From a virus: a DNA stretch of 26,464 nucleotides. A model generated the notes under the pieces. It searched no databases, was not told the origin of the DNA, and saw nothing but the letters and a program-made list of their open reading frames with translations. The position numbers were made by a program, and so were the translations under genes. The stretch covers positions 1 to 26,464 of the IMG/VR virus record IMGVR_UViG_3300032050_008276; one strand, written 5' to 3'. Below, one piece after another: positions 1 through 26,464 of the stretch; the first letter of the stretch is position 1; the number at the start of each line of letters is the position of its first letter.

Positions 1-1
1 G

Positions 2-160
2 CGTCTCGAGACATCCGGGTGGTTCAACACAGGGCCAGCGGTGGCGCCGTACGTACCGCACGACGTGTGCCGCTGGCGCAGCACGAGCCACCGCGCCGAG
101 CTCGAGCGCCGCGCGCGTGAGCTCGCAGAGGCGACGCGCCCGCTGTTGGGGGACCGATGA
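2..160 (+). CDS. Partial hypothetical protein (C-terminal end)
   Basis: The frame is open from the window edge to a TGA at 158-160, giving the last 52 residues of a protein whose start lies outside the window. The visible part has an aromatic segment (SGWFNTGP) followed by an Arg/Glu-rich, probably helical tail ending PLLGDR. The stop overlaps the next ATG as ATGA, the same coupling used throughout this genome, which supports it being a real gene. No family is recognised. Confidence 0.55.
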   Translation, partial: RLETSGWFNTGPAVAPYVPHDVCRWRSTSHRAELERRARELAEATRPLLGDR

Positions 161-609
161 CCCACGACTACCCCGAGGGAGACGTCTGGTTCTCCGTCGT
201 TAGCAAGCGGGGCGGCGTGTACCTCGCGCCGCGCAGTCACGTCACGGGGCTGCACCGCGAGTTGCTGGCCGACAAGCTGCGCGCGTGCTTCGCCCCGATC
301 GATCCCAGCGACCCGCTGCACGGCAGCAACTTCGTGGCGTTCACCACCGTCAACCCCGCGCTCTTCGCGCGCCTCTGCCGGGCGCAGGACCTCCAGATCA
401 TCGCCCGCGCACTGCTCGCCCATCCCGACGAATGCAAGCGCCACGACGACGACAGGGAGCGGGCATTCCCGCGGTTCGCCTACTCGTCGCGCGGGCTCCC
501 TGACGCCCTGTCCAACGGGGCGTTCGCGATGGAGAACGAGGTAGCCGCAGCCATTGACCAGGAGATTGCGGCACGTCTCGCGGCGTTCTGCGCGAAGGAC
601 GAACCGTGA
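157..609 (+). CDS. Hypothetical phage protein, 150 aa
   Basis: The ATG overlaps the previous stop (ATGA) and a purine-rich GGGGGACC lies just upstream, which fixes the start. The product is a soluble, mildly acidic protein with no signal peptide or membrane segment; the C-terminal third looks helical (EVAAAIDQEIAARLAAF). It sits in a cluster of small ORFs upstream of the packaging genes, where phages often carry regulatory or accessory proteins. I do not recognise a family or active-site motif. Codon use is GC-rich like its neighbours. Confidence 0.7.
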   Translation: MTHDYPEGDVWFSVVSKRGGVYLAPRSHVTGLHRELLADKLRACFAPIDPSDPLHGSNFVAFTTVNPALFARLCRAQDLQIIARALLAHPDECKRHDDDRERAFPRFAYSSRGLPDALSNGAFAMENEVAAAIDQEIAARLAAFCAKDEP

Positions 610-645
610 CCCTGCCCACGAATTCAACCCTGCGCGCTGGACAGG

Positions 646-654
646 TGGTAAAGT
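646..654 (+). promoter_or_regulatory. Possible extended -10 promoter upstream of the HTH gene
   Basis: The stretch 610-692 is visibly less GC-rich than the surrounding coding sequence. It contains TGG followed by TAAAGT (649-654), which resembles an extended -10 (TGN plus 4 of 6 -10 bases). No good -35 lies at 17 bases. Transcription would start near 661, giving a short leader with the Shine-Dalgarno at 679-686. The element is flanked by a small inverted repeat (GGTG...CACC, 645-661). This is a weak prediction. Confidence 0.3.
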
Positions 655-692
655 GCTCACCAAACTCTCCGGGTAGTTGGGAGGGGCGAACT

Positions 693-908
693 ATGTCTGC
701 GCGTCCACACGCACGTCAGCGCCGTCCGAGCCCGACCGTCCGCGGCTGGTGCTCGTCGCGCGAGTACGCCGAGGCGCGCGGGTTCGCCCGCTCCACCGTC
801 CGCCGTTGGTGCCAGCAGGGCACCGTGCCCGACCGCAGGGGACTGCGCCTGGCAGTCTCGGGCGGGGAGGGGCGGGACTATCGGATCCCCCTCGCGGCCC
901 TCCGCTGA
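693..908 (+). CDS. Excisionase/MerR-like helix-turn-helix DNA-binding protein
   Basis: A 71-residue basic protein. After an Arg/Pro-rich N-terminus, residues ~20-71 carry a typical AlpA/Xis-type winged-helix pattern: SSREYAEARGF then a recognition-helix-like STVRRWCQQG, a turn, and a strand ending YRIPLAALR. Such proteins bind DNA as transcription regulators or excisionase-type directionality factors. The ATG at 693 is preceded by GGGAGGGG at good spacing. An in-frame GTG at 606 overlaps the previous stop as GTGA and would add 29 residues, but that extension is encoded by the AT-richer, promoter-like stretch and does not look like protein. No integrase gene is visible nearby, so a regulatory role is as likely as excision. 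Confidence 0.7.
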   Translation: MSARPHARQRRPSPTVRGWCSSREYAEARGFARSTVRRWCQQGTVPDRRGLRLAVSGGEGRDYRIPLAALR

Positions 909-1133
909 CCCTCTCGCAGTCCACCACGGGCTGCGCTCCCTCGACCCTCCGAGCCCGTCGCGCGACTGCGCTGCGCTGTCTCTCCCCCTGCGCGCTGCAA
1001 CCGCGCGCGGCGGACTCGGGTTGTTGAGACCCGTGCTCACCACGACCCCCGGCGAAACGCTCGCGCTCTACGCGCGACGGGCGACCGAGGGCGAGTGAGC
1101 CGCACGCAACGACGACACGCACAGGGAGAGACC
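909..1133 (+). other. Non-coding gap with a long imperfect inverted repeat
   Basis: No convincing gene is seen here. The main feature is an inverted repeat with 16-base arms at 949-964 and 1004-1019. Paired as RNA it gives 14 Watson-Crick pairs, one G-U and one C-A mismatch around a 39-base loop. There is no T run after it, so it is not a textbook intrinsic terminator. It follows the HTH gene and precedes the gene at 1134, so it may separate two transcripts or be a regulatory RNA structure. GC-rich sequence makes chance pairing easier. Confidence 0.35.
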
Positions 1134-1433
1134 ATGAACCGACTGCGACGCCATCACCGCGACCTCGGGCTGACCCGCGAGGAGTCCAGCCGCCGCGAGA
1201 TCGCACTGCTCGGACCCTTCACCGTGCGCGTGTTCTCGCAGCACGGAAAGCTGCCGGGCCAGCGCTACGAGATGAATGCTCGCGGCGAGGGCTTCGACCC
1301 GCTGCTCTGTCGCGCGCCTCACAGCGACGAGGACGGACGACTCCGCGACGTGCGCAATGCGGCGTACGGGTGTTTCGGATTTGGCGCGCCCATCGTGCGG
1401 TCGCACCTGTCCGAGCGCCCGCTCCTCCCGTGA
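1134..1433 (+). CDS. Hypothetical small protein, 99 aa
   Basis: The ATG at 1134 has a strong Shine-Dalgarno (AGGGAGAG, 1123-1130), so it is preferred over the in-frame GTG at 1095. The product is basic and soluble. The N-terminus is helical and Arg-rich (NRLRRHHRDLGLTREESS), followed by a short beta-like part (GPFTVRVFSQHG) and no recognisable domain. Its stop overlaps the next GTG (GTGA), indicating coupling to a tiny downstream ORF. The leader and start AGGGAGAGACCATGA is identical to that of the gene starting at 26314. Confidence 0.6.
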   Translation: MNRLRRHHRDLGLTREESSRREIALLGPFTVRVFSQHGKLPGQRYEMNARGEGFDPLLCRAPHSDEDGRLRDVRNAAYGCFGFGAPIVRSHLSERPLLP

Positions 1434-1546
1434 ACGTCTTCTGCCCCGCGACCGGCGTTGAGCTCGTTCTCAGCGATCACGCGTACGCGCTCGCCGCCCT
1501 CTCGTGGTGGTGGTCGCAACGTGTGGCCGGGCCGGGGCTGTGCTGA
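1430..1546 (+). CDS. Possible small protein, 38 aa
   Basis: The GTG start overlaps the preceding stop (GTGA) and the TGA at 1544-1546 is two bases before the next ATG. The peptide begins MNVFCPATGVELVL and contains a Trp triplet (LSWWWSQ) and a C-terminal cysteine. It has CPATG near the N-terminus and could fold around a metal, but nothing more can be said. The tight fit between two genes and the usual coupling pattern are the only evidence; it could be spurious. Confidence 0.4.
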   Translation: MNVFCPATGVELVLSDHAYALAALSWWWSQRVAGPGLC

Positions 1547-1548
1547 CC

Positions 1549-1758
1549 ATGACCCGACGCAACCACTCGCCCGAGTCGATTCAGGCCATGCTCGCCAACA
1601 CGCGCGACGCAGTGGACGCCGAGCAGGCGTACGCACGCGACGCGTTCAGGGCTGGCGAGACGATCCTGTATTGCCGCGGACCCGGCTGGCCCGTGATCGG
1701 GCTGCACTCCCCGGAGCAGTGGGAGCAGCGCGACGCGCTCTCTCGCCGCGCCAACTGA
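1549..1758 (+). CDS. Hypothetical small protein, 69 aa
   Basis: The ATG at 1549 is two bases after the stop of the preceding small ORF; an in-frame upstream ATG at 1504 would overlap it and is less likely. The N-terminal half is a charged helix (SPESIQAMLANTRDAVDAEQ) and the C-terminal half has short strands (TILYCRGPGWPVIGLHS). No family is recognised. It lies 22 bases before the small terminase candidate and may belong to the same transcript. Confidence 0.5.
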   Translation: MTRRNHSPESIQAMLANTRDAVDAEQAYARDAFRAGETILYCRGPGWPVIGLHSPEQWEQRDALSRRAN

Positions 1759-1780
1759 CCCCGCACCAAAGGACTGCACG

Positions 1781-2353
1781 ATGCCACGGCAAACGCCGCC
1801 GGACGTGCTCACCCGCCTCGTTGCTGCGTTCGAGCAGACCGGCAACGTCTCCGAAGCCGCGCGCATCGCTGGTGTCCCGCGCACAACCGCGCGAGACATG
1901 CTGCGTGGGGCACAGGTCGCCACTCGCCGCCAAATCCACGCCCGCGCATGTGAGGCGGGGCTGCGTCAGGGGCGACGTGCGATCCGGGCAGAGCTCGTTC
2001 GCTGTGACCAGTACATCGCCGCTGTGATGGGCCCCGACCCGTCGACCCCGCTGTGCGAGCCGCGTGACTACGCGATCCTCGCGCGAGCGAAGGCCGACGT
2101 CGTGCGGACCATCATCGCCTGTGACGAGCGCGTCGGCGCGCGTCGACAGGAGCACCTCACTCGCCAGTTGAGTCGAGCCAAGCTCGAAGCACTGCGCGGT
2201 CTCGGGGCTGACCTGTCGGGGGCGACGGACGAAGAACTCGCGACGGTGCGAGCCATCCTCGAGCGAGCACGATCCAGTGGACCTGTTGCGGTCAATCCAG
2301 AGCGAGCAGGCGAGGCGGAACAAGGCGACGCTGCGGACGGCGAGCCTCGCTGA
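1781..2353 (+). CDS. Terminase small subunit candidate
   Basis: A 190-residue protein directly upstream of, and overlapping, the large terminase, which is the usual place for the small subunit that recognises phage DNA for packaging. Residues ~10-45 form a helix-turn-helix of the kind seen in small terminases (TGNVSEAARIAGVPRTTARD). The middle is helical and Arg-rich, fitting an oligomerisation region, and the C-terminus is acidic and low-complexity (ERAGEAEQGDAADGEPR), where small terminases often contact the large subunit. The ATG has AAAGGA nine bases upstream. The assignment rests on the HTH, size and position; a homeodomain-like transcription factor is the alternative. Confidence 0.7.
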   Translation: MPRQTPPDVLTRLVAAFEQTGNVSEAARIAGVPRTTARDMLRGAQVATRRQIHARACEAGLRQGRRAIRAELVRCDQYIAAVMGPDPSTPLCEPRDYAILARAKADVVRTIIACDERVGARRQEHLTRQLSRAKLEALRGLGADLSGATDEELATVRAILERARSSGPVAVNPERAGEAEQGDAADGEPR

Positions 2354-3656
2354 GTTCGTCCCGCGTGTCTCTCCCGCGTACGCCGCGCCGAAGCATCTCG
2401 GGCCGCTGCTGACGCTGTTCGAGGCGATCGAGCGCGGACCAGTGCGCGCTGCTCTCTCTGTCCCGCCGCGACACGGCAAGACCGAGACGGTGCTCCACGG
2501 CATCGCTCGCGTGCTCGTCCGCCACCCTGAGTGGACGATCGCCTACGTCTCGTATGCGGCCGACATCGCTCGGTCGAAGTCGCGGCAGATTCGCGACTAC
2601 GCGGCGCGCGCCGGCGTGGAGCTCCGGCAGGACTCCAAGGCGATGCACGAGTGGCGCACCCCGCAGGGAGGGGGCGTCATCGCGACCGGCGTCGGTGGCC
2701 CGCTTACGGGTCACGGCGTGCGGCTGCTCGTCGTAGACGACCCGCACAAGAACAGGCAAGAGGCCGACAGCCCGCTGATCCGCGAGCGAATCTGGTCGTG
2801 GTTCACATCGACGGCGATGACCCGCGTGGAGCCCGGAGGCTCTGCCCTTGTCGTGCACACGCGTTGGCACCGTGACGACCTGATCGGGCGGCTCGAGAGC
2901 GCCGAGGATCAGGAGTGGCAGGTGACCTCGCTCCCTGCGATCGACGTCCGAGGGCGCGCGCTGTGGCCCGAACGCTGGCCCGTCGCAGAGCTCGAGAAGC
3001 GCCGCGCCGAGGTCGGTGAGTACGATTGGTCCTCGCTGTTCCAGCAGCACCCCACGGTCCGCAAGGGCCGGGTGTTCGCGACGTTCGACCGCGCTGTGCA
3101 CGTCGTGCCGCACGCGGAGATCGAACGCCTCTACCGCCACGGTGGGCGCTGGTCCCTTCACGATCTCGGATGCGGCGTCGATTGGGGCTGGTCTGACCCG
3201 TCCGCGTGGATCGTCGGCGGCCGGACCGGCGCAGGGACGATCGTCGTCGTTGACGAACAGTACGAGTCCGGGGTGCTGGTCGACGACAACGGCGGGTGGC
3301 TCACGCGAGCCCGCACGATGCGCACCGAGCACAAGCTCGGCTGGTTCGCCGCAGACCCGAGCGAACCCGGATACATCACCGCGCTGCGCCGCAGTCGCGG
3401 GGAGCCGCTGGTCTACAACGCAGACAACGCGATCTCCGCGGGGATCCTCCGCATCGCGACGCACCTGCAGATGGTCGAGACGGGCGCGGGTCGCAAGCCC
3501 CGGCTGCTGATCTCGGACCGCTGCAAGAACCTGATCCGCGAGCTCGAGCTCTACTCCTACCGCGCTGGTCCTGACGGACCGAGCGAGGAGCCCGAGGACC
3601 GAAATAACCACGCAGTCGACGCGTTACGCTATCTCACACATCGTCTGACTTCATAG
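2277..3656 (+). CDS. terL: Terminase large subunit (packaging ATPase-nuclease)
   Basis: The motor that pumps DNA through the portal and cuts it. The N-terminal ATPase has a Walker A-type loop VPPRHGKTE (residues 62-70), a Walker B LLVVDD (150-155) and a coupling-motif region at TRWH (195-198). The C-terminal RNase H-fold nuclease shows its acidic residues in GVDWGWSDPS (D302), FAADPSEPG (D360) and NHAVDALRYL (D448). The GTG start overlaps the small subunit by 77 bases; no better start is visible downstream before the conserved region. The last 12 codons after D448 use TTA, TAT, ACA and CAT, unlike the rest of the gene, and the original C-terminus remains as a relic at 4328-4378 beyond an HNH gene. 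The enzyme itself looks intact. Confidence 0.95.
   Translation: MDLLRSIQSEQARRNKATLRTASLAEFVPRVSPAYAAPKHLGPLLTLFEAIERGPVRAALSVPPRHGKTETVLHGIARVLVRHPEWTIAYVSYAADIARSKSRQIRDYAARAGVELRQDSKAMHEWRTPQGGGVIATGVGGPLTGHGVRLLVVDDPHKNRQEADSPLIRERIWSWFTSTAMTRVEPGGSALVVHTRWHRDDLIGRLESAEDQEWQVTSLPAIDVRGRALWPERWPVAELEKRRAEVGEYDWSSLFQQHPTVRKGRVFATFDRAVHVVPHAEIERLYRHGGRWSLHDLGCGVDWGWSDPSAWIVGGRTGAGTIVVVDEQYESGVLVDDNGGWLTRARTMRTEHKLGWFAADPSEPGYITALRRSRGEPLVYNADNAISAGILRIATHLQMVETGAGRKPRLLISDRCKNLIRELELYSYRAGPDGPSEEPEDRNNHAVDALRYLTHRLTS
3618..3656 (+). repeat. Duplicated terL 3' end, upstream (replacement) copy
   Basis: These bases encode DALRYLTHRLTS and the stop of the current large terminase. The same protein segment, DALRYL followed by a different tail, is encoded again at 4337-4378 after the HNH gene. 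This copy uses AT-ending codons (TTA, TAT) where the downstream copy uses CTC and TAC. It is probably a replacement 3' end that arrived with the endonuclease gene and keeps the terminase functional. Confidence 0.75.
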
Positions 3657-3699
3657 TGAATTTGCTGACGAGCGCGAGCCTGATGATTAGGTAACGCGC

Positions 3700-4326
3700 A
3701 TGTCGAAGTCGGAAGTCATCGAGTACGGCGGCACTCGTTTTCGCAGGTACCCAGAGTCTCAGGACGCGTCTCTGAGGAACTACTTCCGCCCGCCGATTCA
3801 CATCGCGATGCGTGGCGTTGAATCGCTCCATCGCGAGATCTGGAAGGCCGAGCGTGGGCCAATCCCTCCCGGGTGGCACGTTCACCACATCGACGGGAAC
3901 CCGCTCAACAACAGCCTCGACAACTTGGAGTGCCTCCCGGAAGCCGAGCACCTGTCGCACCACGGCAACCAAGAGTGCAGTGCTCGCAAGCGCGAGCACC
4001 TCGACAGCATCAGGCACTTGGCTGCGGCGTGGCACTCCTCGCCAGAGGGCATTGCGTGGCACAAAGAGCACGGCCGCTCAACGTGGGAGACCCACGAGGC
4101 GGAGCAGAGAACGTGTGAGTTGTGCGGTGTGCTGTATCTGACGAAGGCACGCCAGACCGTTAAGTTCTGCTCCAACAACTGCAGGTCCAATGCGCGCAGG
4201 CGGTCCGGCGTCGATGACGTCGACCGCGAGTGTCGCCGCTGCAAGAAGACCTTCCGCGTCAACCAATACAGCGTGAAGACGTTCTGCGGTCGTCTCTGCG
4301 CGGCGCGCCATCGCGTCGGCAAGTGA
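3700..4326 (+). CDS. HNH homing endonuclease with two zinc-ribbon motifs
   Basis: A 208-residue free-standing homing endonuclease. Residues 43-89 form an HNH domain of the phage type: LHREIWKAERGPIPPGWHV, then HHIDGNPLNN (H62, H63, D65, N67), DNLECL (N75) and EHLSHHG (H84, H88). The C-terminal half has two cysteine clusters with identical spacing, C139-x2-C142-x14-C157-x3-C161 and C178-x2-C181-x14-C196-x3-C200, probably zinc-binding DNA recognition units. It lies between terL and portal, genes otherwise joined directly, with a 43-base AT-richer leader and only a weak Shine-Dalgarno. A 60-base line here (3721-3780) is 60% GC against 72% in portal (4741-4800), consistent with lateral arrival. 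It probably cuts terminase genes lacking the insert. Confidence 0.9.
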   Translation: MSKSEVIEYGGTRFRRYPESQDASLRNYFRPPIHIAMRGVESLHREIWKAERGPIPPGWHVHHIDGNPLNNSLDNLECLPEAEHLSHHGNQECSARKREHLDSIRHLAAAWHSSPEGIAWHKEHGRSTWETHEAEQRTCELCGVLYLTKARQTVKFCSNNCRSNARRRSGVDDVDRECRRCKKTFRVNQYSVKTFCGRLCAARHRVGK

Positions 4327-4327
4327 C

Positions 4328-4378
4328 CGCAAGCGCGACGCGCTCCGCTACCTCGTCGCGAGACTTGCCACTCAATGA
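4328..4378 (+). pseudogene. Relic of the original terL 3' end
   Basis: Read in frame, these bases encode RKRDALRYLVARLATQ and a stop (TGA 4376-4378). DALRYL repeats the last catalytic motif of the upstream terminase, and this copy uses the GC-rich codons normal for this genome. Its stop overlaps the portal ATG as ATGA, the junction expected if terL once ran directly into portal. It is therefore best read as the native terminase C-terminus, cut off by insertion of the HNH gene. It has no start codon and is probably not translated as such. Confidence 0.8.
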
Positions 4379-6009
4379 GCACCATCGAGACATACGACGC
4401 CGTGCGTGAGCACTGGCGCTACCTGCGCGACGCGCACCTCGGGGGCCGTCACTGGGCGACCCCGAGCGCGACGACGCTCGGCTCGACGTTGCTCTCGTGG
4501 CAAACGGGGATCGACGAGAGCGGACAGCCGATCTGCTCGCGCTCGACGCGTACGAGCTACCTCGTCGCGCACGAGGGCGAGAGCGATCGTCGATACGACG
4601 CGCGCCGCGCCATCGCGAACTACGTGAACATCGTCGGCCCTGTCGTGAAGGCGTACTCGGAGGGCGTCACCGCGCGCGTCACGCGCACCGTGGACGTGCT
4701 CGCGCCATTCGCCGAAGACATGGATCGCAGGGGCTCGACGTGGGGCGAGATCGCTGAGAGCGCGGCGCAGTGGGCGTGCGTCTACGGCGTGGTCGCAACC
4801 GTCGTGGACACCCCGCGCCGCGACGTGACGGGCATGTCCGAGGCGCAGCGCGCCGCAGAGAAAATCGCTCCGTACGTCGTGACGGTGCACCCTCCCGCGT
4901 GGGCGTGGGTCGAGTGCGAGGACGGGCGCGTTGTCGAGTTCGCCTACGTCTCGACGCCGTTCCGCTCCGACCTCTCCACGAGCGGCACCGCCGAGGTGGA
5001 GTTGCGCGTGTGGCGTGCGGACCGCAAGATCAACGGTGCTCGCGTCGCAGGCGGCTGGGAAGTGCGACAGGGAGGGATCGCGCTCTCGTCGAAGGCGACG
5101 CTGGCCGAGAGCGCGAAGGGGCTGAAGATCGTCGATAGCGGCGAACTCCCCGCGGTGCTCGGCGGCGAGATCCCGGTGACGTTCGCGTTCTACGACAGGG
5201 ACCAGGCGAGCGATTGCCCGATGGGAATCAGCCTCATCGCGGACACCGCCGACGCCGCGCGCGTGATCTACAACTGCCTGTCGTGGGCGATGGAAGTGAA
5301 CGCGTTGGCCGCGTTCCCGTTCCTCGCCGTCCCGATGCAGGACACGGGCGGCAAGCTCGATCAATCGACCGCGGCGAAGCTGGGCCCCGCACAGGGGCTC
5401 GGGTACTCCTCGGGCGCTGGCGCTCCGCAGTGGGTCGAGCCCTCGGGCACGTCGCAGAAAGAGCTGCGCGAGCACTGTGTGTTTACGTTCCAGTGGGCGA
5501 TGCGGTGCGCGGGGCTCGAGCTTGCGGCGGACTCGTCCGCGCAGGTGCAGAGCGGCGAGGCGTTGCGCATTCGCTCGCGTGACTTCGAGTCGCGCGCGCT
5601 TCGGTTCGCCCGCAACATGCAGCGGTGGGAGGTCGCGACCCTGCGCCTCTACGCGCGAATGGCGGGGGTCGATCCCGAGCCGATCGCGGTGACGTACGCC
5701 AAGCGGATCACGATGAGCGACCCCGGCGAAGACCTCGCCCGCGCGCTCACGGTGCTCGCCGCGCCCATCGAGATCGGCCCCGAGGCGCGCGCCATGCTCG
5801 TCAAGGTGGCGCTCGATGCGTCGATCCCGATGAGCGACGAAGAGCTGGGCGCGATCTACGAGCAGCTCCGCGCGATGTACCTCGGAGACCTCACGACCTA
5901 CGACGCGAAGCAGGCCGTCGAGCGCATGAGGGCTGAGAACGAGGCGAAGGGGCTCGCGCTGGTGGCTGCGGAGAGCAGCGCAAAGGCAGGCACCAATGCC
6001 TCCACCTGA
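4375..6009 (+). CDS. Portal protein
   Basis: A 544-residue protein in the portal position after terminase and before scaffold and capsid. It matches portal size and general pattern: an N-terminal part with aromatic and Arg-rich helices (REHWRYLRDAHLGG), a segment like those of DUF4055-type portals (NYVNIVGPVVKAYSEGVTARV, then AQWACVYGVVATVVDTP), a beta-rich wing (residues ~165-270) and long C-terminal helices (TYDAKQAVERMRAENEAKG). The portal forms the 12-fold ring through which DNA enters and leaves the head. The ATG overlaps the relic terminase stop; no Shine-Dalgarno is evident, so it probably depended on coupling to terL translation. The assignment is from size, order and family resemblance. 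Confidence 0.85.
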   Translation: MSTIETYDAVREHWRYLRDAHLGGRHWATPSATTLGSTLLSWQTGIDESGQPICSRSTRTSYLVAHEGESDRRYDARRAIANYVNIVGPVVKAYSEGVTARVTRTVDVLAPFAEDMDRRGSTWGEIAESAAQWACVYGVVATVVDTPRRDVTGMSEAQRAAEKIAPYVVTVHPPAWAWVECEDGRVVEFAYVSTPFRSDLSTSGTAEVELRVWRADRKINGARVAGGWEVRQGGIALSSKATLAESAKGLKIVDSGELPAVLGGEIPVTFAFYDRDQASDCPMGISLIADTADAARVIYNCLSWAMEVNALAAFPFLAVPMQDTGGKLDQSTAAKLGPAQGLGYSSGAGAPQWVEPSGTSQKELREHCVFTFQWAMRCAGLELAADSSAQVQSGEALRIRSRDFESRALRFARNMQRWEVATLRLYARMAGVDPEPIAVTYAKRITMSDPGEDLARALTVLAAPIEIGPEARAMLVKVALDASIPMSDEELGAIYEQLRAMYLGDLTTYDAKQAVERMRAENEAKGLALVAAESSAKAGTNAST

Positions 6010-6517
6010 CGGCGGGCTCCCATCAATCGGCATGCCCCGCACGGGGCAGCGCGGCGGCGTGACGCGCTCGACGCCTGCGCTCGACGCGACGAAGAAGTGG
6101 CTCGACTCGATCTCGGGCGTTCACACAGTGGACCTCGGCGGGATCTCGGCTGAGTCGCAACGCAAGATCACCTACGGGCTCGAGCGACGTGGGCGACCCG
6201 TCACGAAGGTCACGGCGTACATGGTCGGTCGCATGGTCTCGCGCGGTCAGCGATGGCTCGCGGGTGTCGCGCGTCCGACCAAGGCGGCGTTCTGGGACGT
6301 GATCGACGGTGAGGCCCTCGGCGTCATCCGTGAGCGCCTCGCAAATGCTGGCGGTGATCTCTCGGGCGAGTGGGCGAAGAACCCACTCAGCCCCGAGTAC
6401 GCGAAGGAGAAGGCGCGGCGCTACCCCGGTCGCCCGATGGGGCAACGCACGGGCGCGCTGTTGCGAGACGTGCGCAGCGCAGGGGCGTTCGCGGTGACGA
6501 GCGGAGGCAAGCGGTGA
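5996..6517 (+). CDS. Hypothetical head/neck protein, 173 aa
   Basis: The ATG lies inside the last codons of portal (14-base overlap), so it is translated from the same message. The N-terminus is Pro/Gly-rich; the middle is helical with a conserved-looking WLDSISG segment; the C-terminus reads RRYPGRPMGQRTGALLRDV. The TGALLR motif near the end resembles virion-morphogenesis or HK97 gp10-like tail-completion proteins (known family feature), but those usually lie after the capsid gene, so this is only suggestive. It could equally be a minor head protein injected or assembled with the portal. Confidence 0.6.
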   Translation: MPPPDGGLPSIGMPRTGQRGGVTRSTPALDATKKWLDSISGVHTVDLGGISAESQRKITYGLERRGRPVTKVTAYMVGRMVSRGQRWLAGVARPTKAAFWDVIDGEALGVIRERLANAGGDLSGEWAKNPLSPEYAKEKARRYPGRPMGQRTGALLRDVRSAGAFAVTSGGKR

Positions 6518-6822
6518 CGGTCACGGCACGAGACGACGGGTGGCTGCGGACGCACGACGACGTGCGCGGGGCGGTGTGCGGAGAGGCTCGCAGGCTCGGA
6601 GCGCGCGCGTACGTCGCGCCGCTGCGGACCGATTCACACGCGATGGCAGAGCGCAAGGTGGGCAAGCTCGGGTCGTACGCCGTGACGCTCGAGCGGTTCG
6701 GCATGCGCCCGCTCTCGGAGGCGTCTGCCTACAGCCTGCCCGTGCCGGAGGACCGAATCCTCCAGCACGTTCGCACGATGGTTCAGGGCGCGGCTCGCGC
6801 CGCAGAGGAGAAGCGACGATGA
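6514..6822 (+). CDS. Hypothetical small head-module protein, 102 aa
   Basis: Starts with a GTG overlapping the previous stop (GTGA) and ends in an ATGA overlap with the next gene. This junction is preferred over the in-frame ATG at 6370, which would overlap the upstream gene by nearly 150 bases. The protein is basic with a short helical C-terminus (VRTMVQGAARAAEEKRR). No family is recognised. Its place between portal and scaffold suggests a head-assembly role. Confidence 0.65.
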   Translation: MTVTARDDGWLRTHDDVRGAVCGEARRLGARAYVAPLRTDSHAMAERKVGKLGSYAVTLERFGMRPLSEASAYSLPVPEDRILQHVRTMVQGAARAAEEKRR

Positions 6823-7136
6823 GTGTCGAAGTGGATGTGAACGCGCCCGCGGCAGAGGCCGAGGCGGCGGCAGAGGGTGAGAGCGCGGGCGAAGAGGTCG
6901 CGCCGGAGATGCTCGAAGGCGACGCGGCTGCACAGGTCGCGCTCGCGATCGTGGCGTTGCAGGACGCGCTCCCGGTCGAGTGCGCCTCCATCGAGGTGAT
7001 GGGGCTCGACGCGGACGGCGACGTGCTCATCGAGTGCACCGATGCTGCGGGCAACGCTGCGGCGTTCGCAGTCCCGATGGACGCGATGAACGCGGCGGTC
7101 GAGACGATGGCATCGAGCGCGGAGGGCGACGCGTGA
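6819..7136 (+). CDS. Acidic hypothetical protein, 105 aa
   Basis: The ATG overlaps the previous stop (ATGA) and AGGAG lies about six bases upstream. The product is very acidic and Ala/Glu-rich at the N-terminus (AAEAEAAAEGESAGEE), followed by a compact alpha/beta region with CASIEVMGLDADGDVLIEC and AAAFAVPMDAMNAAVETM. It has no Lys or Arg in the visible sequence, which is unusual. It immediately precedes the scaffold candidate and may be a scaffold partner or a head-assembly accessory; no family is recognised. Confidence 0.65.
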   Translation: MSVEVDVNAPAAEAEAAAEGESAGEEVAPEMLEGDAAAQVALAIVALQDALPVECASIEVMGLDADGDVLIECTDAAGNAAAFAVPMDAMNAAVETMASSAEGDA

Positions 7137-7708
7137 GCCTCGCAAAGAAGATCGAACAGCGTCGCGCCTCCAAGCCCGCGCAAGCGGCGGACGACGGCGA
7201 ACTCTCGGTGCGCATCGCGAACCTCGAGCGAGACCTCGCTGACGCGCGCGCCAAGTTGGGCGAGCACGAGAAGAGCGCCCTCTCGTGGCAGGAGAAAGCG
7301 CAGCAGGCCGAGGCTCGGTACACGTCCGAGAAGCTCCGCAGCGCGATCCGCAACGCAGCGCTCGCTGCGAACGCGGTCGACCCTGACGAGGTGACCGACC
7401 TCGTGCTCCCCAAAGGCGCGCGCATCGACGGTGATCGCGTGGTGTTCGGGCAGGGCGCGGAGGCGAAGCCCGCCGCGGAGTACGTCGCGGCCTACCTCGA
7501 AGGCAAGCCGCACTTGCGCAAGGCGGCACCGGTCGCGCAGGGCTCGGGAGCCCCGGCGACTCAGGCCACGTCTGCCCCCTCGGCTGCGCCGGCGCTGTCC
7601 AAGCCCGACCCGACCGACTCGGCCGCGGTCGCCGCGTACTACGCCGCGCAGCGCGACGCGACGACCAAGGCCGTCACGGAACGAATCCAGAGCAAGCGCG
7701 CCCGCTGA
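7133..7708 (+). CDS. Scaffolding protein candidate
   Basis: A 191-residue protein directly before the major capsid gene, starting with GTG in a GTGA overlap. Residues ~22-70 form a charged coiled coil (ELSVRIANLERDLADARAKL), followed by a small folded region and a long Ala/Pro-rich linker. It ends in a short basic helix (TKAVTERIQSKRAR), the type of C-terminal helix with which scaffolds contact capsid protein. No catalytic motif of a head protease is visible, so a scaffold without maturation protease is likely. The assignment is from position and architecture. Confidence 0.7.
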   Translation: MSLAKKIEQRRASKPAQAADDGELSVRIANLERDLADARAKLGEHEKSALSWQEKAQQAEARYTSEKLRSAIRNAALAANAVDPDEVTDLVLPKGARIDGDRVVFGQGAEAKPAAEYVAAYLEGKPHLRKAAPVAQGSGAPATQATSAPSAAPALSKPDPTDSAAVAAYYAAQRDATTKAVTERIQSKRAR

Positions 7709-7789
7709 TCGCGGGTCGCACACGTTTTCATCGCAGGCCGTACGGAGCGGAAGCACCGGCGTCGGCGGCGGAACCAACAGGTTGAATCC

Positions 7790-8740
7790 ATGGGTGCAAC
7801 TCTCTCCAGCCTCGGCGCTCTCCTCAAGGAGAACGTCGAGACGGGCGCGCACGATCTGATCTTTCGCGAGACGGATCTGCTCCGCGCCATCTCGGACTTC
7901 GGCGGCGGCATGATCGCGTCGCAGGGGTCCGCCCCGTTCAAGTGGCAGGTCGTGAGCGGCTCGAACGGCAGCGTCGAGACGTTCGTCGAGGGGCAAGCCC
8001 CTCCCGCGTCCGGCCAGCAGTCGTACCTCCGCCCGTCGCTCGACGTCTTCGGCGTCCGCGCGGTGTGGGGCATCACGGGCCACGCGCGCGACAACGCGCT
8101 GAAGGGCGGCTACTACGAGTCGCTCCCGAGCGTCGAGGAGGTCTACGCGCAGAGCGACGTGGCCAAGAAGATCGAGGACTCGCTCTGCGGCTCGACGCAG
8201 GACGTGGGCATCGCCTCGATCATCGACGCGGGCGACACCTACGCGGGTCTCGCCCCCGGCTCCAACGCGCAGTGGGCGAGCGAGGAGAACGCCGTCGGCG
8301 GCGCGCTCACGCTCAGCGCGATGGATGATCTCTACGAGGAGCTGACCTCGGCGCTCTCGGGCTCGGTCAACCGCGGCGCGTCCCCGAGCGCGATCCTCTC
8401 GCACCCCAAGCAGATGCGGAAGTACTCCGCGCTCGCGGGGACTCCGGGCGCGGCGAACAACTCCGTTCGCGTGATGCCCGACGGAACGCAGGGGCTCGAC
8501 CTCTCGTTCCGCTGGGGCGCGGCGTCGTACCAGGGCGTGCCGATCCTGCGCATCCGTACGCTCGCGAACAGCGAGATGTACATGGTGGAGCTCGGGGATT
8601 TCGAGCTCATCGAGCACCGCCCGCTCACGGTCGAGCGCGTGAACGTCAACCCCGAGTTGATCGAGTACAGCGTCACCACGACGCTCTGCCTCAAGGTCCG
8701 CCGTCGCAACAAGCACGGCAAGATGACCGGTCTCACCTGA
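7790..8740 (+). CDS. Major capsid protein (HK97-like fold, predicted)
   Basis: A 316-residue protein immediately after the scaffold candidate and before a small decoration-like protein, which is the normal order. The sequence has typical capsid features: an N-terminal helix (LSSLGALLKENVETG), an E-loop-like region with FVEGQAPPASGQQSYLRPSL, a central helix-rich domain (AMDDLYEELTSALSG with HPKQMRKYSAL) and a C-terminal beta segment ending SVTTTLCLKVRRRNKHGKM. The ATG is 81 bases after the scaffold stop, one of few untouched gaps, with a weak AACAGG leader. A separate leader fits a highly expressed gene. The fold is inferred, not demonstrated. Confidence 0.85.
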   Translation: MGATLSSLGALLKENVETGAHDLIFRETDLLRAISDFGGGMIASQGSAPFKWQVVSGSNGSVETFVEGQAPPASGQQSYLRPSLDVFGVRAVWGITGHARDNALKGGYYESLPSVEEVYAQSDVAKKIEDSLCGSTQDVGIASIIDAGDTYAGLAPGSNAQWASEENAVGGALTLSAMDDLYEELTSALSGSVNRGASPSAILSHPKQMRKYSALAGTPGAANNSVRVMPDGTQGLDLSFRWGAASYQGVPILRIRTLANSEMYMVELGDFELIEHRPLTVERVNVNPELIEYSVTTTLCLKVRRRNKHGKMTGLT

Positions 8741-8758
8741 GCCGGAAGGAGCAAGACA

Positions 8759-9088
8759 ATGGGTGCTTTCACTGCAACCACGCAGGTCTCTGCCGCGTCC
8801 GGTTCCCCCAAGGTCGTGGTCTTCACCGCGCTCGGTCCCGCGTCGTACGACGCGGGCGGCTCGGTGATCGATCTCTCGGTCGCCACGCTCGGTGCGTTCA
8901 CGGGGTTCACCACGGTGCACTCCGCGAGCATCGTCTCGAGCACCGCCGCGCACACCTGCAACTTCATCCGCGGCGCTGCGAACGCCGGCAAGATCGTCGT
9001 GTTCAACGCGGTGGCTGCGGACGGAGGCGATGAAGCCTCCGGCGACCTCTCCGGGTCGACGTTCCGCGTGACCGTCGTCGGCGTCTGA
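8759..9088 (+). CDS. Probable capsid decoration protein
   Basis: A 109-residue Ser/Thr/Gly/Ala/Val-rich protein 18 bases after the capsid gene, with a strong GGAAGGAG Shine-Dalgarno. The whole sequence alternates as beta strands (KVVVFTALGP, GKIVVFNAVAA, STFRVTVVGV) and has no charged helices. Small beta proteins in this position commonly trim or stabilise the shell. No defining motif is visible, so the role is inferred from place, size and composition. Confidence 0.6.
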   Translation: MGAFTATTQVSAASGSPKVVVFTALGPASYDAGGSVIDLSVATLGAFTGFTTVHSASIVSSTAAHTCNFIRGAANAGKIVVFNAVAADGGDEASGDLSGSTFRVTVVGV

Positions 9089-9207
9089 CGCCACGCGCCC
9101 GCAGCGAGCGCTCGCCATCGCTGCACACGTCGCACGCGGTCGACGATACCCACCGCTCCAATCACACCCCGCGCACGTCGCGCGGAGGACTGCAAAGGAC
9201 TGAGACC
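9089..9207 (+). other. Non-coding gap with stem-loop between capsid and connector genes
   Basis: This 119-base gap is one of the longest in the late region. It holds a perfect 6-base stem (CAGCGA 9102-9107 with TCGCTG 9118-9123) that competes with a perfect 12-base palindrome (GCGAGCGCTCGC, 9104-9115). No T run follows, so it may be an attenuator or mRNA processing/stability element that lets head proteins be made in excess over connectors. The end carries a Shine-Dalgarno-like AAGGA for the next gene. Confidence 0.4.
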
Positions 9208-9846
9208 GTGGCAGACAAAGCCCTCGACTCGCACCCTCACCACGTCGACTTTCTGCGTGAGTGGGACGTGTACCCCTCCGTCACGAGCCAGCAGCGCGAG
9301 CGTCGCCGCGAGTGGCTTCGCTCCGAGATGCAGCGCATCGAGCGCGAGGGGATCGCGCCTCTGTTCGCAGCGCTCACCGCGCCGCTCTCGATGCAGGTCG
9401 ACGAGTGCGTTGGCGTGCTGGACGAGAGCCGGCGCTCGGTTTGGCTGCGACTCGTCGAGGGAGCGGAGCCTCCCGACACCGACCCGCAGGGGCAACTGCT
9501 CCCGAGCGATCTCCGCGGCAAGGTGCTCCGCGCGAAGCTCGGCAACGTCAACGGCGACGGCATGAGCGGGACCGTGCGCGCGACCATCATCGGCTCGCGT
9601 CGCCCGCTGTACCGGACCATGGACATCACGGCAGAGCCCCGCTCGATGAGTCTGTCGGACGCGGTGCTCGTGCTCCGGCAGTGGGGCTACCGCGTGCGGC
9701 AGAGCGAGTTCTATCACCGAGGCGAGCGCATGCAGTCGCGATGGCTCGTCGTGCAGGTGCGCGAGGACGGCTCGCCGTTCGCGCCGCAAGCCTCGACGGG
9801 TGCCGCTGACAGCGCGCGCACCGACGCCGCGAAGGGCCGACGGTGA
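9208..9846 (+). CDS. Hypothetical connector-region protein, 212 aa
   Basis: The GTG start is preceded by AAAGGACTGAG. The N-terminal third is a charged helical segment (RERRREWLRSEMQRIEREG); the middle is beta-rich and includes NVNGDG, a short loop that resembles a calcium-binding turn; the C-terminus is a low-complexity Ala/Asp tail. Its stop overlaps the next GTG (GTGA). It lies where head-tail joining proteins are found but no family is recognised. Confidence 0.6.
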   Translation: MADKALDSHPHHVDFLREWDVYPSVTSQQRERRREWLRSEMQRIEREGIAPLFAALTAPLSMQVDECVGVLDESRRSVWLRLVEGAEPPDTDPQGQLLPSDLRGKVLRAKLGNVNGDGMSGTVRATIIGSRRPLYRTMDITAEPRSMSLSDAVLVLRQWGYRVRQSEFYHRGERMQSRWLVVQVREDGSPFAPQASTGAADSARTDAAKGRR

Positions 9847-10712
9847 GCTACCGCTGGGTGCAACTCGACGTCGGCGGGACGATCTACACCGACGAGCTCG
9901 CGGAGCGTCCCGACGCCTCGCCCGCGTTCGCCGTGCTCTCGCCCTCGGGCGGCTCGCTCGGGACGGGCACGGGCACCGTCGACAGCGTAAACACCACGCT
10001 GTCAGCGGGTGCGGCCGCGGGAGCGACGTCGATCGCCGTGACCAGTGCGACCGGCGTCACCGTGGGTCGCAGGTACCTCGTCGGCGGCACCGAGGAGACG
10101 GGCGGGGAGTGGGCGACGGTGGCCTCGATCGCGAGCACCACCGTCACGCTCTCGCGCCCTCTCGTGCGTGCGCAGGCATCGGGCGCTGCGTTCCAGGGGA
10201 CGCGCGTCTCGTGCACCGTGACGGCAGCGATGGCGGCGACGATCTACCGCGGCTGTCGCTGTGAGATCACCTACGCCGTATCGAGCGCCGCGCGCCCTGT
10301 GGTCGCGGTCGAATTCGACGTGACGCGCTACAGGCTCACGACGGGGCTCACGCTCGACCACGTTCGAGACCTCGATCCGACGATCACCAAGCGGGCCGCG
10401 ACAGGCACCGTGTGGGCTCGCGTGATCGACGCCGCATGGGAGCGGATCGTCAACCGCGTGGGGCTGCAGAAAGACCCGGGCGGGCTCGTGGGCGCGATCG
10501 ACCTGACGCAGCCCCACGCGATCGCGGTGCGGCTCCTGATCGCCGAGCAGTCGCTCGACGAGGACGGGATCGCGCGTGCGACAGAGCTCCGCACGAGGCT
10601 CGACACAGAGCTTGCGGCACAGCTCGCAGCACGCGCGTTCGACGACGACCAGGACGGCGCGGTCGAGTCGCACGAGGGCTGGTATCGGACCATCAACATC
10701 ACGCGAGGCTGA
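9843..10712 (+). CDS. Head-tail connector candidate with inserted beta domain and EF-hand-like loop
   Basis: A 289-residue protein with GTG start in a GTGA overlap. Residues ~46-108 form a Ser/Thr/Gly/Ala-rich beta unit (AGATSIAVTSATGVTVG, then WATVASIASTTVTLSRPL) also seen in other structural genes here. The C-terminal part is helical (RVIDAAWERIVNRVG) with HAIAVRLLIAEQSL, the pattern of small connector proteins. Near the end is DDDQDGAVESHE (267-278), which matches the 12-residue EF-hand loop at positions 1, 3, 5, 6, 8 and 12. The role as an adaptor is inferred from position between capsid and tail genes. Confidence 0.6.
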   Translation: MSYRWVQLDVGGTIYTDELAERPDASPAFAVLSPSGGSLGTGTGTVDSVNTTLSAGAAAGATSIAVTSATGVTVGRRYLVGGTEETGGEWATVASIASTTVTLSRPLVRAQASGAAFQGTRVSCTVTAAMAATIYRGCRCEITYAVSSAARPVVAVEFDVTRYRLTTGLTLDHVRDLDPTITKRAATGTVWARVIDAAWERIVNRVGLQKDPGGLVGAIDLTQPHAIAVRLLIAEQSLDEDGIARATELRTRLDTELAAQLAARAFDDDQDGAVESHEGWYRTINITRG

Positions 10713-10715
10713 ACC

Positions 10716-11045
10716 ATGGCGAACGTTGGAGACGGGGAATTTTCGGCGGTCGCTGACGTCGACGCGACGTGCGGCGTCCCGTACTACGCCGCGCTCAGCA
10801 CGACCGCGGCAACGGTGACGAGCCTCCCTGCGGGGCGCTACTGGGTGCGCCTCGACGGCGTGAGCGTCACGCTCGTGTGCGTCGGCGGAACCGCGACGAT
10901 CCCCGCGTCAGGCTCGCCTGCGACGGGTACCTCGTACACGCTCGCGCACGGCGAGACGTACAAGCACGCGAGCGCCGGCAATCTGTCCGTGATCGCTCAC
11001 GGCACCGGGTACTTGTGGCTGCAGCCGGTCGCGGGTCCGGGCTGA
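10716..11045 (+). CDS. Hypothetical structural protein, 109 aa
   Basis: A small, beta-rich protein starting four bases after the previous stop. It is poor in charged residues and rich in Thr, Gly and Ala, with repeated strand-like segments (GRYWVRLDGVSVTLVCV, GTGYLWLQPVAGPG). The composition resembles the decoration candidate at 8759, so it may be a minor head or neck ornament. No family is recognised. Confidence 0.6.
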   Translation: MANVGDGEFSAVADVDATCGVPYYAALSTTAATVTSLPAGRYWVRLDGVSVTLVCVGGTATIPASGSPATGTSYTLAHGETYKHASAGNLSVIAHGTGYLWLQPVAGPG

Positions 11046-11048
11046 GTC

Positions 11049-11573
11049 GTGGCGCTGCTCCTCTCACAGCTTCGCGCGAGGCTCGAGGCGCTCGTCTTCG
11101 ACGGCTACGGCTCGGCGGGGTACACGATCGCGGCGAGCACGTTCCGACGTCCACCGCCTGACCTCGATCAGAACGAGGCGTCTGCGGAGCGCGTCGCGCG
11201 CGTCGTGATCGGACTGCCCACCGAGGCCGAGGAGGGCGTCAACCCCCTCGACGGTCACGCGCTGCGGTACCGACCCATCGAGATCCGCGTGCTCTACCAA
11301 CTCACCGAGGCTGGCGACGACGTGCCCGAGGGCACGAGCGCGCTCGCCGGCCCCGGCAGCGTGGACGCGGTGGGTGATCGCATGTCGCACGACGCGCACG
11401 TCATCACGACCGCACTGACGTGGCACGAGCACTGGGCGGGGCTCGACCCCTACCTCGTGTCGATCACGACCGACGGGCAGGCAGAGAGCGCGTTCGAAGG
11501 CGCAATCGCCACGCTCTCGCTGCGCTTTCGCTCGCTCACGCGCGAGACGTTGCCGGGCTCCTACGGGCCCTGA
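11049..11573 (+). CDS. Tail completion/terminator protein candidate
   Basis: A 174-residue protein immediately before the tail tube gene, the usual place for the tail terminator that caps the tube and joins it to the head. The order of elements fits that family: N-terminal helix (LLLSQLRARLEALVFDG), strands around VARVVIGLPT and PIEIRVLYQL, a helix near HDAHVITTALTWHEHW and a final strand (ATLSLRFRSLTR). The start is a GTG four bases after the previous stop with no strong Shine-Dalgarno, suggesting coupling. Assignment is from order and secondary-structure pattern. Confidence 0.6.
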   Translation: MALLLSQLRARLEALVFDGYGSAGYTIAASTFRRPPPDLDQNEASAERVARVVIGLPTEAEEGVNPLDGHALRYRPIEIRVLYQLTEAGDDVPEGTSALAGPGSVDAVGDRMSHDAHVITTALTWHEHWAGLDPYLVSITTDGQAESAFEGAIATLSLRFRSLTRETLPGSYGP

Positions 11574-11596
11574 CTCACTGACCAACCCGAGGAACC

Positions 11597-12811
11597 ATGG
11601 CTCAACAGGATCTCGTCAACCTCACGGGCTCGACCCTCATCGGGCTCGAAGGCACCTACGGCACCACTCCCTCGATGACGCGGATCTTTCCGCGCGCGGG
11701 CGGGACGATGGTCCCCACGCAGACCATCATCGGCGTCGACACGCTGCAGGAGAAGCTGGTCAAGCGGGACAAGTCACCGCGCGGCTACAAGGCCGGGACC
11801 GCGGGGTTTACGTGCGACTCGTACCTCGACGCGACCCGGCTCACGAGCGCGGGGAGCGCGAGCACGACGTGGCTCGGCACGCTGCTGAAGGCTGCGCTCG
11901 GTGGCGAGTCGGCGGCTGCGGGCTCGACGGTGACGGCGGGCTCGAGCGCATCGAGCATCGTCTCCGCGTCGGGGCACGGCGCGCGCTTCCCGGTGGGCAC
12001 GGTGTTCTTGTGCGATGTGGGCGACGTGCCCGAGGTCGTGATCTCCAAGGCCGTCTCGACGGACACGATCACCCCACTGTTCAACCTGAGCGGGTCGCCG
12101 ACGAACGGGCAGGACATCATCAACTGCCACAACTACTACCTGACCGACACCAACACGCAGAGCCTCACGATCCAGCACGCGCTGGCGCAGGACAGCTCTC
12201 ACCAGTGGACCCTCAACGGGTGCGCCGTGACGGGGCTCTCGGTCGACCTCGCGCGCGACGGGCGCATGAGCTACGCGTTCAGCCTCAACGGCTCGACGTG
12301 GACGGGGCCATCGTCGCAGAGCATCAGCACCGCAGCGGCCACCAACCCGCTGAGCGGTCCGATCCCGAACATCAACGCCGTGTGCCTGCTGCAGACGCTC
12401 GGCACCACGACGCGGACGCACGTCCCGTTTCACTCGCTCTCGCTCTCGATCGAGCTGGGCAACTCCCTCGTTCAAGAACTCGGCGGGTCCACGCAGGGCA
12501 CCGTCGGCGTGATGCGCAGCGGCGTCCCAGCCGTGAGCGCGACGCTGACGATGCGGAGCGACCTCGCGCAGTATACGGGCTGGGACTCGGACGAGGATCT
12601 CATCCTCGTGTACGCGGTCCCGAGCGGCACCGGCGCGACGAAGCGTTGGACGGGGTTCGTTCTGTACTGCAACCGCGAGGACCGTCCCGCGCGTGGCAGC
12701 GAGGGCAACCGCGAGATGACGGTGTTGAACCTCCGCGGTCGTCACAACACGATGCAGAGCACGGCGGTGACCGACCTCGCGTACTCGCCTTTCATCATGT
12801 TCGAGGGCTGA
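11597..12811 (+). CDS. Major tail tube protein
   Basis: A 404-residue protein after the tail terminator candidate and before the tail chaperone pair and tape measure, the position of the tube subunit. The N-terminus (GLEGTYGTTPSMTRIFP) and the duplicated beta-sandwich character (QSLTIQHALAQDSSHQWTLNG, then SATLTMRSDLAQYTG) are typical of tube proteins that stack as hexameric rings. An extra beta unit at residues ~110-170 resembles the insertion in the connector at 9843. Start ATG has GAGGAA six bases upstream. The size is larger than minimal tube proteins, consistent with the inserted domain. Confidence 0.8.
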   Translation: MAQQDLVNLTGSTLIGLEGTYGTTPSMTRIFPRAGGTMVPTQTIIGVDTLQEKLVKRDKSPRGYKAGTAGFTCDSYLDATRLTSAGSASTTWLGTLLKAALGGESAAAGSTVTAGSSASSIVSASGHGARFPVGTVFLCDVGDVPEVVISKAVSTDTITPLFNLSGSPTNGQDIINCHNYYLTDTNTQSLTIQHALAQDSSHQWTLNGCAVTGLSVDLARDGRMSYAFSLNGSTWTGPSSQSISTAAATNPLSGPIPNINAVCLLQTLGTTTRTHVPFHSLSLSIELGNSLVQELGGSTQGTVGVMRSGVPAVSATLTMRSDLAQYTGWDSDEDLILVYAVPSGTGATKRWTGFVLYCNREDRPARGSEGNREMTVLNLRGRHNTMQSTAVTDLAYSPFIMFEG

Positions 12812-12836
12812 TCGCCCGCTGCACGGAGACACCAGA

Positions 12837-13334
12837 GTGAGCCTGTCCAAAACGTTCCGCGTCGTGCTGATTTCCAGCGCGATCGAGCCCGCCCTCGACG
12901 TCGAGGCGATGATGCAAGAGGTCCAGCTCTCGGGCGTGAAGGCGACGCGTATCAGCGCGTACGTCGCGACCCGAGACGAGCGGCACCTCGCCATCATCGA
13001 GGGGCGCTCCCCGAGTTGGTACATGCTGCGCCCTCTGTCGGCGCGCGAGACGAACTCGCTCGTGGGCGACCTGCGATCACCGGACCCCGCTGAACTGTGG
13101 TCGATCGTGCGGCGCTGTCTCGTCGAGGTGAGCGCCGAGGGGCTCACGTTGGGCGACGAGGACTTCAGGGTGATCGACGCCGTGCGCGGGACACGCGAAC
13201 TCACCGAGAGCGCGATGGAGCGCGTGGCTGAGCATGTGGGGATCTCTGGCGTGCGCGAACTGGGCGAGTGCCTCGTGCGTCGAGCGTCGGTGCCCGCGAG
13301 TGCCGTGGCCCCTTTCGCGCCGCTGCCTGGCTGA
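12837..13334 (+). CDS. Tail assembly chaperone (G-like, short product)
   Basis: A 165-residue, helix-rich protein between tail tube and tape measure, the place of the lambda G / GT chaperones that coat the tape measure before tube assembly. The GTG start has GGAGAC upstream. Internal residues include SARETNSLVGDLRS and RELTESAMERVAEHVG. A heptamer C-CCT-TTC at 13310-13316 lies 15 bases before the stop, in the correct frame for -1 slippage into the next ORF, so this is the product made when ribosomes do not shift. Confidence 0.8.
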   Translation: MSLSKTFRVVLISSAIEPALDVEAMMQEVQLSGVKATRISAYVATRDERHLAIIEGRSPSWYMLRPLSARETNSLVGDLRSPDPAELWSIVRRCLVEVSAEGLTLGDEDFRVIDAVRGTRELTESAMERVAEHVGISGVRELGECLVRRASVPASAVAPFAPLPG

Positions 13335-13340
13335 ACAGCC
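13310..13340 (+). promoter_or_regulatory. Programmed -1 frameshift site (slippery heptamer plus hairpin)
   Basis: The heptamer C CCT TTC (13310-13316) fits X-XXY-YYZ with CCT (13311-13313) and TTC (13314-13316) as zero-frame codons. After slipping, tRNA pairing becomes CCC and TTT. Twelve bases later there is a short stem (GGCT 13329-13332, loop GAAC, AGCC 13337-13340). The zero-frame stop (13332-13334) lies within the hairpin. Site, spacing and gene context agree with known tail chaperone frameshifts. Confidence 0.75.
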
Positions 13341-13765
13341 TACTGTTTCGTCGGGCGATGGAGTCATCGCCGTGCGGATGCGAGCAGGCCGAGGATGCGC
13401 AGACGGCGAGGCCGGGTGAGCGCGAGGCGTTGCTCGAGCGCGCGCCAGCGTCGCAGGAGCGTTGGCGCTGTCCGCGTGGTGGGTGCGAGCCGGGACCGCT
13501 GAGCGACGAGGCAGAGCAGGCAGCGCGCGCCGTCGAGGTGCTGACAGGCTGCGAGCGTGGGGCTTTCAAAACGTGCCCGCGCCACGAGGCGAGCGCGCCT
13601 GACGTGTTGCGAGCGCTGCGGATCTACCGCGCGACGCAGGGCGGTGGGCTCTCGTACGACGACGACCCGCCCGCGGTGATCGTGCACGCTGCCGAGGTCA
13701 TCGGCGGGGCCGATGCCGCGCGCATGGACCGCGAACAAAAAGAGCGAGAGAACGAGCGTGGCTGA
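13316..13765 (+). CDS. Tail assembly chaperone frameshift extension (T domain)
   Basis: The -1 frame is open across the end of the G-like gene and to 13765. Slippage at 13316 would yield a 309-residue G-T fusion: 160 residues of the zero frame plus 149 of this frame. The extension starts RAAAWLNSLLFRRAMESS and has a cysteine-rich middle (CGC, WRCPRGGC, GCERGAFKTCPRHE) and a C-terminal helix. An internal ATG at 13358 has no Shine-Dalgarno, so independent translation is unlikely. It overlaps the tape measure start by 8 bases. The T part of such fusions recruits the tube protein. Confidence 0.75.
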   Translation, partial: RAAAWLNSLLFRRAMESSPCGCEQAEDAQTARPGEREALLERAPASQERWRCPRGGCEPGPLSDEAEQAARAVEVLTGCERGAFKTCPRHEASAPDVLRALRIYRATQGGGLSYDDDPPAVIVHAAEVIGGADAARMDREQKERENERG

Positions 13766-15866
13766 CCAGATCAAGATCGAGATCGACGCAGACACGCGCA
13801 AGGCGATTGCCGAACTCGCGAAGCTCAACAAGGCGACTGAGAGCGTCGAGAAAGAGGTCAAGAAACTCACGCTCGCGCAGGCCGCGTGGAAGGCCGCGAA
13901 CACCGACCTCGGCAAGATCACGAAGGGGTGGCAAGAGGCGGCCGAGGTCTACGCGAAAGTTGGGCTCGCGTTCGCTGGCGTGACCGCGGCGGGCGTTGCG
14001 TTCGCCGCGCACATCGACGAGCAGAACCGCGCGATTGCGCGACTCGGCCCCGCGTATCACGCGGTGACCGCCGCGACGAACGGGGTCATCACCGCGCAGC
14101 AGGCGCTCACCCTTCAGGGGCAGATTCAGGCCGCGGGCGTTCAGGTCAACGAGCGCGCGATGGCGGCGCTCACGCGACAGGCGCGTGAGTGGGCCGACGC
14201 GACCGGCGACGACGCCTCACAGGCGATCGAGAAGCTCACGAACGCGGTCGTCAACAACAGCGAAGACGCGCTCAGCGAGATGAACCTCGCAATGGCGCGC
14301 GGCACCACGAGCGCACAGACGCTCGCCAACATGGTGCGAGAGCTCGAAGCGAGGTTCGCCGGCGCAGCCCCTCCCGCGCGCACACTGACGCAGGACTTGG
14401 AGAAGCTCCCGCAGGCCCTCGAAGCGATCGGCGCAGCCGCGCTGCAGACGTCGCAAGGCCCGCTCGAGACTCTGTTCACCGGGCTCATGCGCATCGGCGG
14501 GGCGCTTGCGGGCGTCAACGTCGAGGGGATGAACTTCAGACGCACGCTCTCGGAGCTCGCGAACGCGGGCGACGATGCGCGCGCGCTCGCGTCGGGGCAG
14601 GCTGACGTGCGCACGCGCGAGGGGCGGCGTCAGTCGCGCGACAGGATCATCGCCACGCTGCAGCGACGCGGGATGCGCGTTGACCTGTCGTCGGCGGGCG
14701 GACTCCAAGGGCTGAGCGAGTCGGAGCTCACGCAACTCGCGAGCGCAGCCGAGTCGGCGCGGTCGCAAGAGAACCTCGACTCGTTCGTCTCGGGCATCGG
14801 CTCGCAGCGAACGCAGGATCGCGCAGCGGCAGAGCGCCGCGCTGGCACGACGAACAACCGCTCGATGTCCGCGATGGAGGCGGCGGTCGAGCGCAAGATC
14901 CGCAAGCCGGGCGGCTCGACGTCGGACCCTGCGCTGCGCACTGCACGCGACGCGTACAACGCCGCCGTGGCCGAGGGCATGGCCCGCGAGGCTGTACTCG
15001 TGTTGCCGGACGATATGCCCCGCAACCGGGGCGAGACCCTCGTCGCCTACTTCAATCGGCTTGCTGGAATCCAGAGCGAGTTCAACTCGGCTGGTGCAGT
15101 CAACGACCTCGCGCCGACCAACGTCGCGGAGCTCGAAAACGATCGAGCGAAGGGCGAGGCCGCATTCGCGGAGGACCGAGCGGGCACGACGCGAGAGCGC
15201 GAGCAGACCCAGCGACGAGCGGCGCGCGATCGAGAGACGCGGCGCGGCGCGCGTGCGGGCTCGATCGGTGGTCGCACGATGAGCGCGCTCGGGTTCGCGA
15301 TGGACGACGAGGGCAGAAGCGCCTCGTTCGACTCGATGGCCGAGGGGGCGACGCTCCTCACTGGCACCGTGAACGCCCTGACGAGCGGGTTGACGACCCT
15401 GTTCGACACCCTCGTCACCGGCAGCATGGACGCGGGGACGGCGTTCCAGACGTTCGCGTCGGGGCTCCTCACCGAGCTCGGCAAGATGGCCGTGCAAAAG
15501 GGGCTCTTCTACACCTTCGAGGGCATCGCCGCGCTCTTCACCGCGCCTCCCGCGGCACCGTTGTACTTCGCCGCAGGCGCGGGGTTGCTCGCGCTCGGGG
15601 CGGGGCTCGGGTTCGCGGGCGCTGCGAGCAAACCAGCGACGCCGGCACAGGGCGCAGGGCTCGGGGCGGGCGGCACACAGAGCGCGCGCGGACTCGCTCC
15701 ACGCTCGCTCATGGCGGGCTCATCGGGCTCGCTCGGGAACATCACCATCGTCAACTCGTCGTTGGTCCCGTCGGGGCCTGTCGACGCACAGCGCGCGCGT
15801 GACGGGCTGCGCACCGTGCGGCGTCAGGGGTTCGGCGACCGCGCGCCGCGAAGGATCGAGCACTGA
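13758..15866 (+). CDS. Tape measure protein
   Basis: A 702-residue protein that sets tail length; at the commonly used 0.15 nm per residue it predicts a tail of roughly 105 nm. It begins with a coiled coil (residues ~10-45, RKAIAELAKLNKATESVEKE), then a hydrophobic segment (~68-84, VGLAFAGVTAAGVAFAA), long Ala/Glu/Arg-rich helices and a second hydrophobic Gly/Ala segment near 592-625, as in siphovirus tape measures. GTG at 13758 (VADQIKIEIDADT) is preferred over ATG at 13713 because it gives the usual N-terminus and minimal overlap. The segment near 340-470 is very Arg/Glu-rich and probably less structured. Confidence 0.9.
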   Translation: MADQIKIEIDADTRKAIAELAKLNKATESVEKEVKKLTLAQAAWKAANTDLGKITKGWQEAAEVYAKVGLAFAGVTAAGVAFAAHIDEQNRAIARLGPAYHAVTAATNGVITAQQALTLQGQIQAAGVQVNERAMAALTRQAREWADATGDDASQAIEKLTNAVVNNSEDALSEMNLAMARGTTSAQTLANMVRELEARFAGAAPPARTLTQDLEKLPQALEAIGAAALQTSQGPLETLFTGLMRIGGALAGVNVEGMNFRRTLSELANAGDDARALASGQADVRTREGRRQSRDRIIATLQRRGMRVDLSSAGGLQGLSESELTQLASAAESARSQENLDSFVSGIGSQRTQDRAAAERRAGTTNNRSMSAMEAAVERKIRKPGGSTSDPALRTARDAYNAAVAEGMAREAVLVLPDDMPRNRGETLVAYFNRLAGIQSEFNSAGAVNDLAPTNVAELENDRAKGEAAFAEDRAGTTREREQTQRRAARDRETRRGARAGSIGGRTMSALGFAMDDEGRSASFDSMAEGATLLTGTVNALTSGLTTLFDTLVTGSMDAGTAFQTFASGLLTELGKMAVQKGLFYTFEGIAALFTAPPAAPLYFAAGAGLLALGAGLGFAGAASKPATPAQGAGLGAGGTQSARGLAPRSLMAGSSGSLGNITIVNSSLVPSGPVDAQRARDGLRTVRRQGFGDRAPRRIEH

Positions 15867-16750
15867 TGGCGCAACTTCCGAGACACGCGCTCGCGCGCAC
15901 CTACGCGCCGTCGAGCAACATCGCCGCGGTCGTGAGCGACGACGGGGGCGCGGCGCGCGCTGTGACCGTCGCCGCCTCGGGCACCTACGTTCGCCCGTAC
16001 CTCTGCGCTGCGGGCGGTGGTGGCACGGCCTCGTCGGACCCGTTCGAGTTGTTCGCGCGCGCGTCGTCGCAGCTCACGACGGGCGCAGGCGGTGGGACGT
16101 GGGCCGTCACGCTCAACAGCGACGGGCGAACGCGCATCACTTGGACCGGCGTCGGGACGGGCGAGATCACCTCGGGCGACATCCTGTCTGCGCTCGGCTT
16201 TGCAGCGGGCACGGGGGCGCTTGCATCGGGGGCGTCGGCGCTCTCGACGTACCCCGCTCTCGGGCTCCTCCTGTGGGCGTACAGCGAGGGCGACACGGGT
16301 TGGCTTCCCGAGCAGGACAGCGCGGGCTCGGTCGACGGGCGAGGGCGCGTGTACTTGTTCCGCTCGTCGTACGTCCGCTGGACGCGGACCGCGACGGCGA
16401 TGTGGGTGCCCCGCTCGTGGGCCAACAACTACGCGGGGGAGTACCTCTCGCCTGCGTGGCACCCCGACACCGCAGGCGGTGGCTCAACGTCCTCGGCGGC
16501 GCAGAGCCCAAGCGATCCCGCCGAGCCCACCGCGTGGGCTGACGCAATCTTCACCCTGAGCGGGCACGTCCCGTTTGGGTACACCGACGACCTGCAAGCG
16601 GCGACGACAGGGGAGTTCATCTCCACGGTCTCGCTCGCGCCCGAGATGCTCGAGCCCGGTCGCTTCACGCTCCCTGAGCGCGCGCCCACGTACAGCGCGC
16701 GGCGCAGCGTGGCGGTGTCCCTGATCCGCTACGCCACGGAGGAGCTGTGA
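15866..16750 (+). CDS. Distal tail protein candidate
   Basis: A 294-residue beta-rich protein directly after the tape measure, with stop and start overlapping as TGATG. The middle contains RTRITWTGVGTGEITSGDI and LLLWAYSEGDTGWLP, which look like the strand-rich core of a tail-tip adapter. A Ser/Gly/Pro-rich linker (GGGSTSSAAQSPSDPAEP) separates a C-terminal domain beginning WADAIFTLSGHVPFGYTDD. In siphoviruses this slot holds the distal tail protein that joins tube to hub. No diagnostic motif is visible. Confidence 0.6.
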   Translation: MAQLPRHALARTYAPSSNIAAVVSDDGGAARAVTVAASGTYVRPYLCAAGGGGTASSDPFELFARASSQLTTGAGGGTWAVTLNSDGRTRITWTGVGTGEITSGDILSALGFAAGTGALASGASALSTYPALGLLLWAYSEGDTGWLPEQDSAGSVDGRGRVYLFRSSYVRWTRTATAMWVPRSWANNYAGEYLSPAWHPDTAGGGSTSSAAQSPSDPAEPTAWADAIFTLSGHVPFGYTDDLQAATTGEFISTVSLAPEMLEPGRFTLPERAPTYSARRSVAVSLIRYATEEL

Positions 16751-19368
16751 GCGACTACGCGTTGGTCATCGAGGGCTCCCCGCTCGTGTTCGGCACCGCG
16801 GGCGTGACCTCCATCACGAGCTACACGGACGCCGTGCCCACCGGCGCGACGCTCGCACGGATCCTCGGACCCGTCGAGGGCACGCTCACAGAGCGACTGC
16901 GCCCGCTCGACGGCGACTGCGAGATCAGTGCGCTGGACTTCGTGCTGCACGACTCGGACGGCGAGATCACCTCGTGGTTCACCCGCTCGATGGAATCGAC
17001 GTCGCTCGCGTACCTGACGGCGAGCGTGACCGCAGCGGCGTCTACCGCGACGGTCAACAGCGCGGCTGCGCTCGGCACCCTCCCGCGTGACGTGTGGGTT
17101 GCGGACGAATGTTGGTCCGTCACGTCGATCGCAGCCGGCAACACGGTCAACGTGACGCGCGCGCGGTACGGCTCGCCGCAAGGCGTGATCGAGGTCAACG
17201 CCGACCGCGCTGAGCTCCCCGAACTCTTCTCGTACCCGTGCTGGATGCGCGGGCGTCGGGCGAAGCTGTACCGCGTGACGGGCACGAGCGCGTCCCTCAT
17301 GTGGGTCGGGTACGTCTCGCACGGCCCCGCCCTCGCGGAGAACGGGGCGAGCTACACCGTCTCGTGCGTTTCGTCGTGGGAGCAAGAGTCCCGCGCGACG
17401 TGGGGCAGCCCGCAGCCCGCAGCGACTCTCAGCGGGTACGACGCGAGCGCGATCATCTTCACAGTATGGAATGACTCGCGCTCGATTCAGGTGAGCTCCG
17501 CGTTCGCGGACTACCGCGCGCATGTGTTCCGCACCCGGCAAGCGGCGGTGAATGCGTCGCTCGAGCGGCTCGCCGCACAACTCACCGCCGCAGGTGCCTC
17601 CGGCGTCATCGCGGACGCGCGCGACACAGGGACAGACCTGTTCGTCACGGTGCAGTTCCAGACCGTGAGCAAGGGCGCTGCGTCGCTGCTCATCGGCGGC
17701 GAGGCGTACGAAGCCACGTCCACGGATTCGAGCGGGTACGTCGAACACATTTGGCGTGTCCCGCTCACGGACGGCGGCGCGATCGTGCGCGCTGGGTTCG
17801 CGCTCGGGTCGGACCAGCGAGCTACCACCGTCACGCCGCACGCCGGCGCATCGGGCTCCGCGTGGGCGACCATCGCGGGCTCGCGCACCGGGACACGGCT
17901 GACGCCGGTGCTGACCGCGGACCTCGGGGACGACTCGTTCCTCGAGCTCGATCCGTCGAGCCAGGCTGATCCCGGCTTCGAGTTCAACGACGCCACGTTC
18001 ACGACCCTCGGCAACGACACGCTCGCGGGCGTGACCACGTTCCACGGGTTCGCTCGCGTGGTCTCGCGCGATCCGACGGTGCGACCCGTCGCGGAGGATC
18101 GCTACTCGACCGCGCGCCGCGGGCTCCCAATCCTCGAGGCTCTGCCGCTTCGAAGCGAACTGCGCGTCACCTCGGAGCACTGGCTCGAAGCGCTGCGCTC
18201 AATCGTCGAGGACACGACCTATGCGACCGCGGGCAGCGACTCGCGCAACTGGGGGTGGAGCGGATACGCCGCGACCCTGCGCCGCTCGCGCGATGACCTT
18301 GGCGTCGTCGAGTACCGCACGGGCGGCAACGTCACCGTGGGCGAGTTCATCACCGGCGAGGCGAAGTTGCGCGGGTGCTGCGTCGGCGTCGACGCGAACG
18401 GCAAACTCACGATCGTCGACATTCGCGCGCCTTCGCCCGCGGAAACGCCCGCGGCAACCATCACCCTCGCGGACCTGCTGAGGGGATCGCGCGCGGGGTA
18501 CGCACCCTCGGAGGACGGGCTCGTCACCGAGGTCGTTTTCGAAACGCCGTTGCGGACGTTCACGCTGCGCGATGCGGTTGCGCTCGGGCGGTACCGAACT
18601 CAGCGCGCGATCACCGTCACGTCGCAGTCGACGCGGCAAGATCCACGGCTCACGGCGGATCCGATCGGGTACGCCATGCTCGCGTGCGGCAAGCTCCTCG
18701 GGCGCTGGCGCAACGAGTTGTGGTTGCACTCGCTGCAGGTCGTGGCGTCGCAGTTCGCCTCGACGTGCACGCTCGGCGCAGTGGTCTCGTTCGAATCGTT
18801 CTCGACGCCGGATCGTGCGGGCGCTCGCGGGTTCACGGGGGCGAGCGCGCGGCGCGGCGTGGTCATTGGACGCGTGCAGGATCTCGCCACGGGCTCGCTG
18901 ACCCTCGATGTGCTGGAGCTCCCCTACGCGTACGGGTTCGCCCCGTGCGCGCGGGTCGCCTCGATCTCGGGCAAGACGCTGACCCTCGCGAGCGCGTACG
19001 CGGGCGATGCCGGGGACTACGCAGGCTCGGGGCTCACGGGCTACGCCAAGACCGCCAACGACAAGGGGGCGGGGTGGTTCGCGGCGGGCGACAAAGTGCA
19101 ACTCGTGCTGAGAAACACGGCCAGCTACACCGTCGAGTCGTACACCGTCGCGAGCGTCAACACCGTCGCGGGTACGATCGAGCTCACGGCCAACGTCGCG
19201 ACGGTCCCCACCGACTGGCCCGCGCTCGCAGGCGGCGATCAGCCCGTCGATGTGATCTTCGACGGGTGGTCTACGGCGCTCTCGTCGCAGCGGGTGTTCG
19301 CGGCTGTCGGGGACGAGACGACGCGGCAGATTGCGAGCACGTCCAGCAACCTGCGGTGGTCAGCGTGA
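16747..19368 (+). CDS. Large tail-tip/hub protein
   Basis: The largest protein in the window, 873 residues, third after the tape measure, where tail-tip or baseplate hub proteins are expected. The N-terminus has a strand-rich hub-like domain (EGTLTERLRPLDGDCEISALD). Residues ~91-143 form the Thr/Ala/Val beta insertion seen in the tube and connector (SVTAAASTATVNSAAALG, DECWSVTSIAAGNTVNVTRA). The middle (residues ~450-650) includes HWLEALRSIVEDTTY and GNVTVGEFITGEAKLRG, and a second similar beta unit lies near the C-terminus. GTG start overlaps the previous stop (GTGA). The 3' end overlaps the antisense lipoprotein gene by 9 bases. Confidence 0.75.
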   Translation: MSDYALVIEGSPLVFGTAGVTSITSYTDAVPTGATLARILGPVEGTLTERLRPLDGDCEISALDFVLHDSDGEITSWFTRSMESTSLAYLTASVTAAASTATVNSAAALGTLPRDVWVADECWSVTSIAAGNTVNVTRARYGSPQGVIEVNADRAELPELFSYPCWMRGRRAKLYRVTGTSASLMWVGYVSHGPALAENGASYTVSCVSSWEQESRATWGSPQPAATLSGYDASAIIFTVWNDSRSIQVSSAFADYRAHVFRTRQAAVNASLERLAAQLTAAGASGVIADARDTGTDLFVTVQFQTVSKGAASLLIGGEAYEATSTDSSGYVEHIWRVPLTDGGAIVRAGFALGSDQRATTVTPHAGASGSAWATIAGSRTGTRLTPVLTADLGDDSFLELDPSSQADPGFEFNDATFTTLGNDTLAGVTTFHGFARVVSRDPTVRPVAEDRYSTARRGLPILEALPLRSELRVTSEHWLEALRSIVEDTTYATAGSDSRNWGWSGYAATLRRSRDDLGVVEYRTGGNVTVGEFITGEAKLRGCCVGVDANGKLTIVDIRAPSPAETPAATITLADLLRGSRAGYAPSEDGLVTEVVFETPLRTFTLRDAVALGRYRTQRAITVTSQSTRQDPRLTADPIGYAMLACGKLLGRWRNELWLHSLQVVASQFASTCTLGAVVSFESFSTPDRAGARGFTGASARRGVVIGRVQDLATGSLTLDVLELPYAYGFAPCARVASISGKTLTLASAYAGDAGDYAGSGLTGYAKTANDKGAGWFAAGDKVQLVLRNTASYTVESYTVASVNTVAGTIELTANVATVPTDWPALAGGDQPVDVIFDGWSTALSSQRVFAAVGDETTRQIASTSSNLRWSA

Positions 19369-19785
19369 GCGCTCGAGCACGACGCCGGGACGCGTGCGGC
19401 TGCGGCTGACGAGCGTCTCTCCGACCTGCTCGTATGGACCTGGCACCACGAGGTCGAAGAACGAGCACAGGTTGACCGTGTTCGTCCCGCTCCCCTCGCA
19501 TGATCGCACCTCGTGGACGCACTCGATGGAGACCACGATCTGTCCGACCGCGTTGGTGAACCACCGCCCGGTCTGCTCGTGGGTGTAGCGCTCGGGGCAC
19601 ACCGTCACGCCGCCACGCTCGATGGTCCCCACGGCGATGCCGCCGGGCTGGAGGTCGAGCCTGATCGCGTCGGCCGACCCGCTCCCCAGGCGCGGTGCAC
19701 GCAACACCCACTCGCCGGACGGATTGGCGCAGCCCCCAAGAGCGAGGGCGACGAGGGTGGCAGCGAGGCGCGAACGCATGGTCAT
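19360..19785 (-). CDS. Antisense lipoprotein, moron-like
   Basis: A 141-residue protein on the minus strand in an otherwise plus-strand tail operon. It begins with a classic lipoprotein signal peptide: MTMRSRLAATLVALAL then GGC, with lipobox LGGC and Cys19 as the acylation site; Ala at +2 would allow outer-membrane sorting. The mature part has four further cysteines (TVCPERY, SIECVHEVRSC, NLCSFF), possibly two disulfides. ATG at 19785 is chosen; longer in-frame starts would bury the signal peptide. It has its own candidate promoter. Phage genes of this layout are often morons expressed from a prophage; phage lipoproteins are known to block adsorption or DNA entry of related phages, but no such role is shown here. 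Confidence 0.8.
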   Translation of the reverse strand: MTMRSRLAATLVALALGGCANPSGEWVLRAPRLGSGSADAIRLDLQPGGIAVGTIERGGVTVCPERYTHEQTGRWFTNAVGQIVVSIECVHEVRSCEGSGTNTVNLCSFFDLVVPGPYEQVGETLVSRSRTRPGVVLERSR

Positions 19786-19792
19786 GCGGTCC

Positions 19793-19820
19793 AGCGTACG
19801 AACGGGGTCTGATTCGTCAA
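19793..19820 (-). promoter_or_regulatory. Candidate promoter for the antisense lipoprotein gene
   Basis: Read on the minus strand, TTGACG (19820-19815) matches 5 of 6 bases of a -35, followed after 16 bases by TACGCT (19798-19793), a 3 of 6 -10. Only seven bases separate it from the ATG, so transcription would start at or beside the start codon, giving a leaderless or nearly leaderless message. The weak -10 keeps this tentative. Confidence 0.4.
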
Positions 19821-19834
19821 CGGCTGTACGGCCG
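19821..19834. promoter_or_regulatory. Palindrome adjoining the lipoprotein promoter (possible operator)
   Basis: CGGCTGTACGGCCG is an imperfect 14-base inverted repeat centred on GTAC, with one mismatched pair (CGGC-T/G-GTAC frame). It abuts the -35 element of the antisense gene, a position where a repressor or activator dimer would act. It is also 28 bases upstream of the GTG at 19862 on the plus strand. No other copy was noticed in the window. Confidence 0.35.
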
Positions 19835-19861
19835 ACCAGTGTTTGACAGGACGGTGAGAGC

Positions 19862-20524
19862 GTGACTCTGACGGGCGAACGGCTGACCTCGACGACGCGC
19901 AGGCTGCGCACGCCGACCGCGAGCGAGTGGCGCAACGGGCGCTTCATGGACGCGGGGCTCGGGATGATTCTCTCGAGCAACTTCGCGCACCTTCAGCGCG
20001 AGAGCGTGCGGCACCTCGTGACCGCGCTCGGACCGGGGGTCATCACCAACGCCACGCGCGGGTACTCCTACTCGGGCACGCCGTTGAAAGATCGACCGGA
20101 CCCCGGCACGTACACGGGACTCGGCGCGATCTCGTGGGACACGGCCACCGCGACGAGACTCGGACCGTTCACGCTGATCGCGGACCGCGAGATCACCGCA
20201 GAGGATCCCTCGTGGCGACAGGTGCGGGTCAACGTCGACGCATCGAGCGTCAACCTCGTGCTGTACGCCGCGCTCACCGCGGGCGATCCGCCGGGCCCGG
20301 ATCACCTTGGATTCGCCACGGCGAACGCCACGGCGGGGCGCGCGGTCAACGCCCTCACGCTGACGCCATCCCGCAGCATCCGGCCCGAGAGGATGCCCGC
20401 TCGACGCCCTGACGCGAGCACGGACGAGAGCGCGCAGGTCGCGACCGTCTACCTCTGGGTGGGCTGGTACGCCGCGAGCGGGACGAACGCAGTCATCACG
20501 ATCAACGCGGACGAGGTGCGCTGA
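19862..20524 (+). CDS. Hypothetical distal tail/fibre protein, 220 aa
   Basis: First plus-strand gene after the lipoprotein; GTG start with GGTGAGAG upstream. Residues ~30-60 form a helix (LGMILSSNFAHLQRESVRHL) and the rest is beta-rich (RQVRVNVDASSVNLVLYAALT, VATVYLWVGWYAASGTNAV). Its ending resembles that of the next protein in style, with a strand-turn-strand and terminal acidic residues. It ends in a TGATG overlap with the following gene. Probably a virion surface protein near the tail tip; no family recognised. Confidence 0.6.
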   Translation: MTLTGERLTSTTRRLRTPTASEWRNGRFMDAGLGMILSSNFAHLQRESVRHLVTALGPGVITNATRGYSYSGTPLKDRPDPGTYTGLGAISWDTATATRLGPFTLIADREITAEDPSWRQVRVNVDASSVNLVLYAALTAGDPPGPDHLGFATANATAGRAVNALTLTPSRSIRPERMPARRPDASTDESAQVATVYLWVGWYAASGTNAVITINADEVR

Positions 20525-21657
20525 TGCCGTCGTTGGTCCCGCACACCTCGCAGCCGCAAGAGCTCGCCGCGCACCTCGTCAGCGACCCCGTATCCGCAAC
20601 GTCTGTCGGTCGGGTGTGGGCGACACAGGCGGCGTTTCTCCTCGGGCGCGCGCTGCATCACGTCGCCTCGATCCGCTATCACGCCATCACCCGCACGAGC
20701 ACGGCGATCGACGTTCCGTTGCAGTGGCGGCCCTCGCCTGGCTGTCGCCTCGCGCTGCTGACGGTCGACCTCGGCGCGGCCCTCGCGGTCAACATCACAG
20801 GCAGGTACATCTCCGGCGCGACGCACTCCACGCTCGCGGTGACGGTGCCCGCCGGCGCAGGGGTGATCACCCTCGACGGGCGCGCGTTCGACGGAACCGC
20901 GGCGATGCCAGAGCAGGACGTGCTCCGCGTCGCGCGCGCCTCGTACGCGTGCCTGATCCACCTCGGCGCAGCGGGTGACGTGGCGGACCAGATCCACGAC
21001 ATCACCGTGACCGTCGACGATGTGAGCACCCAGCAGCACGCGGGGCTCGCGCAGATCACGTTGACGGAGCTGCCGCTCGCCACGCTGGTCCCTGAGTCTG
21101 GCGAGGTCGGGGTGCACCTGCCCTCGATCGACCCACGGAACGAGCTCCACGACGGCGACTCTTCGACAGGAACGGGCGTGCCCGAGATCCTCACCGCGGA
21201 GCAAGACGCGGCGGTCAAGATCCGCGAGCACGTGCAGGTCGGGACGTACGAAGACACGGGGCTCGCGTGGACGCGCTCGAGCGCGGTCGTCGGCGCGCTC
21301 AACTGGGTCGGCACGTTCGGCACGTCGTACGACCCGACGTTTCGAGTCAGGGTGCGCGCGCCGCACGGGAACACGACGGGACTGTCTGCCGCGTTCACGC
21401 TGCGCGTGCGGTACTACTCGACCGCGCAGGGGACGTTTCGCGTGGTGAAAAGCCCGGTCGGGCTCGGCGTGAGCGCGAACCACGACTTCGTGATCGCGAG
21501 CGGGGGAGGAGCTTGGACCGCGAGCGCGGACACGACGATCACCCTGCGCACCGATGGGACAGACCAGGAGATCGACCTGCAATTTCACGCGGCGACTGAC
21601 GACGGCTCGGCGCTGTACGTCTCCTCGATCGCGCTCATCCAGACGGAGACAGCATGA
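20524..21657 (+). CDS. Tail fibre-like structural protein, 377 aa
   Basis: A 377-residue protein coupled to the previous gene. The N-terminal region (residues 1-60) has a helix with HHVASIRYHAITRTS, followed by a series of beta domains (CRLALLTVDLGAALAVNITG; THSTLAVTVPAGAGVITLD). The C-terminal half contains FRVRVRAPHGNTTGLSAAF and QEIDLQFHAATDDGSALYV, typical of jelly-roll or galactose-binding-like modules on tail spikes and fibres. There is no enzyme motif. A role in host attachment is inferred from location and fold character. Confidence 0.6.
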   Translation: MPSLVPHTSQPQELAAHLVSDPVSATSVGRVWATQAAFLLGRALHHVASIRYHAITRTSTAIDVPLQWRPSPGCRLALLTVDLGAALAVNITGRYISGATHSTLAVTVPAGAGVITLDGRAFDGTAAMPEQDVLRVARASYACLIHLGAAGDVADQIHDITVTVDDVSTQQHAGLAQITLTELPLATLVPESGEVGVHLPSIDPRNELHDGDSSTGTGVPEILTAEQDAAVKIREHVQVGTYEDTGLAWTRSSAVVGALNWVGTFGTSYDPTFRVRVRAPHGNTTGLSAAFTLRVRYYSTAQGTFRVVKSPVGLGVSANHDFVIASGGGAWTASADTTITLRTDGTDQEIDLQFHAATDDGSALYVSSIALIQTETA

Positions 21658-22373
21658 CCGGTCGCAGCAGAGCACGGGACAGATCGAGACCGAGCGGGGG
21701 ATCGCCACCGTGGACGCCTGCGCGTCTGTCGTCGCTCGCGTTTTGGTACCGCGCAGACCTCGGAATCACGCTCTCGGGCGGATCGAGCGTGAGCGCGTGG
21801 GCGGACCAGAGCGGCAACGGGCGACACGTCACGCAAGGCACTGGCGCAGCGCAGCCCACGCTCACGACGAACGCGACGCTCGGCGGGCGCAGCGTGCTCT
21901 CGTTCGATGGCGGTGATCGCCTTGTGTCGAGCGCATTCGATCTGAGCAACACGCTCTCGCTCTTCTTCGTGCTCGGGTCGGTCACGTCACGCGGCATGAT
22001 CGCGGAGCACGGTCTCGGTACGCACTGGTACGCGTATTCGACAGGAAACGCCGCGGTGTTCTTCTTGTCGCACAACACGACGCAGAGCCCCGTGACGACG
22101 TGGGCGCAGGCAAATCAACAGGGCGCGGTGATCTACGACCGCAGCGCCGCGCCGGTGATCCGCGGCAACCGCGCCGTGCTCACGCCGACTGCGACGTCAG
22201 GCAGCCCGCCTGTCGCGGGCAACGTCAACGCTGCGCTCGCGATCGGCGCGCGCACTGACGGATCGCTCCCGCACAACGGGCAGATCGCCGAAGTGATCGG
22301 ATACAACCGCGCGGTCGACGCTGCGGAAATCGCGCTCGTTGAGGCGTACCTCCTTCGCAGATACGGAGTGTGA
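21654..22373 (+). CDS. LamG/concanavalin-like domain protein
   Basis: A 239-residue protein starting in an ATGA overlap. After a disordered Arg/Ser/Pro N-terminus (~27 residues), it shows the LamG-like jelly-roll signature: FWYRADLGITLSGGSSVSAW, ADQSGNGRHVTQ, SVLSFDGGDRLV and finally IAEVIGYNRAVDAAEIALVE, AYLLRRYG. These modules bind carbohydrate or surface structures and are common in phage tail-associated proteins. Catalytic residues are not evident, so binding rather than cleavage is likely. It sits in the distal tail cluster and may be an adhesin. Confidence 0.8.
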   Translation: MTGRSRARDRSRPSGGSPPWTPARLSSLAFWYRADLGITLSGGSSVSAWADQSGNGRHVTQGTGAAQPTLTTNATLGGRSVLSFDGGDRLVSSAFDLSNTLSLFFVLGSVTSRGMIAEHGLGTHWYAYSTGNAAVFFLSHNTTQSPVTTWAQANQQGAVIYDRSAAPVIRGNRAVLTPTATSGSPPVAGNVNAALAIGARTDGSLPHNGQIAEVIGYNRAVDAAEIALVEAYLLRRYGV

Positions 22374-22672
22374 TCATGCCGTGGCTCATCGGAACCATCA
22401 CGCAAGCGCGCAACGCGATCACGCGAATCAACAACGCGCTCGGCCTCCCGCGCACGGCAACCGAGGCAGATCGCGCGGGCGGCGGGATTCACGTCCCGCT
22501 CGCGCAGGTGCCCGTCGTTCAGCGATGGGCGTTCATCGCGCGATTGAGTGACGGGACAATCGGCATGCGAATCAAGGCGCGGATCTACGCGCACATGACC
22601 CCGGCGCAGCAAGCGCTCGTGGTCGCGACCCTACCTGACGGCGTGACGATCACGCGAGAGGACGAGGACTGA
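22370..22672 (+). CDS. Hypothetical small protein, 100 aa
   Basis: The GTG at 22370 overlaps the previous stop (GTGA); an ATG two codons on (22376) is an equally good start. The N-terminal half is helical (ITQARNAITRINNALGLP), the C-terminal half contains RWAFIARLSDGTIGMRIKARI and an acidic end (TREDED). It is coupled to the next gene through TGATG. No family is recognised; it may be a fibre chaperone or small virion protein. Confidence 0.55.
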   Translation: MIMPWLIGTITQARNAITRINNALGLPRTATEADRAGGGIHVPLAQVPVVQRWAFIARLSDGTIGMRIKARIYAHMTPAQQALVVATLPDGVTITREDED

Positions 22673-23103
22673 TGGCAAGCGGAACGTACAACTCGCTCGG
22701 ATCGCTCGCGGCTGCGGGCGGCGTCGGATGGACGACCGCGACGATTCGCGTGCTCCTCGTGTCGAGCGCGTACTCGTACGACGCGGACCACGCGACCGTC
22801 GCTGACGTGAGCGGCTCCGAGATCGGCGTCAGCGGGTACGCACGCGCGACGCTCGCGAGCCCTACGGCGACCGTCGAGGCTGCGAACAACCGCGTTGTGC
22901 TCGATGCGGCTGACGTCACGTTCTCGGCGCTCGGCGCTGGCGCGACGATCGGCGGCGCGGTCGTGTTTCGTCGCGTCGCTGGCGCGGACGCTGGCACGGA
23001 CCCGTTGATCGCGTTCATCGACACCAACGACCTCGTGACCAACGGCGGCGACGTCATTGTGGCGTGGTCCGCCAACGGAATCACGCGCCTCACGGTGGGA
23101 TGA
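22672..23103 (+). CDS. Phage structural protein, 143 aa
   Basis: A beta-rich protein of a type I have seen in many phage tail clusters: a leading GTYNSLGSLAAAGGVGW, IRVLLVSSAYSYDADHATVA, EIGVSGYARATLASPTAT, FSALGAGATIGGAVVFRR, and a final GDVIVAWSANGITRLTVG. The family has no assigned function as far as I can say. It is coupled on both sides (TGATG, ATGA). Probably a minor virion component carried with the fibre proteins. Confidence 0.65.
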   Translation: MASGTYNSLGSLAAAGGVGWTTATIRVLLVSSAYSYDADHATVADVSGSEIGVSGYARATLASPTATVEAANNRVVLDAADVTFSALGAGATIGGAVVFRRVAGADAGTDPLIAFIDTNDLVTNGGDVIVAWSANGITRLTVG

Positions 23104-23393
23104 TGGCGGGCGCAGCGGGCATCGCAACGGCTGCGTTCGGCACCGGCGCAGGCACCGACCGTGTGCAGGTCGTCGTCACGGGGCAGACGGGGCTGGTCTC
23201 CGGCGATCACGTCGAGGCGTGGGTGATGCGTGACGTGACCGCGGAGCACAACGCCGATGAGCACGAACTGCTCGCGCGTGACTCGCGCGTGCTCGCGGAG
23301 GTCAGCGCGTCGAGCGAACTCACCGTCACGGTGGTGTGCGAGACGACGTGGACGGGCGATTTCAAAGTGCACTGGGTCTGGAACAACGCGTGA
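23100..23393 (+). CDS. Phage structural protein, 97 aa
   Basis: Begins with adjacent ATG codons at 23100 and 23103; the first makes an ATGA overlap with the previous stop. It has a clear pattern remembered from phage proteins of unknown role: AFGTGAGTDRVQVVVTGQTG, then SGDHVEAWVMRDVTAEHNAD, EHELLARDSR and a final TGDFKVHWVWNNA. The compact beta pattern with a His/Glu-rich centre suggests a small virion module. It is followed 10 bases later by the next structural gene. Confidence 0.65.
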   Translation: MMAGAAGIATAAFGTGAGTDRVQVVVTGQTGLVSGDHVEAWVMRDVTAEHNADEHELLARDSRVLAEVSASSELTVTVVCETTWTGDFKVHWVWNNA

Positions 23394-23403
23394 GGGTTGA
23401 AAC

Positions 23404-24876
23404 GTGGCAGTAGAAATCAAAGACGGCGCAAGCTCCGACAAGCTCGCGATCAACGCGACGGGCGCGGCATCTGTCGCGCTGACGACGGACGACGCTGCGG
23501 CGGGCTTCGTGGCGCTCGTGGCCGAGTCGCATCCGACCGAGAACGGCGTCACGCGCGAGGTGTACGCGCTCGAGTCAAACGACGACTACGCGCTGCGCAC
23601 GACGCAAGAAGAGGTGTTGTTCGCGCACCTCTTCGCGGGCGCTGCGGTCAACACCACGCTGTTTCGTCAGGGCTCTGCAACGGCGACGATCACGCAGACG
23701 GGCGGTTTCTTGACGCTCAACGCGGGACTCTCGACCGCGAGCGGCGCGGCGGCGGTCGTCACGGGCTACCAGATGGCCGAGGTGACCCCGACGAGCAACC
23801 TCTACTGGTCTGGCGCGGGGCAGTTCGGGCAGGCATCGCACCCTGCAAATTGCCTGATGGAGTGGGGCCTCGCGACGCACAACGCGGGACCCGGCACCGG
23901 CACCACCGAGCCCACCGACGGCGCGTATTTCCGGGTGAGCGCCGCGGGCGCGTTCGAGGCTGTGATCCGCTCGGCGGGCGTCGATGTGGCAACCGCGACG
24001 ATCACCGCGGCGTTCGGCACGGTCGTTGGCGGGAACACCACGCGCGAGTTCGTCGTCAGTCTCTCGGACTCGACAGCGCGATTCTGGATCGATGACGCAC
24101 CCGTCGCGAGGATCGACCTTCCGACGAGTGCCGCGGCAGCTCCGGGCTGGACGGTGACGCGCACGCTCGCGCCTCACTTTCGCCTGCACAACACCGGCGT
24201 GACCGGCTCCGCGCAGTCGATGAAATTCTCAGAGGTCGCGATCAAGCGCGACAACGTGGGCGCGCCTCGCCCGCTCGCGCACGCAGTTGCGGCGAGCGGA
24301 CAGATGGCTTCGCAGGGGCAGACGGGCGAGACGTTCGGCACGACCGCGAGCTATGCGAACAGCGCGGACCCCACGGCGGCGGCGGCGCTCAGCAACACGG
24401 TCGTCCTCGTGACCGGGCTCGGTGGACAGGCGCGATTCAACGCTGGCGCAACGTCGACGACGGACGGCATCGTCACGTCGTATCAGGTGCCCGCTGCAAC
24501 GAGCGCGATTCCCGGCAAAGCGCTCTACATCACGGGCGTCAAGATCAGCGCCGCGAACCTCGGCGTGGCGGTCGCGACGACGGCCAGCACCATCGCGTGG
24601 TCGCTGGCGTACGGACACACCGCGGCAGCGCTCAACACCTCGGAAGCGGCGACTACGAAGGCTCCGCGCCGTGTGGCGCTCGGGCTCATGACGTGGCCCG
24701 TCGGCGCGGCGGTCGGACAGATGCCCCAGTGCGGTGACCTCGTGATGCAGTTCGATTCGCCCATCTGCGTTCAGCCCGGCGAGTTCGTGGCGAGCGTCGC
24801 GAAGTTCGTTGTCGGCACCGCGACGGCTTCGCAAGTCATCTGGGCTCACGTCACGTTCGATGGGTACCGCGCGTGA
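23404..24876 (+). CDS. Fibre-like structural protein with jelly-roll domain, 490 aa
   Basis: The GTG at 23404 has GAGGG 11 bases upstream. Residues ~1-30 are a short N-terminal module (MAVEIKDGASSDKLAINATG). Residues ~75-285 resemble a LamG-like jelly roll: TTLFRQGSATATITQTGGFL, YQMAEVTPTSNLYWSG, CLMEWGLATHNAG, TREFVVSLSDSTARFWIDD, and HFRLHNTGVTGSAQSMKFSE. The C-terminal region (~370-490) is another beta domain ending VIWAHVTFDGYRA. Such proteins are commonly annotated as phage structural/tail proteins. It ends in GTGA with the next gene. Confidence 0.7.
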   Translation: MAVEIKDGASSDKLAINATGAASVALTTDDAAAGFVALVAESHPTENGVTREVYALESNDDYALRTTQEEVLFAHLFAGAAVNTTLFRQGSATATITQTGGFLTLNAGLSTASGAAAVVTGYQMAEVTPTSNLYWSGAGQFGQASHPANCLMEWGLATHNAGPGTGTTEPTDGAYFRVSAAGAFEAVIRSAGVDVATATITAAFGTVVGGNTTREFVVSLSDSTARFWIDDAPVARIDLPTSAAAAPGWTVTRTLAPHFRLHNTGVTGSAQSMKFSEVAIKRDNVGAPRPLAHAVAASGQMASQGQTGETFGTTASYANSADPTAAAALSNTVVLVTGLGGQARFNAGATSTTDGIVTSYQVPAATSAIPGKALYITGVKISAANLGVAVATTASTIAWSLAYGHTAAALNTSEAATTKAPRRVALGLMTWPVGAAVGQMPQCGDLVMQFDSPICVQPGEFVASVAKFVVGTATASQVIWAHVTFDGYRA

Positions 24877-25808
24877 GCCTCCTACTCGCGCTGCTGACGA
24901 CCGCGGCGACCCTCACGGGTGACGTTGCGACGCACACGACGACCGCGCTCGACGCGGTTGCTGTGCCCGGCAGCGTGAGCATCGAGGGCGCGCAGGCCAC
25001 CACGACAACGACCGCGCTCGACGCGGTGCTCTCTCCGTCCTCGGTCTCGATCACCGGGGACGTCGCGGCGCACACCACCACGGCGCTCGACGCCACGGCG
25101 GTCCCCTCGCCGGTCACGATCACCGGGGCGCAGGGCTCGAGCACGACGACCGCGCTCGATGCCGCTGCGACGCCCGGCGCTGTCACGCTCACGGGTGCGA
25201 ACGGCACCACAACGACCACGGCGCTCGACGGCGCTGCGGTCCCGCAGCCCGTCACGATCACGGGCGGGGTCGCGTCGCTCACGTCGACGGCGCTCGATGC
25301 GGTCATCGGGTTCCCCGGCCCTGACGCCGACGTCTACGGGCTCACGCTCTCGATCACAGCGCGCGGGCTCGAGGGCGTCACCGTCGCTCGCGGGCTCTCG
25401 CTCTCGCTGCTCTCTCGCTCGCTCGACGGATCGACCGTCGCGCGCGGTCTCTCCCTCTCGATCCCAGTGAGGTCTCTGGTGTCCAGTCAACGCGCGATCA
25501 CCAAGGGCGACAGAGAGAGCGTGACGTTCACGCTCACCGTCGACTCGGGCACGATTGCCTCGCCGTCGTCCGGCGTGCTCAATCTCTACGCTCTCGGATC
25601 CACCACGCTCGTCACGAGCCTGACGTTCACGGTCGACAGCGGGGCGGGCACGAGCTCGCTCGTCGGGCACGTCGACTTCACCGCGGCGAACACGCCGGTC
25701 GCAGCGACGTACGTCGCGCAGGTCGTTCTGACCTACGTCGACGGGACGAAGACGTGGCCCAACTCGACGCCGTGGACGTTCACCATTCGCGCGCCGGGTG
25801 CGACGTGA
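24873..25808 (+). CDS. Repeat-rich structural protein with C-terminal baseplate-type domain
   Basis: A 311-residue protein in three parts. Residues 13-150 are six 23-residue repeats with core TTTALDA and a VP/SP turn (for example THTTTALDAVAVPGSV). Residues 154-207 are three 18-residue repeats (ARGLSLSLLSRSLDGSTV). Residues ~208-311 are a beta domain beginning AITKGDRESVTFTLTVDSG, similar in style to BppU/DUF2479-type N-terminal modules of baseplate proteins. The GTG start overlaps the previous stop. The repeats probably form a stalk or beta-solenoid between virion and the terminal domain. No function is recognised beyond virion structure. Confidence 0.7.
   Translation: MSLLLALLTTAATLTGDVATHTTTALDAVAVPGSVSIEGAQATTTTTALDAVLSPSSVSITGDVAAHTTTALDATAVPSPVTITGAQGSSTTTALDAAATPGAVTLTGANGTTTTTALDGAAVPQPVTITGGVASLTSTALDAVIGFPGPDADVYGLTLSITARGLEGVTVARGLSLSLLSRSLDGSTVARGLSLSIPVRSLVSSQRAITKGDRESVTFTLTVDSGTIASPSSGVLNLYALGSTTLVTSLTFTVDSGAGTSSLVGHVDFTAANTPVAATYVAQVVLTYVDGTKTWPNSTPWTFTIRAPGAT
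24909..25322 (+). repeat. Six in-frame 69-bp tandem repeats
   Basis: Six consecutive 69-base units encode the 23-residue repeats of the structural protein above. The core codons for TALDA (ACC GCG CTC GAC GC-) recur with few changes, while the sequence around them varies. The unit length is a multiple of three, so unit gain or loss keeps the frame. Confidence 0.85.
25332..25493 (+). repeat. Three in-frame 54-bp tandem repeats
   Basis: Three 54-base units encode 18-residue repeats, of which the second and third begin with the same ARGLSLS. They directly follow the 69-bp repeats in the same gene and differ in sequence from them. Confidence 0.75.
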
Positions 25809-26167
25809 GCGAGGACCAGCACACGGGCGCTCATGCAGCGCAGCCGGGCGGGATCTCGGGCGAGACCCTCAAGACGATCGGCGCGATCGTGTCGATCCTC
25901 GCGATCCTCGCGGGCGCAGTCGCGTGGGCGAGCGCCGTCAAGACCGAGCTCAGCGAGTTCCGCCAGCAATACAGCCGGGATTCCGCTGCGATGCTCCGCA
26001 GGCTCGACAGCGCCGACGAAGCGCGCGAGCGAGTACGCGTACTCGAAACGCAGCGCGCATCGGACGAACGCGAGTGGCGCGGGAGGGGCGAAGACATCGC
26101 GCGCAGGCTCGCTGAAGTCGAGTCGCTCGTGCGCACTTGCGGGTGTCCTCGTGCGCCGCGTCCGTGA
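25805..26167 (+). CDS. Membrane-anchored coiled-coil protein (spanin- or holin-accessory-like)
   Basis: A 120-residue protein with GTG start in a GTGA overlap. One transmembrane helix spans about residues 24-45 (TIGAIVSILAILAGAVAWAS), followed by a charged coiled coil (KTELSEFRQQYSRDSAAMLR onward to ~110) and a CGC motif near the C-terminus (C112, C114). This architecture matches inner-membrane spanins or XhlA-type lysis accessories, and the position after the tail genes is where lysis genes often start. No endolysin is in the window to confirm it. Cysteines could form an inter-chain disulfide. Confidence 0.6.
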   Translation: MSEDQHTGAHAAQPGGISGETLKTIGAIVSILAILAGAVAWASAVKTELSEFRQQYSRDSAAMLRRLDSADEARERVRVLETQRASDEREWRGRGEDIARRLAEVESLVRTCGCPRAPRP

Positions 26168-26252
26168 CTCGCACCCGCGCGATCACCGCTGGGTTGACGC
26201 GCTCGCGGTGCTGCTCGTGCTCGTGCTGATTGTCGCGTCTGTTCGCTGCTGA
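26151..26252 (+). CDS. Possible 33-aa membrane peptide overlapping the previous gene
   Basis: A GTG at 26151 opens a 33-codon frame overlapping the previous gene by 17 bases in another frame. The peptide has a charged N-terminus (MRRVRDSHPRDHRW) and one hydrophobic segment (VDALAVLLVLVLIVASV) ending in Arg-Cys. The position next to a single-span coiled-coil protein suggests a lysis partner such as a tiny holin-like peptide, but it has no true lipobox, so an outer-membrane spanin is not supported. It is too short for confidence. Confidence 0.4.
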   Translation: MRRVRDSHPRDHRWVDALAVLLVLVLIVASVRC

Positions 26253-26256
26253 AGAG

Positions 26257-26285
26257 TGGCGCGCTCGCTCTGGAGTGAGTAGAAT
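26257..26285 (+). promoter_or_regulatory. Candidate promoter before the last gene
   Basis: TAGAAT (26280-26285) is a good -10 (5 of 6). A weak -35-like TGGCGC lies 17 bases upstream (26257-26262). Downstream, GAATA (26282-26286) and TATTC (26297-26301) form a small inverted repeat that could be an operator overlapping the -10. The AT-rich stretch is unusual for this window. The gene it would serve starts at 26314. Confidence 0.4.
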
Positions 26286-26313
26286 ACTGGTGGTTCTATT
26301 CAAGGGAGAGACC

Positions 26314-26464
26314 ATGAGCGACGACAGGGTTGTTGGTAGGCCGGTCAACGAGAAGTTGCGGCCCGTTCCAAGCGAGCAGACGTTCAAGGCAGTCGAGTCA
26401 CCCATGGGCACTTCGCCCGATGACGAGGCGCTCAAGCGCTCTCTCGCAGAAGCGGCGATGCGTC
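26314..26464 (+). CDS. Partial hypothetical protein (N-terminal end)
   Basis: ATG preceded by a strong AAGGGAGAG. The frame is open to the window edge, giving 50 residues beginning MSDDRVVGRPVNEKLRPVP and then a charged helix (DDEALKRSLAEAAMR). It is soluble and charged with no recognised domain. It appears to start a new transcription unit, given the promoter-like gap before it. It might be regulatory or an accessory protein. Confidence 0.6.
   Translation, partial: MSDDRVVGRPVNEKLRPVPSEQTFKAVESPMGTSPDDEALKRSLAEAAMR

Follow-up and report, generated by a model that had tools for sequence, protein, structure and literature searches.

Why would a phage encode the same motif of its large terminase twice, once on either side of an endonuclease gene? 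This question is raised by a locus in an IMG/VR virus record of 26,464 nucleotides, termed the window in the following, whose features are collected in Table 1. The resident terL terminates in DALRYLTHRLTS, which in the directly read translation belongs to a longer stretch ending in EDRNNHAVDALRYLTHRLTS and a stop, and its Asp448, which we take to be the last aspartate of the nuclease, is encoded by GAC at 3618-3620. Behind the HNH gene, a second sequence in a frame shifted by +1 relative to that gene contains the corresponding aspartate codon at 4337-4339, with the frame at 4328-4378 translating to RKRDALRYLVARLATQ followed by a stop, and its TGA at 4376-4378 overlaps the ATG of the portal gene at 4375-4377 as ATGA. 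This succession of terL end, HNH gene, relic and overlapping portal start had been claimed in a preliminary description of the DNA and was confirmed by direct reading. The same arrangement aligns without gaps in five IMG/VR contigs of at least 99.9% identity and therefore does not stem from a faulty assembly of a single sample; all five near-identical contigs of this phage carry the HNH gene. Across the terL stop and the spacer (3649-3690), the frame of the HNH gene reads LHSEFADEREPDD ahead of a stop, and a longer terL tail of a donor could have left this sequence as its frameshifted remnant.

Table 1. Features of the terL-portal region in the window.
Feature	Position	Strand	Evidence
terL, large terminase, complete with resident C-terminus	2277-3656	+	phrog_38 E 1.6e-58, Terminase_6N
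Putatively recoded or foreign terL 3' end, CGA AAT AAC CAC GCA GTC GAC GCG TTA CGC TAT ... TAG	3600-3656	+	
Spacer of 43 nt separating the terL stop from the HNH start; intron or intein signature absent	3657-3699	+	
HNH_3 homing-type endonuclease gene, 208 aa, intact	3700-4326	+	PF13392 E 1.8e-16, phrog_15471 E 1.2e-36
10-nt junction between HNH stop and Asp codon of relic	4327-4336	+	
Apparent relic of terL C-terminus, DALRYLVARLATQ and stop	4337-4378	+	sequence read and similarity statistics
Portal gene, start inside relic stop (ATGA)	4375-6009	+	phrog_145 E 3.2e-37

The match between the relic and the terL tail is beyond chance. Their alignment scores 38, a value reached by none of 20,000 shuffles and by 4 of the 41,989 16-mers from the six frames, all of which overlap the terL tail itself, and the second copy of DALRYL thus withstands the suspicion of being accidental. 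The likeness starts at about the aspartate codon, and since the relic contains RKR where terL has NNHAV, its left border is uncertain. On the DNA level, 16 of 19 bases are identical, which could reflect a tandemly duplicated terL end or a chance likeness, but both origins appear extremely unlikely in light of the differing codons, a similarity that fades outside of DALRYL, the exact ATGA fit with the portal gene and the recurrence of the same pattern in a second locus, L079, that is described below.

Both copies are distinguished by their codons. With a score of 0.21, the last 18 codons of terL, whose GC3 amounts to 8/18, are the lowest of all 18-codon windows (the next of the other 6,260 from 20 genes scores 0.30), whereas the 16 codons of the relic score 0.48, with 283 of 6,318 windows equal or lower. 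Values for whole genes are 0.56 for the HNH gene, 0.61 for terL and 0.70 for portal. The proposed atypical nature of the first copy is thus evident, whereas the description of the second as host-like is only relatively true, since 0.48 is still low. The near-native codon usage of the HNH gene also implies that it is not obviously a recent arrival. Within the DALRY codons, relic and resident copy differ in 3 of 15 bases, and it is from this difference in sequence that the new end would destroy the target site of the HNH protein. With its atypical terL end the carrier holds an altered site, the unaltered form being known in the window from the relic alone.

The endonuclease domain of the HNH protein is intact, which is reflected in its match to HNH_3 (E 1.8e-16) and in its full-length row in the family alignment, where invariant columns cover its HNH and CxxC residues, and inspection by eye revealed two zinc-finger-like CxxC modules. 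In Pfam, the protein matched HNH_3 alone, its PHROG matches are to HNH families and no PDB chain was found at E 0.01. A scan of the window against Rfam, covering introns within the models of this database and missing others, revealed nothing near the gathering score, the best hits being to unrelated sRNAs (E 1.5 and 2.3), and on this basis an intron at the locus was rejected. A decayed intein was equally rejected, as profiles of Hint domains and intein halves found no match in the window (E >2), whereas the same profiles recover L029 and L055, two controls from outside of the training set. The terL stop at 3656 precedes the HNH gene, which is neither surrounded by in-frame Hint N- and C-blocks nor, by profile search, flanked by halves of a split intein. 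A self-splicing intron or split intein that joins the upstream terL to the downstream relic would have a precedent in 9 of the best 80 relatives of the HNH protein, which apparently reside between or beside split-intein halves, but it is highly unlikely here given the lack of any Rfam match near the gathering score and of intein halves in the window, and a terL that is already complete, with its stop ahead of the HNH gene.

The origin of the gene is illustrated by its relatives. In a scan with the single sequence, we identified 35 loci, five of which are near-copies of this phage and several others of which adjoin terL. A family profile built from 24 HNH proteins was subsequently used for a scan of viral contigs, which provided at least 600 pattern matches, of which 254 were confirmed and the best 80 retained (L064-L143), and 24 relatives were found in genomes with the same profile. 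Among these best 80 of 254, 61 are nested out of frame inside inteins, with the intein frame located at +1 relative to the HNH gene in 58 of the 61 and at +2 in the remaining three (L097, L134 and L087), and this difference in frame could point to repeated origins of the nested state. The nearest relative in this set, L064, is 50% identical and nested at ..LN/CLDALRY, thus placing a homologous HNH gene at a like site of terL. Other nested examples positioned in terL before DALRY are L019 (1002-3236), with KNNH/C...VLVSN/CIDALRY, and L026, with NDH/C...VVVHN/CMDALRY, and the junction of the intein in L080 reads HN/CLDALRY. Nested arrangements were also observed in L071 and L075, and in contigs binned as archaeal or bacterial (L144, L145 and L146).

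With L080 left out of the C-extein counts (n=60), the first residue of the nested C-exteins is Cys in 55 and Ser in 5 cases; the pattern [C/S]x?D is present in 51 of the 60 and D[AST]xx[YWF] in 32, and because nine lack an aspartate at the C-extein start, not every nested relative is located at a DALRY-type motif. The segments upstream of the nested genes (n=59) match the terL or terminase families phrog_2 (34), phrog_38 (23) and TIGR01547 (21) and the intein families Hint_2 (27) and intein_Nterm (16), matches that were tallied for each family separately and by which not necessarily every extein would be terL. Contexts of the 19 non-nested members of the best 80 were assigned by eye as nine apparent split inteins, where the HNH gene is found between or beside the halves (with L092 showing the C side only), one relic-type locus (L079), three free-standing genes after terL (L104, L090 and L091) and six unassigned cases. 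The different forms are also found in named phages, with the HNH gene being nested in Acinetobacter phage Highwayman and Tetrasphaera phage TJE1, split in Lactobacillus phage CL2, where intein halves were detected by profile, and free in Pseudomonas phage PAE1. Since most of the best 80 relatives of the HNH protein reside in inteins, and mostly at a like site of terL, the window appears to hold a splice-free variant of a homing family directed at the active site of terL.

Several further relatives show deviating arrangements. In Highwayman (L050), the HNH gene is nested in a terL intein a few residues further on, at DA/CRY, and in the Acinetobacter phage BP10 (L049:3507-4148) a close relative of 47% identity is located before terS. 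In the Exiguobacterium phage vB_EauM-23 (L054:1990-4240), the terL frame ends with ..NNHSMAA and a stop just past NNH, and the HNH gene following this stop is succeeded by DATRYAMEMDMRPTAQALKF and a stop in a different frame; there, Rfam gave no match, and intein blocks were not clearly recognisable by profile (best E 0.21).

The distribution of relatives bears on the question of whether the gene could instead encode a packaging nuclease of the HK97 gp74, GVE2 or HrdP type that is native between terL and portal, with the second DALRYL being incidental. GVE2-like HNH genes indeed occupy this position in 89 of 89 Skunavirus genomes in the portion of the survey available to us (PMC12724721). Still, such function is very unlikely for a protein that matches HNH_3 and HNH families of PHROG and no PDB chain at E 0.01, and of whose best 80 relatives 61 are found out of frame inside inteins. 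Only 4 of 64 records matching the region of PAE1 cover at least 80% of it, and a native packaging nuclease would predict neither the relic nor the recoded tail.

A parallel to the window is found in L079, with its layout of terL, HNH gene, relic and portal, where terL and portal were assigned by profile. Its terL ends with DALRYACMFVERQSEGVFV and a stop, followed by the HNH gene and by DAMRYACMWAESSSKGVYV and a stop, the TGA of which overlaps the GTG start of portal as GTGA. The related contig L170, which shares 72% identity in terL and 48% in portal, shows no match to the HNH protein across its 4,910 bases (E >2), and its terL, ending in DAMRYAVMHFESASQGVYV and a stop, abuts portal with the same GTGA overlap as in L079. 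The end of L170 corresponds to the relic of L079 at 15 of 20 positions and to its resident tail at 12 of 20 (stop included), with 36 and 31 of 60 shared nucleotides, respectively, and would thus be slightly nearer to the relic, by a small margin. The end of L169, the nearest contig by terL (74%), reads ..DAMRYAVMYLDNTSPLILFGAMEDED before the stop and favours neither of the two L079 ends, and the ends of L171-L175 (terL 47-54%) are unlike both. The preliminary description had proposed that terL of relatives lacking the HNH gene would end like the relic and not like the resident tail, which is compatible with L169-L175, where one end is relic-like and the others resemble neither. In the HNH frame of L079, a stop at 3391 is followed by a further zinc-finger-like stretch (L079:3391-3534), and this copy of the gene may thus be decaying.

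A second parallel is provided by Yuaviruses that share 97.5-97.8% identity over the compared part of terL, some of them carrying the HNH gene and others lacking it. We compared the last 437 terL codons, divided into 413 and the final 24 (stop included), with those of phage M6, which lacks the HNH gene. In the three phages that carry it, changes are concentrated in the tail, amounting to 14 of the final 24 and 12 of the preceding 413 codons in PAE1 (Fisher p 2e-13), to 12 and 21 in SN1 (6e-9) and to 15 and 9 in FBPa53 (6e-16), whereas in the control PAC5, without HNH gene, 2/24 and 6/413 codons are changed (p 0.07). These tail changes are mostly synonymous, with amino-acid changes in the last 24 codons found only in PAE1 (2), and the recoding starts within a few codons of EDH/IGDAIRY, at about the position of the inteins in the nested relatives. 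Among the matches listed, 46 of 90 records share 99% identity or more with the tail of M6, compared to 83-89% in the three phages with HNH gene and 86-88% in Bordetella relatives, where the lower value probably reflects greater distance only. Nine of the 64 records matching the PAE1 region do so at 80-90%, and the four covering at least 80% of it stem from three distinct phages, as two are records of the same phage. PAC5 (L186:1372-1761) contains a different small gene in the gap between terL and portal, and its terL end is hardly changed.

Despite their recoded terL ends, PAE1, SN1 and FBPa53 contain no relic. In M6, terL and portal are separated by a spacer of 57 nt, and in PAE1 the end of the HNH gene overlaps the portal start. 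Retention of a relic may depend on an overlap of the terL stop with the portal start, as in the two cases described here. Scans of IMG/VR for relatives of the phage itself, with terL, portal, MCP and the relic pattern as queries, retrieved only near-identical or distant contigs and no HNH-less relative. The distant terL matches include L007 (52%, to residue 270 only), L008 (52%, at its contig end) and the weaker L009-L013, and a portal query against 50,697 phage records returned zero matches.

Taken together, the anatomy of the locus, the atypical tail of terL, the shared site and the parallels in other lineages lead us to consider it quite probable that the HNH protein is a homing endonuclease whose recognition site in terL surrounds the codon of the last nuclease aspartate, and that its free-standing gene is preceded by a substitute terL end and followed by the relic of the original one. 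Because the substitute end retains the motif but spells it with other codons, terL would work without splicing and the site would be changed. In such a process, the enzyme would cut an unoccupied terL at NNH/xDALRY, and the subsequent repair would copy the recoded terL end together with the HNH gene, as suggested by the atypical tail in the window and by the recoding boundary in the Yuaviruses. On the right-hand side, the junction would then be formed with the terL end of the recipient itself near the cut, thereby generating the relic, a step indicated by the fact that the relic begins no more than one or two codons from the intein site, and the relic might persist by carrying the overlapping start of portal. 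The interpretation given in the preliminary description is sustained where it concerns a free-standing HNH gene at the catalytic motif with a foreign or recoded end before and a native-type end after it, as illustrated by L079 with L170 and by the Yuaviruses. Its further proposal, the joint arrival of the HNH gene and the new end, would be one possible route, next to a conversion in place of an HNH gene nested in an intein.

Such conversion in place would have started from an ancestral intein with nested HNH gene, whose N-half was replaced by an intein-free terL end and whose C-half was lost, leaving the old C-extein as relic; it would lead to an end state identical to that of an invasion by a different history, and we regard it as possible but rather doubtful. 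It is consistent with the nested state of the nearest HNH relatives (among the best 80 of 254) and with the scattering of free-standing forms in a weakly resolved tree, where 11 free-standing rows require 8 changes of context, compared to a mean of 10.6 after shuffling with 4 of 500 shuffles as low, and where the starred branches force only 2. In both the window and L079, the relic frame is located at +1 to the HNH gene, as is the intein frame in 58 of the 61 nested loci, but two of two +1 frames are expected by chance in 1 of 9 cases. The distance between the HNH stop and the codon before the aspartate is 7 nt in the window, within the 1-85 nt of the nested loci (n=59). The relic of L079 contains, directly before DAMRY, a Cys corresponding to the +1 residue of inteins where L169-L175 have Met, and a block-F-like FYNL follows 7 nt past the second stop in the HNH frame, a distance that coincides with the upper bound of the 5-95% interval for nested loci (-55 to 7). 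Against a conversion in place, no Hint N- or C-block was found by profile in the window and L079 (E >1), and the relic of the window has Arg at the position of the Cys. Its HNH gene contains three stops in the +1 frame, compared to a mean of 2.5 in shuffles, and the open +1 frame of L079 is unremarkable, with 443 of 2,000 shuffles being as open.

The preferred homing of a free-standing gene could be part of a broader scheme, which we put forward tentatively and as somewhat less than an even prospect, where one HNH family occupies a single active-site codon of terL and spares the gene in three modes, namely nested in an intact intein, between split-intein halves or free-standing with a recoded terL end. 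Lineages would switch between these modes, and the relics in the window and in L079 would mark the switch from intein to splice-free form.

Several elements of this picture have precedents. The seg and mob genes of T-even phages are, in the part of the review available to us, free-standing homing endonucleases showing intronless mobility and co-conversion of flanks (PMC2988022), and recipients of homing are assumed, in the accessible portion of another study, to become resistant through sequence replacement (PMC12724721). Like seg and mob, the endonuclease gene in the window is free-standing and not part of an intron, but unlike these, it is found in close proximity to its site, which is an active-site codon, and a displaced end of the target gene appears to persist as a relic. 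A duplicated C-terminal segment beside an endonuclease ORF is present in atp6 of Allomyces. More generally, duplicated C-terminal segments beside endonuclease ORFs are described for fungal mitochondrial atp6 and cob in the excerpt of the source at hand (PMC6279837). As far as this excerpt extends, the window resembles them in its succession of target gene with C-terminus, endonuclease ORF and second C-terminal segment, whereas the fungal cases are mitochondrial and involve GIY-YIG and LAGLIDADG enzymes instead of an HNH protein, a phage terL and comparative evidence for recoding.

Other precedents concern the hidden and the intein-associated forms. The accessible text on phage ShiLan reports a hidden HNH gene with zinc-finger domains, out of frame in a phage methylase and with a homing-like distribution (PMC11855218). 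On this partial account, relatives of the HNH protein in the window share the zinc-finger-type domains and the out-of-frame relation to a host gene, but in contrast to ShiLan, where no intein surrounds the gene, they reside in terL inteins, and terL does not extend into the HNH gene of the window itself. Dassa et al. in 2009 reportedly described fractured genes, where split inteins accompany the gene parts and an endonuclease gene is found between these. This layout, an essential phage gene in two parts with the endonuclease in their middle, is apparent in 9 of the best 80 relatives, unlike in the window, which contains a whole terL and no intein halves. In mycobacteriophages, TerL inteins with homing endonucleases are found at functional motifs, and all seven sites covered by the available part of the source reside in the ATPase domain (PMC5050341), whereas the site described here is at the nuclease motif DALRY. 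Actinobacteriophage inteins with non-canonical architecture are said to have been described by Gosselin et al. in 2025, and the class of HNH genes nested in inteins may already have been described elsewhere. Within the literature surveyed, part of it in excerpts, intronless homing, co-conversion, out-of-frame HNH insertion, TerL inteins and duplicated ends in fungal mitochondria are already known, whereas we did not meet a terL nuclease site common to nested, split and splice-free HNH forms or a phage relic of a displaced gene end.

A like site is occupied by versions of the enzyme that are nested in inteins, apparently associated with split inteins or splice-free, which makes a direct test possible, and for this test the terL genes of Yuaviruses with and without HNH gene offer ready cleavage substrates. 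Our work provides evidence from phage sequences for a homing endonuclease being able to move together with a recoded end of the essential gene that it targets, while the old end is left behind, and the ends of essential genes would therefore be swappable by selfish elements.

What the first reader, a model, noticed from the sequence alone, without database searches (positions are those of the whole stretch)
19360..19834. Self-regulated antisense lipoprotein moron inside the tail operon
The only convincing minus-strand gene encodes a lipoprotein (LGGC lipobox, four more cysteines) with its own promoter-like sequence and an adjacent palindrome, wedged between a tail-tip gene and fibre genes. Convergent overlap with the upstream gene by nine bases and opposite direction point to cargo expressed independently, probably from a prophage. 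Known phage lipoproteins act in superinfection exclusion or lysogenic conversion; placement next to host-recognition genes suggests a matched immunity that masks the receptor used by its own fibre. This last point is inference.
Basis: partly seen in the sequence, partly recalled or inferred. Interest (0 to 1): 0.75.

Follow-up and report, generated by a model that had tools for sequence, protein, structure and literature searches.

The report
Opposite-strand lipoprotein gene in temperate phage
A temperate phage carries, backwards inside its tail-gene operon, a real gene for a lipid-anchored cell-envelope protein with its own promoter, most likely made by the dormant prophage to alter its host's surface or keep out rival phages; the protein is new, but the arrangement is a known kind.

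Summary
The gene is real. ORF 19360-19785 (minus, 141 aa) has the phage's codon signature, which antisense control frames lack, a type II signal peptide with Cys19, four further cysteines, and a 9-nt convergent overlap with the 873-aa tail gene. It is identical in a second IMG/VR assembly. That record and a third add the rest of the genome (about 54 kb, circularly joined): a tyrosine integrase, a HTH_3 repressor and a Cro-like gene, so the phage is temperate. Only two lipobox genes exist in 51.5 kb. The promoter claim strengthens: TTGACN-N15-18-TANNNT occurs only twice, upstream of this gene and of the Cro-like gene, both 7-8 nt before an ATG, implying leaderless transcripts. The palindrome is no better than chance and nothing shows self-regulation. 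No homologue was found in Pfam, NCBIfam, PHROGs, PADLOC, PDB, phage, plasmid, IMG/VR or GTDB scans. Opposite-strand, own-promoter morons in late operons (Tab, lambda bor) and lipoproteins beside tail-tip genes (Llp, Cor, Rtp45) are established. Superinfection exclusion by receptor masking is the leading but untested function.

The parts
19360..19785 (-). lipoprotein gene, 141 aa (123 aa mature, about 13.2 kDa), signal peptide 1-18, lipid-anchor Cys19, Ala at +2, four further Cys
19729..19785 (-). type II signal peptide and Cys codon (MTMRSRLAATLVALALGGC); alternative start ATG at 19779
19793..19820 (-). promoter-like site TTGACG-N16-TACGCT; -10 element ends 7 nt before the ATG, so a leaderless transcript is expected
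   Evidence: not reported by the stricter scan
19816..19847 (.). imperfect palindrome GTCAA-N22-TTGAC; 22 of 32 complementary, chance level as an inverted repeat
19360..19368 (.). convergent 3' overlap of the lipoprotein gene with ORF 16747-19368
16747..19368 (+). 873-aa protein, probable tail-tip/hub by position after tape measure (13713-15866) and a 294-aa tail protein
   Evidence: tape measure by PHROG 1.7e-07; the 873-aa protein itself has no match
19862..20524 (+). 220-aa protein, presumed fibre/tip component, divergently placed from the lipoprotein gene
   Evidence: no family match

Best explanation
A moron of a temperate phage. In the lysogen, host RNA polymerase reads the gene from its own sigma-70-like promoter as a leaderless mRNA while the late operon is silent. 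The protein is exported by Sec, lipidated at Cys19 and anchored in the cell envelope, where a beta-rich, probably disulphide-bonded domain most likely interferes with adsorption or DNA entry of the same or related phages (superinfection exclusion). When the late operon is induced, transcription through the gene from the opposite strand would turn it down. Shown here: gene, signal peptide, promoter-like site, temperate genome. Inferred: expression, lipidation, exclusion function and shut-off.
For: Coding signal and identical gene in two assemblies. Lipobox rare by chance. Integrase and repressor. The only two TTGACN-N15-18-TANNNT sites in 51.5 kb precede this gene and the Cro-like HTH gene, both 7-8 nt from an ATG; shuffles give 0.38 sites and 0.08 with a start codon. 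No strong Shine-Dalgarno upstream (best 3-nt GGA), whereas 45 of 76 predicted genes have 4-5 nt matches. Opposite-strand own-promoter genes in late operons are typical prophage-expressed morons: Tab of JBD26 (PMC10884400), STMMW_20121 (PMC7067206). SE lipoproteins sit by tail-tip genes (PMC9586334); lambda lom lies between J and fibre genes, and bor is minus strand.
Against: No homologue anywhere, so nothing ties it to exclusion rather than another envelope function. Known proteins of this kind (phi80 Cor 77 aa, Rtp45 about 6 kDa) are smaller, and no similarity was detected to Cor or Bor. The promoter pattern was framed after seeing the site. No terminator and no deviant G+C (69.5% against 69.4%). 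No transcript data.
Confidence: 0.42

Rival explanations
1. Lysogenic-conversion lipoprotein with a function unrelated to phage exclusion, as lambda Bor: a surface or periplasmic protein that helps the host cell (stress, predation, ligand binding), kept because it benefits the lysogen.
For: Same anatomy as lambda bor (minus strand, lipoprotein, near late genes), and lambda lom and bor are expressed in lysogens (PMC7067206). Low-confidence fold is an all-beta protein whose weak matches include avidin and lipocalin-like barrels.
Against: Position directly after the presumed tail tip is the favoured place of SE lipoproteins; no direct evidence of a host benefit.
Confidence: 0.33
2. A phage-cycle protein such as an outer-membrane spanin, lysis modulator or virion component that happens to be encoded on the other strand.
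For: Phage lipoproteins are often spanins; the phage has no confidently identified spanin.
Against: Opposite strand to all late genes, about 9 kb from the lysis region, own promoter; no C-terminal transmembrane segment (best mature 19-mer hydropathy 0.9), so not a unimolecular spanin; a second lipobox gene lies in the presumed lysis region.
Confidence: 0.08
3. A recently picked-up host chromosomal lipoprotein gene without a phage role.
For: Codon score a little below its neighbours (0.276 against 0.43-0.50).
Against: No relative in about 85,000 bacterial and archaeal genomes at the pattern-scan sensitivity or in plasmids; promoter type shared with the phage's own switch; identical in two assemblies.
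Confidence: 0.12
4. Spurious antisense frame.
For: High-G+C DNA produces many long antisense frames (166 ORFs of at least 60 aa in the window).
Against: Codon-position signature on the right strand, lipobox, promoter-like site, and no good plus-strand gene in the 493-base space 19369-19861.
Confidence: 0.04

Closest known systems
Tab of Pseudomonas phage JBD26 (PMC10884400)
   Same: Small gene on the minus strand inside the late operon with its own promoter, expressed from the prophage to block other phages
   Different: Tab lies between the terminase genes and blocks virion assembly; it is not described as a lipoprotein in the passages read; no PADLOC match for our protein
T5 Llp / Cor / Rtp45 superinfection-exclusion lipoproteins (PMC9586334, PMC12685063)
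   Same: Lipoprotein encoded next to the receptor-binding or tail-tip gene
   Different: Those are small (Rtp45 about 6 kDa, phi80 Cor 77 aa); phi80 cor is on the same strand as the tail genes; no similarity to Cor and no Pfam or PHROG match
lambda lom and bor
   Same: lom lies between J and the side-fibre genes; bor is a minus-strand lipoprotein moron; both expressed in lysogens
   Different: lom is plus strand; bor lies after the lysis genes; no similarity to Bor
Ltp of Streptococcus phage TP-J34 (PMC3952083, abstract only)
   Same: Host-surface lipoprotein of a temperate phage that excludes superinfection
   Different: Streptococcal (Gram-positive) host; sequence not compared directly here, but no family-library match
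Noncontiguous operons in S. aureus prophages (PMC11087260)
   Same: An antisense gene with its own promoter nested in an operon, giving mutually exclusive lysogenic and lytic expression
   Different: Concerns ith/tha in the cI region, not a lipoprotein in the tail operon

Membership tests
Phage moron (kind, not homology family) | Extra gene with its own promoter, out of register with the operon it sits in | tested here: met
   Opposite strand in a 30-kb plus-strand late block; promoter-like site
Phage moron (kind, not homology family) | Own terminator | tested here: not met
   Only a 5-bp stem inside the gene at 19480-19466; shuffles give 0.2
Phage moron (kind, not homology family) | Base composition differing from the phage (frequent, not universal) | tested here: not met
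   Gene 69.5% G+C against 69.4% for the genome
Phage moron (kind, not homology family) | Carried by a temperate phage and expressed in lysogeny | tested here: inconclusive
   Temperate: integrase and repressor. Expression not testable here
Bacterial lipoprotein (type II signal peptide) | Basic n-region, hydrophobic h-region, lipobox ending in Cys | tested here: met
   Regular-expression and hydropathy test, (no SignalP available)
Bacterial lipoprotein (type II signal peptide) | Lipidation at Cys19 | not testable with these tools
   Needs palmitate labelling or mass spectrometry
Llp/Cor-type superinfection-exclusion lipoproteins | Sequence homology | tested here: not met
   No Pfam or PHROG match; phi80 Cor comparison E 18. 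Distant homology not excluded; Llp itself not compared directly
Llp/Cor-type superinfection-exclusion lipoproteins | Located by the tail-tip or receptor-binding gene | tested here: inconclusive
   Directly after an 873-aa gene in the tail region after the tape measure, but that gene has no family match
Llp/Cor-type superinfection-exclusion lipoproteins | Blocks phage receptor | not testable with these tools
   Host and receptor unknown
Lambda Bor family | Sequence homology | tested here: not met
   No local alignment with E <= 100; no Pfam match
Spanin (unimolecular) | Lipoprotein with C-terminal transmembrane segment | tested here: not met
   No hydrophobic segment in the mature protein

The most novel reading that the evidence does not exclude
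An undescribed family of calycin-like beta-barrel lipoproteins, expressed leaderless from the prophage, that masks or jams the very receptor used by the adjacent tail tip, evolved independently of Llp, Cor and Rtp45 in a different group of host bacteria.
Probability: 0.12. Interest if true: 0.55.

Novelty: new member of a known kind. Interest (0 to 1): 0.3.

Why it matters
Genes read against the late operon from their own promoter are where prophage-expressed defence and conversion functions hide. This one adds an orphan envelope lipoprotein next to presumed host-recognition genes in a phage with no close cultured relatives, and gives a specific testable prediction (leaderless transcript at 19785, exclusion of its own kind). 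The kind itself is well established, so the interest is modest unless the exclusion mechanism proves independent of the TonB-transporter or LptD routes.

Tried and rejected
Relatives of the lipoprotein: Pfam, PHROGs, NCBIfam, PADLOC, PDB, phages, plasmids, IMG/VR, GTDB genomes: none beyond the same virus. Relatives of the neighbouring tail genes: none except the same virus. A panel of about 79 other viral contigs with a gene related to 21654-22373 was scanned for opposite-strand lipoprotein genes nearby: none, and no homologue of the lipoprotein. Host identification through the tRNA-Lys-like attachment sequence inside the integrase gene: a 52-base exact pattern found nothing, probably too long. 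Operator sharing with the immunity region: TAGAT..ATCTA sites occur only at the Cro-like promoter, not here, and no 9-mer is shared with other gaps. Structure: single-sequence AlphaFold2, mean pLDDT 57.8, all beta; Foldseek matches all above E 0.09 and not used as evidence of family. Palindrome as operator: rejected as chance level.

Full report
The gene. On the minus strand, 19785 to 19360 reads as a 141-codon frame that begins MTMRSRLAATLVALALGGCANPSGEW and carries cysteines at 19, 63, 89, 96 and 107. In DNA of 69% G+C long antisense frames are cheap, so the question is whether this one is coding. Its G+C by codon position (0.66, 0.55, 0.87) and its codon log-odds (+0.276 per codon) fall at the low end of the phage's real genes (mostly 0.28-0.69), whereas fifteen long minus-strand frames lying over known plus-strand genes score -0.32 to +0.15 and the rival frames at this place -0.52 to +0.02. 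A test of every start codon of all 358 stop-free stretches of 90 or more codons in 51.5 kb of this phage leaves only two genes with a lipobox signal peptide; shuffled genomes give 0.275 per genome.

The genome it belongs to. The window is a 26,464-base IMG/VR record. A 49,742-base record, IMGVR_UViG_3300031951_000250, is the same virus: 99.99% identical over the 12.4 kb compared, including the lipoprotein gene. It continues the window by 25 kb on the right, and a third record (IMGVR_UViG_3300031787_000724) bridges the remaining 2.5 kb, so the genome closes at about 54.0 kb. Window 157 to about 30.5 kb is one plus-strand late block (terminase, portal, SU10-like capsid, tape measure, tail, presumed fibres, peptidoglycan-binding endolysin candidate) whose only minus-strand gene is the lipoprotein. 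The left arm, all minus strand, holds a tyrosine integrase over the Pfam cut-off, whose 3' end carries a tRNA-Lys(UUU)-like sequence typical of an attachment site (my reading), and ends in a HTH_3 repressor that faces a Cro-like HTH gene (HTH by reading).

Expression. Upstream of the ATG lies TTGACG-N16-TACGCT. The strict scan (9 of 12 matches) does not list it. With the looser form TTGACN-N15-18-TANNNT, common for high-G+C bacteria (own knowledge), the 51.5 kb contain just two sites: this one, and the one in front of the Cro-like gene. Both have an ATG 7-8 nt after the -10 element, so both transcripts should start at or within a few bases of the A of the start codon and be leaderless. Dinucleotide shuffles give 0.38 such sites per genome (two or more in 5 of 100) and 0.08 with the start codon. 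The pattern was framed after seeing the first site, so these numbers flatter it; that it then picks out the phage's own switch promoter and nothing else is the independent part. The lack of a good Shine-Dalgarno sequence fits. The palindrome 19816-19847 is not distinctive: 25 positions in the window match as well, and the repressor's presumed TAGAT-ATCTA operators do not occur here. Nothing suggests that the lipoprotein regulates itself.

Relatives. None: no match in Pfam, PHROGs (best E 0.25), NCBIfam, PADLOC or PDB sequences, none in annotated phages or plasmids, none in IMG/VR beyond the same virus, none in the GTDB genome scan. The last two use exact peptide words and would miss distant relatives. 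The adjacent tail genes are equally orphan. Only a virion gene at 21654-22373 has many relatives; among about 79 contigs brought in by it, none shows a lipoprotein gene on the opposite strand nearby. A single-sequence model is all beta with pLDDT 57.8; its weak matches include avidin and lipocalin-like barrels and are a lead only.

What it most likely does. A gene read against the late operon from its own promoter is the classical anatomy of a prophage-expressed moron: Tab of JBD26 is on the minus strand in the late operon with its own promoter (PMC10884400), a Salmonella ST64B gene antisense to the lytic genes has its own promoter (PMC7067206), and lambda bor is a minus-strand lipoprotein. 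Lipoproteins beside tail-tip genes are the classical anatomy of receptor-directed exclusion: Llp next to pb5 of T5, Cor-type genes directly downstream of gpJ, Rtp45 on LptD (PMC9586334, PMC12685063), and lambda's lom sits between J and the fibre genes. I therefore favour a lysogenic-conversion lipoprotein acting in superinfection exclusion (about 0.42), with a Bor-like host-benefit function next (0.33). Transcription of the late operon through the gene would shut it off on induction, by analogy with nested antisense genes in S. aureus prophages (PMC11087260); that step is inference here.

Verdict. It is a new orphan protein in a known kind of place.

Noticed in passing
L006:10298-10552 (minus strand of the record; window coordinates continued to the right: 28431-28685): A second lipoprotein gene of the same phage, 84 aa, cysteine-rich (MIRPSIGRRRRRVLAWLVCALALSGCPMPAPDGC...), with a GGAGG site, shortly before the endolysin candidate.
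   Followed up: partly
L005, record position about 6953 downward (minus strand; continued window coordinate 44529 onward): The Cro-like gene has a TTGACG-N17-TACTCT promoter overlapping two TAGAT-ATCTA sites and an ATG 8 nt after the -10 element, so its transcript should be leaderless.
   Followed up: partly
G001:C1:15947-17221: Tyrosine integrase gene whose 3' end contains a tRNA-Lys(UUU)-like 3' half, a probable attP that could identify the host.
   Followed up: partly
window 24913-25303: Degenerate tandem repeats about 71% alike (period 138 or half of it) in the virion gene 24873-25808, encoding TTTALDA-type repeats.
   Followed up: no
L014, L016, L017, L018: The same phage at 99.9% identity or better in at least five separate metagenome records; L017 bridges the ends and gives a genome of about 54.0 kb.
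   Followed up: partly
window 3700-4326: A 208-aa gene between terminase and portal that by eye reads like an HNH homing endonuclease (HHIDGNPLNNSLDNLECLPEAEH), with weaker codon signal than its neighbours.
   Followed up: no
window 21654-22373: Virion protein (phrog_10356, E 1e-25; Laminin_G_3-like below cut-off) with relatives in over 150 viral contigs, unlike the orphan genes around it.
   Followed up: no
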